NCBI GenBank assembly: GCA_030065755.1
Contig: JASJDA010000013.1
Span: forward strand, 1-53,131
Length of the DNA: 53,131 nt
Source: Prochloraceae cyanobacterium
GTDB taxonomy: Bacteria > Cyanobacteriota > Cyanobacteriia > Cyanobacteriales > JASJDA01
Direction: 5' to 3'
The first letter of the stretch is position 1; the number at the start of each line of letters is the position of its first letter. The position numbers and the translations under genes were made by a program. This document shows positions 1-53,131 of the stretch, piece after piece. The notes below the pieces were generated by a model. The model was given only the letters and a program-made list of their open reading frames with translations, was not told where the DNA came from and did not search any database.

Positions 1-30
1 ACCCCGCTCCACTTTTTATCAGACGATCCA

Positions 31-666
31 CTATGGTGCCAATAATTCAGCATCTCCTGGCTTGGGACTTCGTAGCCTAGGTTGAGAATTAGAATCTTCT
101 TGAGATTCACTAGTAGTTTCTCGAGTTACTGGTTGTTGTTCTAAAAGTTTTGCTCCTTCGGGATTATAAATAGCAAATAGAGTGTTAACCAATTCATTGC
201 GCTGGCGACGAGTTAAACTCTCAATTGCTTCACGATCGCTTTCGATAGGATTTTCCTTCAACCTACTGTGACCTGGATAGCGAGATTCTTGAAGCTCTTC
301 GTTATAACCGAGATAATCCGCTATAGTTAACTTCCAGTCAAATCTCGAATTAACAGAACGACTTTTAACGTAAAAATGGTATCTGATCAGTCTGTTTACC
401 AAGGTATTATTTTGTTCTACTTCCCCTGTTTCAGTACTGATATATTGATTCTCTTGAGGAATAAAACTGAGGCGCTGATAGAGGCGATCTGCGACTTGTT
501 GGGGTCGCAGAATCTGAGCTGTAGCTTTTTGCGTCTCAAAAAGCTCGTAAGAGTCTAATTGGTGTATCTGTCCTCCCCACAAAAAGAGGAACAGACCGAC
601 ACAGGCAAAAGCTAGTAACTTAAAAATTCGCCTAAAATGGTTGGGAGTCGATCGATATTCAGTCAC
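31..666 (-). CDS. Conserved membrane-anchored protein of unknown function, downstream of rpoZ
   Basis: I do not recognise a characterised family in this 211-residue protein. A basic N-terminus is followed by one hydrophobic segment at about residues 14-32, which looks like a signal anchor. The remaining ~180 residues are hydrophilic, with an Arg/Glu-rich middle and a low-complexity C-terminus rich in Ser, Glu and Pro. The bulk of the protein is therefore probably exposed on the far side of the membrane. The start is a GTG that overlaps the rpoZ stop codon by a few bases, so the two genes are almost certainly one translationally coupled transcription unit. The coupling suggests constitutive expression but says nothing firm about function. 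Confidence 0.75.
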
Positions 667-886
667 CGATAATTTCTGGTTGAGTTAGCTCGTCGGACAT
701 TTCGATAATTGCTCGAATTGGAGGTTTCATCATCGGATCTTCAATATTATCAAAGTCTTCATAGCGACGACGTTTCGCTCGATTGGCAACTTGAACCGTG
801 ATTTTATAACGATTTGAAGCTGCCTTCATTAGCTCGTCAGCACGGTACATAATTTGATTAGAATCAAAGGTTTTTCTTTTTTGCAT
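659..886 (-). CDS. rpoZ: DNA-directed RNA polymerase omega subunit
   Basis: Omega is the small RNA polymerase subunit that chaperones beta-prime assembly. The protein has the features of the cyanobacterial/Ycf61-type omega: [17 protein letters not shown] near the N-terminus, then [14 protein letters not shown], and the C-terminal [16 protein letters not shown] chose the ATG at 886 (75 residues, MQKRKTF...) because it gives the usual family length; an in-frame TTG at 934 would add 16 residues with no family resemblance. The gene is divergent from ndhA, and the 214-bp gap between the two starts must hold both promoters. The identification is secure. Confidence 0.95.
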
Positions 887-1100
887 TGCCAATCTTAGTA
901 GTTGGTTATCCTTGAATTGTAGCTTAAAGGGCAAAAAACGATTAATGAATACTATAAGTACAACTTCTATTCAAATTAATAGGCACAAAACCAGACGAGG
1001 ATATACTAGGCATTGAGGTTGTAAAAAAATCTTCACAAAAAAAATCGTTATTCGAGTCTGAGTGTATCGAATAGCTTCCTATTTACACTTATCAGCAAAC

Positions 1101-2219
1101 ATGAACTCAGGAATTGACCTACAAGGAACTTTTATCGAATCCCTAAAGGATTTGGGACTATCGCCAGGCTTAGCCAAGCTAGTGTGGATGCCTTTACCGA
1201 TGCTGTTAATGCTTATCGGTGCTACTGTAGGAGTTTTGGTGGCAGTTTGGCTGGAACGAAAAATCTCAGCCGCAGCTCAACAGAGAATTGGCCCAGAATA
1301 TGCTGGACCTCTTGGCGTACTTCAGCCAGTAGTAGATGGGATTAAACTAGTCTTTAAAGAAGATATTATCCCAGCTAAATCAGATGCTTGGTTATTTACC
1401 CTCGGTCCAGTTTTAGTGGTAATACCAGTATTTCTTTCCTATCTAATTGTGCCTTTCGGACAGCATCTAGCGATTACAGATGTTAACGTGGGCATATTCC
1501 TCTGGATTGCTCTGTCTAGCATTGCTCCTATTGGTCTGTTGATGTCAGGTTATGCTTCCAACAACAAATACTCTCTTCTGGGAGGTTTAAGGGCAGCAGC
1601 ACAGTCAATTAGCTACGAGATACCCTTAGCATTAGCAGTGCTAGCTATAGTCATGATGTCTAATAGCCTCAGCACCATTGATATTGTAGAACAGCAGTCT
1701 GGTTACGGGATTCTCGGCTGGAATATTTGGCGACAGCCAGTAGGTTTTGTCATTTTTTGGATTGCAGCTCTAGCAGAATGCGAACGCCTCCCCTTTGACT
1801 TACCTGAAGCAGAAGAAGAGCTAGTTGCTGGGTATCAGACCGAATATGCGGGAATGAAATTCGCCCTCTTTTATCTCGGATCTTACGTCAATTTAATTCT
1901 TTCGGCTCTAGTTTTTTCTGTTTTGTATTTAGGAGGTTGGGAATCTCCAATTCCTATGGACAGACTAGCTGGATGGATAGGAGTGAGCGAAAATACTCCT
2001 TGGTTGCAGGTAATTACTGCTACGATCGGTATTACCATGACTTTATTTAAGGCATATTTCCTCGTCTTCACAGCTATTCTTCTGCGCTGGACAGTTCCCC
2101 GCGTGCGCATTGACCAGCTACTGAATTTGGGATGGAAATTCCTTTTACCAGTATCTCTAGTTAACCTATTATTAACTGCTGCCCTCAAACTGACATTCCC
2201 TATTGCTTTTGGTGGGTAG
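1101..2219 (+). CDS. ndhA: NAD(P)H-quinone oxidoreductase subunit 1 (NdhA)
   Basis: NdhA is the membrane subunit of cyanobacterial NDH-1 that, by homology to NuoH/ND1, forms part of the quinone chamber at the joint with the hydrophilic arm. The 372-residue protein has about eight hydrophobic segments and the NuoH hallmarks: [25 protein letters not shown] in the first loop, and a conserved acidic loop with [21 protein letters not shown]. The ATG at 1101 gives the familiar [12 protein letters not shown] start; an upstream in-frame GTG at 1062 would add a short extension and is not favoured. It is the first gene of the ndhA-I-G-E run on the plus strand. Confidence 0.97.
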
Positions 2220-2231
2220 TTAATAAAAGCT

Positions 2232-2284
2232 CTATTAGTAGTTAGTAGTTGCAAATTGAAAACAAATCTACTAACTACTAATAG
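2232..2284. repeat. Perfect 17-bp inverted repeat between ndhA and ndhI
   Basis: The arms at 2232-2248 and 2268-2284 are exact reverse complements (left arm CTATTAGTAGTTAGTAG), separated by a 19-nt A-rich loop. No T-run follows, so this is not a standard terminator. As RNA it would be a long stem-loop in the ndhA-ndhI spacer, where it could affect mRNA stability or processing. The pairing is read directly; the function is inferred. Confidence 0.85.
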
Positions 2285-2313
2285 CGGACAACAAACACAA
2301 AAAGAAAAACCAC

Positions 2314-2925
2314 ATGTTTAAAATCCTCAAGCAAATTAGCGATTACGCTAAAGAAAGCTTTCAAGCGGCAAAATACATCGGTGAAGGACTTTCTGTTACC
2401 TTCGACCACATGGGTCGTCGTCCCATTACAGTTCAGTATCCTTACGAAAAGCTAGTTCCTTCCGAACGGTTCAGAGGTAGAATTCACTATGAATTTGATA
2501 AGTGTATTTCCTGTGAAGTTTGCGTGCGGGTTTGTCCTATTAACCTACCTGTAGTTAACTGGGAATTTGACAAAAAATCTAAAAAGAAAAAGCTCAATCA
2601 CTATAGCATAGATTTCGGTGTTTGTATCTTCTGCGGCAACTGCGTAGAATATTGCCCCACCAATTGCCTCTCAATGACAGAAGAATACGAACTAGCCACT
2701 TACGATCGTCACGAACTAAACTATGACAATGTAGCTTTAGGACGCTTGCCGTACAAAGTTACTCAAGATCCAATGGTTACACCTCTACGAGAATTGGGTT
2801 ACTTACCTAAAGGAGTTATGGATCCTCACGATCTGCCAGCTGGTACTCAAAGAGCTGGTAAACATCCAGAGGATATTGTAGAGGAAATGAAATCGAAAGC
2901 ATCAGAGGAAGAAAAAGTCAATTAA
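2314..2925 (+). CDS. ndhI: NAD(P)H-quinone oxidoreductase subunit I, 2x[4Fe-4S] (NdhI)
   Basis: NdhI is the peripheral NDH-1 subunit that carries two tetranuclear iron-sulfur clusters passing electrons toward the quinone site. Both cysteine sets are intact: [12 protein letters not shown] (Cys 64, 67, 70, 74) and [12 protein letters not shown] (Cys 104, 107, 110, 114). The intervening lysine-rich stretch and the length of 203 residues fit the cyanobacterial/plastid family, with a charged C-terminal tail. The gene follows ndhA by 94 bp, most of which is the long inverted repeat. The ATG start is unambiguous. Confidence 0.97.
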
Positions 2926-2950
2926 TAGACTAAAATACCTCTAAAAATCT

Positions 2951-2991
2951 GAGAAACTGGGTTTAATTTGCCAAAAATCGCCCAGTTTCTC
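2951..2991. repeat. 11-bp inverted repeat between ndhI and ndhG
   Basis: The arms GAGAAACTGGG (2951-2961) and CCCAGTTTCTC (2981-2991) pair perfectly around a 19-nt loop. AGAAACTGGGTTT-type sequence resembles a dispersed repeat I recall from other cyanobacterial genomes, but this window cannot show that. No T-run follows, so read-through into ndhG is expected. The loop length equals that of the ndhA-ndhI hairpin. Confidence 0.75.
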
Positions 2992-3043
2992 TAAATAGCT
3001 ATTAACTTAGCTCGCCCAAAAAAAATAAGGAGAATAAAAGACT

Positions 3044-3661
3044 GTGAACATAGCTGAAGGGGTTCAAATAGTTTCGTTTGGCATCCTAGGTACGACGATG
3101 CTCGCTGCAGCTTTAGGGGTTGTCCTACTATCGAATATCGTCTATTCAGCTTTTCTACTAGGAGGAGTATTTGTCAGTATGGCTGGCATATATCTCTTAC
3201 TCAATGCTGATTTCGTCGCAGCAGCGCAAATTCTAATTTATGTCGGTGCTATTAACGTACTGATTTTATTCGCCATCATGTTGGTGAACAAGCAAGAAGA
3301 TTTTTCTGCTGTTCCCAAACGTTGGATTCGCAACGGTGCTACAGCTATAGTTTGTTTCGGTTTATTTGCTTTGTTAGGGACGATGGTTCTCATTACCCCT
3401 TGGTCTATTGCACCAGCTACTGCTGTAGCAGTTCAAGACACGGTCGTAGAGATTGGCAAGCATTTTTTCAGCGACTATTTGCTACCTTTTGAGCTAGCTT
3501 CCGTACTGCTATTAATGGCCATGGTAGGAGCAATTATTCTGGCTCGTCGCGATTTTATTCCAGAGCAGCTGGGAGTGCAACAAACAGCTTTGACTTTGCC
3601 AGAACAACCCCGCGAATCATCAGCAGGAAGTATTGCTTCTGATGAAATGCCATCGAGCTAA
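3044..3661 (+). CDS. ndhG: NAD(P)H-quinone oxidoreductase subunit 6 (NdhG)
   Basis: NdhG (NuoJ/ND6-like) is a small hydrophobic NDH-1 membrane-arm subunit. The 205-residue protein has five hydrophobic segments and the ND6-type signature in the third (ADFVAAAQILIYVGAINVLILFAIML region). The C-terminal tail after the last segment (ARRDFIPEQ) is soluble and variable, as usual. The start is a GTG at 3044, supported by AAGGAG about 12 bases upstream. It sits between ndhI and ndhE, which is the standard cyanobacterial and plastid order. Confidence 0.96.
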   Translation: MNIAEGVQIVSFGILGTTMLAAALGVVLLSNIVYSAFLLGGVFVSMAGIYLLLNADFVAAAQILIYVGAINVLILFAIMLVNKQEDFSAVPKRWIRNGATAIVCFGLFALLGTMVLITPWSIAPATAVAVQDTVVEIGKHFFSDYLLPFELASVLLLMAMVGAIILARRDFIPEQLGVQQTALTLPEQPRESSAGSIASDEMPSS

Positions 3662-3733
3662 ATAAAAATAGCTCCATTTCGATATTTTTTTATTGCAATT
3701 GTTGAAAGTTTTTTCGATCGCTAAAGAGGATTC

Positions 3734-4045
3734 ATGCACGTCCAACTACAATACTGTTTATTAATAGCTGCTGCTCTTTTCTGTACTGGAATTTATGGTT
3801 TGATTACTAGCCGAAATGCAGTACGAGTATTAATGTCAATAGAATTACTGCTAAACGCGGTAAATCTCAATTTAATGGGATTCTCTAATTTCTTAGATCC
3901 AACCAGAATTAAAGGTCAGGTTTTTACCGTTTTCGTACTTACTGTAGCTGCAGCAGAAGCGGCAGTAGGATTGGCAATTATTCTAGCAATTTATCGCAAC
4001 CGCGATACTGTAGATATGGAAAAATTCAATCTACTCAAGTGGTAG
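3734..4045 (+). CDS. ndhE: NAD(P)H-quinone oxidoreductase subunit 4L (NdhE)
   Basis: NdhE (NuoK/ND4L-like) is a three-helix NDH-1 membrane-arm subunit of the proton-translocating module. At 103 residues it matches the family. It has the buried acidic residues in helices 2 and 3 ([15 protein letters not shown] and [19 protein letters not shown]). AGAGGA lies just before the ATG. It is the last gene of the run and is followed within 20 bases by a strong hairpin terminator. Confidence 0.97.
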
Positions 4046-4062
4046 TTTGAAATAAAATATCA

Positions 4063-4104
4063 AAAAAGCGATCGCTGTTTAAATAAGGCGATCGCTTTTT
4101 TTGT
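4063..4104. terminator. Bidirectional intrinsic terminator built from two HIP1 octamers
   Basis: A 14-bp perfect stem (4063-4076 with 4089-4102) consists of six A residues plus GCGATCGC on one side and GCGATCGC plus T residues on the other. The T-run continues to 4104. The same hairpin read from the minus strand also ends in a U-run, so it can serve both ndhE and the convergent GGDEF-EAL gene. Both octamers are full HIP1 palindromes. Confidence 0.85.
4069..4096. repeat. Representative HIP1 octamers (GCGATCGC)
   Basis: GCGATCGC at 4069-4076 and 4089-4096 are two of many copies in the window; others are near 13471, 14034, 20568, 23651, 29327, 38119 and 40229. This highly iterated palindrome is characteristic of many cyanobacterial genomes. 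I did not count all copies. Confidence 0.9.
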
Positions 4105-4145
4105 TATATATAAAAAATACAAACATTAGACCTATTAAAAAAATA

Positions 4146-6830
4146 TCAATCACAATCCCGATCGGGGTTGGTTTTCCCTTCTTCTTCCCGAACAATATGT
4201 TCGATAAGTTTTTCTTTAAAGACAATTAAAGATTCAGCGCTTTCTGTATTTACAGGTTTAGAAAATAAATATCCTTGTCCGTAAGTAAAATTTAATTCTC
4301 TCACAATCTCTAATTGTTGTTTGGTTTCTATTCCTTCAGCAACTAGATTCATTCCTAAAGTATTCCCTAGATTAGCAATTGCTCGAATTACTTCTAATTT
4401 TTCTCGATCGCATTCGAGATCTTTAACGAAAGAACGATCGATTTTGATCTTATCAATTGGTAATTGATATAAATAACTCAAAGAGGAGTAGCCAGTACCA
4501 AAATCATCGAGGGCTATTTTAATGTTTAGATCGAGTAATTCTTGAATAATTAATTTAGCTCTGTCGATATCTTTAATAAGAGTACTCTCAGTGATTTCCA
4601 AAATTAAATCTTGAGGTTGAAAACCTGTTGTTTGTAAAATTTCGCTAATTTTAGTAACAAAATTAGGTTGAGCAAATTGAATTGGTGAGATATTAACGCT
4701 AATAGTTAATCCCTTCCTATTATATTTCTCCTGCCATTGACGGGTTTGGTAGCAAACAGTACGTAAAATGTAGTCGCTAAGTGGCACGATCGTTCCCGTT
4801 TCTTCTGCTATGGGAATAAACTCAGCGGAAGAAATAAAACCTCTCTCTGGATGCCGCCAACGAGCTAAGGCTTCAAATCCGTAAATCAGGTCTTCTTTGA
4901 CATCTATAATTGGTTGGTAAAAAACTTCTATTTGGTTTAATTCTAGCGCTCGCCGCAAGTTTTGTTCGTTTTCCAGTCTAGCTAAGGCCTGAGTATGCAT
5001 GGTCTGGTCAAATAACTCGTAGCGATTTTTACCTAGATTTTTAGCACAATACATGGCATTGTCAGCATCCCGCAGAATTTCGTCTGCCTGATGATAAACT
5101 GTATCACTCCAGGCAATGCCAATACTCGTGGTCACAACTACCTCATAACCATTAAGATAAAAAGGTTTCTGTAGTTGAGAGACTATTCTTTGAGCGATTA
5201 TAGTAGCTTGGCTAATGTCTTTAATTTTTTCTAGTAAAATAACGAACTCGTCTCCTCCAAGTCGTGCGACCTTATCTTGAGTGCGAGCAGATTGACTGAT
5301 TCTCTCTGCTACAGAGATCAATAGTCGATCTCCAATAAGATGGCCGAGACTGTCATTGACGATCTTAAAACGATCCAAATCTAAAAAGAGGACAGCGAAT
5401 TTATAATCATCGCATTGCTTTGTGAGTTCGATCGCTTCGTTAAGCAGATTCATAAACGAAGTACGATTTAATAGTCCTGTTAATCGATCGTGAAAAGCAA
5501 TTTTTTTTAGCGAGGCAGTACGTTTTTCTACTTGCTGCTCTAAAGTAGAAAAAGATTGTTTTAGTTGAAGTGCCATTTTATTGAAAGAACTAGCTAGTTC
5601 TCCCACTTCATCAGATCTATTTATCTCTAAAGTTTTATCCCAATCTCCTTTAGCGATATCTTTAGCTGCTTGGTTCAGTTTTAGAATCGGTTTTGCCACC
5701 CACTGGCTGGTGAGAATGCCAGTGACGATCGCTACTATTAAAGCTACGATCGATAAGAAAATAGTATGGCGAGTGTTAGCGTCAATTGTAGAGTTAAAAT
5801 CAGTTTCGGGAATGGCAATTACAATTAGCCAATCGATGCCAAACTTATCTTTAAGGCTTTGAACTTGTAAATAGTTTCGCGTCCCATCATCTCCTTGAAA
5901 ATGAGATAATAAATCCTCAACTTTATTGAAGTCGCCGTATTCATTTAATAAATATTGTGCCGTTTTTTGAACGAGAATATCTTTACTTTCCGATATATTT
6001 AAACGAGATTGTTTGGAATTAGAAAATTTGAAAGGGGAAGAGTCAGTTGAAGTAGCAATTATGTTTCCATCACGCTCGATTATTATCGCTTTGGCATTAG
6101 GACTTATTTTTAGATTAGCTAAAAATTCACTAATTTGTCCTAAACTTAAATCGCTAGCTAAAACCCCAAGAAATTCTCCTGAATTATTGTAGATTGGCGT
6201 AACTGGACTTATACCCAAGACTTTATCATTAGAAGAAGCAAATGAATAAATCGAACTCCAGGTCGGGAGTCTTGTTTTCTCTGCTGCTCGATACCAGTTT
6301 CTAACCCTCGGATCGTATATTTTAGATGTAATTAAATTATTAGTGGTATTTCCTCGATCGTCCAATAGATAAGTATTTCGATTGGGAACGGTAGAACTAT
6401 CTCGAATGTGTAAAAAATATTGACCGTCATTTTTTTGTTGAATTCCGATAAAATTTCCTTGTCGATCGCTAAAATAAAGGTAAGACAAAGAGTCAATATT
6501 TTTTACTTCTTGCCAAAAATAATTTTGTATTTGCGAGTAGTTGTTTAAACTAATAATTTGACTTTCAATGCTCGCAGAGATCGATTGATGTATTAAATGA
6601 GATTTGTCTAAATAGTTAAGCACCTGCTCTTTGACATTACTAGTAGCTCGATCGCTCAATTTAACCGCAAGATCGTCTACTGTTTTTTTACTATTTGTGT
6701 AAGACAGATAGCTTATGACCCCTACCGCAGCAGAAACTTGCATCACAAAGGGAACTATTAGGATAGTTTTTAGCGAAGCTTTATTAAAAAATTTAGAGGT
6801 GTAAGCTCGCAGATGTTTTAATACTACCAT
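4146..6830 (-). CDS. Membrane dCache-HAMP-GGDEF-EAL protein (c-di-GMP turnover)
   Basis: This 894-residue sensor should make and/or break cyclic di-GMP. A transmembrane helix (about 21-43) leads to a periplasmic dCache-type domain (about 45-350) with PRVRNWYRAAE at 174-183 and GVLASDLSL at 222-230. A second helix (355-377), a HAMP linker and a short coiled coil follow. The GGDEF motif is intact (525-529), and an RxxD inhibitory site (RTQD, 516-519) lies five residues before it. The EAL domain is also complete: FEALARWRHP (EAL at 653-655), DDFGTGYSS (775-783) and AEGIET (831-836). Both activities look possible. It is the last gene of the minus-strand uptake/sensing cluster, separated from the preceding gene by 218 bp with a striking hairpin. 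Confidence 0.93.
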   Translation of the reverse strand: MVVLKHLRAYTSKFFNKASLKTILIVPFVMQVSAAVGVISYLSYTNSKKTVDDLAVKLSDRATSNVKEQVLNYLDKSHLIHQSISASIESQIISLNNYSQIQNYFWQEVKNIDSLSYLYFSDRQGNFIGIQQKNDGQYFLHIRDSSTVPNRNTYLLDDRGNTTNNLITSKIYDPRVRNWYRAAEKTRLPTWSSIYSFASSNDKVLGISPVTPIYNNSGEFLGVLASDLSLGQISEFLANLKISPNAKAIIIERDGNIIATSTDSSPFKFSNSKQSRLNISESKDILVQKTAQYLLNEYGDFNKVEDLLSHFQGDDGTRNYLQVQSLKDKFGIDWLIVIAIPETDFNSTIDANTRHTIFLSIVALIVAIVTGILTSQWVAKPILKLNQAAKDIAKGDWDKTLEINRSDEVGELASSFNKMALQLKQSFSTLEQQVEKRTASLKKIAFHDRLTGLLNRTSFMNLLNEAIELTKQCDDYKFAVLFLDLDRFKIVNDSLGHLIGDRLLISVAERISQSARTQDKVARLGGDEFVILLEKIKDISQATIIAQRIVSQLQKPFYLNGYEVVVTTSIGIAWSDTVYHQADEILRDADNAMYCAKNLGKNRYELFDQTMHTQALARLENEQNLRRALELNQIEVFYQPIIDVKEDLIYGFEALARWRHPERGFISSAEFIPIAEETGTIVPLSDYILRTVCYQTRQWQEKYNRKGLTISVNISPIQFAQPNFVTKISEILQTTGFQPQDLILEITESTLIKDIDRAKLIIQELLDLNIKIALDDFGTGYSSLSYLYQLPIDKIKIDRSFVKDLECDREKLEVIRAIANLGNTLGMNLVAEGIETKQQLEIVRELNFTYGQGYLFSKPVNTESAESLIVFKEKLIEHIVREEEGKTNPDRDCD

Positions 6831-6930
6831 TTTTATTAATTTTTATCGATCTCAAAAAGAACGATTGATTTTTTAGCTATAGTTATTTATATTATTCGAT
6901 CCTTTTATTTCAAAAAGCTTTGTGTAAATT

Positions 6931-6961
6931 GCTGAAATTTCAGCTATTTATAGCTGAAATT
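6931..6961. repeat. Overlapping alternative palindromes upstream of the GGDEF-EAL gene
   Basis: 6931-6944 is a perfect 14-base palindrome (GCTGAAATTTCAGC). Its right half also pairs with a downstream copy: AATTTCAGCTA (6936-6946) with TAGCTGAAATT (6951-6961), an 11-bp stem with a 4-base loop. The two foldings exclude each other. The site is in the 5' region of the minus-strand GGDEF-EAL gene. It may be a protein operator or an RNA structure; no U-run supports termination. Confidence 0.7.
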
Positions 6962-7048
6962 ATAGCTAGCAGTTGTGTAAATTATAGCTATTCTACTACA
7001 TATGAATGATATTTTTATTTGATATTTGGGTAATTTAAAAGTATCAAA

Positions 7049-8503
7049 TTATGACTTTTCCTGGTTTTTTTCACGTAGAGTTTTTGCTCGATCGACAAGA
7101 TTTTGAAAGAAATCTGTTTCGACAATTTCTTGTACCTGTTTTTTGCGTTTTTCTCGATCGATTTCAATACTAAGTTTGCGTACTTGTTGTTTCAATTTTT
7201 TCTCGCGGCTGTAAACTTGACGCGCCATATTTTTAAAGACACGGGCCAATTGTCCTAGTTCGTCAGTACGAGTGGCAATAGTGTTCAATTTATCCAGTTC
7301 AAATTTTTCTTCTTCAATATCTCCAGCCACATTAGCAACGCAAAGAATTGGTCTAGCAATGAGTCGATCGGTCGCAAATACTGCTAAACCTACTGTAGTT
7401 AAGCTAAAAACTACGATCGCAATTAACAAAATCTCTTTATTTCTCTTAATCTCGTCTAAATAACTGTTTTCCGGAATTACCGTAACCACTACCCAATCTA
7501 AGTATCCAATAGGAGTGAGAGAAACATAATATTTTTCCTTTGACTTTGGATCTGTATAGGCATACTTTTGCAAGGATTTAGCTTCACTTATGGATACCAA
7601 ATTAGTGCTTATGGCTTTGCTTGCATATTGCAGTAGTGGGTTTTTAGTATCGCTTAAATGTTCTAATTGGAAAGCATTCCGATCTGCGGTTCGAGCGGGC
7701 ATAACTTCATTAAAATCTGTAGAAGCAATCAATTCATTTTTAGAGTTAATAATAAATACTTCACTTTCTTTTTGCTCTCGCAGTTGTCTTAAATATTCAG
7801 AAAGTTGTTTTAATTCAATTCCTACTCCAATAACACCAATAGTTTTGCCTTCTTTTTCTACAGTTACTGTGCCATCCATTCCTGGAGCATTACTAGAACG
7901 ATAAATATATACTGTCCAAGCAGGTTTTTCGGGATTTTTAATCGCGTTTTTATACCAAGGCCTATTTGGCGCATAAAAAGGCGGATTCATTTCTTCTTGA
8001 AAAGAGTCAGTTTTTACCCACTTATTGTTTTGTAATTCATAAGTATTTACAGTCTTAGTCGTAATTTTATTTTCTTCATTCCAGTCGCGAAAATGGAACC
8101 GAATCATATCTTTTGAAATTCTCCGCGCCCCAAAAAAATCTCCATTGGCATCGCCAAACTGAACCCAGGTAAAGTTAGGATTTGCCTGTGCGACATTCAC
8201 AAGAAAAGCTTCTTTTTCCTTGAGGTTAGAAAAATTAATTAAACTTTGACTAAAACTACTTTGAAGTAACTTTTGGGCAGATTGGGTACTAGCAAAAAGC
8301 TGTTCTACCTCTTTAGAAGCTCCTAGAGCAAATTGATCGTTAACTTGAGAAATAATCTTGTCAATATTGTGTCTAGAAACTATTAACCAAGGAAGGTATA
8401 CGATTGTAGCAGTAATACTGACAGTTGCTAAAACTGCAGCTACGAGAGTAGTTTTTAAACCTGGGTTTTTTGGGAAACGTTGAAGATATTTAATTAGCTT
8501 CAT
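7049..8503 (-). CDS. Membrane dCache-HAMP sensor protein lacking an output domain
   Basis: This 484-residue protein has a transmembrane helix (about 18-42), a large periplasmic domain, a second helix (about 357-377), a HAMP domain (about 378-430) and a charged coiled-coil tail that simply ends at 484. The periplasmic part carries the dCache landmark NRPWYKNAI (180-188), followed by a GVIGVGIEL strand. No kinase, methyl-accepting, GGDEF or phosphatase domain is present. It probably signals through a partner by its coiled coil, or it modulates the transporter encoded just upstream. Its ATG overlaps the transporter stop by one base (TAATG), which argues for strict co-expression with the transporter. 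Confidence 0.88.
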   Translation of the reverse strand: MKLIKYLQRFPKNPGLKTTLVAAVLATVSITATIVYLPWLIVSRHNIDKIISQVNDQFALGASKEVEQLFASTQSAQKLLQSSFSQSLINFSNLKEKEAFLVNVAQANPNFTWVQFGDANGDFFGARRISKDMIRFHFRDWNEENKITTKTVNTYELQNNKWVKTDSFQEEMNPPFYAPNRPWYKNAIKNPEKPAWTVYIYRSSNAPGMDGTVTVEKEGKTIGVIGVGIELKQLSEYLRQLREQKESEVFIINSKNELIASTDFNEVMPARTADRNAFQLEHLSDTKNPLLQYASKAISTNLVSISEAKSLQKYAYTDPKSKEKYYVSLTPIGYLDWVVVTVIPENSYLDEIKRNKEILLIAIVVFSLTTVGLAVFATDRLIARPILCVANVAGDIEEEKFELDKLNTIATRTDELGQLARVFKNMARQVYSREKKLKQQVRKLSIEIDREKRKKQVQEIVETDFFQNLVDRAKTLREKNQEKS

Positions 8504-9807
8504 TAATAAATTCCTTTCTTTTTCTTTTTATTAGAGTCAGCAATGACAGCCGTAGCTGCTATCCCCGTATGAACTATGGCAAGAGTGCGGAATGGATCCA
8601 TAATCGGATCGATCGCAATAAATAAAACTAAAACAGCATCGATGGGCAATTGGAGCTGATCTAGAACCAAACTAAGCATAGTAAGAGTCAAAATACCTGT
8701 CACCCCCGAAGTAGCCATCCCCGCCAAAATCGAACCGGTAACTATAATAAAAAGTTCTAGCCAACCCAACTGCGTTTGATACAATTGAGCGACAAATACA
8801 CTCGCAAGAGCAAAGTAAATAACGCTGCCAAATCGACACAAAGTAATTGACAAAGGTGCAACTAAATTAATAGTCTGGCGATCGAAAAATAGTTGTTTGG
8901 TCAAAGTGGAGATAGAAGCAGGCAAACAGGCTAGACTACTAGTAGTGACCAAAGCCAAAATTGTCGGTTCTTTAAGGGCTGATACAACCTCAAATATAGA
9001 TTGCTTCGTTTGTTTCCAAATAACTAAGGTACTCAGACAATATATGAGTGCAAAAGTACCGATCGAGATGATAATAAAATTCAGCATTGAAAATATTACG
9101 TCTATCCCTACTTTAGATAACTGGTTGGCTAGCAGGCTGCACAATCCAAAAGGTAATGCAATAGTCAACCAGCTAATTACCTGATTAAAGGTTTTATAAG
9201 TACTGTCTAGAATATTGAAGATTGTTTTTGTAGAATCGGCAGCTAACAATCCTAAGGAAATACCGCAAATAATCGCAAAAACAAGTACTTTTAAAGTTTG
9301 ACCTTCACTTAGTGCATTAAATATATTTTCAGGCACTAGATTCAGCAAAAAATTGCTTAGATCGGGTTGTTTCTCTACGGGAAGAGGGCCAGTTAGAGAA
9401 ATTTCTAAGTCCAGCCCAGATTTATTAACTAAAATACCGAGAGTTTCTAAAGTTGATGAAGTTAAATTTTGCCCTGGGCCTGTAATTTGTGCTGAGGCTA
9501 CGGCAATTATACTAACTAAGAGTAATCCTACAGGAAAGGCAATCAGAATTCGACGAACATATTGTGCGGCATTCTGACTCTTCATGAGTCTTCCAATACT
9601 AATAGTAATTGCCGAAAGCAGAATCGGTAGAACGCACATTTTCAGCAAACCCAAATAAACAATTCCAAAGGGTGCTATTATTTTTGTTATTCCTATTTGG
9701 AAAGTCCCTATATATATGCCGAGAGCAACGCTAACTAAGATTGCCCAGGGGCTAGATAGCCAGGTTATAGAAATGGGATTTGACTGTGGTATGTATTGAT
9801 TTTTCAT
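8503..9807 (-). CDS. Divergent dicarboxylate/amino acid:cation symporter (DAACS) family transporter
   Basis: The 434-residue polytopic membrane protein has the DAACS (glutamate/aspartate transporter) pattern: LLKMCVLPILLSAI early on, a serine/threonine-rich re-entrant region (ALVTTSSLACLPASISTL), and IAIDPIMDPFRTLAIVHTG near the C-terminus. By eye the helix-7 NMDGT motif of typical members is replaced by CRFGS. The aspartate expected downstream of the conserved DxxxR in helix 8 is also missing, so ion coupling or substrate may differ. It lies 31 bp after a periplasmic binding protein gene and is translationally coupled to a dCache-HAMP gene. This is an unusual pairing for a secondary transporter. 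Confidence 0.88.
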   Translation of the reverse strand: MKNQYIPQSNPISITWLSSPWAILVSVALGIYIGTFQIGITKIIAPFGIVYLGLLKMCVLPILLSAITISIGRLMKSQNAAQYVRRILIAFPVGLLLVSIIAVASAQITGPGQNLTSSTLETLGILVNKSGLDLEISLTGPLPVEKQPDLSNFLLNLVPENIFNALSEGQTLKVLVFAIICGISLGLLAADSTKTIFNILDSTYKTFNQVISWLTIALPFGLCSLLANQLSKVGIDVIFSMLNFIIISIGTFALIYCLSTLVIWKQTKQSIFEVVSALKEPTILALVTTSSLACLPASISTLTKQLFFDRQTINLVAPLSITLCRFGSVIYFALASVFVAQLYQTQLGWLELFIIVTGSILAGMATSGVTGILTLTMLSLVLDQLQLPIDAVLVLFIAIDPIMDPFRTLAIVHTGIAATAVIADSNKKKKKGIY

Positions 9808-9838
9808 AGTATCTAAACATAAGTAGTGAACAGAATTA

Positions 9839-10729
9839 TTAATTTTTGGCAGACGTGTATTGCGAATATTCTTTGAGAATTGTGTCAGCAGTATATTCTG
9901 ATGGCATTGTTTCTAGGTACTGATTGACGAAAGCTAGCAATTGCTCGCTATCCCAGGGAAAAGCCATGGCAATATAGTCTTGCGTGTCAGTTAAAGCAAT
10001 AGTCTTTAAATTTAGAGCGATATCGGGTTGGTTGAAAACGACTTTTTTAATTTCTAATTCGTCTCGATAACCTGCTAGGATTTGCCCTGTAGTAACTGCT
10101 TCAACAATTTCAGACCAAGAGGAAAATTCCACAATCTTTGCTTGAGGAAATTTCTGTTTCAGGAAGTTTACGTAAGAAGAACCTTTAATAACTCCCACCT
10201 CGCCTCGTAAATCTCTAATGGTTTCGGTTATGCTTCTACGTCTAGTTTGTTGTGCGAGCTGAAGGCGATTGACTAGCAAACCTTGTCGCATTTTGAGGTA
10301 GGGAGAAGAAAAGCGAACTAGCTTTGCTCGACTCAAAGTTCTGCTCAACTTGGAAATAGCGATATCAGCATCTAGTTGGTAAACTCGATCGACAACTTCG
10401 TTAAAAGTTTTGGCCGTGCGATCGAATTCCAAAGTAACTCCTAATTGTTTGGCGATCTCCCCAGCAATTTTAACGTCGAGTCCCTCTAATCGATCGCTAT
10501 CAGCCGAGGTAAAAAAAGGTGGATTGTCTTTGCCTAAAATAGCAACCACCAGTTTTCCCCGATCCAAAATGCGCTTAATGTCAGGAGACATACTAGATCT
10601 AACTTGAGCTGGAACTGCTTTTTCTCCTGCAGCTATAGCTTTGGGAGTATCTAAAATGGTACAGATACCTAAAAAAATGGCCACTAAAGCGATCGATATC
10701 AAAATCTTAAGTTTTCTGAGATTGGGCAT
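9839..10729 (-). CDS. Periplasmic amino-acid-type substrate-binding protein (SBP family 3)
   Basis: This 296-residue protein starts with a signal peptide (hydrophobic at about 10-26, Ala-rich cleavage region near 33). The mature part has the family-3 periplasmic binding fold: ILDRGKLVVAI, then LEGLDVKIAGEIAKQLGV, a middle RFSSPYLKMRQGLLV and a hinge-return LRGEVGVIKGSS. Family members bind polar amino acids or small carboxylates and normally feed ABC transporters; some are fused to sensors or enzymes. No ABC permease or ATPase is nearby, and the downstream partner is a DAACS symporter. An AGGAGG site precedes the ATG and fills the 8-bp gap to the racemase gene stop. Substrate unknown; Asp or Glu is plausible from context. 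Confidence 0.88.
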   Translation of the reverse strand: MPNLRKLKILISIALVAIFLGICTILDTPKAIAAGEKAVPAQVRSSMSPDIKRILDRGKLVVAILGKDNPPFFTSADSDRLEGLDVKIAGEIAKQLGVTLEFDRTAKTFNEVVDRVYQLDADIAISKLSRTLSRAKLVRFSSPYLKMRQGLLVNRLQLAQQTRRRSITETIRDLRGEVGVIKGSSYVNFLKQKFPQAKIVEFSSWSEIVEAVTTGQILAGYRDELEIKKVVFNQPDIALNLKTIALTDTQDYIAMAFPWDSEQLLAFVNQYLETMPSEYTADTILKEYSQYTSAKN

Positions 10730-10737
10730 AATTCCTC

Positions 10738-11643
10738 CTAGGCTGCTGCGATCTGCGAGTTCAATTGGGGGGAGTTTAATTGAGTACCGTCGAAGGCCAG
10801 ATCGATCGATACTTTGGCTGCCACAGAAAGGGGATCTACCACTTTTAGGGGTAAATTTTTCATCCTACTGAGGGCTATTGATAGTTCGGTGCATCCAGCC
10901 ACCACTAACTCAGCTCCTCGATCGGCTAGATAGAAAACTGCTCTTTCCAACACCTGAAATACTTGCTCTGACACCCTAGACCCAGTAGTTTTGATTCCCC
11001 ACTCAGGAGAATATATTGCTTGCATTACCTCATTTTGAATCTCCGAATCTAAGGGAGGAAAAACAGGAATTAAACCAGTCTGAAGCAGATAAGAATTGTA
11101 TAAGCTATTAGAGAGGGTTCCTGACGTTGCTAGCACGCCTACTTGGGTCACAGTGGGGTATTGTTTGACGATCGTATCGATAGTAGATTCGATTAAGTGA
11201 ACCCAGGGAATGTCAAGCTGGGGCTGAACTCGATCGTAAAAGACATGGGCGGTATTGCAGGTAACAATTAAAAAGTCTGCACCTGCTTTTTGTAACAGTT
11301 TTCCGTACCTGACTAAATGAGGGACGCAATCTGGAGCCTCTCCAGAAAGGCTTTTGGTTCGGTCTGGGATGTCTGTTGCAGAAACCAAAATCCATACTGG
11401 ATATTCTTGGTCGCAGCAGCTTCCTCTTTTAGCACTTTCTTTGAGGAGTCTCAGTTCAAACTCGATATGTGCTAAAGGCCCCAATCCGCCTAAAATACCT
11501 GGAATGGCAATTTGTTTTGTGAGATTTGATAGTGGTTTATTTTTTTGTCGTAGCATGGATTCTAAGTAAATAGCGCTGCTGATTAATAACAGATACGGGG
11601 GATTGCACAAATTAGCTACGGTTAAGCCCACAGCCAAGAGCAT
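10738..11643 (-). CDS. Aspartate/glutamate racemase family protein
   Basis: PLP-independent racemases of this family use two cysteines as acid/base pair. Both are visible: TCNTAH (Cys129) and AGCTEL (Cys251). The glycine-rich start GILGGLGPLA (about 49-58) is also typical. The 301-residue form starts at the ATG at 11643 and has a hydrophobic N-terminal stretch (1-28) that could be a signal or anchor. A second in-frame ATG at 11556 would give a 272-residue cytoplasmic protein close to the usual family length. Neither has a strong ribosome site, so the start is uncertain. It is the first gene of the cluster with a binding protein and symporter, suggesting that D- and L-amino acid interconversion is linked to uptake. 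Confidence 0.85.
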   Translation of the reverse strand: MLLAVGLTVANLCNPPYLLLISSAIYLESMLRQKNKPLSNLTKQIAIPGILGGLGPLAHIEFELRLLKESAKRGSCCDQEYPVWILVSATDIPDRTKSLSGEAPDCVPHLVRYGKLLQKAGADFLIVTCNTAHVFYDRVQPQLDIPWVHLIESTIDTIVKQYPTVTQVGVLATSGTLSNSLYNSYLLQTGLIPVFPPLDSEIQNEVMQAIYSPEWGIKTTGSRVSEQVFQVLERAVFYLADRGAELVVAGCTELSIALSRMKNLPLKVVDPLSVAAKVSIDLAFDGTQLNSPQLNSQIAAA

Positions 11644-12383
11644 TAATAGTCCCTTTGATTAGTTAGATAAGTCGCAGCTATTTTTTAAAAGAATATACTT
11701 AGGTAGTAGACAATTAATATCTGCGGTAATTACCTAACTTTAAAAAGCGATTTCTAATATATATAATTCCCAGAATTTTTTTTTTATTATCAAGCACGTA
11801 AATTAATACGCCATCGCTAAAGACAAAAATAGCAACCGTTCTTGTTAAAGCATATTTATCTCGTTTTGTCCTCCGTCAAAAGTCATGCATTCAAAATTCA
11901 AAAATACAACCAAAAAATTTTTTACTTTTGAGGTCAAAGGGTTACAAGATAAACAAATAATCTAGTTTCAACTCTTCGATCGAATCTTGAAAGCCATCGT
12001 CGAGCAGTGTAAAATCATATTTTTTGCGCAAAATATTAGGAATTTCTCCTACTCTAAGACATAAAGTAAATAAATATATTTTTTCGCAATTTTTTCTAGG
12101 GTTTTATCTGCTTTTTTTTTCGTTTGCTTACTTCACAAGCTGCTTCTTGGCAAGAGCATTTTCCCTAAATACGATCGCCGATAAAGTAAGTAAATTCATC
12201 TCGACCCAGTCGAAAAATTACCAAACTCGCGATCGAGATAAAGTCGAGCATTCGCCCATTAACAGTTATCAGTTAAAAGTTTATGAGATTCATCTTTGGG
12301 TCGGCTGTCCCTCATCATAGGCATTGATAACAGTTCGCTGGTTTATTTGTTGTTAAAATACAGAACTATGATTTTTAAAAGCC
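11644..12383. other. 740-bp gap without a convincing gene
   Basis: The gap is AT-rich with several poly-T and poly-A tracts. It separates the divergent racemase cluster (minus) and cbiG-cobJ (plus), so it must hold both promoters. TAAAAT at about 12354-12359, 25 bases before the cbiG-cobJ start, is a candidate -10 element. I looked for a cobalamin riboswitch ahead of the cobalamin gene and could not recognise one. A 98-codon TTG-started frame at 12024-12320 has low complexity and no family features. Confidence 0.5.
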
Positions 12384-14309
12384 GTGTACTCTTCTTCAGA
12401 AATAATCTATTTGAGTGAATTTCAACCCATAGCAGCGATCTCAACTACTCCAAGAGGGGCAAAAACTCTACAACCTCTGTGTCAAAACGCAGGTGTAACT
12501 CTTTGGATACCAGAATCTATAGGGGATCTAGATAATACCCGAGTCTACAGAAGTTCTCTGAAAACCCATATAGCCTCTATTTGGCAGCAAAATCGCGCTT
12601 TTGTCTTTTGTTTAGCTGCAGGGGCAGTTGTGCGTCTTATTGCCCCTCTACTAGAGGATAAATCCATCGATCCGGCTGTGATAGTAATTGACTCGCGAGG
12701 TCGTTTTGTAATTAGTTTGTCTGGGGGTCATATTGGAGGTGCCGATCGCTTAGCAGAATTAATTGCCAGTCAAATAGGCGCAACAGCAATCTTAACAGGA
12801 GCATCTGCTGGTCTAAATTTACCAGGAATTGACGTTTTAGGGACTCCTTTTGGTTGGGTTAGGGGTGAAGGTGACTGGACTGGTGTAAGTGCGGCGATCG
12901 CCCGCCAACAAACAGTACAAGTAATTCAAGAAGCAGGTTCCACTCTGTGGCAAAAACATTTACCATCAGAACATTCTTTCTATTTTGGCTTTCCCAAAGA
13001 TACAGAAGATATATCTCCTCAAGCAAGAGTCTGGATTAGTTTTAGTAAAAGAAAGTTTGTCCCGACTTCAGATATGCCTGGAATACAATGGCATCCCAGG
13101 GTTTTATGGGTAGGAATTGGTTGCGAAAGAGGTACGTCTAGAAAGTTAATCGAGACAGCTATTGAAACAGTATTTAAGCGCTATCATTTAGCCACAGAAG
13201 CGATCGCCGGAATAGCTACGATCGATATCAAAGCAGACGAGGAAGGAATATTGGAATTATGTCGCGAGCGCAATTTTCCTTTAAAAACTTTCCCAGCCAC
13301 TCTCTTAAGTCAAGTAGAAGTACCCACTCCATCAACTGTTGTCGATCGAGAAGTAGGAACTCCAAGTGTGGCTGAAGCTGCTGCTTTACTTACACAGGAG
13401 AAACAAACAACTTTAGTTGTTCCCAAACAAATTTTTAAAACAGATGGAGAAAAGGGTGCCGTTACTGTAGCGATCGCGATCGCCAATATAGAATATACTG
13501 CCAGAGATGGTCGTTTATTTCTAGTCGGTATTGGCCCTGGAAATTTAGACCAAATGACGATCGCAGCTAAAACTTCCATAACAGAAGCAGATGCAGTAAT
13601 TGGCTATTCTCTATATACCGATCTGATTGCTCCTTTACGTCGTCGAGGACAAATTGTCGAATCTTTTTCTATTACTCAGGAAAGACAAAGGGCGCAAAGA
13701 GCAATAGAATTAGCTCAGTGGGGTTTAACTGTGGCTGTAGTTTCTTCTGGTGACTGCGGTATTTATGGCATGGCAGGATTAGTATTAGAAGAACTTCAAC
13801 TCAATGAGTGGGATGGTAACAAGCCTAAAGTTGATGTTTTTCCTGGAATTACTGCCATGCAAGCCGCAGCAGCTAGAGTAGGAACACCTCTGATGCACGA
13901 TTTTTGTGCTATTAGTTTAAGCGACCTCTTGACTCCCTGGAAAGTAATCGAAAAGCGTCTAGAAGCTGCTGCTATGGGTGATTTCGTAACTGCTATCTAT
14001 AATCCTCGATCGGCCCGAAGAACCAAACAGATCGCGATCGCTCAGCAGATTTTCTTAAAATACCGCTCTCCTACTACTACAGTGGCGATCGTTCGTTCTG
14101 CATATCGCCAAGACGAACAAATCACTCTTACTACCCTTGACAAAATGCTTCTCATACCCATTGATATGTTGACTGCGGTATTAATTGGAAACGGTAGTAC
14201 CCGCAATTATGCTAATTGGATGATTACTCCACGAGGTTATTTGACCGAGGCTTTCACCTCGGAAGGGAGAGAACAAGGGGAAGAAAGCGGAGGGCAACTA
14301 GAACTTTAA
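12384..14309 (+). CDS. cobJ: Fused CbiG (cobalt-precorrin-5A hydrolase) - CobJ (precorrin-3B C17-methyltransferase)
   Basis: This 641-residue bifunctional corrin-ring enzyme acts in cobalamin synthesis. The N-terminal half (about 10-315) is CbiG-like: CLAAGAVVRLIAPLL, then SLSGGHIGGADRLAELIA (113-125 core) and WVGIGCERGTS (242-252). The C-terminal half (about 376-625) is a tetrapyrrole methylase of the CobJ/CbiH type, with FLVGIGPGNLDQMT (379-392) for SAM binding and VVSSGDCGIYGMAGLV. The two halves are joined by a variable linker (315-375). The start is a GTG at 12384. The fusion is common in cyanobacteria and couples two neighbouring pathway steps. The gene stands alone here. Confidence 0.93.
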   Translation: MYSSSEIIYLSEFQPIAAISTTPRGAKTLQPLCQNAGVTLWIPESIGDLDNTRVYRSSLKTHIASIWQQNRAFVFCLAAGAVVRLIAPLLEDKSIDPAVIVIDSRGRFVISLSGGHIGGADRLAELIASQIGATAILTGASAGLNLPGIDVLGTPFGWVRGEGDWTGVSAAIARQQTVQVIQEAGSTLWQKHLPSEHSFYFGFPKDTEDISPQARVWISFSKRKFVPTSDMPGIQWHPRVLWVGIGCERGTSRKLIETAIETVFKRYHLATEAIAGIATIDIKADEEGILELCRERNFPLKTFPATLLSQVEVPTPSTVVDREVGTPSVAEAAALLTQEKQTTLVVPKQIFKTDGEKGAVTVAIAIANIEYTARDGRLFLVGIGPGNLDQMTIAAKTSITEADAVIGYSLYTDLIAPLRRRGQIVESFSITQERQRAQRAIELAQWGLTVAVVSSGDCGIYGMAGLVLEELQLNEWDGNKPKVDVFPGITAMQAAAARVGTPLMHDFCAISLSDLLTPWKVIEKRLEAAAMGDFVTAIYNPRSARRTKQIAIAQQIFLKYRSPTTTVAIVRSAYRQDEQITLTTLDKMLLIPIDMLTAVLIGNGSTRNYANWMITPRGYLTEAFTSEGREQGEESGGQLEL

Positions 14310-14347
14310 TTTTACTTTTTCGATCTTTGTGAAGAAAAAATCTCACT

Positions 14348-14366
14348 CTTTTAGCTTCGCTAAAAG
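14348..14366. repeat. 8-bp hairpin between cobJ and the YqhA-like gene
   Basis: CTTTTAGC (14348-14355) and GCTAAAAG (14359-14366) pair around a 3-base loop. No adjacent T-run follows on the plus strand. It lies 36 bases before the next start codon and could be a weak attenuator or an mRNA end structure. Confidence 0.5.
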
Positions 14367-14401
14367 AATGGGAATCGTACTAACATATTGGAGAACTCCT
14401 C

Positions 14402-14950
14402 ATGAAAGTAACGGACAAAAATCAATCGAATGGCAAATTAAGCGGAAAAAAAATTGAGTTGTTCGTAGAGAAAGCTATTTTTAATTCTAGATGGTTGTTG
14501 ACTCCATTTTATTTATGCTTTATCTTAGTGATTTTACTAGTTTTTGCCAAGTTTTGTCAGGAGTTTGTTAAAGTAATACCTTTGGCAATATCCCCAGGAG
14601 ATAGCGGGGAAATTATTATTGCTATTCTAGATATAATTGACTTACTTCTCATGGCCAATTTATTACTCATTATCGTATTTAGTGGATATGAAAGCTTTGT
14701 CTCTAAATTTGATATAGGTCAACAAGAAGATCGTCCGGAGTGGATGAGTCACATCACCTATTCCAGCTTGAAAATTAAAGTTATTGGTTCAATAGTGACG
14801 ATCTCGGCTATAGATTTATTGAGATCGTTTATTAATGTCAATGAAATGACCAACGAACAGCTATTTTGGCGAGTGATTATTCATTTGACTTTCGTAGTAT
14901 CTGGAGTTCTGTTTGCTATTATGGATAAGACAATTGAACGGGAACACTGA
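14402..14950 (+). CDS. YqhA/UPF0114 family membrane protein
   Basis: The 182-residue protein resembles the YqhA (UPF0114, TIGR00645) family. It has an N-terminal FVEKAIFNSRWLLTPFYLCF segment, a central DIIDLLLMANLLLIIVFSGYESFVS segment, and SSLKIKVIGSIVTISAIDLLRSF before a final helix. Four hydrophobic segments are visible (about 31-52, 73-94, 125-142, 157-174). The molecular role of the family is not established. GGAGA lies eight bases before the ATG. The charged N-terminal extension and the C-terminal TIEREH tail are unremarkable. Confidence 0.85.
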   Translation: MKVTDKNQSNGKLSGKKIELFVEKAIFNSRWLLTPFYLCFILVILLVFAKFCQEFVKVIPLAISPGDSGEIIIAILDIIDLLLMANLLLIIVFSGYESFVSKFDIGQQEDRPEWMSHITYSSLKIKVIGSIVTISAIDLLRSFINVNEMTNEQLFWRVIIHLTFVVSGVLFAIMDKTIEREH

Positions 14951-15294
14951 AGCTAAATGCTCAGTAAAATTTGACTAAAAGGTAAAAGAAAAAGAATGAA
15001 AGATGAATTTTTGGGTTTTAAGGCCCTTAACTATTGAAGGAATAAAAGTAAAGATAGGAAAATTCATCGGTCATTCTCGTCCCTTCGTCCCGATCGCATT
15101 CCCTCTGATATGACTTAGAAAACAAATTATGACTCTTCATTATCTTTATGACGAGATAGGCAAGGAAGCTCGCCACTAAAAAGATAAAAATCGTACAACA
15201 CTATTTTGGATGACGAAGAGGGAGAAATTAAAACTAAAATGATTGATATCTAAATCTTTATAGGGATATAAGCTCGTTTATAGTAGGTATAACT
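14951..15294. other. 344-bp gap upstream of ftsY
   Basis: No open frame with coding character and no clear hairpin is visible here. The stretch is A-rich. It must contain the ftsY promoter and leader, but I cannot single out a convincing pair of hexamers. Confidence 0.4.
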
Positions 15295-16662
15295 ATGTTT
15301 AATTGGTTTCGTCGCCAAATGGGAATAAACGAAGAAGCATCTTCGCAACGTTCCTCCCAACAAGAAAAAACAAAACAGCCAGAGGCTAAACCGATCGAGT
15401 CGGAAGAAACAGAAGCCAAAGATTTACAGCAAAAACAAGAGGAGCTAAACTGGGCAAAAACAGCATATCAAAACATTCAGGAGCAGAAAACGGCAGAAGA
15501 GACAAAAGCCCGATCGGAAGTACAAACACCAGAGAAAACTATCCCAACTCCATCTTCTAGGGAGTCTCTGTCGGAGGATAAGTCAGAAAGTTTAGAACCT
15601 TTGAAAGAATCTGGCATTTCCACGTCAACGCCTCCAGAAAAAGAAACTCCAGAGGTTCAATTTGACGAGGATTTTGTGTGGTCGTCAAAAGTTTTGGCAT
15701 CCCAAGGAAGAACCCCCGAAGACGTTTCAGAAGAAGAAATTAGCTGGTTGAAACGACTGCGCCAAGGACTGGGTAAAACTCGAAAAGGTTTAGTTAATCA
15801 ATTAAGAACGACGATCGGTCACGGACTCGATGAAGAAGCAGCGAGCGACATTGAGGCAATACTATTACAAGCTGACGTAGGAATTGAGGCAACAGAGTAT
15901 ATAATTGATACGCTAGGAAATAAATTGCGAGACGAATCCTTGTCCTCACAACAAGCGATCGCCTACCTGAAAACTATAATTCAACAAATACTCGACGAAC
16001 CTCTCAAAGCCTTAGAAAATCCTGGTTTTGCTCCAGAAAAAGACAATCTCAACATCTGGTTGCTCACAGGAGTTAACGGTGCTGGCAAAACCACAACGAT
16101 CGGCAAACTTGCTAATCTAGCGCAAAAAGCTGGTTATAGCTGCATTATTGCCGCTGCCGACACCTTCCGTGCTGCCGCCGTCGAACAAGTAAAAACTTGG
16201 GGGCAAAGAGCGAAGACAGAAGTGATAGCTAACCCTGGAAAAAATACCGACCCAGCAGCAGTAGTTTTTGACGCGATCGCTGCCGCACAAGCCCGCCACG
16301 CTGAATTACTCTTAGTAGATACAGCCGGACGCTTGCAAAATAAGAAAAATCTCATGGAGGAATTAGCAAAGATCCGTAGAATAATCGATCGCAAAGCTCC
16401 CAACGCCAAAGTAGAATCTCTGCTAGTCTTAGATGCCACTATGGGACAAAATGGTTTGCGCCAAGCCGAAGTGTTTTCCGAAGCAGCAAAACTAAGTGGT
16501 GTAGTATTAACCAAACTAGATGGCAGTGCCAAAGGAGGTGTAGCCCTCGCCATAGCTCGACAACTAAATTTACCAATTCGTTTTATCGGTGCTGGAGAAG
16601 GAATAGAAGATTTACGACCGTTTTCCAGCTACGAATTTGTTGAAGCTTTAATTGAAGGGTGA
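15295..16662 (+). CDS. ftsY: Signal recognition particle receptor FtsY
   Basis: FtsY docks SRP-ribosome complexes at the membrane for co-translational insertion. The first ~150 of 455 residues are acidic, Glu/Ser/Thr-rich and low in complexity, as in the A domain. The N domain starts near WLKRLRQGL (151), and the GTPase G domain has GVNGAGKTT (259-267), DTFRAAA (289-295), DTAGR (342-346) and TKLDG (406-410), all intact. The C-terminal GAGEGIEDLRPF motif is also present. The only nearby in-frame ATG, at 15295, is used. The gene is monocistronic, with gaps of about 350 bp on both sides. Confidence 0.97.
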   Translation: MFNWFRRQMGINEEASSQRSSQQEKTKQPEAKPIESEETEAKDLQQKQEELNWAKTAYQNIQEQKTAEETKARSEVQTPEKTIPTPSSRESLSEDKSESLEPLKESGISTSTPPEKETPEVQFDEDFVWSSKVLASQGRTPEDVSEEEISWLKRLRQGLGKTRKGLVNQLRTTIGHGLDEEAASDIEAILLQADVGIEATEYIIDTLGNKLRDESLSSQQAIAYLKTIIQQILDEPLKALENPGFAPEKDNLNIWLLTGVNGAGKTTTIGKLANLAQKAGYSCIIAAADTFRAAAVEQVKTWGQRAKTEVIANPGKNTDPAAVVFDAIAAAQARHAELLLVDTAGRLQNKKNLMEELAKIRRIIDRKAPNAKVESLLVLDATMGQNGLRQAEVFSEAAKLSGVVLTKLDGSAKGGVALAIARQLNLPIRFIGAGEGIEDLRPFSSYEFVEALIEG

Positions 16663-17025
16663 GTATCATAAGGATTACTTAGTTTATTGTTTGTCCCATT
16701 GTTAGGTTTTAAATCTAATTGTGTATCCCACAGCAATATGTCTTCAAATATCTTGCCAAAAAAATCAAACAAAGCTATCATTGACCAATTCTAGTTAGAT
16801 GTAAAGTTATTTTCTTTACCAATACCAATTTTAATGTGTTAGTTTTCACAAGAAATGGTATAAGACTGTGGGATAGAAAACTTTTTCTTTTAAGCGCCCT
16901 ATGTCGAAAAGTTAAAACCAACTATATAATGTAGTCTTAACAAGACAACAAGCGCTTATCCAACCAGTTAAAGACAATAACAAAACATCTATTTTCTCCT
17001 AATCATTTTTCTCTTGTCTGATGCA
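16663..17025. other. 363-bp gap between ftsY and the SpoIIE-type phosphatase gene
   Basis: No gene is visible. TATAAT at 16925-16930, about 100 bases before the next start, is a good -10 match, but no matching -35 hexamer is evident. AT-rich sequence fills the rest. A leader of about 90 bases would follow this promoter if it is real. Confidence 0.45.
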
Positions 17026-18498
17026 ATGACTGCTGTGCCAATATCTAGCCAGACATCCTCAAAGAAAAACGCTCCAACAGAAAGCGTGATAATAGAATCA
17101 ACACCAGTCTTGGCACTTAAAGAGCTGGTGGCAAACCTGCATAAAGAACAAAACAAGATCCAAAACTTGTTGAGTTCTCTGAGTTTTGCTCTGCGCAGCT
17201 TCAATAACTTAAATCAGTTTTTGGAGTTGACTCCTTTAATAACAGCAAGAGTAACTGATGCTGAAGGAGGGGCGCTAATTCTATTAAAGCCAAACGGCCA
17301 AGCTCGTCTGGAACAGCTACACTGTCAAGACACTAATAAGTGTCGGAGTATTCGTCCAGTGCTAGAGCAAATAACTCGTCGTATCTCTAGCAATAACTCA
17401 AATTTTGAATCGAACAAAAAAGCAATAAATTCCCATTCCTGGTCGGGATATCTCGATGAAGAAATTAGGCGGGAGTTGGGTTCCAAGGTGCAGATGTTCG
17501 GCATTCCCATATTGGTCAAGAATGTTGAAAGAGGTCGTCTCTACGTATTTAGCAGTGATAAAGAATACGTGTGGACTCCCATGCGACAAAAATTACTGCA
17601 ATTGGTCGCAGATCAAACAGCGGTAGCTATTGCTAACAACGAACTGACTGTTGAATTGCGATCGAAACAAAGTCAGGATCGCGAGTTAGAAATAGCTTCG
17701 GAGATACAGCTGAGATTACTGCCGAGGGAGTGTCCTAAAATTAAAGGGGTGGAATTAGCAGCAGATTGTAAGACGGCGCGCCGCATTGGAGGAGATTATT
17801 ACGATTTTATTCCCACTAACTACGATCGCCTGCGAGACTCTGAAGCCGAGGAACATGCACGCTCGACTTGCGTACCCTGGAGCGTAGTTATTGGGGACGT
17901 TATGGGAAAAGGAGTTCCTGCTGGTTTAATTATGACCATGACGCGAGGAATGTTGCGGGCGGAAGTCCTCAACCGCCACTCCCCAGCGAAGATTTTAGAA
18001 CATTTAAATAGGGTGATGTATGCAGATCTAGAAAACTCCCGTCGCTTTGTTACCCTATTTTATTCGGAGTACGATCCCAAAACCGGAATTCTCTCATATA
18101 GTAATGCCGCTCACAATCCTCCTTTATTGTGGAAAGCTCAAAGCGGTTCGATACAAAAGTTAGATGCTTGGGGTATGTTAATCGGATTGGATATTGATTC
18201 TAATTATGAAGATGCCCAGATTCAGCTGGATCCAGGAGATACAATTATTTATTATACCGATGGGTTTACTGAAGCCCACAATCCACACGGAGAGCTCTTC
18301 GGTCCTATCAATGTTAACGATATCCTAGATGAAGAGAATCTATTTGTTAGTTCTTTTGAATGGGCAGCTAAGCACTGCGAGACGGCCCAAGAAATTCTAG
18401 ATTATCTCTTCGATCGAGTAGGCAAGTTTATTGGTGACGACAATAACAATAGTGACGATATGACTTTGGTGGTTATGAAGGTAAAATCTTCTGAGTAA
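17026..18498 (+). CDS. GAF domain - PP2C/SpoIIE-family serine phosphatase (RsbU-like)
   Basis: This 490-residue regulator has a GAF-like sensory domain (about 55-205), a linker with EIASEIQLRLLP, and a PPM/SpoIIE phosphatase domain (about 235-485). Metal-binding landmarks are present: GGDYYDF, then VIGDVMGKGVPAGL, YYTDGFTEA and a terminal NSDDMTLVVMK. Relatives dephosphorylate anti-sigma-factor antagonists, so a partner-switching role is likely; no antagonist or anti-sigma gene is adjacent. The ATG at 17026 is preferred over a TTG four codons upstream. The residues seen are consistent with an active enzyme. Confidence 0.9.
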   Translation: MTAVPISSQTSSKKNAPTESVIIESTPVLALKELVANLHKEQNKIQNLLSSLSFALRSFNNLNQFLELTPLITARVTDAEGGALILLKPNGQARLEQLHCQDTNKCRSIRPVLEQITRRISSNNSNFESNKKAINSHSWSGYLDEEIRRELGSKVQMFGIPILVKNVERGRLYVFSSDKEYVWTPMRQKLLQLVADQTAVAIANNELTVELRSKQSQDRELEIASEIQLRLLPRECPKIKGVELAADCKTARRIGGDYYDFIPTNYDRLRDSEAEEHARSTCVPWSVVIGDVMGKGVPAGLIMTMTRGMLRAEVLNRHSPAKILEHLNRVMYADLENSRRFVTLFYSEYDPKTGILSYSNAAHNPPLLWKAQSGSIQKLDAWGMLIGLDIDSNYEDAQIQLDPGDTIIYYTDGFTEAHNPHGELFGPINVNDILDEENLFVSSFEWAAKHCETAQEILDYLFDRVGKFIGDDNNNSDDMTLVVMKVKSSE

Positions 18499-18608
18499 AT
18501 TTTATTTCCTTGAGAGCAATTAGTATTGGAGAACACTGGCATATTAAACAAAAATCGAGCAAGCTAAACAAGTAGTAATTAATCAAAAAACAAGAGCTGG
18601 TAAGATTT

Positions 18609-18866
18609 ATGATTATTGCGGACAACTCAACTATTTGCGCTCAACTAATAGATTATTTGCCAATCGAGCAAATGTCTCATCTTGTAAACGAACAGCTAAT
18701 ACCAGCAATAACCGTATTAGCCCAGGGCTATCAAGATATAGAAGATATAGATGTCATAGCACAGATGCAAGATGCTTACAACAACTTTATTCAGTCCGGT
18801 CAAGTCTGGGCTTTGGGTATTGGGGTAGTTCTCGGTTATATTTTTAGAGCTTTTACGGCTTATTAA
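18609..18866 (+). CDS. Small membrane-anchored protein of unknown function
   Basis: I do not recognise this 85-residue protein. An acidic N-terminal two thirds, with regularly spaced Ile/Leu suggesting helices, is followed by one hydrophobic segment near the C-terminus (about 65-84, VWALGIGVVLGYIFRAF). This is a tail-anchored layout. It begins with an ATG preceded by GAGCTGGTAAG and is followed after only 38 bases by argH on the same strand, so the two may share a transcript. Coding character is plausible but not proven. Confidence 0.6.
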   Translation: MIIADNSTICAQLIDYLPIEQMSHLVNEQLIPAITVLAQGYQDIEDIDVIAQMQDAYNNFIQSGQVWALGIGVVLGYIFRAFTAY

Positions 18867-18904
18867 GTTAAATAAATCTTTAACCTTTGAATCAGAAGAA
18901 AACA

Positions 18905-20296
18905 GTGACGGAAAAAAAGACTTGGAGCGATCGTTTTGAAGGGAGTCTTCACCCCGCGATCGCTCGTTTCAACGCCAGTATCGGTTTTGATATCGAATTA
19001 ATTGAATACGATCTCACCGGTTCGATCGCTCACGCTAAAATGCTCGCCCATACTGGCATTATTTCTGTTGCCGAAGCAGAAGTTTTAGTAGCAGGTTTAG
19101 AACAAGTTCGCACTGAATATCGAGAAGGGAAGTTTAACCCAGGTATCGAACAAGAAGACGTTCACTTTGCTGTCGAAAGACGCTTGACAGAAATAGTCGG
19201 AGATGCTGGCAAAAAATTACACACGGCTCGATCGCGTAACGACCAAGTAGCCACCGATATCCGCCTCTATTTAAGAGACCAGATCGAGCAGATCCGGACT
19301 CAGTTGCGGGAATTTCAACAAATTATTCTCGATCTCGCACAAAAGAACGTAGAAACTCTAATTCCTGGCTATACTCACCTACAAAGGGCCCAGCCTCTAA
19401 GTCTAGCCCATCACCTCTTAGCTTACTTCCAAATGGCACAAAGGGACTGGGAACGCCTTGGAGAAATATATCGGCGCACTAACATCTTACCCCTGGGAAG
19501 CGGCGCTCTGGCAGGAACGACTTTTCCTATCGATCGAGAATATACCGCTTCTTTATTGAATTTTGATGGAATTTGTGCTAATAGCTTGGACGGAGTCAGC
19601 GATCGAGACTTTGCGATCGAATTTCTCAGTGCGGCTAGTTTGATTGTGGTTCACTTGAGTCGTCTGAGCGAAGAAATTATTCTTTGGTCATCTGAAGAAT
19701 TTGGGTTTGTGACTCTCAAAGATAGCTGCGCCACTGGTTCTAGCATTATGCCCCAAAAGAAAAATCCTGACGTTCCCGAATTGGTAAGGGGAAAAACTGG
19801 GCGTGTTTTCGGACACTTACAGGGGATGTTAGTCTTAATGAAAGGATTGCCCTTAGCTTACAATAAAGACCTGCAAGAAGACAAAGAAGCTATTTTTGAC
19901 GGGGTAAGAACAGTTAAGGCCTGTCTGGAAGCCATGAGTGTTTTATTGCAAGAAGGAATAGAATTTCGCACCTCTCGTTTGGCGCAGGCTGTAGCTGAAG
20001 ACTTTTCCAATGCCACCGACGTAGCAGATTATCTAGCGGCGCGAGGGGTTCCGTTTCGAGAAGCATATAATTTAGTCGGAAAAGTGGTTAAAACTTCTCT
20101 GGCGGCTGGAAAACTTCTCAAAGACTTAACTTTAGAAGAATGGAAGCAATTACACCCAGCTTTTGAAGAAGATATCTACTTAGCGATCGCTCCCAAACAG
20201 GTAGTTGCAGCGCGTAATAGTTACGGGGGTACGGGCTTTAAACGGGTAAGAGAGGCGATCGAACGAGCAAAAGATTTACTGCTAGAGCAAAAATAA
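18905..20296 (+). CDS. argH: Argininosuccinate lyase
   Basis: ArgH splits argininosuccinate into arginine and fumarate, the last step of arginine synthesis. The fumarase/aspartase superfamily signature [11 protein letters not shown] (about 278-288) is intact, as are [15 protein letters not shown] and TPGYTHLQ-like [13 protein letters not shown] chose the GTG at 18905 (463 residues, [17 protein letters not shown]), matching the usual cyanobacterial N-terminus, over a TTG six codons upstream. The protein is full length. A 12-bp inverted repeat lies just past the stop. Confidence 0.96.
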
Positions 20297-20318
20297 TTTT
20301 AATTCTGCCCCAAGTTCG

Positions 20319-20352
20319 TTACGATATCTTGATTAGATTAAAGATATCGTAA
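20319..20352. repeat. 12-bp inverted repeat after argH
   Basis: TTACGATATCTT (20319-20330) pairs exactly with AAGATATCGTAA (20341-20352) around a 10-base loop. No U-run follows, so it is at best an atypical terminator or 3'-end stabiliser for argH. Confidence 0.65.
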
Positions 20353-20480
20353 ATAATTGTTGAGTTTGATTAGGATTATTTTCTAAATATAACTATTCGT
20401 GGATAATTATAGTTAACGAAATATGTATTTAATTATACATGTATAACAAAAAACTATAAAACTTATCAAAAACCAAAAGA

Positions 20481-22217
20481 ATGGCTAAACAAGTGAGTCG
20501 CTATCAAACTATAGATTCTCAAAGAGAGATAAACATAGAACAAATGGAAAAGTACGATGCTAAGGCGATCGCGCGCTATTATCGCTATCGACCTTGGCAA
20601 TACATTTGGCGGACTTTGAGTGTTGTCTACTTGTTCGCTGTATTTTTATTGAGCTTGCAGTGGGATAAGTGGAGCAACCAAACAGAGAAAAATAAATACA
20701 AACGCGCAGCTGAATTGCGAGAATTACTTACCCGTTTAGGCCCTACTTTTATTAAAGTCGGTCAAGCCCTCTCAACGCGACCAGATTTAGTCCGTAAAGA
20801 CTTTCTCGCAGAATTAGTTAAGTTACAAGACCAACTGCCACCTTTTGACAACGAGATGGCTTTTGCCATCATTGAAGAACAAATAAATCACAGCGTAGAC
20901 GAAGTTTATCGAGAAATTTCCCCTCATCCCATAGCTGCAGCTAGCCTCGGTCAAGTATATCGTGCTGTTTTACACACTGGAGAAGAGGTAGCCGTTAAAG
21001 TACAGCGACCCAACCTAAGACCGATTCTAAGTCTCGACCTGTTTTTAATGCGCTGTGGCGCAAATTGGTTGGCTCCTTGGTTACCTCTCAATCTCGGACA
21101 CGATCTAACTCTAATTATAGATGAATTTGGCATCAAACTTTTTGAAGAAGTAAATTACATTAACGAAGGACACAACGCGGAAAAATTTGCTGCTAATTTT
21201 CAGGACGATCCAGAAATTAAAGTTCCTAAAATTTACTGGGAATATAGCAGTCACTGCGTCCTTACTTTAGAGTGGATTAACGGCTTTAAATTGACTGATA
21301 CCGACAAAATTAAAGCAGCTGGTTTAGATACCGATTCTCTAATTAGAATTGGGGTTACTTCTGGATTGAGACAATTATTAGAACATGGGTTTTTCCACGC
21401 CGATCCCCATCCAGGAAACTTATTCGCCACCCCTGACGGTCGTATGGCTTTTATCGACTTTGGCATGATGGATCAGCTAACGGAAAAATCCAAAGAAACA
21501 ATTGCCAGTGCCGTAGTACAACTGATTAATCGAGATTACCAGGCCTTAACTAAAGATTTCGTCGAGCTGGGCTTTTTGAGTTCTCAAACAAACATAGAAC
21601 CAATTATTCCTGCCTTAGAAAAAGTATTAGGAAGTGCTGTAGAACAAAATGTCAAAAACTTTAACATCAAGACTATTACAGACGATTTTTCAGAGTTAAT
21701 GTTCGACTATCCTTTCCGCGTACCAGCGCAATTTGCTCTGATTATTCGTTCTTTGGTGACTCAGGAAGGACTAGCCCTTTCCTTAAACCCCAATTTCAAA
21801 ATTGTTGAAGTCTCTTATCCATATGTTGCTAGGCGCCTCTTAACAGGAGAATCCCCCGAAATGCGTCGGCGCTTGATTGATGTCTTGTTTAAAGATGGCA
21901 AGTTCCAGTGGCAAAGGCTAGAAAATATGATTGAGATCGCTCGATCGGACAATAAATTTGATATTCTACCTACTGCTGGTCTGGGTTTGCGCTATCTCCT
22001 ATCTGATGAAGGTCAATACCTGCGTCGCGAACTATTAATGGCATTAACCGAAGACGATCGGCTCCATACCGAACAAGTACAGCGTATCTGGGCTTTAGTA
22101 AGAGAAGACTTACAACCAAACCGATTGTTTGATTTTGCTATCAAAGCCTTTCAGGAAATTTCTCTCGATACAGTAGCCGCGATCGTTCCCAAGGAAAATA
22201 ATATTGAGATACATTGA
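20481..22217 (+). CDS. AarF/ABC1/UbiB family atypical kinase-like protein
   Basis: UbiB/ABC1 proteins are atypical kinase-like ATPases linked to quinone and isoprenoid-lipid metabolism; cyanobacteria and plastids carry several. The 578-residue protein has the family marks: KVGQ (92-95, the KxGQ motif), AAAS (152-155, the Ala-rich loop), VAVKVQRP (170-177), HADPHPGN (306-313) and IDFG (325-328). A hydrophobic segment at about 43-59 lies before the kinase-like core, and the C-terminal ~200 residues are helical. The ATG follows a short A-rich leader. A small membrane-protein gene follows after 28 bp and is probably co-transcribed. Confidence 0.93.
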   Translation: MAKQVSRYQTIDSQREINIEQMEKYDAKAIARYYRYRPWQYIWRTLSVVYLFAVFLLSLQWDKWSNQTEKNKYKRAAELRELLTRLGPTFIKVGQALSTRPDLVRKDFLAELVKLQDQLPPFDNEMAFAIIEEQINHSVDEVYREISPHPIAAASLGQVYRAVLHTGEEVAVKVQRPNLRPILSLDLFLMRCGANWLAPWLPLNLGHDLTLIIDEFGIKLFEEVNYINEGHNAEKFAANFQDDPEIKVPKIYWEYSSHCVLTLEWINGFKLTDTDKIKAAGLDTDSLIRIGVTSGLRQLLEHGFFHADPHPGNLFATPDGRMAFIDFGMMDQLTEKSKETIASAVVQLINRDYQALTKDFVELGFLSSQTNIEPIIPALEKVLGSAVEQNVKNFNIKTITDDFSELMFDYPFRVPAQFALIIRSLVTQEGLALSLNPNFKIVEVSYPYVARRLLTGESPEMRRRLIDVLFKDGKFQWQRLENMIEIARSDNKFDILPTAGLGLRYLLSDEGQYLRRELLMALTEDDRLHTEQVQRIWALVREDLQPNRLFDFAIKAFQEISLDTVAAIVPKENNIEIH

Positions 22218-22245
22218 TTAAGGATTATTTAAGAATTGACATCTC

Positions 22246-22614
22246 ATGTACTATTTTCCCACACCGTCATATATTTTAATGGTTTTCGGTTTGTTTGCCG
22301 GCATAACCTCTGGCTTAGCTTTTGAAGCTACTCTCAAACAAAGAGTTCAAATGTCTATGTCCACTTCTAATCAAACAAAAAGGAAAATACCGAGATGGGA
22401 GCTATTTGTGCCATTTCTGGGAATTTGTACGGGTATTTGCGTGTTTTTGGCATCTGGCTTAGGTATTTTTAATATTGTCAATAAAATTGCCTATGCAATC
22501 TCTTTACCCGTAACGATTTTAATGGCAAGTCTTATATGGTCTCAATTGAGCAAATTATTGTTGCGATTTGAGCAAGGCAACTTGAAGGAAGCAGATTTCG
22601 ATACTTTAGAGTAA
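22246..22614 (+). CDS. Small three-helix membrane protein of unknown function
   Basis: This 122-residue protein is not one I recognise. It has three hydrophobic segments (about 9-27, 52-73 and 79-99) with a basic loop (KRKIPRWE) between the first two and an acidic C-terminal tail. The 28-bp spacing from the AarF/UbiB-like gene suggests an operon, so a role at the membrane alongside that protein is possible but unproven. A strong hairpin starts 30 bases after the stop. Confidence 0.7.
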   Translation: MYYFPTPSYILMVFGLFAGITSGLAFEATLKQRVQMSMSTSNQTKRKIPRWELFVPFLGICTGICVFLASGLGIFNIVNKIAYAISLPVTILMASLIWSQLSKLLLRFEQGNLKEADFDTLE

Positions 22615-22643
22615 TAGCGATATCTCTATCTTTAGACTTAAGC

Positions 22644-22679
22644 AAGAATCCCACGGTGGCATGCTACCGTGGGATTCTT
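22644..22679. repeat. 14-bp perfect inverted repeat after the small membrane protein gene
   Basis: AAGAATCCCACGGT (22644-22657) pairs exactly with 22666-22679 around an 8-base loop. The position fits an end-of-operon structure, but there is no T-run beyond it. Its GC-rich core resembles the end hairpins of IS200/IS605-like elements elsewhere in this window, although no partner end is visible. It may be a terminator or a solo remnant. Confidence 0.65.
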
Positions 22680-22824
22680 AAATGAAATATTTGTCTTTCG
22701 AGGGCAGTTGAGATTGAAGCAAAAGAATCTCAAGTTTCTCCTAAATTATACTGACTATCTTAAGTTGAAAATTTTTATGAGGAATGGATATAACACCTAA
22801 ATAAATCTCATTCCTCAATTCAAT

Positions 22825-23031
22825 TTATTGATTTTCAACTTCTTCAGGTTGTTGATATAGATTGTGTACCAAAACAGCGTGATAACCAGCGATAGTTGCG
22901 AGTAAAAATCCTTCAAATATTCCTTCTGATGGACTGATTTCATTATAGGTTTTTACTACACGATGACTGCAAATAGCGAGGAATAGTACAGAGACAGTGC
23001 TAAACAATATAACTCTGACTTTCTTATTCAT
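22825..23031 (-). CDS. Small two-helix membrane protein of unknown function
   Basis: This 68-residue protein has a basic N-terminus, a hydrophobic segment at about 5-22, a short polar loop (SHRVVKTYNEISPSEG), a second hydrophobic segment at about 38-58 and a polar QQPEEVENQ tail. The ATG is preceded by AAGGAG about 12 bases upstream, which supports real translation. Neither neighbour is close enough for an operon. I do not recognise a family. Confidence 0.6.
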   Translation of the reverse strand: MNKKVRVILFSTVSVLFLAICSHRVVKTYNEISPSEGIFEGFLLATIAGYHAVLVHNLYQQPEEVENQ

Positions 23032-23751
23032 TTTTTTATGACTCCTTTATTTGTGTTGGCTTTTTTTTGTTGTTTGAGTTTTTTCTGTAGTTAAATTGAG
23101 ATTTTATCTCGTCTCTATCTAAGTAGAAAAAAAACTTTATTTTGTTGAAATGAATTGTGAATTGGTTCGCGATCTTTGCGATGCTTTATTATTTAATTCA
23201 ATCAGTATTAGTACTAGAATGGCTTTTTTTTGAGAGCAAGTCAAGTATTATTTCTAAGAGACAGATTAACTTTCTTCGAACTTTAAAATAACTTCTTGAC
23301 TGAGATAGTTAAAAACCACAAAATTACAGATTATTAGTTCGATATCTTAGCTTTTTACTTAATTACCATTTTTCTGAAGCTAGTTTAAAGCCGTGGCTTT
23401 AATGAATACTTAATAATAAAATGGTGTTTCTATATTCTGATTTTAAGAATTGCTATAGGATATATGTCGAATTAATAAAGATTGGGTTGATTTAACTTTA
23501 TCTATATATAGTTTTATCTTTTTTTTTCGGATTTGCACTGACGCAGATCTCTCTCTCTTATTTATTTCGATCGCTAAGAATTTCAATCTGTGATTTGAGC
23601 GGTTTTCTAAGCAAATAATTAAAATATTCTTTTTAACACTAAAATTCCCTGCGATCGCTCTACAGGGATTATACTTATTAACTTAGCAAAAAATTGCTAG
23701 AAAAATAGTTGGCTTTGGTTTGTGTGGAACAAAAATCGATCGCAGCCCGTG
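23032..23751. other. 720-bp AT-rich gap with two small palindromes
   Basis: No gene is visible. A near-continuous palindrome TTAAAGCC-GT-GGCTTTAA lies at 23385-23402. A 6-bp hairpin (TCCCTG at 23646-23651 with CAGGGA at 23663-23668, enclosing a HIP1 octamer) could end the minus-strand carotenoid oxygenase transcript, since AATTTT follows it on that strand. Poly-T tracts are frequent. Confidence 0.45.
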
Positions 23752-25242
23752 CTAAATTTTCTCAGCAAAACACTGGCTACTCCAACTACCGTGTAAACCG
23801 TAGGGAATGTGGTGGGACAGATGTAATTGAGCAATTGGTCCACCAGACAAATACTGACCGTCTAAAATTGCCAAGATCGATCGATGAAGACTCGCATCAT
23901 AAACCATCGTCAGTACCCAGCCCTCATCTTCATTACTTGCATCGGGTTTAGGGACAAAAATAGGCTCGCTAACATAGCCTTTAGGAGCAAAAGACCAAAG
24001 GTCAGATTCTTCGGTCTTCCAGTCTAATTTCACAATAGCTTGCTGAGGTGCGTTTCCTGTAGCATTATGGGCAGCACTGAAAAAAACATAGCGATAATTT
24101 TTTCCTACTCGATCGGGATGAATTGAGGGAAACTCGCAGCAGCGAGTATCTATTAACCTTTTTTCTACCTTTTCCTCTTTCAAATTGAGAGTAAATCGCC
24201 ACAACTGTCCTGGGGAAAGTGCCTCAAAATCAACGTCTTTATAACTGGTATTGGCTTCGACCTCTGGCAAAGAATCGTAGCAAATTGAGTCAATATAAAT
24301 CTCCTCACCCGACTCAAAAGCATTAGCGTGATGGAAGACAAAACCAGAGTTAGTTTCGAGAATTTTTACTCCTTTGTAGGGATGAGTGCGAGGAATCAGT
24401 ACAATTTTAGTAGGGCGATCGGGCTGATATTTAACGCATTCCCCTGCACCGCGAAGCCCTAAAGCAAAAGGAAGAGGATTGAAGCTAACCGGATTTTGGA
24501 AAAAGATGCAGTAGTTAGGAGTTATGGCAAAATCGTGGATAAAAGAAAAACCAGGAATGCTGTGGGCGTGACGGCGCAACAATTTACCCTGAGGATTGAA
24601 TTCGTAGATGGTAATAGTAGAAGAAAGACCGACTTTAATTGAGAAATTCACCAAACACGGTTCGCCTCCGTCCATTTTACAGTTGGGATCTATATGAGGA
24701 TGGGCAGAAAAATCATCCCCAGGTTCCAAAATCCCATCGAGGTAATCTATTCCTATGGTTTCTAGAGTGTGGGGATCGAGACGATGAGGTTCAGCAGCTT
24801 CCCACAGTGCCAGTAGTTTATCGCCCCAGTAAATAACGTTGGTATTGGCAATATTTTTGAGCTTGAAGTCAAAAGCATTATTCAACCAGCCGCCAGGTTT
24901 TTGAGTGCCAAATACGCCGCGATAGATAATTTCACCCGCTTGTTGTTCTTTGACATAAGCTTCGGTGCGGACGAAGCGGTTGCGAAAGTAGGCGCGACCT
25001 TCTTGAAAAGTAATAGCGCAAACCATGCCGTCGCCATCAAAAGGATGCTGTATGGGAGTGCCGTGAATATCTAATAAACCAGGGCCGTTACGAAACAAAG
25101 TACCCTGTAGTTGAGAGGGTATTTCTCCTTCAATCTCATCTATCCAGTATTCGTATTCGTTGGGTTGGGACTGATATCCTTTTTGCCAGTCTTGACGGTT
25201 GTAGGTTTTAAAAACAGATTTTTGTGAAAGTAAGTTAGCCAT
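23752..25242 (-). CDS. Carotenoid cleavage oxygenase (apocarotenoid-oxygenase-like)
   Basis: Members of the RPE65/CCD family cleave carotenoids or apocarotenals using a non-heme Fe(II) held by four histidines. All four are in place: SAHPHID (His183), SFIHDF (His236), FHHANAF (His304) and YGLHGSWS (His484), at nearly the same positions as I recall for the structurally known Synechocystis apocarotenoid oxygenase. The 496-residue length also matches. NGPGLLDIHG and HPFDGDGMV are further family marks. No signal peptide is present. It follows the transporter-like gene on the same strand by 21 bp, so the two are probably one operon. The exact substrate cannot be read from sequence. Confidence 0.92.
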   Translation of the reverse strand: MANLLSQKSVFKTYNRQDWQKGYQSQPNEYEYWIDEIEGEIPSQLQGTLFRNGPGLLDIHGTPIQHPFDGDGMVCAITFQEGRAYFRNRFVRTEAYVKEQQAGEIIYRGVFGTQKPGGWLNNAFDFKLKNIANTNVIYWGDKLLALWEAAEPHRLDPHTLETIGIDYLDGILEPGDDFSAHPHIDPNCKMDGGEPCLVNFSIKVGLSSTITIYEFNPQGKLLRRHAHSIPGFSFIHDFAITPNYCIFFQNPVSFNPLPFALGLRGAGECVKYQPDRPTKIVLIPRTHPYKGVKILETNSGFVFHHANAFESGEEIYIDSICYDSLPEVEANTSYKDVDFEALSPGQLWRFTLNLKEEKVEKRLIDTRCCEFPSIHPDRVGKNYRYVFFSAAHNATGNAPQQAIVKLDWKTEESDLWSFAPKGYVSEPIFVPKPDASNEDEGWVLTMVYDASLHRSILAILDGQYLSGGPIAQLHLSHHIPYGLHGSWSSQCFAEKI

Positions 25243-25263
25243 AGTAGATTGAGAATTGTAAGA

Positions 25264-26730
25264 TTATCGATCGCTTTGAGAAGATGCAGGAGTTTTAACT
25301 AACTCGGGAACTAGATCGGGAAGTACTAATGGATCTACTCCAGATCCGGTAGGATGAGGTTCAAAAACTTCTGCTGGGGGCAAATTATTGTCAATGGTTT
25401 CGCTGCCTAATTTTTGGGGATCTCCTGTTGGAAGCCAACCTAAGAAGAATAGGGGTAATAGAGTGGATAGGTTGGTAATGACAACTAACAGCCACAAATG
25501 GTCGAAGTTTGTTTCTGTTACTCCTAGCCAATGGGTTAGCAAAGCCCCGAACTCTTGGGACAAGACCATAGAAAGGTTCCAAATCGACATCAGCAGAGCA
25601 AATAAAGTAGCTTCTATACCAGCAGGACACAGACGCGCGGAGAGGACTAAAACGGGCATAAAGGCAATTTGTCCCATTACGGCGAGTACGAGACTATCTC
25701 CTAAGCTGAACCAATAGTCGTCAATACCGATCGCTCTGTTGGCGTGGGTCACTAGCAGCAGACTGGTCATTCCTAAAACCGCAGAAATAAAAGTACTCCA
25801 GCCTAAAATTACTGGGAAGGAAACATTTTTAAGAAAACGCTGATATACCCAGACACCTATAAGGGCTGCTACGCTAGTCACTAGGCGCACCCGCCCTAAA
25901 AATTCTGGTTCAAAGCCTAAGTCGTTGGTGGTAAAGAAGAAAAATGCCGACTCAGCGTTGGGGGTAGCTTGCCAGAGGAAAATAAAGGCGGTAGGTAGCA
26001 AGATAGATTTTTGCTTAATTGCCTGCCAAACTTTCTTAATTTGCTCGCGAGATCCAGACAACAAGCTATTTGTGGAAGAATCAGATAAAGGTGCTTTGGT
26101 AACTCGTTCTTCTACAATTAGACAAGCAACTGCCGAAACCAGCAGGGGAAAAGTGGCAGTAATTGCAAATACTATTTGGTTGCTTAATTGTTGGAGCAAC
26201 CAACCACTCAAATAAGCTGTGACTAGTCCTCCCAATGCTGAGATACCCCAGCATAAAGATTGTAGTGAACCAGCTCTGGCTAAAGATTCTTGCCTCACTC
26301 GCTCTACTACAACTGAATCTACAATTACGTCACTAATTGCAACAGAGAGGGAACTGAGTAAAATGGCTGAGGTAGCAGTCCAAGAATTGTGTACTACTGT
26401 AGCTAGTGCTAGCCAAGATATCGCTCCCAAAATTCCTGATAAAATTAAATAGGAGCGCCTGCGATAGCCAAATAGGGGCAGACCGTCTGAAAGGAAGCCA
26501 AATACTGGTTTAATTATCCAGGGTAAGGCAGCAACACCTATTAAAGCGGCTACTTCTGCCGGACTCAAACCTAGATCGTCTTTGAGAAAAAAACTAATTG
26601 CCAAGCGTGCCAAGCCTAGAATGCCCTGAACGAAATAAACGGTTAAGATGGCAAACAGTTCAGGAGTTGGCTCGTTGTCAAATAAAATTTTCTCTTGGAA
26701 AAAATTTTTAATTTTTTTTACTTCGGGCAT
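25264..26730 (-). CDS. Folate-biopterin transporter (BT1/FBT) family protein, MFS fold
   Basis: This 488-residue polytopic protein has about 12 hydrophobic segments and the BT1-family N-terminal half: YFVQGILGLARLAISFFLKDDLGLSPAE, then PWIIKPVFGFLSDGLPLFGYRRRSY, the loop between helices 2 and 3. Characterised relatives move folates or pterins in Leishmania, plant plastids and Synechocystis, so folate uptake is a reasonable but untested guess. The C-terminal ~60 residues are Pro/Ser-rich and probably cytoplasmic. The ATG at 26730 opens a two-gene unit with the carotenoid oxygenase. That pairing has no obvious biochemical logic. Confidence 0.88.
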   Translation of the reverse strand: MPEVKKIKNFFQEKILFDNEPTPELFAILTVYFVQGILGLARLAISFFLKDDLGLSPAEVAALIGVAALPWIIKPVFGFLSDGLPLFGYRRRSYLILSGILGAISWLALATVVHNSWTATSAILLSSLSVAISDVIVDSVVVERVRQESLARAGSLQSLCWGISALGGLVTAYLSGWLLQQLSNQIVFAITATFPLLVSAVACLIVEERVTKAPLSDSSTNSLLSGSREQIKKVWQAIKQKSILLPTAFIFLWQATPNAESAFFFFTTNDLGFEPEFLGRVRLVTSVAALIGVWVYQRFLKNVSFPVILGWSTFISAVLGMTSLLLVTHANRAIGIDDYWFSLGDSLVLAVMGQIAFMPVLVLSARLCPAGIEATLFALLMSIWNLSMVLSQEFGALLTHWLGVTETNFDHLWLLVVITNLSTLLPLFFLGWLPTGDPQKLGSETIDNNLPPAEVFEPHPTGSGVDPLVLPDLVPELVKTPASSQSDR

Positions 26731-27007
26731 AAATAAACCAATGAGGAAAAAATATTAAGATTTATTTCTTTTTATATTATATTTGTAAATTAATTTAATT
26801 TCTCCTAGCTCTCTTCTTATCTATTGGATGCCAGATTAGAGAAAGGGGATAGGCGATTGAAAACTATCTTCTCATGATTTTTTTTATAAAAATCAATAAA
26901 AGTTTATCCGTAGTCAAGACATCATTACGATCGCTTTAGTGATAAATTGTTAAGGAAATTGGAGCGAGAAAACAAGCTAATTTTCTTTCATAATTGAGCT
27001 TAAATCC

Positions 27008-27859
27008 ATGCTTGAAAAGATTTTATATGCGGATTCAGGAGCAGGCAACACTCAAGAAATGCTGAAGGTTTTGATGGATCTTCCTGCCATCAAAAATTCT
27101 AAACTCACTATTTTACACGTCGTGTCGCCTCAAATCACTACCGAAGCAGAAACAGAAAAATGGGAAGAGGGAGGCAAATTAATTGCCGACGTTATTAAAG
27201 ATTTAAATCTAGACACTAGCAAAGTTACCAGCGTGCTGCGCCAAGGCGAACCAAAAGATACAGTATGCCAAGTTGCAGAAGAAAGCAATGCAGATTTAAT
27301 TATCATGGGTTCGCGGGGACTAAAGCGTCTGGAAGCGATTTTAGAAAACTCCGTCAGTCAATACGTGTTTCAACTAACCAACCGCGCTATGTTGTTGGTT
27401 AAAGACGACGTTTATGTCAAACGAATTAAACGGGTTATGGTGGCAATGGATAAATCCGAGGCCGCACGGTACTGTATAGATTTGGCCATTTTTCTTCTCA
27501 AAGATTATCCAGGCTGCGAGTTGATATTACTTCAGGTCAACCCAGATTTAAATCCACAATTGCTCCCTCTCTCAAAATCGGAGATGGAAAGCGACCCGAT
27601 CTTAGAGCCAGCAGCAGCAAAAGTTAAAAGAATGGGAATTAATTGTCGCTCCATAGTTACCGGTGGCAAACCTAAAGAAAAAATCTGCGAGCTAGTCGAC
27701 GAATATAACGTAGATTTACTCATGTTAGGCTCTCCCGAACGCCGTCCTTCAGTTGCCAAAACTTTACCCGACCTCGATCGCTTGTTAGGAACGTCTACAT
27801 CTGATTACGTTCGAGTTAATGCTAACTGTCCGGTGTTATTAGCGCGTAAAGAATTTTAA
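27008..27859 (+). CDS. Tandem universal stress protein (two UspA domains)
   Basis: Two UspA folds are joined in 283 residues (about 1-138 and 139-283). Each begins with a hydrophobic strand (KILYADSGAG; RVMVAMDKSE) and contains the Usp core pattern DLIIMGSRGLKRLEAILENSVS in the first and DLLMLGSPERR in the second. The first domain has a near-complete G-2X-G-9X nucleotide motif with Asn where the last Gly is usual; the second is degenerate. One domain may thus bind ATP while the other is regulatory. The ATG is unambiguous and a terminator follows. Confidence 0.88.
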   Translation: MLEKILYADSGAGNTQEMLKVLMDLPAIKNSKLTILHVVSPQITTEAETEKWEEGGKLIADVIKDLNLDTSKVTSVLRQGEPKDTVCQVAEESNADLIIMGSRGLKRLEAILENSVSQYVFQLTNRAMLLVKDDVYVKRIKRVMVAMDKSEAARYCIDLAIFLLKDYPGCELILLQVNPDLNPQLLPLSKSEMESDPILEPAAAKVKRMGINCRSIVTGGKPKEKICELVDEYNVDLLMLGSPERRPSVAKTLPDLDRLLGTSTSDYVRVNANCPVLLARKEF

Positions 27860-27884
27860 ATTAAATTTTTTCAGCTAACTAAAA

Positions 27885-27918
27885 GAGGGAAGAGTTTTAA
27901 TAACTCTTCCTTTGTTTT
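27885..27918 (+). terminator. Intrinsic terminator after the Usp gene
   Basis: GGAAGAGTT (27888-27896) pairs with AACTCTTCC (27902-27910), extended by wobble pairs, around a 5-base loop. TTTGTTTT follows on the plus strand. The hairpin begins about 26 bases after the stop codon. Confidence 0.8.
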
Positions 27919-28026
27919 CGATCGGGCTCGATCGATGGGGCACCAGACGATATCGTCTTCGCCCTACATTAATTGATAAAATAAGGGAACTTTTTGACAA
28001 AGAAAGCAGCGAGCAAAACGCAACTC

Positions 28027-29037
28027 ATGGGCAAGCAGCGAGTTTTATCTGGGATTCAACCTACAGGGAATTTACACTTAGGCAACTATTTAGGTGCGAT
28101 TCGTAATTGGGTAGAAACTCAGAGCAATTATGATAATTTCTTCTGTGTGGTCGATTTACACGCTATTACCGTGCCGCACAATCCTACAACCCTAGCATCC
28201 GATACTTTTACAAACGCCGCTTTATATTTAGCTTGTGGCATAGATTTGCAATATGCCACCATCTTCGTACAATCCCATATAGCTGCTCACAGCGAATTAA
28301 CCTGGCTGCTCAACTGCATTACCCCTCTTAACTGGCTCGAAAGAATGATCCAGTTTAAAGAAAAAGCAGTAAAACAAGGAGAAAACGTCAGCGTGGGCTT
28401 ATTAGATTACCCAGTGCTGATGGCAGCAGATATATTGCTCTACGATGCCGATATCGTACCTGTAGGAGAAGACCAGAAACAACACGTAGAATTAACTCGC
28501 GATATTGCTGGAAGATTAAATGATAAATTTGGTAGCAAAGACGAACCAGTACTGAAAATTCCCGAACCGATGATTCGCAAAGAGGGTGCAAGGGTAATGA
28601 GTCTAACCGACGGCAATAAAAAGATGTCTAAATCAGATCCTTCTGATATGAGTCGGATTAATTTGCTAGATCCCCCAGAATTAATTCAGAAAAAGATTAA
28701 ACGTTGCAAAACAGATCCAGTAAAAGGCTTAACTTTTGACGATCCAGATCGTCCTGAATGCAAAAACCTGCTAACTCTCTATACTGTATTCTCGAACAAA
28801 ACTACTTCTGAAGTAGCAGAACAGTGTCAAGATATGGGCTGGGGGCAATTTAAACCACTACTTACCGAAGTAACAATAGATGCTCTCAAACCAATTCAAG
28901 AGAAATACAAGGAAATTATCGACGATAAAGGCTACTTGAATTCAGTCCTGAAAGAAGGTAAGGAAAAAGCAGAAGCAGTAGCTAACCAAAATCTATCTAA
29001 AGTAAAAAAAGTTCTAGGTTATTTACCCCCATTGTGA
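28027..29037 (+). CDS. trpS: Tryptophanyl-tRNA synthetase
   Basis: TrpRS is a class I synthetase that charges tRNA-Trp. The ATP-site motifs are intact: PTGNLHLGNY (about 12-21, HIGH-like) and NKKMSKSD (KMSKS). The tryptophan-site region DLHAIT and the VPVGEDQKQH motif are also present. The ATG at 28027 gives a 336-residue protein, the normal bacterial size; a TTG 11 codons upstream is in frame but adds atypical sequence. The metF-like gene starts 51 bp downstream on the same strand. Confidence 0.97.
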   Translation: MGKQRVLSGIQPTGNLHLGNYLGAIRNWVETQSNYDNFFCVVDLHAITVPHNPTTLASDTFTNAALYLACGIDLQYATIFVQSHIAAHSELTWLLNCITPLNWLERMIQFKEKAVKQGENVSVGLLDYPVLMAADILLYDADIVPVGEDQKQHVELTRDIAGRLNDKFGSKDEPVLKIPEPMIRKEGARVMSLTDGNKKMSKSDPSDMSRINLLDPPELIQKKIKRCKTDPVKGLTFDDPDRPECKNLLTLYTVFSNKTTSEVAEQCQDMGWGQFKPLLTEVTIDALKPIQEKYKEIIDDKGYLNSVLKEGKEKAEAVANQNLSKVKKVLGYLPPL

Positions 29038-29088
29038 ACTACTTACAGGCACAATATCCACTAACCACTAATAACAAAAAACTAACCA

Positions 29089-30006
29089 ATGACAAGTCGT
29101 TTTCGTCGTGCTGTCGATGCCAAAGAATTTTTGATTACCGCTGAAGTTGCACCCCCAAAAGGAGGTAATCCAGCGCGGATGTTAGCGATGGCACAAAAAC
29201 TCAAAGGTAGGATACACGGGGTGAATATTACTGATGGCAGTCGAGCTGTAGTCCGAATGTCATCGATAGCAGCTTCAGCGATTTTATTACAGCACGAAAT
29301 CGAACCAATATGTCAGATTGCCTGTCGCGATCGCAACTGCATCGGCTTAGAAGCAGATCTAATGGGGGCGCACGCATTAGGTATTCGCAACATTCTCGCC
29401 CTGACAGGAGATCCAGTTAAAGTAGGCGATCGCCCCTCAGCGAAATCCGTATTCGATCTCGAATCAGTACGGCTACTGAAGTTAATCGATAAACTCAATA
29501 AGGGCTTCGACTTCAACGATAAACCTTTACTTGACGAACCTACAGACCTATTTCCTGGTGCAGCTGTGGATCCTCAGCTTAAGAGTTGGTCGGGTTTGCA
29601 GCGTCGGTTTGAGAAAAAAATAGAAGCAGGGGCGCAGTTTTTTCAAAGCCAACTGATTACAGATTTCGATCGCTTGAATAAGTTTATGACTCAAATTGCC
29701 TCTGCTACAGATAAGCCCATCTTGGCAGGAATATTTTTGCTAAAATCTGCTAAAAACGCCGAATTTATCAACCGCAAAGTTCCAGGAGTAACTATACCAG
29801 AAGAAATTATCGATCGCTTAGCTAAAGCCACAGAACCACTCCAAGAAGGCATGAAAATCGCTGCAGAACAAGTGCAGTTAGCAAAACAGTTATGTCAAGG
29901 AGTACATATGATGGCAGTTAAGCGAGAAGATTTAATTCCCCAAATTCTCGATATGGCAGGCATTTCTCCTATCGATGCCACATTGTCACCGGTGGTTACA
30001 CTTTAA
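29089..30006 (+). CDS. Methylenetetrahydrofolate reductase family protein (MetF-like)
   Basis: The 305-residue protein has the MTHFR TIM-barrel pattern: an N-terminal FLITAEVAPPKGGNP strand, GVNITDGSRA, ICQIACRDRNCIGLEADLMGA (the CRDRN motif of the folate/FAD barrel), and ILALTGDPVKVGD. MetF reduces 5,10-methylene-THF to 5-methyl-THF for methionine synthesis. The cyanobacterial branch differs from E. coli MetF, so electron donor and direction are open. It lies between trpS and an SDR gene with short gaps (51 and 45 bp), consistent with one transcript. Confidence 0.88.
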   Translation: MTSRFRRAVDAKEFLITAEVAPPKGGNPARMLAMAQKLKGRIHGVNITDGSRAVVRMSSIAASAILLQHEIEPICQIACRDRNCIGLEADLMGAHALGIRNILALTGDPVKVGDRPSAKSVFDLESVRLLKLIDKLNKGFDFNDKPLLDEPTDLFPGAAVDPQLKSWSGLQRRFEKKIEAGAQFFQSQLITDFDRLNKFMTQIASATDKPILAGIFLLKSAKNAEFINRKVPGVTIPEEIIDRLAKATEPLQEGMKIAAEQVQLAKQLCQGVHMMAVKREDLIPQILDMAGISPIDATLSPVVTL

Positions 30007-30051
30007 GAACGAGAAATGGCGATTAGGAAAATTAAGGGGAGGTAATTGTTG

Positions 30052-30939
30052 GTGTTTTTAGTAACTGGCGCAACTGGTTCAGTAGGACGCAGAATTGTAC
30101 GGGTGTTACGAGAGCAAATAATACCTGTTCGAGCTTTTGTTCGTCTTAGCTCTAATTATGAGGAATTAGAACACAGAGGAGCCGAGATTTTTATTGGAGA
30201 CTTGAGGGTAGATAAAGATATTGAGAAAGCATTGCAAGGCGTTCGATATGTTATCAGCGCTCACGGTTCCGATAGTGATGCTTTTAAACTAGATTACCGC
30301 GCCAATATCGAACTGATCGATCGATCTTTAGAAAATAATGTCGAGCATTTTGTTTATATATCTGTATTAGGTGCAGATAGAGGTTATCGAGAGTCTTCCG
30401 TATTTAAAGCGAAGCGGGAGGTAGAAAAATATCTCGTTGCTAGTGGTTTGAAATATACTATTTTGCGACCTTCTGGATTTGCTAATAATATTTTGCCCCT
30501 AGCAGAAAGATTCCGCGACAGTGGAATTTATTTGATTATCGGAGATCCTAAAAATCGCTCCTCGATCGTCAGTACTGACGATCTAGCAAAAATAGCAGTT
30601 GATTCAGTTAAAGTGGAAGGAGCAAAAAACAAAATTTTGCCAGTTGGAGGCCCAGATATTCTCAAAAGAGAGGATATTCCTCGAATTCTTTCGCGCTTAT
30701 TTAAGCGGGAACCAATAATTATTAATCCACCTTTGTTTTTGTTGGATGGCTTGCGATCGTCTTTAGGATTGTTAAATTCTGAGCTGGGAGAAGGTCTCAC
30801 CACTCTGCGAACTTTATTGGGAAATGAATTTTTCTGTACCAAAGAAGAAATTACTAATCTCGAATCTATTTACGAAATGAAAATGGAATCTCTTGAGAGT
30901 TTTGTCGGTCGCTATTTGGGAAGTTCAAGTGAGGGATAA
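30052..30939 (+). CDS. NAD(P)-binding SDR/NmrA-like protein (Ycf39-type superfamily)
   Basis: This atypical short-chain dehydrogenase of about 295 residues opens with the dinucleotide motif FLVTGATGSVGRRI. It continues with HGSDSDAFKLDYRANIELID and YISVLGADRGYRES, then ILRPSGFANNILP. These are typical of NmrA/Ycf39-like proteins that bind NAD(P)H but often have no classical YxxxK pair. Substrate unknown. GGGGAGG at about 30035-30041 is well placed for the GTG at 30052; two in-frame TTG codons just before are alternatives. It converges on the multi-kinase gene across a heptamer array. Confidence 0.85.
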   Translation: MFLVTGATGSVGRRIVRVLREQIIPVRAFVRLSSNYEELEHRGAEIFIGDLRVDKDIEKALQGVRYVISAHGSDSDAFKLDYRANIELIDRSLENNVEHFVYISVLGADRGYRESSVFKAKREVEKYLVASGLKYTILRPSGFANNILPLAERFRDSGIYLIIGDPKNRSSIVSTDDLAKIAVDSVKVEGAKNKILPVGGPDILKREDIPRILSRLFKREPIIINPPLFLLDGLRSSLGLLNSELGEGLTTLRTLLGNEFFCTKEEITNLESIYEMKMESLESFVGRYLGSSSEG

Positions 30940-30998
30940 ACAAGGCATGAAGGATGAAGAATAAAGATCGTCTCTCGGCAACAGAATATCGACAAAAC

Positions 30999-31082
30999 TA
31001 TTCCCCGTTCCCTATTCCCTATTCCCCGTTCCCTATTCCCTATTCCCCATTCCCTATTCCCTATTCCCTATTCCCTGTTCCC
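30999..31082. repeat. Tandem heptamer array, 12 units of NNTTCCC
   Basis: Twelve perfect-length 7-bp units run without interruption. Each ends in TTCCC and differs only in the first two bases (TA, CG, CA or TG). The order is TA CG TA TA CG TA TA CA TA TA TA TG. It resembles the short tandemly repeated repetitive sequences known in cyanobacteria. It fills most of the gap between the stops of the convergent SDR and multi-kinase genes. Confidence 0.95.
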
Positions 31083-31095
31083 TCGTTGCCAAGAA

Positions 31096-34000
31096 TTAAG
31101 AACCGAGATAGGGAGTATTAATTTTAGAGCAAAGTAATTGGTAAAAATTAGTCATTTTTTCAAATTGCTGTTTTTTTCCGAGATCGCTTAAATCTAAAAT
31201 TTGAGAATCTTTATCTAAATTTTCCTCAGAAACAAATTGCTCGATTTCTGCTCCAGACATTTCCATCAAATTAGCTATTTTCTCTTTAAGTATATTTATA
31301 TCATCCAAAACATTATTTATTCTTTGATTGTCGCGATCGTGACTTCTGTAATATGACTGTTCGCTGCTAGAAAAAGTTAATTTTAAATAAATAACAGTGA
31401 CAAAATCGAGTAAATCTTGTATTTTTTGCATATTATCTCGATGTTTTTTATTACTTTTAAATAGGTTTGAGATTAAGGAGCCTTGGTTGTTATTTTTAAT
31501 ACTGCTATCGTCAATTTCTATCGAGATACTTTTGTTAAGATTGCTATTGACTTGCTGGAAATAAATATCGCAACTAATCTTGTCGTGAATTTTTTGAATT
31601 AGCTCCAAATCGTTATTTACCAAACCAATAAATAGAATATTGTAGAGATAAATTCCCAGCATGTGGAAGTAATAAATACAAGGAACGATATTTTTATAGT
31701 AAATACACCGATCTAGAGAGTCATTGCGAATATCTATATTTTTGGAAAAAGGAACTGGTTCTATTTCGAGTAGATTTTGTTCTGCATCTACATTAACAAT
31801 TCTAAATAAAGAATTTTGCGTTCGATCGACGGATCTAATTACAATCCAATCATTTTTATATACTTTATTTTCATAGCGATCGGAAAAGGAATATTTGTAT
31901 ACTTCTCCCTCTCTTTTTAAACTTATATTTCGATATAAATTAGCAAAATAAAAAGGTACGTAAGGGTTGGCTTTATAGTTATGAATTGTAATTTTTGTAA
32001 AAACTAAATCTTCTCTCAGATCGTCTAAATAAGTGTTCTGGTTCTGATACACTACAAATTTAGTTTTTAATTTATCAGGTTGACCGTTATTTATTGAATT
32101 TTCAATAATAATATTTTTAGGTTGTAATTCAGCCAAACAAAATCCACTATTGGGTGTGTTAGAATCGCTATCTATTTTATTTAAATATTCTCTAACCAGC
32201 TTAGCAATTTGATTGATGTACCAAAATCCTCTGACCAATCGAAAACCAAATTTATCGTCAGGTAAATTTTGTAATAATTGAATTTGTTCGCCAAAATCTA
32301 AGTCTCTTTCTTCTGGGGGTATTGAGGAGACAAGTTGGCGATTGTAAATTAAATTGTGAACTTTTTTAAAGGCGAATCTCGGATTAGATCCTTGGTGTAA
32401 AGAAATAATATTATTCAATAAACTTTTCGCTGGTTGTTGAGCTTTATCAAGGGAAGAATAAAAAGTTCCTTCCGCTTTATATAACATACATTTTAAAATC
32501 AATTCAACAAATTCAACTGGAGCATATTCCGTAGTATTTTTATCTTTAAAAGGTCTAAAAATTTTAATTAGACCAGGTTCGCTAGATTGATAATTAGCAA
32601 TTTGAGTGTAAAGAGTAATTAAGTTTTCAATGCTTGAATTTCTATTGTCATAACTACTGTGAATGCTTTCATAAAAACGAACTGGAGACTCGCCACAAGT
32701 TAGTAAATTAAATGCGATCGCGCCAAAACCAAATATATCTGTTCGCTTACCCTGAACTTTAAAAAATATAGCTTGAACTCTTTCTCCTGGTTTAAATAAT
32801 TGCCGTTGTTTTGGTTGGCCTTGAAGTCGAATAACCACGGGAGAATTTTTCTGATTTTCAGAAATTTCTACAGATTCAATCGTATAAGATTTATCTCGAT
32901 CGATGCTAAAAATAACATAATCGCCTTTTTCAATGAGAGAATCTCTAAATTTTGGATCTCTGACAAGTAGTTCAATTCGTTGTGTTGTAGATCTTTCCGA
33001 TATTTCTACATTAGCAATATCAAAAAACTCTTTTTGTTCGGGAGACTGAAAGTGGCGAGTACCGAGGGGTAAAATATCGTAATTACCTAACATTGTCCTC
33101 GGATCTAAACTATCATTTTGATCTAAAAATCCTAGATCTCCGATTACTGTTTGAATTTCTGGTCCGTATCCTCTAATAAAAATATTAGCTGGTTTGAGAT
33201 CTAGATGGAGATAACTAGCTTCGTGGAGAGTACAAAGTCCTTGTGCTATGTCTTGTAAGTAGGGCAATATATTTGCTATACGCTCCTCAAAATTCATCCT
33301 TCTCAAGACATCATAACCAGTAAGTTCGTACAGTCTCTGAGTTAAGTTTTGGCGATCTTCCGAAGAGCGAGCTGTGTTTTTAATTGCTTCTAGAGCTTCT
33401 CGTTTAGATTTAAAGACTTTTTGTTCGAGAGCTATGTATTTATTATTTTCTGAAGTTATTTGAATTGCATATTGAGAAATTCCTTTTTCTAAATATCCTT
33501 CTAAAGTATCCTCGTATTTTTCCATCACGAGGACATAATTTGATAGTCTGTGTATTTTTAATTTCTCATTTAGGGTTTGGAATACTGGAGATTTTTTGAA
33601 TTCTTTGGTTCCAGCTACAGTGTTAATAACCCCAACCATTTGACTGTTTAAATTGTCAGCGGTTTGATTTTTTTGTCTGGTTTTTTGTTTGATTATTCTC
33701 GATGATTTTATTTCTGCTTCAAATCTTTCTTGGGTAATTTCGTTAAGTGAATTAATATTTTTATCGTTGCGTTCGTAGAGAATCTTAATAGCATACATAT
33801 TCTCTTGATCGTCGTGACCTAAATATACTATGCCATAGCTACCATCTCCTAATTTAATTAGATTTTCGTTTTTATCAAAAGTAAAGTAATAGGTTTTGCC
33901 AGTGTTTAATGTTTCAGTTATAAATGAATATTCTTTTTTGCATTTAATTACTATGCTAGTTTTCTCTTGTGGAAGCAATTCTAGCCATTGTTGTACCGAT

Positions 34001-34794
34001 TGCGGGCGATCTTCCTGTTTAAATTTCATAGCTGACAAAATAGCGTAGTTCGTTTCGTGAGTGATTTTCTTATTTATTTTCCTAGGTGGTATGAGGGCAG
34101 ATTGGTTTACTGCAATTTTTCCAGCATCAGCAGGGTACTTGCCAGTTAGTAAATAGTAAAGAGTCGCTCCGAGGGCATAAATATCGCTCGCTCGACTGAT
34201 TTTTGTGCCTTCTTTTTGTTCGATTGGGGCAAAATGATTACTATAGATGACAGTCGATTTATCTCGTTCGACTATATTTTTAGCACTACCAAAATCGATT
34301 AATTTTATTTTGTTTTTTTCATGATATAGCATTACATTGCTTGGTTTTATATCGCGATGTAAAAGTTTTTTTTCTCTGTGAAGATACTCTACTGCATTAC
34401 TTAATTGTTTGATATATTTTAAAGCTACATTTTCTTCGATAGGACCGTTTTCTTTGACATATTGTCCTAAATTAATTCCCTCTACATATTCCATTAGTAT
34501 GCACCAATAATTGTTTATATTTACTAGATCTTTTACCTGTACGATATTTTTATGTTTTATCGTATTTAACTCTCGCCATTCTACGACTTGTTTTGTGTTG
34601 ATTTGATCTTTAATTATTTTCTTGAATTCAGTATAAACTTGTTCGTTTTTAATCTTTTTTAGAGCAATTTTATGTTCAAAATTATCTTTTACCAACCACG
34701 TCTCTGTATAACCTCCATGCCCGAGCAAAGAGACAATTGTGTATGTATTTCCTCGATCGTCTTTAATTTGTTTATTTGGTTCCCAAATAGTCAT
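31096..34794 (-). CDS. Very large multi-kinase protein: canonical Ser/Thr kinase, divergent kinase, degenerate third lobe
   Basis: This 1232-residue soluble protein has no membrane segment. Kinase 1 (about 18-275) is canonical: GHGGYTETW (25-33), Lys46, HRDIKPSN (146-153), DFG (167-169) and APIEQ. Kinase 2 (about 305-770) has LGDGSYGIVYLG (315-326), Lys337, HLDLKPANI (530-538) and GDLGF (552-556). A ~90-residue beta-rich insert sits between its SPEQ (584-587) and the TDIFGFG helix (685-691). Residues ~860-1065 look like a third C-lobe with LAELQPKNI (887-895) and a similar insert near 975-1015; its catalytic Asp and Lys are Glu and Gln. A helical tail follows. The gene is AT-rich compared with its neighbours, suggesting transfer. 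AAAGGA precedes the ATG. No partner gene is adjacent. Kinase assignments are firm for 1 and good for 2; the third is inferred. Confidence 0.88.
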   Translation of the reverse strand: MTIWEPNKQIKDDRGNTYTIVSLLGHGGYTETWLVKDNFEHKIALKKIKNEQVYTEFKKIIKDQINTKQVVEWRELNTIKHKNIVQVKDLVNINNYWCILMEYVEGINLGQYVKENGPIEENVALKYIKQLSNAVEYLHREKKLLHRDIKPSNVMLYHEKNKIKLIDFGSAKNIVERDKSTVIYSNHFAPIEQKEGTKISRASDIYALGATLYYLLTGKYPADAGKIAVNQSALIPPRKINKKITHETNYAILSAMKFKQEDRPQSVQQWLELLPQEKTSIVIKCKKEYSFITETLNTGKTYYFTFDKNENLIKLGDGSYGIVYLGHDDQENMYAIKILYERNDKNINSLNEITQERFEAEIKSSRIIKQKTRQKNQTADNLNSQMVGVINTVAGTKEFKKSPVFQTLNEKLKIHRLSNYVLVMEKYEDTLEGYLEKGISQYAIQITSENNKYIALEQKVFKSKREALEAIKNTARSSEDRQNLTQRLYELTGYDVLRRMNFEERIANILPYLQDIAQGLCTLHEASYLHLDLKPANIFIRGYGPEIQTVIGDLGFLDQNDSLDPRTMLGNYDILPLGTRHFQSPEQKEFFDIANVEISERSTTQRIELLVRDPKFRDSLIEKGDYVIFSIDRDKSYTIESVEISENQKNSPVVIRLQGQPKQRQLFKPGERVQAIFFKVQGKRTDIFGFGAIAFNLLTCGESPVRFYESIHSSYDNRNSSIENLITLYTQIANYQSSEPGLIKIFRPFKDKNTTEYAPVEFVELILKCMLYKAEGTFYSSLDKAQQPAKSLLNNIISLHQGSNPRFAFKKVHNLIYNRQLVSSIPPEERDLDFGEQIQLLQNLPDDKFGFRLVRGFWYINQIAKLVREYLNKIDSDSNTPNSGFCLAELQPKNIIIENSINNGQPDKLKTKFVVYQNQNTYLDDLREDLVFTKITIHNYKANPYVPFYFANLYRNISLKREGEVYKYSFSDRYENKVYKNDWIVIRSVDRTQNSLFRIVNVDAEQNLLEIEPVPFSKNIDIRNDSLDRCIYYKNIVPCIYYFHMLGIYLYNILFIGLVNNDLELIQKIHDKISCDIYFQQVNSNLNKSISIEIDDSSIKNNNQGSLISNLFKSNKKHRDNMQKIQDLLDFVTVIYLKLTFSSSEQSYYRSHDRDNQRINNVLDDINILKEKIANLMEMSGAEIEQFVSEENLDKDSQILDLSDLGKKQQFEKMTNFYQLLCSKINTPYLGS

Positions 34795-35246
34795 ATTTCT
34801 ATTTTTCCTTTTATCTTGCTCGTTCGCTGTTTAACAAATTTGAAAAAGTGATTTTCATTTTGATTCGATCGAGTAGAGATCGTCAGTCAAGAGAAAGTAG
34901 ATTCAAAAGAAGACCAGAACGTCGGACGACAGAAATAATTTTAACTCAAAATTGATTCGCGAAGTTTCGTCTACTTAGATCGAGGAGCGACGACTGATAC
35001 AACAGAGATAAGTTTAGGGATAAGCTTTAAATATTGTTTCTCTAGGTTTAGTAGGTTTAGAGTATTTTTTCAAGATTAATTTGATTCTTTATTAAACTCG
35101 TGCCAACTTGGAGAAAGAGAGTCTAATTTTTATAGGATTTACTCGTCAAAGTTAAAACTTTACGATTTTTGCGTAAATCCTAGTATAGAGACTGTCTATA
35201 TGTCTTGTAGTCATATTTTTCAGTAGCCAGTAGTCGAATTTTGGTC
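34795..35246. other. 452-bp divergent promoter region between the multi-kinase gene and thiE
   Basis: No gene is visible. The region must hold promoters in both directions. I searched for a TPP riboswitch ahead of thiE and saw neither a CUGAGA nor an ACCUGAUC-type core. Several GATCG/CGATC motifs occur but no extended hairpin. Confidence 0.45.
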
Positions 35247-36320
35247 ATGGTAGAGCAATATAGCCAAACTCAAGAGCAAAACCAAAACCCAGCAATTTAC
35301 CGAATTTTAGATGCTAACCTAGATCGAGCCAGGGAAGGACTGCGAATTATTGAAGAATGGTGTCGATTTGGTATTAGTGACAGGGGATTAGCAGAAAAAT
35401 GCAAGCAAATGCGACAGGAACTCGCCATTTGGCATACTTCTGACTTGCGAATGGCAAGAGATACCCCCGCAGATCCAGGGACAGATTTATCTCACCCTCA
35501 AGAAGAACAGCGCACCAGTCTAGATAATTTATTACAAGCAAATATATGTAGAGTAGAAGAAGCACTGCGAGTATTAGAAGAGTATGGGAAGCTATACAAG
35601 TCACAGATGGGACAAGTATTCAAGCAAATGCGCTATCAAGTTTACACTTTAGAGAGCGAACTATTTGGCTATCGTCGCCATCAACAACTTCAAGAATCTC
35701 TCCTATATTTAGTCACATCTCCGTCAGAAAAACTAATTCCCACAGTAGAAGCTGCACTTCAAGGAGGATTGACTCTAGTTCAATATCGAGATAAAAATAG
35801 TGACGATCGGGTCAGACTAGCTAATGCTTATAAATTATGTCAGTTGTGCCACAATTATGGGGCTTTGTTTATTGTTAACGATCGAGTAGATTTAGCTTTA
35901 GCGGTTAATGCAGATGGAGTGCATTTAGGACAGCAAGATATACCGATCGACTTAGCCAGACAAATACTAGGATCCCAGCGTTTAGTAGGTAGGTCTACTA
36001 CTAATGCTGAAGAAATGCAATTCGCTATCTCCGAAGGAGCAGATTATATCGGGGTAGGTCCAGTACACGAAACCCCAACCAAAGCAGGAAAAGCAGCAGC
36101 AGGTTTAGATTACGTTCGCTACGCAGCTAAAAACTCTCCCATTCCTTGGTTTGCTATTGGAGGAATAGATGCCAAAAATATTAATAATGTTTTAGGAGCA
36201 GGGGCAGAAAGAGTAGCTGTAGTTCGCGCTATCATGCAGGCAGAACAACCAGCTATGGTCACTCAGTTTTTACTATCCCAACTGACGAAAAAGCAAAGTT
36301 ATCGTCGCAGAGAATCGTAA
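35247..36320 (+). CDS. thiE: Thiamine-phosphate synthase with cyanobacterial N-terminal extension
   Basis: ThiE joins HMP-pyrophosphate to thiazole phosphate to make thiamine phosphate. The C-terminal ~205 residues carry the barrel motifs: LVQYRDKNS, NDRVDLALAVNADGVHLGQQD, GRSTTNAEE, YIGVGPVHETPTK and WFAIGGI. The N-terminal ~145 residues (RILDANLDRAREGLRIIEEW...) form an extra helical domain typical of cyanobacterial ThiE. The ATG at 35247 is preferred over a TTG two codons earlier. thiS follows 13 bp downstream, so the two form a thiamine operon. Confidence 0.95.
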   Translation: MVEQYSQTQEQNQNPAIYRILDANLDRAREGLRIIEEWCRFGISDRGLAEKCKQMRQELAIWHTSDLRMARDTPADPGTDLSHPQEEQRTSLDNLLQANICRVEEALRVLEEYGKLYKSQMGQVFKQMRYQVYTLESELFGYRRHQQLQESLLYLVTSPSEKLIPTVEAALQGGLTLVQYRDKNSDDRVRLANAYKLCQLCHNYGALFIVNDRVDLALAVNADGVHLGQQDIPIDLARQILGSQRLVGRSTTNAEEMQFAISEGADYIGVGPVHETPTKAGKAAAGLDYVRYAAKNSPIPWFAIGGIDAKNINNVLGAGAERVAVVRAIMQAEQPAMVTQFLLSQLTKKQSYRRRES

Positions 36321-36333
36321 TATTTTCCCTCTA

Positions 36334-36555
36334 ATGTCCGATACCACAACTCAAATCACTCTCAAAGTTAACGGAGAACTACATCAGTGTTCTCAAAATA
36401 CTAAATTAATCGATCTACTGAAGCAGATCGGATTTAACCCTCGTTTAATTGCTGTGGAATACAATGGAGAAATTCTTCACAGACAATATTGGTCGAATAC
36501 ACTATTACAACCAGGCGATCGCCTAGAAATAGTAACGATCGTCGGTGGTGGATAA
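36334..36555 (+). CDS. thiS: Sulfur carrier protein ThiS
   Basis: ThiS is the ubiquitin-fold protein that carries sulfur as a C-terminal thiocarboxylate to thiazole synthase. The 73-residue chain has the expected TLKVNGELHQC start, the IAVEYNGEILHRQYW core and the essential diglycine at the end (EIVTIVGGG). It follows thiE closely. The stop codon is 12 bases before the start of a small IS-derived element, so that insertion spared the gene. Confidence 0.95.
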   Translation: MSDTTTQITLKVNGELHQCSQNTKLIDLLKQIGFNPRLIAVEYNGEILHRQYWSNTLLQPGDRLEIVTIVGGG

Positions 36556-36566
36556 TTAGACAAAAA

Positions 36567-36800
36567 TTGACATATTCCCCAGCCTAAAGGCGTGGGGACT
36601 GCGCTCAATGTTTTGTTCAAAAATAATTAACCTGGGCGCGGGAAGTCCCTTATAAAAAATAAAGAAATCTTTCGGGGGTTAGGAACTAGCCTCCTAGACG
36701 CAGAGTCGCCCAGCTCTACTTACTGCGGAAGCATGAAGCAACTGGGGGCGTTGAAACGTCGGAAACCGCGACTTCAACGAAGTAAGTCGCGGTAGTTCAT
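36567..36800 (+). mobile_element. Transposase-less IS200/IS605-type element (PATE-like), ~230 bp
   Basis: The left side has TTGAC (36567-36571), then after five bases a subterminal hairpin CCCCAGCCTAAAGGCGTGGGG (36577-36597, one bulged base). The right side has a 10-bp hairpin, ACCGCGACTT (36765-36774) with AAGTCGCGGT (36784-36793), followed by TAGTTCAT. This hairpin-at-both-ends layout, without terminal inverted repeats or a transposase, is the known form of palindrome-associated elements mobilised by IS200/IS605 TnpA. The interior (36598-36764) has no frame of note. The right tip includes the stop codon of the minus-strand GUN4 gene. End positions are by eye. Confidence 0.75.
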
Positions 36801-37411
36801 TTAACTATGTCGAGGGAACTCGATTGATTGACCACACCACAATCTGCAGCTCTTTTAAAGTACGTAGTAACCACGAGATCGTTGCCATATATTGAGAATG
36901 TGGAGAAATAAGCACTGGGAAGGTGTCCGGAGGGAGCACTGAGATTATAGGTAAAATTCTGTATCCCTTTCCATCTTCCCTCTTCTCTCCAACCTACAGT
37001 CTCGCCAAAACGTTGGTAAGCTTCTTGGTTTGTTGTTCCTGGTTTATTTCCCGTACTTATAAAAACAGGAAACTGAGAAGCCAACCCAAAACGTCCGTTA
37101 GAATAATCTTGCCAAAGTCGCTCGACCTTAGCAATATCCCAACAGGCAAGTTTCTCGATACTTGCTACATCAGCCCAACCTGCAGCTTCTCGACCTGCAG
37201 CCCGTAAGAGTAATTCCCGTGTTTTGTAATTAGCTCTTCTCCACTGTTCCTGTGATAGCATATCTTGAAGTTGAGCGTAATTAACTCCAGTTTTTGGTGA
37301 AATAAGCTCAGAAGTGTCGGAGGCTGGAACTCTTGTTTGAGATATCAACTTTGCAGAAAGATTACTAACTGGTACGACAGTTAGGAGTATAGCTAACAAA
37401 AGCTTTTTCAT
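36797..37411 (-). CDS. Exported GUN4-domain protein
   Basis: GUN4 domains bind porphyrins; the best-known member stimulates Mg-chelatase. This 204-residue protein has a clear signal peptide (MKKLLLAILLTVVPVSNLSA), unlike canonical cytoplasmic GUN4. The domain (about 44-192) keeps the family pattern: WRRANYKTRELLLRAAGRE (57-75), ACWDIAKVERLWQDYSNGRFG (89-109) and a GWREEGRW stretch. It may act in the periplasm or thylakoid lumen, for example as a tetrapyrrole or heme binder; this is inference. The TGA stop falls inside the TAGTTCAT tip of the small mobile element, so the last ~10 residues may differ from the ancestral end, though the domain is complete. Confidence 0.85.
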   Translation of the reverse strand: MKKLLLAILLTVVPVSNLSAKLISQTRVPASDTSELISPKTGVNYAQLQDMLSQEQWRRANYKTRELLLRAAGREAAGWADVASIEKLACWDIAKVERLWQDYSNGRFGLASQFPVFISTGNKPGTTNQEAYQRFGETVGWREEGRWKGIQNFTYNLSAPSGHLPSAYFSTFSIYGNDLVVTTYFKRAADCGVVNQSSSLDIVK

Positions 37412-37653
37412 TGGAAGGATTAATTTGTTTGAGATATTTAGGCAACGTTCTGTAACCTAAATTAAAGTTAGTCTAACGGTCTTGGGTAACAGTCCCCAAC
37501 TATTAATATATTTTTAACTGCATTGGACTAACAATACAAAAAAATTCTATCTAACTACTATCTACCGTTTAGAAAACGGCAGATTGTCAACCTCCGAATC
37601 TACTACTCATCAACGAGGATTTTTGTGGATTTGAATGTTAGAAGCTATCGAGG

Positions 37654-37872
37654 TTATTCCTCATCCCACGCTTCTACCATCAATAATTCGCTTACCGGCT
37701 CTTGGGTAGTGAAACCAAATTCTAGCAGTTCTTTTTTCCAGTATTGCCAATCATCCCCATAGAGTAAGGCAATTTTCCAGATACTATCAGTGGGCTTAAG
37801 AACTTTAGAATCAACAAGTGAAGCAACTTTACGCTGCAACTTCACCATAGGGTGAGCAACTTGTTTAGTCAT
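37654..37872 (-). CDS. Small DUF4327-like cyanobacterial protein
   Basis: The 72-residue protein (HPMVKLQRKVASLVDSKV near the start, then TDSIWKIALLYGDDWQYWK, ending VEAWDEE) matches my memory of the DUF4327 family, small soluble proteins confined to cyanobacteria with no known function. It is highly charged and has no signal or membrane segment. No clear ribosome site precedes the ATG. It stands alone, 242 bp upstream of the GUN4 gene on the same strand. Confidence 0.75.
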   Translation of the reverse strand: MTKQVAHPMVKLQRKVASLVDSKVLKPTDSIWKIALLYGDDWQYWKKELLEFGFTTQEPVSELLMVEAWDEE

Positions 37873-38169
37873 AGACTTAATCTGCTTTAATGAAATAAGT
37901 TTTACAAATGTTATGAGTAACTAACTTCTCGTTGTAATCGCTTTACCAAAGTATAGATAGTTGTCCGACGAAGAAGCATACTCATATAGTTGTATCGCAA
38001 CAAGTGCCATTTATGCAAGTCTATTTCTAGCTAAGTACGGTAATTTCTACCACCAAGGCTGGAATGGCGATCGAATTTGGCATTCGCTCAGATTATGGCT
38101 GAAAATTATCTCGTTAGCGATCGCTCTCACTGCGTTAGAAACAAAATTATTGGCGACAAAAAAAGACAC

Positions 38170-39777
38170 ATGGGTAAAAAATTAGCATTCTTAGCTTGGA
38201 CTTTGGCAGCCTCAGGATTGATTGCTCCAGCTTTTGCTCTAGAAGATTCTGTAGGTAAAGCAGGGATTAATGCCCTCAGACTGCATCAGTCACCTTACAA
38301 TCTTACCGGTCGTAAAATTGCGATCGGTCAAGTAGAAATCGGCAGACCAGGAAAATTTGGCTTGGACAAGGTAGTTTCGTGGAATCCGCCATTTAATTTA
38401 GGAGGATTATTCCATCAAAATCGATCGGCCTCTTCTAATACCTTTGTTGACAACCACGCTGCTATGGTCGCAACGGTAATGGTAAGCACGGATAAACGCT
38501 TGTCGGGAGTAGCACCAGGAGCAAAGCTATATGCCTCAGCAGTTGGCCCCCTAAAAAGGTCTGGACAACCACAGGAGTGTCTTTCTACCCAGCACGTAGC
38601 ACAGCAAAATGGGGGAGATGTAAGGGCGATTAATTTTAGTTTTGGGGAATCTTTACAGCGCGACCCCAGAACAGATGCCAAGTTAGACGGTAATGCTTTA
38701 CTAACTCAATGTATTGATTGGTCGTCAAGGGTTCACGACGTTATTTACGTGATAGCTGGAAATCAAGGCAAAGGAGGAATTCCTATTCCTACAGACCATT
38801 TCAACGGCATTACTACAGCTTACAGCACCAAGCGACGAGGACAATTTACTAAAGTAGACTTTGCCAACTTAAGTGCTAAACCACAAGGAATTGGCAGAAA
38901 ATTGATTAAGCGGGAAATTAATGTCGGGCCAAGGCGCGCTATTAATTTAATAGCTCCTGGAAGTAATATTGCTATTTATAACCTCAATGGCAAGATAACG
39001 CGAACTAGCGGGACGAGTTTTGCTGCACCTCACATTACAGGATCGGTAGCTCTTCTGCAAGAATTCGGCGACTCGATTTTAGCAGGAAAACGCCAAACGG
39101 ACTTATTAAAATCCGATCGCTGGAGTATGGACTCCCGAAGACACGAGGTGATGAAGGCGGTTTTACTCAACTCGGCTGACAAAATTCAAGATAAGGGAGA
39201 CGGTTTGTTATTGGGAATGAGTCGCACCCTTCTAAGCAAAAATAATAGCACTTGGTTGAATTCAGATGCTTACTGGAATGAAAAAATTCCCCTCGACATC
39301 CAGCTAGGTACGGGTCATCTCAATGTTTTCCGCGCTTACCAACAATTTAGTTCGGGTCAGTGGTCTCCTCAATCTTCAGTAGCTTCAAGAGGTTGGGACT
39401 ACGGCAGTTTACCCATTTATTCTTATAAAGAGTACGTCATAGAACAACCCCTGCAAGAAGGTAGTTATGCTTCTGTTACTCTGACTTGGGATCGTTTAGT
39501 GGAGTTAGTCGATGAAAATCAAAATCAAAAGTTTGACCTAGGAGAAAACTTTCGCGATCGCGGCTTGAATAACCTCAACATTTATTTGATGTCAGTTGAC
39601 CAAAAGTATACGATCGACAGTGTTTGTTCCTCAACCAGCGAAGTAGATAGCGTAGAACATATTTTCTGCCGTATTCCTAAAACGGGTCGCTATAAAATTC
39701 GCGTCGATTATCTTCAACGGGTTAATCAAAATACTCAGCCTTATGCTTTAGCTTGGTGGACTGTACCCTCGCCATAG
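38170..39777 (+). CDS. Secreted subtilisin-like (S8) protein with Glu at the catalytic Asp position
   Basis: This 535-residue protein from the ATG at 38170 begins with a signal peptide (MGKKLAFLAWTLAASGLIAP, then AFA). The S8 fold is recognisable: IAIGQVEIGRPG (first strand), VDNHAAMVA (His96), YVIAGNQG (oxyanion Asn198) and RTSGTSFAAPHITG (Ser283). The first-strand Asp of the triad appears as Glu56. A C-terminal beta-rich region (about 415-535) ending with FCRIPKTGRYKIRV looks like a pre-peptidase or P-type domain. It is either an unusual protease or an inactive relative. An upstream ATG-less extension to 38077 is not favoured. A G-quadruplex-type tract follows the stop. Confidence 0.82.
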   Translation: MGKKLAFLAWTLAASGLIAPAFALEDSVGKAGINALRLHQSPYNLTGRKIAIGQVEIGRPGKFGLDKVVSWNPPFNLGGLFHQNRSASSNTFVDNHAAMVATVMVSTDKRLSGVAPGAKLYASAVGPLKRSGQPQECLSTQHVAQQNGGDVRAINFSFGESLQRDPRTDAKLDGNALLTQCIDWSSRVHDVIYVIAGNQGKGGIPIPTDHFNGITTAYSTKRRGQFTKVDFANLSAKPQGIGRKLIKREINVGPRRAINLIAPGSNIAIYNLNGKITRTSGTSFAAPHITGSVALLQEFGDSILAGKRQTDLLKSDRWSMDSRRHEVMKAVLLNSADKIQDKGDGLLLGMSRTLLSKNNSTWLNSDAYWNEKIPLDIQLGTGHLNVFRAYQQFSSGQWSPQSSVASRGWDYGSLPIYSYKEYVIEQPLQEGSYASVTLTWDRLVELVDENQNQKFDLGENFRDRGLNNLNIYLMSVDQKYTIDSVCSSTSEVDSVEHIFCRIPKTGRYKIRVDYLQRVNQNTQPYALAWWTVPSP

Positions 39778-39786
39778 TTAAGGTGA

Positions 39787-39815
39787 GGGGGTGAGGGGGA
39801 GAGGGGGTGAGGGGG
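39787..39815 (+). repeat. Four G5 runs with 3-base spacers (quadruplex motif)
   Basis: GGGGG runs occupy 39787-39791, 39795-39799, 39803-39807 and 39811-39815, each separated by exactly three bases. This fits a very stable intramolecular G-quadruplex. It begins ten bases after the subtilase stop codon, on that gene's sense strand. A C-rich stretch (39838-39872) follows and could compete for pairing. Confidence 0.85.
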
Positions 39816-39874
39816 AGTGTTTGCTGTTTGTTTATCTCCCTGCTTCCCCTGCTTCCCGTCCCCCACGCTCCCCA

Positions 39875-40693
39875 TTAACCAGAAGGGGGCAAAAGTTTGG
39901 GGAGAATTCGATCGCAACAAAAAAGTGTCCCCGATGCTACGCACAACGGAACAGTTAGCAAATTGACTAGAGGAACGCTAATTAACACCAAACAAACTAA
40001 ACTAAAACTGGCGCTAGCAGGCAAACTTTTAAATACGATCCCTAATTTTTCTCGAAAACGCAAGCGGCGACGTTCCAAAGTAGCATCGAAAAAATCTAGG
40101 CAATTAATAGTACCTGTAAGGATCGCCCAACCCGTGCTAGCTGCTATTGTCCCCATAACTGGTATAAAGTTGAAAGCTAACAAGGGTATTCCTATTGCGA
40201 TCGTCAGTAGGAGTTTTTTTAGTTCAAAAGCGATCGCTCGCCAAATATCAACAGCAATATTAACTTCGACAATTTCTAATTTACCCGTGCGTACTTTCTC
40301 TAACTGTTCCGATAGTTTACCGTACCAAGGTGCGCCTATTAATGTCCCAAATTGCACCAGCAAAAAGCCAGTCAGTACAAACAGGATAGCAATTAGAACT
40401 ATTTGTATCAAAAAACCTATACCGACAATTAGATAATCTAAAAAACCCAGCCATCTAGGAAGACTATCGGTTGCAATATCTAGACGCTCGACAACACTTT
40501 GCACTAAGTTTTGTAAAATTTCCCATCCAAATAAAGCTATTCCAACATAAAGGACAATAGCCAGAAGAACATTAATTATTATCGGTATAACCAGGTATTT
40601 CCACAAACGAGGATTACTCTGAAAAACTCTCAACGCTCGAAAGGGGTAAGTCGCTCCTGCTACTAATCCAAATCCACCTAGTAATTTTGCCAT
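39875..40693 (-). CDS. EI24/CysZ-like membrane protein
   Basis: This 272-residue protein matches the EI24 domain family, which includes the E. coli sulfate permease CysZ. It has an N-terminal GATYPFRALRVFQSNPRLWKYLVIPI segment, a long double-hydrophobic stretch (about 33-57 and 87-118), then GAPWYGKLSEQLEKVRTG, and further hydrophobic segments (about 160-195 and 225-255). Cyanobacterial members are uncharacterised, so a transport role is only suggested. It follows the acyltransferase gene by 7 bp, so the pair is an operon and a lipid or envelope role is possible. Confidence 0.82.
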   Translation of the reverse strand: MAKLLGGFGLVAGATYPFRALRVFQSNPRLWKYLVIPIIINVLLAIVLYVGIALFGWEILQNLVQSVVERLDIATDSLPRWLGFLDYLIVGIGFLIQIVLIAILFVLTGFLLVQFGTLIGAPWYGKLSEQLEKVRTGKLEIVEVNIAVDIWRAIAFELKKLLLTIAIGIPLLAFNFIPVMGTIAASTGWAILTGTINCLDFFDATLERRRLRFREKLGIVFKSLPASASFSLVCLVLISVPLVNLLTVPLCVASGTLFCCDRILPKLLPPSG

Positions 40694-40700
40694 ATTCTGC

Positions 40701-42104
40701 TCAAATCAAATTCTCTAGCGCTATTTTTAAATCTTCTGTCAGAGATTTAATAGCTTGCGATCGCCCTTTACGGTTTGGTGGGTGATTTTGCCAGCGTTTT
40801 GTTACTGAAATTGGCTCTCCAACTTTCATTTCTACCCATCGCTTGCCTATGCGAGGTCGAGGGGGATATTTTTTTCCTTCGATTCTAGCGATTAAATCGA
40901 ACATTAATAAAGCAGTTTCGGCAAAACGTTCGATCGTCGGTTTTTCTAGTACATAAGTTCCTGTTACGGCCACAAAAGTTTCTACCAAGCGCATGTGTTG
41001 CACTCTAAGTTGGGCTTCGATCGCAACCCAATCTGCTAAACCTCTCTCAAAAGGCGATAAGGAATTTAAATCTGATATATCTTCCCGATAAATATAATTC
41101 CAGCTAGCTTCTTCTAACTTACGACAGCGTTCTACTAAATTTCCCTTTGCCTGAATGCCAAAATATTCTTCAGCTACCTGTAGGGCTGTATCTAGTAAAA
41201 TTTGCAGTCGGGCAGCAAGTAGTTCATTTTTGCTGCGATCGCTAGAAGAAGATAAATGAGGCTGGGGTAACTGGCGATGATAAAATCGAGTATAAAATTC
41301 TTCCATCTGAGATAGAAGGTGTTCCCCTAAACTAAATAAACGCTGATAGTAAACTTTTTCTGGTTCTTCGATAGTAGAATTGTTTGTAGGTGGAACTCTC
41401 AAACCTATATTTGCTTCCAAGCGAGATAAAAGCTTATCTAAACTCTTCCAAGAGGGTTTTATATAGCGATATTTAATGCCAATTGGAACAATATAAACTT
41501 CCTCAGAACGATCTGCTTTGAGTAAATCTTCTACGCACCAGAATCCTAACCGCGCCATACCAGGTTGTAAGGGACTGACAATTTCGCTGTGACCGTTAGT
41601 AGCGCCTTCAGGAGCAACGGTTACGGGGAATTTGCCGTTAACCGATAAATCTCTTATGGTGCGCATAGCATTTAGGTCTAGGGCTCTCCCTCGACGAACA
41701 GGAACCCCTCCTACACGGGACAATAGCCAGCCCAGCCATTTCCCTCCCCAGATAGTCATGCCACGATCGTAAAGAAAGTGGCTGTGAATTGGATATTTTA
41801 GGGGAATGCCTTTTTGACGAGCAAATCTCGGTACTGCGCGGGAAAACAAGTAAAATAGCGGCAGTGGATCGTCTACCTCGCAGTGACGAAAGGCAATGAA
41901 AAAGCGAATTTTGCCCGCCTGAAATTTACTGTAAAGCTCGACTAAAGTTTCTAGATTGGTTATTTCAATGCCGGTAATTCCAGCAGTTAACCAGGGTCGA
42001 GTCCGAAAACGCAGTAAAATAGGAAGCGATCGCTGGGCTATTTTTAGAACCAGCGGGTTAAAAACTTGGGGAATAAATTTTAGTTTTGGTTGAGCGTGGT
42101 GCAT
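40701..42104 (-). CDS. 1-acyl-sn-glycerol-3-phosphate acyltransferase (PlsC) family protein
   Basis: PlsC-type enzymes move acyl chains onto lysophosphatidate or related acceptors. The 467-residue protein has the HX4D catalytic box (RHCEVDDP, His74 and Asp79) and an acceptor motif VAPEGATNG. It is much longer than E. coli PlsC (about 245 residues). The C-terminal half is a charged helical extension of unknown role (about 250-467), so the acceptor may not be lysophosphatidate. No obvious membrane anchor beyond short hydrophobic patches is seen. The ATG at 42104 lies 68 bp from the tRNA-Ser gene. It is co-transcribed with the EI24 gene. Confidence 0.82.
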   Translation of the reverse strand: MHHAQPKLKFIPQVFNPLVLKIAQRSLPILLRFRTRPWLTAGITGIEITNLETLVELYSKFQAGKIRFFIAFRHCEVDDPLPLFYLFSRAVPRFARQKGIPLKYPIHSHFLYDRGMTIWGGKWLGWLLSRVGGVPVRRGRALDLNAMRTIRDLSVNGKFPVTVAPEGATNGHSEIVSPLQPGMARLGFWCVEDLLKADRSEEVYIVPIGIKYRYIKPSWKSLDKLLSRLEANIGLRVPPTNNSTIEEPEKVYYQRLFSLGEHLLSQMEEFYTRFYHRQLPQPHLSSSSDRSKNELLAARLQILLDTALQVAEEYFGIQAKGNLVERCRKLEEASWNYIYREDISDLNSLSPFERGLADWVAIEAQLRVQHMRLVETFVAVTGTYVLEKPTIERFAETALLMFDLIARIEGKKYPPRPRIGKRWVEMKVGEPISVTKRWQNHPPNRKGRSQAIKSLTEDLKIALENLI

Positions 42105-42171
42105 AGGAAAAGATTATCGTATTTTCCCCCTCTTTCGCCCTATCTCAGCCCAGGTTCGTCGCTCTTCGGTA

Positions 42172-42258
42172 CGGAGAGGGAGGGATTCGAACCCTCGTTG
42201 ACGTTGCCGCCAAACAGCATTTCCAGTGCTGCGCCTTCAACCACTCGGCCACCTCTCC
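42172..42258 (-). tRNA. trnS-GGA: tRNA-Ser (anticodon GGA)
   Basis: An 87-nt class II tRNA is folded by eye: acceptor stem GGAGAGG with CCTCTCC, D-arm TGGCCGAGTGGTTGAAGGC, anticodon stem CAGCA/TGCTG with loop CTGGAAA (anticodon GGA, complement of 42222-42224), a long variable arm, and T-loop GGTTCGAATCCC. The 3' CCA is not encoded. The discriminator base is G, as required for serine. Confidence 0.95.
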
Positions 42259-42380
42259 AAATTAGTGTCGCGATTATCTATTATACATAATATGAGGGAC
42301 TTGAAAACAAATTTTTTCTGATTTTTTTTTTGACGGGAGGCAAAAAGCAGACAGCACGAGGCAAAAGGAGGCAAAATGCG

Positions 42381-43457
42381 ATGAATATTCAAGTTTTTCT
42401 GGGCTATCACTATAGAGATAAAGAACTTGCAAGCGAAGTACAAAAACAGCTCAGTTTATTAAAAAAAATAGGGATAATTAATGGCTGGGTCGAACGCGTG
42501 GTAGGAGGAGAGGAAGAAATCGAGACAACTGCGATCGAGAAGGCTAATATTATTCTGCTGCTAGTCAGTCAGGATCTAATAATTTCAAATTATTGCACCG
42601 ATTTAGAAGTCAAACGAGCGATCGAACTTCGCGAAGAAGGAAAAGCGCGGGTTATTCCCATTCTTTTGTTTCCGAACAATTCCTGGAAGCAAACCCCTTT
42701 AGGGGAACTTAAGCCTTTACCCGAAGGTGCCAAAGCTGTTAGTACTTGGGAAAACCAAGAGGAAGCCTTTGCCAATATTGCCTCTGGGGTTGCGATCGAA
42801 GTTATAGAATTTTCTAAGTCTCTTCTGGGTCACGACTGTCCTTATTTTGCGACTTGTGTTAATAATCTCGCCAAGCTATACAAAAAACAAGAACGTTACC
42901 AAGAAGCTGAAAATACCTTCTTACAGGCTATTGAACTGAGAAAACAAATACTAGGCGATCGGCATCCAGATTATGTCGCTTCTATGAACAATTTAGCTTC
43001 ACTTTACGAATTAGTGGAGTATTACGAACAAGCTGAAAAGCTTTACAAAGAAGCCTTAGAAATTCAAAAAGAGATCTTGGGTGACAAACACGTCGATGTT
43101 GCTACTTCTTTAAATAATCTAGCACTAATGTATTATGCTCAAAAACGCTACAAAGAAGCCGAACCTATTTACAATGAAGCTTTACAAATAAGAAAGGAAG
43201 TTTTAGGGAAAGACAGTCCAGAAGTTGCTAAAACTCTCAATAACCTAGGAACATTATATAGTTCGCAAAAACGCTATCGAGAAGCCGTACCTGTTTTTGA
43301 AAGAGCGTTGAAGATTGCTAAAGAAAGTCTGGGAAAAGATCATCCCACAACAGCGACTATCCGCGAAAATCTCAACAGTCACAAGCAATTATCTTTTTGG
43401 AAAGTAATCCAATGGTATATTGTTTTCCAAGCTTTATATGAGATTTTCATAGCTTGA
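42381..43457 (+). CDS. TIR-like domain with C-terminal TPR (kinesin-light-chain type) repeats
   Basis: This 358-residue protein has an N-terminal TIR-like domain (about 1-140): IQVFLGYHYRDKELASEV, KANIILLLVSQDLIIS, then YCTDLEVKRAIE, where Glu76 sits at the position of the NADase glutamate in catalytic TIRs. Four TPRs (about 155-318) have the NNLAxLYxxQxRYxEAE pattern and GDxHPxxA spacers. TIR-TPR proteins in bacteria include candidate immune or signalling NADases, with the TPR as ligand or partner sensor. A short hydrophobic C-terminus follows (about 338-357). AAGGAGG is placed nine bases before the ATG at 42381, which rules out the longer TTG form. No obvious partner effector is adjacent. 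Confidence 0.85.
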   Translation: MNIQVFLGYHYRDKELASEVQKQLSLLKKIGIINGWVERVVGGEEEIETTAIEKANIILLLVSQDLIISNYCTDLEVKRAIELREEGKARVIPILLFPNNSWKQTPLGELKPLPEGAKAVSTWENQEEAFANIASGVAIEVIEFSKSLLGHDCPYFATCVNNLAKLYKKQERYQEAENTFLQAIELRKQILGDRHPDYVASMNNLASLYELVEYYEQAEKLYKEALEIQKEILGDKHVDVATSLNNLALMYYAQKRYKEAEPIYNEALQIRKEVLGKDSPEVAKTLNNLGTLYSSQKRYREAVPVFERALKIAKESLGKDHPTTATIRENLNSHKQLSFWKVIQWYIVFQALYEIFIA

Positions 43458-43461
43458 ACCC

Positions 43462-43608
43462 TATTCCCTGTTCCCTGTTCCCTGTTCCCCATTCCCTATT
43501 CCCTATTCCCTGTTCCCTATTCCCTGTTCCCTGTTCCCCATTCCCTATTCCCTATTCCCTGTTCCCTATTCCCTGTTCCCTGTTCCCTATTCCCTATTCC
43601 CTATTCCC
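43462..43608. repeat. Tandem heptamer array, 21 units with a 49-bp higher-order period
   Basis: Twenty-one consecutive NNTTCCC units occur with no indels. Labelled by the first two bases, the block TG TG CA TA TA TG TA occurs twice in succession (a 49-bp, seven-unit super-repeat), and TG TG starts a third, degenerate copy. It lies between the convergent TIR-TPR and RND stops, beginning five bases after the first. A long open frame across it is an artefact of a 7-base period. Confidence 0.95.
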
Positions 43609-43632
43609 CTTAACCAGATTCCGATCTGACTT

Positions 43633-46600
43633 TTAAGAAGCTCGTTTGATGTTTGATAAAGGAGAAACTTTAGTAGAAATAGAAGGACGCTCCACTATTA
43701 ATAAATAAGCACAGGGAACGAAATATAATGCTAGAAGGGTAGCACCGAAAAGACCTCCAGCGATCGCGACAGCCAAAGGAGGCCAAAATTCACCCCCCTG
43801 CAATAATAAAGGAATGAAACCGATCGCAGTAGTTAAAGTAGTAGCAATCACGTGACGAGTAGACTCAAGCACTACTTGTCTGACTGCGCGACGATTACCG
43901 CGTTTAGCTGCTGGATTTTCTAATAAAGTAGCTAAAACAACCACAGAATCGTTAACAGCCACTCCTACTAAACCGATCGTACCGACAATTGCCATAAAGC
44001 CTAAAGGATAGCCAAATAACCATAAAGAAAACAATCCCAAGCCTATAGAGCAAATACCTACTAAGCCAACGATCCCAGCTAGTTTAAAAGAACCTAAAGA
44101 AAGAACTAATACTGCCACCATTAATACTAGTAATACGCCGAGATTGGCAGCTAAAGCTCCTTCAGCCGTATTTCTCTGTTCTGCTTCGCCGCCAAATTCC
44201 GTATAATAGCCAGAAGGTAGCTCGAAATTAGCCTTTTTTAAGCCAGTTTGAAATTGAGCTAATACCTCTGCTGGCAGTACTCCAGGAGTAATAAAAGCTT
44301 GAACTAAATTGTAACGTTTGCCATTGCGTCGCGTAATCACAGAATTTTCTGCTACTAAATCTATTTCTCCCAAAGCAGATAAAGGAATGTTTTTCAGCGA
44401 TCGATTCTCGATACTATTTTGAGGAGTGGAAGTTGCAAGTAAGTCTAGAGAATTAATTTTATTAAAATCTCCCCGCTCTCGATTTGCTATCCTAACTCTA
44501 ACGGGTAATTCTTCGGTAGATTCGAGTATGGATCCTCCCGTCATACCTTTTAGATAAGCTTGCAGTTGCTCGGAAATACTCGTATTATCTAATCCGGCTA
44601 AATTAGCTTTTTCCTCATCTAAACGCAATTTTAACTGAGCTAAAACCGCACTAGAACTATCGCGAGTATGGGTAACGTCAGGAATTTGAGCTAAAATATC
44701 TCTAGCTTGTTCTCCCAAAATCCGCAGGCGATCGAGATCTTCACCGTAAATACGCATCTCTATAGGAGCATCAAAAGGAGGTCCTTGTTCTAATTTCCCC
44801 ACTAATATCCTAGCAGCAGGAAAAGCTTCATCCATCTGCTTTTGAATAGTGCGAACTAAACTATTTCTAGCAACAGAATTTAATTGGACTATTGCTTGAG
44901 CATAATTTGATTCTCCCTTTTTTGCCCCAATCAAATTGTAGTAAAATTGCGGAGCGCTACTACCAACAAACCAGTCAACTTTAACTACTTCTTTTCGCGA
45001 CCTAATTAAATTACGAGCTTCAATTGCGATCGCTCTAGTTTGTTCTAGAGAAGTTGAGGGAGGTAATTCTAGCTCTATTTTCAACTGATCTCGCTCTGCT
45101 GGGGGGAAGAATTGATTTTGTAAGGTAGAAGCTTGTACGAAGCCAGTTATGGGTAAAATAAGAGCCAATACAACTCCTGCTACTGGTTTAGCAAACAACC
45201 ACCGCAGACTTGAATTATAAACTGATGTCAGTTTTGGGTGAGAAAATCCAGTTTCCCACCAAGAGTTTACTTGCTGCTGCTTCTTATTTCTAAATATAGC
45301 GGTGAGAGCTGGAATAACTGTTAAAGACAAAAATAGGGAAGAACAAATAGCTAAAATCACACTGGCTCCGATCGTCCCGACAAATTCTCCCGCTCCCCCA
45401 GGTAACAAAACGATCGGCAGAAAAGCAAGTACGGTAGTTAATGTAGATGCTAGCAAAGGAACGGACAAATATTTAACAGAAGTGGCGATCGCTACTTCTG
45501 GCTTCATACCTATTTTGAGTTGATTATCTACTTTATCCACCACGACGATCGCCGTGTCAATTAACAATCCTAAGGAAACAATTAAACCCATTATCGACAT
45601 TTGATGCAGAGGAATGCCAAAGGCATTCATCCATCCCAAAACCATTAGTAATGATATTGGTAAAATCGAGCCAACTATTAATGCCGATCGCCAACCCATC
45701 AAAAACCAGGTGATAAAAAAAACCAGAAAGGCTCCTAATAAAAGATTGAGAATTAGGTGGTTAAGTCTATTAATAACGTATTGATTTTGAGTAAAAATTG
45801 TCTCTAAATTTAGAGCTTTTGGCAGTTCTTTTTGAAACTTTTCTAATGTTTTATTAGCATTATCGTCCCATAAATCGAGTCGATAATCAGATTCGATCGC
45901 AACAGCTAAAGCGATCGCGCTGTGACCGTTAACTATTGCTAATTCATCTAGTGGCTGCCTTATTCCTTTTTTAATTTCAGCAATATCCCCTAATTGAGTC
46001 AATTGTCCGTTTTTACCAAAGCTAATGGGAATATTTCTAATGCGATCGAGGGAATTTAATTCCGATTCTACTTCTAAAGAAAAGTTATTCTTATAACTGC
46101 GAAATTCTCCAGCAGAAATTTTAGCATCGCTTTGTTCGATTTTACGGGAAAGCTCCTTAACAGTAAGATTGAGAGGAACTAATTGAGCTGGATCGATCTC
46201 TACTGTAATTTCTTCATTTGGTTTGCCATATATTTCTACTTTTCCCGTTCCAGGTAAGGCTTCTAGTTCGTGTTGCAACGATCGGGCTTTGCGAGCAAGA
46301 ATAGCATAATTAGGCTCGAAGTCCTTTTCCCAAGTAACAGCAACTATCTTCGCATAAGCTTTAGTGTCAACTTCTTCTAACTCAGGTTCGCTTGCTTCTG
46401 GTGGCAATTCGGACCTAACATCATCTATTTTGTCACGAATGCGCGACCAAACCAAATCTGTTTCATTAGCTGTTACTCGATCTAATAATTGGATTTGTAT
46501 AATAGATATTCCTGCTCTAGATCTAGATTCTATGGTCTTAATTTCTTCAATGTTTGAGATTGAAGATTCTATTTTTTCGCTAACTAAAGCTTCAACTCGC

Positions 46601-46764
46601 TCCGCATCTGCACCTGGTAACAATACTCGCACTATTCCAAGGCGAGGTCCTAATTCTACATCTTCCAATCGAGGTAAAGTAAAGAAGGCAGAAAGACCCC
46701 AAACTAAAATTAATATGACTGTCAGCAAAAGCAGCCGCGAATTGCGATAAAACAAAGTGTGCAT
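43633..46764 (-). CDS. RND-family efflux permease
   Basis: The 1043-residue inner-membrane pump has the RND layout: helix 1 (about 10-30), a large periplasmic domain, a helix bundle (about 335-520), a second periplasmic domain and a final helix bundle. PGADAERVEALV and ALPGTGKVEIYG are porter-domain marks. In helix 4 the AcrB proton-relay pair D-D is D-T (Asp403-Thr404); in helix 10 the AcrB lysine region reads VAVNDSVVV. The coupling therefore differs from AcrB. The adaptor gene is 158 bp upstream on the same strand; the outer-membrane channel is not in the window. Substrate unknown (drug, lipid or metal). Confidence 0.92.
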   Translation of the reverse strand: MHTLFYRNSRLLLLTVILILVWGLSAFFTLPRLEDVELGPRLGIVRVLLPGADAERVEALVSEKIESSISNIEEIKTIESRSRAGISIIQIQLLDRVTANETDLVWSRIRDKIDDVRSELPPEASEPELEEVDTKAYAKIVAVTWEKDFEPNYAILARKARSLQHELEALPGTGKVEIYGKPNEEITVEIDPAQLVPLNLTVKELSRKIEQSDAKISAGEFRSYKNNFSLEVESELNSLDRIRNIPISFGKNGQLTQLGDIAEIKKGIRQPLDELAIVNGHSAIALAVAIESDYRLDLWDDNANKTLEKFQKELPKALNLETIFTQNQYVINRLNHLILNLLLGAFLVFFITWFLMGWRSALIVGSILPISLLMVLGWMNAFGIPLHQMSIMGLIVSLGLLIDTAIVVVDKVDNQLKIGMKPEVAIATSVKYLSVPLLASTLTTVLAFLPIVLLPGGAGEFVGTIGASVILAICSSLFLSLTVIPALTAIFRNKKQQQVNSWWETGFSHPKLTSVYNSSLRWLFAKPVAGVVLALILPITGFVQASTLQNQFFPPAERDQLKIELELPPSTSLEQTRAIAIEARNLIRSRKEVVKVDWFVGSSAPQFYYNLIGAKKGESNYAQAIVQLNSVARNSLVRTIQKQMDEAFPAARILVGKLEQGPPFDAPIEMRIYGEDLDRLRILGEQARDILAQIPDVTHTRDSSSAVLAQLKLRLDEEKANLAGLDNTSISEQLQAYLKGMTGGSILESTEELPVRVRIANRERGDFNKINSLDLLATSTPQNSIENRSLKNIPLSALGEIDLVAENSVITRRNGKRYNLVQAFITPGVLPAEVLAQFQTGLKKANFELPSGYYTEFGGEAEQRNTAEGALAANLGVLLVLMVAVLVLSLGSFKLAGIVGLVGICSIGLGLFSLWLFGYPLGFMAIVGTIGLVGVAVNDSVVVLATLLENPAAKRGNRRAVRQVVLESTRHVIATTLTTAIGFIPLLLQGGEFWPPLAVAIAGGLFGATLLALYFVPCAYLLIVERPSISTKVSPLSNIKRAS

Positions 46765-46872
46765 AATTAATATAAATAGTTGTTTGTTGTTTGCTGTTAG
46801 CTGTTGGCTGTTAGTTGTTGGCTGTTAGCTATTTGCTGTTAACGATCTCCTCCTCTCCCCCTCTCCCTCTCT

Positions 46873-46904
46873 CCCCACACTCCCCACACTCCCCACACTC
46901 CCCC
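46873..46904 (-). repeat. Short tandem CCCCACACT array in the RND operon spacer
   Basis: Three 9-base CCCCACACT units plus a C5 end (C runs at 46873-46876, 46882-46885, 46891-46894, 46900-46904) give four evenly spaced G4-5 runs on the minus (transcribed) strand with 5-base loops. This can form a G-quadruplex in the mRNA between adaptor and permease. A degenerate TTGGCTGTTAG repeat (about 46780-46840) is next to it. Confidence 0.8.
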
Positions 46905-46922
46905 TCCACCGCTCTCTAAAAA

Positions 46923-48278
46923 TTATTCTTTCAAAGCAAACGGACGAACTAACTGACTCGGTACGAGTCTTTGGGTACCTCTACTAACTACTCGATCGCC
47001 ATCTGAAAGTATTCCTCTGACAAAAACGCGATCGCCATCTGTATACAACACCTCTACATCTCTTTTTTCGATGCGATAACGATCGGCAACATTTTCAGTG
47101 TCAATTAAAGCAAAGCAAGACCACAACCCTCTTTCTCCACGCATTAAAGCTGTTGTTGGTAACCAATATCCAGAAGTATTAATAGTTCGAGTAATTTGCA
47201 ACCGCGCAACTTCTTTTGATGCTACTAAGCTGCTATTTTCATCGAGTTTTAAAATAACAGTTCGGGTTTGAGTGGCCCGATCGATTTCTGGTAAGATTGA
47301 TGCAACTCTAGCTTGATATGCTCGATCGCGTATTTTCACTTTTTGCTTGCTTCCTATCTCCAGCGCCGATAATATTTGACTGGGAACGCCTATTTCTATT
47401 TCTGGAGCTGTATCTTCTACTATTCGCACTACAGATTGACCAGCTCGTACTACTGTTCCTTCATCGACTTGGCGAGCAGCTATTATTCCAGAGAAAGGAG
47501 CGCGAATCGTACTTTTATCAATATTTACGTCCAATTCCGCGATACTGGCATCTAGTTGACGGACGGCTGCTTTTTGTGCTTCGATTTGTTCCGATCGCGT
47601 ACCGTTTAATAACTCTTCTAAACTACTGCGTGCAATATCTAATCGATCGCTTAACGCTCTTGCTGTATAACTTACTTCGTCGAGACTTTCTTGGCTTATT
47701 GCTCCTTGAGAATATAGGTATTTTCTGCGATTTACTTTAATCTGTTCTAGTTCTAACTGATTTTTTAAATTACTAACTTCTGCTCTAGCTGCGGCAATAT
47801 CTTCTCTGCGCGCACCATTTTTTAATTCCGAAAGTACTGCTAATGCTTGCGCTTTTTGTGCTAATAACCTGGCTCTTTGTGCTTGTAAGTTGCGGGTATC
47901 TAGAAGAGCGATCGCTCTTCCTTTTATTACTCTATCTCCGCGATCGACCCCTAACCAAACTAATTTCCCCGCTCTCTCGAAACCTAATTCACTGGTTCTT
48001 TGCGCTGCTACTTCTCCAGTGTAGTTGCGCAATAATTTATAGTTATCAACTTGCCGAACTTCTACAGTTTCAACTGGCAAAACTTTTTGGTTACTGGCTC
48101 GCTCCTCGCTGCGAGCGCCGATCGTTGACGTGACAATGGGTATGCTAATTAACAATAATAATCCCGCACCTCCAATTGCTACAAACTGTTTGCGAAAGAA
48201 TTGCGATGAGAATTTAACACGCTTAGGTGGTGGAGAATTTAAACTCATGGCATTCTCACCCGATCGAGAGTTTTGCAT
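46923..48278 (-). CDS. RND efflux periplasmic adaptor (membrane fusion protein, HlyD-like)
   Basis: The adaptor links an RND pump to an outer-membrane channel. The 451-residue protein has one N-terminal membrane segment (about 32-50), a biotinyl-lipoyl-like domain (ERAGKLVWLGVDRGDRVIKG), a long alpha-hairpin coiled coil (about 125-225), then SIAELDVNIDKSTIRAPFSGIIAARQVDEGTVV and a beta-barrel domain. These are the usual MFP landmarks. The alternative ATG at residue 11 cannot be excluded. The permease gene follows, so the pair is one operon with a C-rich spacer. Confidence 0.9.
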   Translation of the reverse strand: MQNSRSGENAMSLNSPPPKRVKFSSQFFRKQFVAIGGAGLLLLISIPIVTSTIGARSEERASNQKVLPVETVEVRQVDNYKLLRNYTGEVAAQRTSELGFERAGKLVWLGVDRGDRVIKGRAIALLDTRNLQAQRARLLAQKAQALAVLSELKNGARREDIAAARAEVSNLKNQLELEQIKVNRRKYLYSQGAISQESLDEVSYTARALSDRLDIARSSLEELLNGTRSEQIEAQKAAVRQLDASIAELDVNIDKSTIRAPFSGIIAARQVDEGTVVRAGQSVVRIVEDTAPEIEIGVPSQILSALEIGSKQKVKIRDRAYQARVASILPEIDRATQTRTVILKLDENSSLVASKEVARLQITRTINTSGYWLPTTALMRGERGLWSCFALIDTENVADRYRIEKRDVEVLYTDGDRVFVRGILSDGDRVVSRGTQRLVPSQLVRPFALKE

Positions 48279-48738
48279 TGCAGAAATTTACTATTAATAC
48301 CCATAGCCGTATTCAAGAGATAATTGTAATTTTTATAAGATAAACCCTAGCCACGATCGTAAATTAGAAAAGACATATTTATTGTTTTCCTTTTACCGAA
48401 CTGTGCTTTAGAAACATTGTTTTTTGTTTTTTATTTTTGTTATTTGACTTAATTACATTATTGTTAAAATAAATATAAGCGTCAAGAAAAATTGTCCTAT
48501 ATAAAAATATTAATAATTTTGCTAATACTACTAATTACCAGAGAGATAAATATCTAAGTAAAAACAATTAATTATTTGTTTGAGCGAAGATTTTTCAGTA
48601 ATAACACTTAAAGACAATCTTGTTTTTTTTAGTTAAAAAAGAATTATAAAACTTTCCAAAATAAAAAAGTAAAGTTTGATTTGTGAATCCAACATTTCTG
48701 AATCTGTTTAATATTTAATAATTAAATTTAGTTTAAAA
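48279..48738. other. 460-bp AT-rich divergent gap before the P450 gene
   Basis: No gene and no clear hairpin are seen. The sequence is very AT-rich, with many short A/T tracts, and lies between divergently transcribed genes. It should hold both promoters. TAATATTTAAT-type runs occur near 48710 ahead of the P450 start. Confidence 0.4.
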
Positions 48739-50109
48739 ATGATAAATAAACTTCCTAATGGGCCAAGTCATCCAGCTTGGTGGCAATTGATATGTTGGAT
48801 ACAAGATTCTTTTAGTTATCTAAAAGAATGCGCTAAAAGTTATGGAGATGTATTTACTTTAAGGATAAAAGGCGTTCCTCCTCTTGTTGTAATTGGACAT
48901 CCGTTAGGAGTCAAAGAAGTTCTCAGTCAAGAGCCTAATAAATTTGATGTAGGACGTTCTAATTATATAGTTCGACCTTTAGTTGGAGATAATTCCTTAG
49001 TGTTGTGTGATGGCAAACGTCATCAGCAAGAACGAAAAATGTTGATGCCTCCATTTCATCGGCAAAATATACAGTCGTACGCCAAATTTATTTGTGAAAT
49101 TGCAAATCAAGTAGCCGATCGATGGCAAGAAGGTCAAAAGATAATTGCTCGTAAAGTAATGCGAGAAATTACTTTAGAAGTAATTCTTCAAGTAGTCTTT
49201 GGAATTTCACAAGGAGAGCGATATTACAAGATTAAACCCTTAATAGGTGAAATGTTAGATGAAATTGATTCACCATTGCGTTCTAGTTTTTTGTTTCTAA
49301 AGTTTTTACAGCGAGATTGGGGGACTTGGATTCCTTGGGGAAAATTTAAATATTGTCAAACACAAATTTATAAATTACTACAAGATGAAATTAATGAAAG
49401 ACGTTCTCTTCCTCTCGAAAAAGGTTGTGACATTCTCAGTCTAATGATGTCAGCAAGAGATGAAGCAGGAGAGTCAATGAATGATGCCGAACTAAAAGAT
49501 CAATTAATGACTTTATTATTGGCAGGTCACGACAGTACGGCAACTATGTTATCTTGGGCTTTTTATGAAATATTAAAACATCCTACTGTTTTAGAAAAAC
49601 TAAGAGAAGAGTTAGATTTTTCTAAAAATTTAGCGCCTTTAGAAATAGCTAAACTTCCTTATTTAAACGCTGTTTGTCAAGAAGTTTTACGTCTCCATCC
49701 AATAGGTTCGATTATTTTTCCTCGTATTACTAAAACTCCAATGGAAATTATGGGACATTACTTTGAAGCAGAAACATGGCTGATTCTTAGCGTGTATTTG
49801 GTTCATCATAAAAAAGAGCTTTATTTAGAACCAGAAAAATTTAAGCCAGAAAGATTTTTGGAAAAGAAATATTCTCCTTACGAATATTTTCCTTTTGGGG
49901 GTGGAAATCGCAAATGTTTAGGAGTAGCTTTAGCTGATTTGGAAATGAAGCTAGTTTTGGCTTCCATAATTTCAAAATTTGAATTAACTTTGGCAAGTAA
50001 AAAATCAGTTAAACCACAACGTCGTGGTATATCTATTTCTCCTACTGGTGGAATTCCTTTGATTTTTCAACGACAGAGAAAAATATTTTCTAACAAGAGC
50101 TTAGACTAA
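48739..50109 (+). CDS. Cytochrome P450, CYP110-like
   Basis: This 456-residue heme monooxygenase candidate is complete. Motifs: I-helix AGHDST (262-267), EVLR (315-318, ExxR), and the heme-ligand loop FPFGGGNRKCLG with Cys393. The N-terminus (MINKLPNGPSHPAWWQLICW) has no long membrane anchor. Similarity is to CYP110, a P450 family widespread in cyanobacteria and reported to act on alkanes, fatty acids or terpenes in some members. The gene is AT-rich in coding and flank, which may reflect a more recent origin. No redox partner is adjacent. A terminator follows. Confidence 0.9.
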   Translation: MINKLPNGPSHPAWWQLICWIQDSFSYLKECAKSYGDVFTLRIKGVPPLVVIGHPLGVKEVLSQEPNKFDVGRSNYIVRPLVGDNSLVLCDGKRHQQERKMLMPPFHRQNIQSYAKFICEIANQVADRWQEGQKIIARKVMREITLEVILQVVFGISQGERYYKIKPLIGEMLDEIDSPLRSSFLFLKFLQRDWGTWIPWGKFKYCQTQIYKLLQDEINERRSLPLEKGCDILSLMMSARDEAGESMNDAELKDQLMTLLLAGHDSTATMLSWAFYEILKHPTVLEKLREELDFSKNLAPLEIAKLPYLNAVCQEVLRLHPIGSIIFPRITKTPMEIMGHYFEAETWLILSVYLVHHKKELYLEPEKFKPERFLEKKYSPYEYFPFGGGNRKCLGVALADLEMKLVLASIISKFELTLASKKSVKPQRRGISISPTGGIPLIFQRQRKIFSNKSLD

Positions 50110-50175
50110 CTCACTCTATTTGGTAATATCAAATAGCTAAATAATTGCTAGATATTACGACATCTTTGTTAAGAT

Positions 50176-50193
50176 AGGGCAATCGCCCTTTTT
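50176..50193 (+). terminator. Short intrinsic terminator after the P450 gene
   Basis: AGGGC (50176-50180) pairs with GCCCT (50185-50189) around AATC, and TTTT follows. It lies 67 bases after the P450 stop codon, and the next mobile element begins about 10 bases later. Confidence 0.65.
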
Positions 50194-50201
50194 AACTAAA
50201 T

Positions 50202-50381
50202 GTCGAAAGAAGTCCCACTGTTTTAGTGTGGGACTTCTTTCGACCAGTAAAAGCGTGCGTAGCACATCCTTATTATCGATTGGATAGGGAATAAGGCCAA
50301 CCACGATAGAGCAATCCGCTCGAAAATAGAAGGCACTCTAGATGAAACAGGAAGCTCACGGTGAAACCGTGAGTAGTTCAC
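50202..50381 (+). mobile_element. Transposase-less IS200/IS605-type element (PATE-like), 180 bp, abutting dhaK
   Basis: The left hairpin is a perfect 17-bp stem (50202-50218 with 50228-50244), preceded after five bases by TTAAC. The right hairpin is CTCACGGT (50355-50362) with ACCGTGAG (50366-50373), followed by TAGTTCAC (50374-50381). Gross layout, spacing and the terminal TAGTTCA match the element at 36567-36800, although the hairpin sequences differ. The interior has no gene. It ends five bases before the dhaK ATG and carries an in-frame ATG (50342) that would extend dhaK by 15 codons. End positions are by eye. Confidence 0.7.
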
Positions 50382-50386
50382 CTCTG

Positions 50387-51457
50387 ATGAAAAAACTGAT
50401 TAACAACGCCGACAACGCAGTAAGAGAAAGCCTCGAAGGTATGGCAATAGCCCATGCTGACTTAATTAAAGTTCATTTTGACCCCCACTTTATCTATCGT
50501 GCCGATGCTCCAGTAAAAAATAAAGTAGCAGTTATTTCTGGTGGTGGAAGCGGACACGAACCCATGCACGGCGGTTTTGTGGGTATGGGAATGCTAGATG
50601 CGGCTTGTCCTGGTGAAATTTTTACCTCTCCTACTCCCGACCAAATGTTAGAAGCCGCCAAAAAGGTTAATTCTGGTGCGGGGGTACTTAATATCGTTAA
50701 AAACTATAGCGGTGACGTCATGAATTTTGAGATGGCGGCAGAATTAGCTATTTCAGAAGACATTAAAGTCAGAAATATTTTAATCGACGACGACGTAGCA
50801 GTTAAAGATAGTACCTATACTCAAGGACGTAGGGGTGTAGGAACAACTGTTTTAGCTGAAAAAATTTGCGGTGCAGCAGCAGAAAAAGGTTACGATCTGA
50901 CCCAATTAGCTAATCTTTGCCGTCAAGTTAATCTAAACGGACGCAGCATGGGTATGGCGTTGACTTCTTGTATCACCCCAGCAAAGGGGTCGCCTACCTT
51001 TGAGTTACCAGAGGAAGAAATAGAAGTAGGTATCGGCATTCACGGAGAACCTGGACGGGAGAGAATGTCGGTAAAATCGGCAGATGAAATTACTGAAATG
51101 CTGGCACTATCTATTATTAAAGATACTGGCTACACTCGTACAGTTAGGGAGTGGGACTCGGAGAAAGGGGAATGGTCGGATTTAGAATTAATTGACCCCT
51201 CATTTGAAAAAGGCGATCGCGTCCTGGCTTTTGTTAACGGTATGGGCGGCACTCCTCTGGCTGAGTTATACATTGTTTATCGCAAATTGACAGAAATTTG
51301 TGACAAAAATGGTTTGAATATTGTGCGGAATCTAGTTGGTTCCTACATGACTTCTTTGGATATGCAGGGTTGTTCGATTACTTTGTTAAAGATGGACGAC
51401 GAGTTAATTAAACTCTGGGACGCTCCAGTGAAAACACCCGCATTTCGCTTTGGTTAA
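50387..51457 (+). CDS. dhaK: Dihydroxyacetone kinase subunit DhaK
   Basis: DhaK binds dihydroxyacetone covalently through a histidine and works with DhaL (plus DhaM or ATP). The 356-residue protein from the ATG at 50387 ([10 protein letters not shown]) has the [15 protein letters not shown] motif (52-66), and His219 lies in [13 protein letters not shown], matching the E. coli substrate His218. Length and motifs are intact. A longer in-frame ATG at 50342 would add 15 residues from the mobile element (MKQEAHGE...) and is not native. No good ribosome site precedes 50387. DhaL, normally next door, is absent from the 85-bp gap; a tnpB element starts there instead. Confidence 0.92.
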
Positions 51458-51488
51458 AGTCAAAAGTCAAAAGTTAAAAGTCAAAAAA
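51458..51488. repeat. Short AGTCAAA tandem tract after dhaK
   Basis: About four copies of AGTCAAAA (one as AGTTAAAA) follow the dhaK stop codon directly. They resemble low-complexity tracts common in cyanobacterial intergenic DNA. No terminator hairpin is visible. Confidence 0.7.
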
Positions 51489-51523
51489 AGTATATTGGGT
51501 CGCAATCGATAACGTGACGTCCT

Positions 51524-51553
51524 CCTACACCAAATCGGAGATTATGGTGTAGG
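51524..51553 (-). mobile_element. Right-end hairpin of the tnpB element
   Basis: CCTACACCA (51524-51532) pairs with TGGTGTAGG (51545-51553). On the minus strand this follows GGGAAG and ends in GGACGTCAC (tip near 51514), the position of TAGTTCAC in the two small elements. The tnpB stop codon lies in the hairpin loop, as expected when an omega-RNA-like end overlaps the tnpB 3' end. The tip is inferred from the other two elements. Confidence 0.7.
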
Positions 51554-52412
51554 CTTCCCAACCTCACAGCTAGGCATTGCTACCCTACGCCACTTGTCTA
51601 TGCACGTAGCACCCGACAGCCCGACTTGATAGCCAATTTCTTCCTTCCCCCAGAGTCCCTGGGTACATAACATTTCTATACCGCGATTACATATTTCTTG
51701 AGCTGAGGCTATATCGCGATCTGCCTCATACTTACATTCTGGGCAAGAATGCCATCTATCTTTTAGCTCTTTTCTGACTTCGATACGACAATTAGGACAA
51801 GTTTGAGAAGTCCCCCGATGGTCTACCTCAGTTATGTATTTCCCTCTTCTCCAAGCTACATATTTGACAATAGTTCGAAACTGACCGAAAGCAGCGTCAA
51901 GAGTATGTTTGCCCAAAAACCCTTTAGCCATCGTTCTAAAGTCTATATCCTCTAGAAAAATGGTGTCCGCCATATCGCAAAGTTTGTGAGCTAACTTGAA
52001 TTGATAGTCTTTTCTAGCCTGCGCAATGTGGTTGTGCATCTTTTCTACTTTGAGCCTGGCTTTTTCGTAATTCTTAGAGCGTTTGTCTTGCTTGGTGCGT
52101 CCTAACTCGGAGGGAACCTCCGAGCGGGCGCTCCGCTTTTTGGATAGTCTGCGTTGCAGCACTTTCAGCCTACTGTGCAGCTTGTTAAAAAACTTACGAC
52201 CCTCTTCGATAAAACCGTCAGAAGTAGAAAGATATTTCTCTACCCCTAGATCTACCCCAATAGCATGACCGTATGGTATCGGTTGAGGAACATCGACATC
52301 TAACTGAATACTAATTGTTGCAAACCACCCAATCGCTTTTTTTATAACCCTGATTTGTTTGATTTTGAATCCATCAGGAATAGGACGATGTAACTTAATA
52401 TTTATCAATCCT
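51542..52412 (-). pseudogene. tnpB: tnpB (IS200/IS605-type RNA-guided nuclease), interrupted by an intron
   Basis: The 3' ~290 codons are present. RuvC-type acidic residues are intact: GVDLGVEKY (Asp53 of this fragment), FLEDIDFRTM (Glu153) and EADRDIASAQEI. The zinc ribbon has CPNC and CPEC (Cys204, 207, 222, 225). Reading upstream, the frame stays open (a Gly codon before the TTG at 52408) until it meets the GTGCG start of a group II intron at 52413. The first ~100 codons therefore lie beyond the intron, outside the window. The intron is in the antisense orientation, so splicing cannot restore this mRNA. The catalytic half itself looks undamaged, suggesting a recent insertion. Confidence 0.88.
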
Positions 52413-53131
52413 GTGCGAACCGAAGTGGCACCCTAGAGTGAGTCCCTAAAAAGACTCCAGCCTAGTAGCCAAGGTTGTACCCGCCTGAAGGTGCAAACCT
52501 GGTAACGGGTTTGTATCATAGCTAGAGGGTTAAGTGTCCGATAAGAAGCAAATCATCTGCCAAATATTGGGCTAGGGTAAGACACTTATGCTTAACGAAA
52601 GTGAACCTGTGTTGAGGCTTCTATAAAATAGAATTACCCACGATGGTTAATGGGTAATAGGGAAGGTGAAAACTTATACGAACGATATAAGTATAACAAG
52701 AATCTATCCCGATTGTAGATTCTGTGGCTACTGACCTCCCGATTAACAGGAGTATAGCAGGAAGCTAAAGGTGTCACATCTCAAAGGTGTGGAACGGGTT
52801 AACCCCCACTGGGTCTTGGAAATACACTCAAGTAAGCCAACCGTAAGGAAAGCAGAACTCCCAAGGGGGGAGAGGATGCTAAAGAAGCTAACGCCGTCAC
52901 TCGTGCATGGAACAGGAATACATAACTGGACGGATAGGGTTCATGCCTAACTCGAAAGAGTGCTGACTTTAGCAGGTGATTTCAGTTCTGGATGAACGAA
53001 ACACGAAAAGTTTAAGTGCGATTCGTTCCTAGGCGAATAAATAACCTAGGGAGGTAAACTACAAGCCAACGCAACCGCTTGCAGACCTTAACTAGCTACT
53101 CAATGTGGGTTCAAGTCCCACTGTCCAGAGG
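52413..53131 (+). mobile_element. Group II intron, 5' part (runs off the window)
   Basis: A typical 5' end GTGCG at 52413-52417 is followed by ~720 bases of structured, non-coding sequence of the sort seen in domain I-III of cyanobacterial group II introns (for example GAACGGGTTAACCCCC, AAGTAAGCCAACCGTAAGG and GGAACAGGAATACATAACTG). A stem-loop at 52699-52723 (stem AGAATCTA/TAGATTCT) shows a loop GATTG that can pair with CAATC in the upstream exon (52406-52410), a candidate EBS1 though not flush with the splice site. No domain V is in view. The maturase/reverse transcriptase ORF is expected beyond 53131. It is inserted antisense in tnpB. Confidence 0.85.

Follow-up and report, generated by a model that had tools for sequence, protein, structure and literature searches.

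Proteins of the DAACS family, such as GltPh and the EAATs, are classic elevators, and secondary transport fed by a solute-binding protein (SBP) is known from the TRAP and TTT systems. In Bacillus subtilis, DctB is a binding protein. The closest precedents for the cyanobacterial gene cluster described here are TAXI-GltS, DctS/DctB/DctA and the "uncoupled" glutamate transporters; an SBP-dependent DAACS is named nowhere in the literature that we searched, and most subscription papers lie outside that search.

The TAXI-GltS system of Bordetella pertussis (BP0403-BP0402) has been presented as a new kind of secondary transporter that depends on an SBP (PMC12344293). As in our cluster, an SBP gene is tied there to a non-TRAP elevator-type glutamate transporter and SBP-transporter fusions are known, but the SBP is of the TAXI type rather than family 3, the transporter is GltS rather than a DAACS protein, and GltS works as a Na+ symporter, while the ion signatures are missing from the DAACS protein studied here. 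The accessible part of that report mentions neither a racemase nor a Cache receptor, both of which are present at our cluster. In the B. subtilis DctS/DctB/DctA system, as presented in the portion of the source consulted, a C4 transporter of the DAACS family works together with an accessory co-receptor and a sensor kinase in the membrane, DctB acting as co-sensor of C4-dicarboxylates (PMC6978683). Our window contains a comparable set of genes (DAACS, binding protein and Cache/PAS-type sensor); however, the SBP is of the family-3 amino-acid type, an SBP is also found in fusion with a DAACS protein, the cluster includes a racemase, and the receptor outputs vary.

The uncoupled glutamate transporters AncInt and ExtInt, according to the available part of their description, have neither a complete Na+ signature nor a complete H+ one and often lie beside amino-acid enzymes (Reddy et al. 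2025, PMC12668577), and the same holds for the DAACS gene of our cluster, with the qualification that 24/33 control transporters also miss both full signatures. Unlike our transporter, that clade comes from Bacillota, and the reconstructed AncInt keeps its ion-site residues where the acidic ligands are lost here. The main text of that paper never uses the terms "substrate-binding protein" or "periplasmic"; an SBP is present here. The cluster bears on the question, raised in the accessible text of the same study, of what role uncoupled glutamate transporters play: a single conserved gene set here brings together an SBP, a metabolic enzyme and a transporter that has lost both acidic ion ligands.

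A compact cluster encodes a racemase, an SBP, a DAACS transporter and two Cache proteins

The window, the whole 53,131-nucleotide stretch of Prochloraceae cyanobacterium DNA that was analysed, contains five open reading frames on the minus strand between positions 4146 and 11643. Inspection of the reading frames and Pfam searches confirmed the coordinates and the gene order that an initial annotation had assigned from the sequence (Asp_Glu_race, SBP_bac_3, SDF, dCache_1, and dCache_1+HAMP+GGDEF+EAL), as well as the tight packing of the first four genes, with gaps of 8, 31 and -1 bp (a TAATG overlap). The fifth gene, encoding the GGDEF-EAL protein, lies 218 bp past the fourth, so its co-transcription is not clear, and it is probably a lineage-specific associate of the cluster. 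Scans for promoters and terminators gave numbers close to chance (21 promoters found versus 24.7 expected; 8 terminators versus 5.2 expected, sd 2.4) and were given no weight.

The first gene (10738..11643, minus strand) encodes a PLP-independent Asp/Glu-type racemase (Pfam Asp_Glu_race, 1.1e-33) that scores above the TIGR00035 cut-off and contains both catalytic cysteine motifs, CNTAH and GCTEL. Its ATG at 11643 adds 29 residues, partly hydrophobic, that are absent from the five relatives compared, all of which start later; the ATG at 11556 is therefore probably the true start. The cysteate racemase model CuyB (NF052483) gave 163.4 bits, below its equivalog cut-off of 190, a cut-off missed by 7/8 of the cluster racemases tested; a Desulfobacteraceae enzyme (L113, 233.8 bits) was the only one of 7 relatives to pass.

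The second gene (9839..10729, minus strand) encodes a family-3 periplasmic SBP (Pfam SBP_bac_3, 2.5e-20) with an N-terminus that looks signal-like by eye. Its amino-acid ligand residues, the Arg of SRAK and the Asp of YRDE, are found in 63/64 aligned rows, the remaining row being a gap, and three relatives carry an N-terminal PG_binding_1 domain by Pfam. The only Pfam matches are SBP_bac_3 and Lig_chan-Glu_bd for the SBP and SDF for the transporter. Thus, while the system proposed here from sequence would resemble TRAP and TTT as SBP-fed secondary transport, the window proteins match neither the SBP nor the membrane families of TRAP, TTT or TAXI-GltS.

The SBP and DAACS genes are linked across five phyla

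An SBP gene lies within 500 bp of DAACS in 50/54 related loci from five phyla, with two fragmentary DAACS matches (L126 and L127) included among the 54 and absent from the 52-locus counts given below. At the 34 control DAACS loci, with flanks of about 1.5 kb or shorter, a single SBP-like reading frame was found, and this SBP adjoins two ABC permeases. Locus L070 (genome G046), at which an SBP adjoins a canonical DAACS, was set aside because of the two BPD_transp_1 permeases beside the SBP. The initial annotation had proposed a search for co-occurrence of the first four genes; conservation proved strongest for the SBP-DAACS pair, with a racemase within 3 kb of DAACS in 34/54 loci and a Cache receptor within the same distance in 26/52.

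Whole-genome surveys gave the same pairing. Among 148 genomes of the order, a close DAACS relative is present in 7 and SBP-linked in 7/7, a patchy distribution in which the one further congeneric genome yielded no match to DAACS. Across 386 genomes of the phylum, 6/6 genomes with the DAACS have the SBP, and the SBP family occurs in 10 genomes, all 10 of which have DAACS, with the two genes adjacent in 8; in two genomes of one genus, distances of 14 kb and roughly 100 kb separate them. As three loci (L100, L106 and L119) come from the same genomes as three survey entries (G121, G125 and G130), the surveys are not independent. DAACS genes without an adjoining SBP also exist: the window's own genome contains a paralogous racemase-DAACS pair (contig C243), and a Methylobacter locus (L123) has DAACS and a sensor. 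A chance or assembly-derived neighborhood was ruled out by the recurrence in five phyla and by the whole-genome co-occurrence.

Since SBP_bac_3 proteins usually serve ABC systems, and the closest solved relatives of this SBP are for the most part ABC binding proteins, we considered that it might feed an ABC permease encoded elsewhere, the neighborhood then being a mere gene set for acidic amino acids. We regard this as very improbable: the SBP subfamily is accompanied by DAACS in 10/10 genomes, and natural fusions place SBP and DAACS in one polypeptide. A scan of 70 loci turned up no protein related to either of two reference amino-acid ABC permeases; the profile was built from the two L070 permeases only, so that L070 itself was recovered by construction rather than as an independent positive control, and distant permeases may escape. 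On this basis, an ABC partner near the loci was ruled out. The initial annotation had named two patterns that would speak against its reading, genes that do not travel together in relatives and an SBP always found with a separate ABC permease. Given the conserved pairing, which is exclusive for the SBP subfamily in the genomes searched, together with the fusions and the lack of permease relatives in 70 loci, neither pattern is what we observe.

The fusions are single reading frames with SDF and SBP_bac_3 domains, present in the window's own genome and in four others among 292. A hydrophobic stretch separates the two domains (mean KD of the best 21-mer, 1.97-2.40 across the four fusions measured) and would place the SBP domain outside. 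Asp394 and Arg397 (GltPh numbering) are not retained in the fusions, so their substrate may differ. In a quick tree, from which the four duplicate rows had been removed and which included no Bacillota set, the fusions branch apart with support of 100, and the SBP-linked rows fall on one side of a branch with support of 82, below the 95 mark and accompanied by long-branch warnings. Two origins of the SBP-DAACS linkage are possible on this evidence, as is a single one.

The DAACS transporter lacks acidic ion ligands and keeps substrate residues

The third gene (8503..9807, minus strand) belongs to the DAACS/SDF family, with a profile match above the cut-off (Pfam SDF, PF00375, 1.4e-66) and an elevator fold in its AlphaFold2 model (pLDDT 86.0, pTM 0.85), for which the best PDB matches include GltTk (E 2.1e-15) and an "ancestral uncoupled aspartate transporter" (9bgz and 9bgy). 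In the alignment, the TM7 motif NMDGT is replaced by CRFGS (8824..8838, minus strand; N310C, M311R and D312F); the Arg at the M311 position is Arg325 of the window protein. The TM8 motif IDPIMDPFRT (8584..8613, minus strand) keeps D394, R397 and T398, with N401 and D405 lost just past it.

An acid is missing at both of the Na+ ligand positions 312 and 405 in 71/71 DAACS rows of the SBP clade, compared to 1/33 controls. The 71 rows include four duplicates and some without an adjoining SBP (L092, L123, G340, G211 and the C243 paralogue), and the 33 control rows derive from the 34 control loci, one of which (L135) yielded no DAACS row. A full Na+ signature (S or T at 92-93, N310, M or S at 311, and D or E at both 312 and 405) is present in 0/71 SBP-clade rows, 0/5 fusions and 8/33 controls; for the full H+ signature (A, L, I, V, M or F at 92, L311 and N405), the counts are 0/71, 0/5 and 1/33, respectively. 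Both are absent from 24/33 controls, including 13 from a KRDG group, which has no NMDGT motif, so signature loss alone is no mark of uncoupling and taken by itself gives a weak hint of it. The joint loss of both acids is the sole feature that clearly separates the SBP clade from controls. Arg397 is retained in 62/71 SBP-clade rows and Asp394 in 54/64, and the window protein has both residues of this acidic amino-acid site.

These residues bear on whether the transporter is an ion-coupled symporter that uses H+ or Na+ via non-canonical residues, with an SBP that merely boosts affinity, as has been proposed for TAXI-GltS. We consider this quite unlikely. The fold, the retained substrate residues, the genes resembling Na+/H+ exchangers or MnhB that lie close to four loci and the many controls without both full signatures are compatible with it, and an alternative residue could bind an ion, but both acidic Na+ ligands are gone from all 71 rows and the Arg in the site speaks against Na+ there. 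The binding-protein-dependent secondary transporter proposed in the initial annotation holds up in its gene-level part, through pairing, exclusivity in the genomes searched, fusions and the lack of an adjoining ABC permease in the loci scanned; the DAACS-fold symporter of that annotation is probably no ordinary cation symporter, as both published ion signatures are missing, although many controls also miss one or more signature residues.

A model for SBP-fed transport of acidic C4 amino acids

We favor, with moderate confidence, a model in which the DAACS protein is supplied by its binding protein, probably works without ion coupling and carries acidic C4 amino acids, with the racemase as the partner in metabolism and a Cache protein as co-sensor. 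The SBP would bind an acidic C4 alpha-amino acid outside the cell, D/L-aspartate or a close analogue (cysteate or hydroxyaspartate, for example); once loaded, it would pass the solute on to the trimeric DAACS protein at its elevator domain. Transport would probably be Na+-independent, with Arg at the position of GltPh Met311 and the side chains of Asn310, Asp312, Asn401 and Asp405 lost. The transporter could act as a facilitator or exchanger, its direction set by the SBP outside and enzymatic turnover inside. Because uncoupled anion uniport would favor efflux at a negative membrane potential, exchange or an unseen coupling may be needed.

Turnover inside is assigned in this model to the racemase and, in one genome, to a hydroxyaspartate-lyase-like enzyme; in ESFC-1, a PALP enzyme stands where the racemase would be. 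The initial annotation had proposed uptake of acidic amino acids at large, and for glutamate this is not supported as stated; the substrate could instead be aspartate, cysteate or hydroxyaspartate.

Cache receptors with differing outputs accompany the transporter

The fourth gene (7049..8503, minus strand) encodes a dCache-HAMP membrane receptor with no enzyme output domain (type I; Pfam dCache_1, 6.6e-18), in which HAMP falls below the Pfam cut-off (21.4 versus 25 bits). Its AlphaFold2 model (pLDDT 77.8, pTM 0.62) matched two integrative chemoreceptor models in the PDB, followed mostly by amino-acid dCache chemoreceptors. Type I relatives occur in 16/52 loci, as sorted by eye from the alignment, with Pfam run on two (L077 and L075) of the 22 short relatives, one of which (L091) is cut by a contig end. 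The fifth gene (4146..6830, minus strand) encodes a dCache-HAMP-GGDEF-EAL protein with a type II Cache (Pfam dCache_1+HAMP+GGDEF+EAL), the sensor half of which shares 37% identity with the sensor kinase adjoining the C243 racemase-DAACS pair and 31-33% with four type II output-less receptors at SBP-DAACS loci elsewhere.

Both proteins had been called amino-acid-type sensors. For the GGDEF-EAL protein this agrees with the dCache_1AA motif Y..R.WY..D, whose positions it retains by eye (reference residues R126, W128, Y129 and D173 of PctA, together with the first Tyr of the motif). The output-less receptor keeps R, W and Y, has F for the first Tyr and G for the Asp; with two motif residues missing, a free amino acid is not necessarily its ligand. 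Receptors linked to the transporter elsewhere carry adenylate cyclase, histidine kinase or SpoIIE domains or no enzyme domain. The c-di-GMP output of the initial annotation is thus not conserved and looks particular to this genome; as a general output it was ruled out by these differences, although at one related locus (L114) an EAL-labelled reading frame lies about 0.6 kb past the receptor.

In our preferred model, the Cache-HAMP receptor may co-sense the loaded SBP or the transporter, by analogy with Bacillus DctS/DctB/DctA, and relay their state via a conserved tail or, in relatives, via the swapped output domains. A different reading treats SBP, DAACS and Cache receptor as a tripartite sensor unit, with net transport by DAACS slight or absent and the protein serving as transceptor (activity switch), much as DctA acts as an activity switch in the Dct unit in the part of the source consulted (PMC6978683). 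The receptors near DAACS in half of the loci, with outputs that differ among relatives, agree with this, and loss of both acidic ion ligands in every SBP-clade row would suit a transporter turned sensor. Nevertheless, we judge it unlikely: the remaining 26/52 loci have no receptor within 3 kb (15/40 among those with at least 2 kb downstream) and keep SBP and DAACS together, as do four small genomes (L154-L157) and the fusion loci L158-L161; moreover, the substrate residues are mostly kept and the racemase implies solute metabolism.

At its C-terminus the output-less receptor has a conserved coil and tail (7052..7270, minus strand; RLKQQV..IEID..KR..QV.EIVETDFFQ.L..KA..LR), shared with two FHA-GAF proteins encoded in the window's own genome. 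Matches to the tail, some of them partial, occur in 60/120 genomes of the order (E up to 1e-6). A degenerate receptor was ruled out, as form and tail are conserved across 15 aligned relatives. Output-less receptors beside the transporter, together with this recurrent tail module, offer a way into the study of transporter-linked sensing in cyanobacteria.

SBP and DAACS genes are linked across genomes

The genome carrying the window contig is 8.46 Mb in size. We found the five minus-strand ORFs at the positions initially annotated and with the Pfam domains claimed for them: a racemase (10738-11643), a family-3 periplasmic solute-binding protein (SBP, 9839-10729), an SDF-fold glutamate-type transporter (DAACS, 8503-9807), a dCache-HAMP receptor (7049-8503), whose HAMP domain scores slightly below the Pfam cut-off, and a dCache-HAMP-GGDEF-EAL protein (4146-6830). 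The first four genes are indeed tightly packed (gaps of 8, 31 and -1 bp), and 218 bp separate the fourth from the GGDEF-EAL gene. The racemase gene itself stands, but its start is probably at 11556 rather than at 11643.

To survey the order (148 genomes), we used the window DAACS and SBP as queries. Close DAACS homologues (E < 1e-60) were found in six other genomes, and these same six contained close SBP homologues (E < 1e-44; next match ~1e-15), with the DAACS adjoining every time. As DAACS matches of any kind were present in 51 of the 148 genomes, the SBP-linked clade is a patchy minority among DAACS of the order; no DAACS match was obtained in this survey from the one further member of the window organism's genus. 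In a survey of 386 genomes of the phylum, own genome counted, with alignments as queries, the DAACS clade (E <= 1e-50) was present in 6 genomes and the SBP clade (E <= 1e-30) in 10. All six DAACS-clade genomes contained the SBP and all ten SBP-clade genomes contained the DAACS, which adjoined the SBP in eight; in four of these eight, the DAACS fell below threshold yet lay directly after the SBP. The two genes lay farther apart, at distances of 14 kb and about 100 kb, in two genomes from a single genus.

Among named genomes, we found 54 related loci in five phyla, mostly cyanobacterial (Leptolyngbya, Nodosilinea, Planktothrix, Arthrospira and others), the rest being from Desulfobacterales, gammaproteobacteria (Thiomargarita, Methylococcaceae), Devosia, Metarhizobium, a Fibrobacter and an Omnitrophota MAG. 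The expectation that SBP and DAACS travel together was borne out, with an SBP within 500 bp of the DAACS at 50 of the 54 loci. Among the four misses, a contig end cuts the upstream side of L092, L126 and L127 are fragmentary DAACS matches, and L123 is the sole true absence. An SBP-like ORF was found at 1 of 34 control DAACS loci, which have short flanks, and it adjoins two ABC permeases; a search with a narrow profile found no relatives of these permeases in 70 loci. These genomic data show that SBP and DAACS are linked, and we infer that transport by this DAACS is SBP-dependent. Upstream of the cluster, Leptolyngbya PCC 7375 has phage baseplate and DUF4280 genes (L076, 5537-7952), and in a Desulfobacterales MAG (L112, 1-7887) the upstream genes resemble, by eye, type VI secretion genes.

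Our literature searches found no SBP-dependent DAACS. The accessible text of the TAXI-GltS paper names TRAP and TT transporters as the only SBP-dependent secondary transporters known before (PMC12344293); TAXI-GltS is itself a precedent for an SBP-linked secondary transporter, and the DctS/DctB/DctA unit, as described in excerpts of PMC6978683, is a second. Another cyanobacterial DAACS, the Anabaena transporter All0342, has been studied, and the available portion of that report mentions no binding protein of its own (PMC4500139).

DAACS-SBP fusions and variant arrangements

The same genome encodes a 739-aa fusion with an N-terminal SDF and a C-terminal SBP_bac_3 domain, which was matched almost end to end in 4 other genomes among 292. 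Pfam detected both domains in one of these four, the SBP barely above its cut-off; one of the four contained a TGA in one search, and its other reading is an open 750-aa frame. In the four fusions measured, the two domains are separated by a hydrophobic segment (at about residues 408-432), which would place the fused SBP outside. The fused DAACS domains form a separate group in the tree and also lack Asp394 and Arg397 in the alignment (GltPh numbering).

At three loci (L067 7642-11658, L069 7343-11286, L116 9086-14027), two divergent DAACS genes flank or follow the SBP, which suggests mixed DAACS trimers or a carrier-regulator pair. A paralogous cluster on contig C243 of the same genome (L071, 5733-10374) encodes a dCache-HAMP-HisKA-HATPase-REC protein, a racemase and a DAACS shortened to 396 aa (TTG start), with no SBP adjoining.

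Ion and substrate sites of the transporter

An AlphaFold2 model of the window DAACS (pLDDT 86.0) gave GltTk and an ancestral uncoupled aspartate transporter as best structure matches. CRFGS occupies the position of the TM7 motif NMDGT, both in a profile alignment to GltTk and an ancestral aspartate transporter and in a multiple alignment. Using the Na+ and H+ signature residues given in the accessible part of PMC12668577, we found the full Na+ set in 0/71 rows of the SBP-linked clade versus 8/33 controls, and the full H+ set in 0/71 versus 1/33. Acids were missing at both 312 and 405 in all 71 clade rows versus 1/33 controls, and position 311 is occupied by Arg or Lys in 62 of these rows. Because 24 of the 33 controls also miss both full sets (including a group of 13 with KRDG), the alignment suggests rather than establishes that SBP-linked DAACS lack ion coupling, and it is the joint loss of both acids that distinguishes the clade. 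According to the same paper, uncoupled transporters often adjoin amino-acid enzymes, whose activity is suggested to drive uptake, a pattern matched by the window racemase (PMC12668577). Near four SBP-DAACS loci there are genes that resemble Na+/H+ exchangers or are related to MnhB (L155 3601-4968, L116 14024-15268, L154 5719-6447, L156 6108-6881).

In 64 aligned rows, the substrate residues Asp394, Arg397 and Thr398 are kept in 54, 55 and 57, respectively; nine rows have Leu at 397, including a Devosia/Methylococcaceae/Omnitrophota/Fibrobacter group.

Binding-site residues, and partner enzymes that favour aspartate-like ligands

The SBP ligand-site Arg and Asp, which usually bind the alpha-carboxylate and alpha-amino group in this family, are kept in 63 of 64 rows, the remaining row being a gap, and an extra Arg is present in 57/64. 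PG_binding_1-like SBP extensions were found at 13/54 loci with our own profile, and Pfam confirmed them in three relatives.

All 39 cluster racemases contain GCTE; CN[TS][AS]H is present in 34, and a variant that retains the Cys in three more, which leaves two sequences unassigned. Among curated models, that of the cysteate racemase CuyB fits the window racemase best; its cut-off was missed by seven of the eight racemases tested (the window protein and seven relatives), Desulfobacteraceae L113 passing; all eight passed a general amino-acid racemase model. In ESFC-1 (L064/L100), a PALP enzyme stands in for the racemase; its nearest model is that of beta-hydroxyaspartate dehydratase, whose cut-off it does not reach. 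In three small genomes (L154, L156, L157), a gene for ComA (phosphosulfolactate synthase) lies just upstream of SBP-DAACS, hinting at a sulfonate substrate; an ion-channel-like gene is also found just upstream of these three pairs. The substrates of CuyB-, hydroxyaspartate-dehydratase- and ComA-type enzymes are acidic or sulfonated molecules of the C3/C4 class, which favours aspartate-like ligands. GltTk takes D- and L-aspartate alike, as stated in the available text of PMC6482001.

Cache receptors beside the pair and a conserved receptor tail

At 26/52 loci, a Cache receptor is encoded no more than 3 kb from the DAACS (25/40 where at least 2 kb downstream is available). Most (22/26) are shorter than 560 aa, and Pfam found no enzyme domain in the two short receptors examined (L077, L075). 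Type I receptors, like the one at window 7049-8503, occur at 16 loci on the same strand, and type II receptors at 6, convergently. Receptor relatives with outputs include an adenylate cyclase (Planktothrix), a histidine kinase (G105), the kinase-receiver of C243 and a SpoIIE protein (Methylobacter). The window GGDEF-EAL protein is a type II receptor related to the C243 kinase (37% identity) and to type II receptors at other SBP-DAACS loci (31-33%); the neighbours tabulated for the compared loci include no Cache-GGDEF-EAL protein, and L114 has an EAL-labelled ORF beyond its receptor.

Of the amino-acid motif, type I receptors retain R, W and Y, with F in place of the first Tyr and G in place of the Asp. 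The roles of the motif residues, including contact of this Asp with the amino group, are described in the accessible part of PMC10104139. Given these two substitutions, the type I receptor may respond to a protein partner or to a ligand that is not an amino compound.

The window receptor had been described as lacking an output, which holds for enzyme domains and is not quite right otherwise, because type I receptors share a conserved C-terminal tail of about 70 residues (window 7052-7270) that occurs on other proteins too. Tail matches were found in 60/120 genomes of the order, some partial and a few internal. Of ten tail proteins examined with Pfam, six were dCache-HAMP, and the others were dCache-HAMP with a cNMP domain, FHA-GAF, a glutaminase and a kinase-receiver-ParA protein; the match is internal in the cNMP and ParA proteins. 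The tail (window, L163, L164 and L173-L196) appears to be a cyanobacterial signalling module that is as yet undescribed. Two FHA-GAF proteins of the same genome (L163 and L164, on contigs C204 and C356) likewise terminate in it; they adjoin an ABC exporter and a MinD/ParA-like ATPase, as read from the neighbouring sequence.
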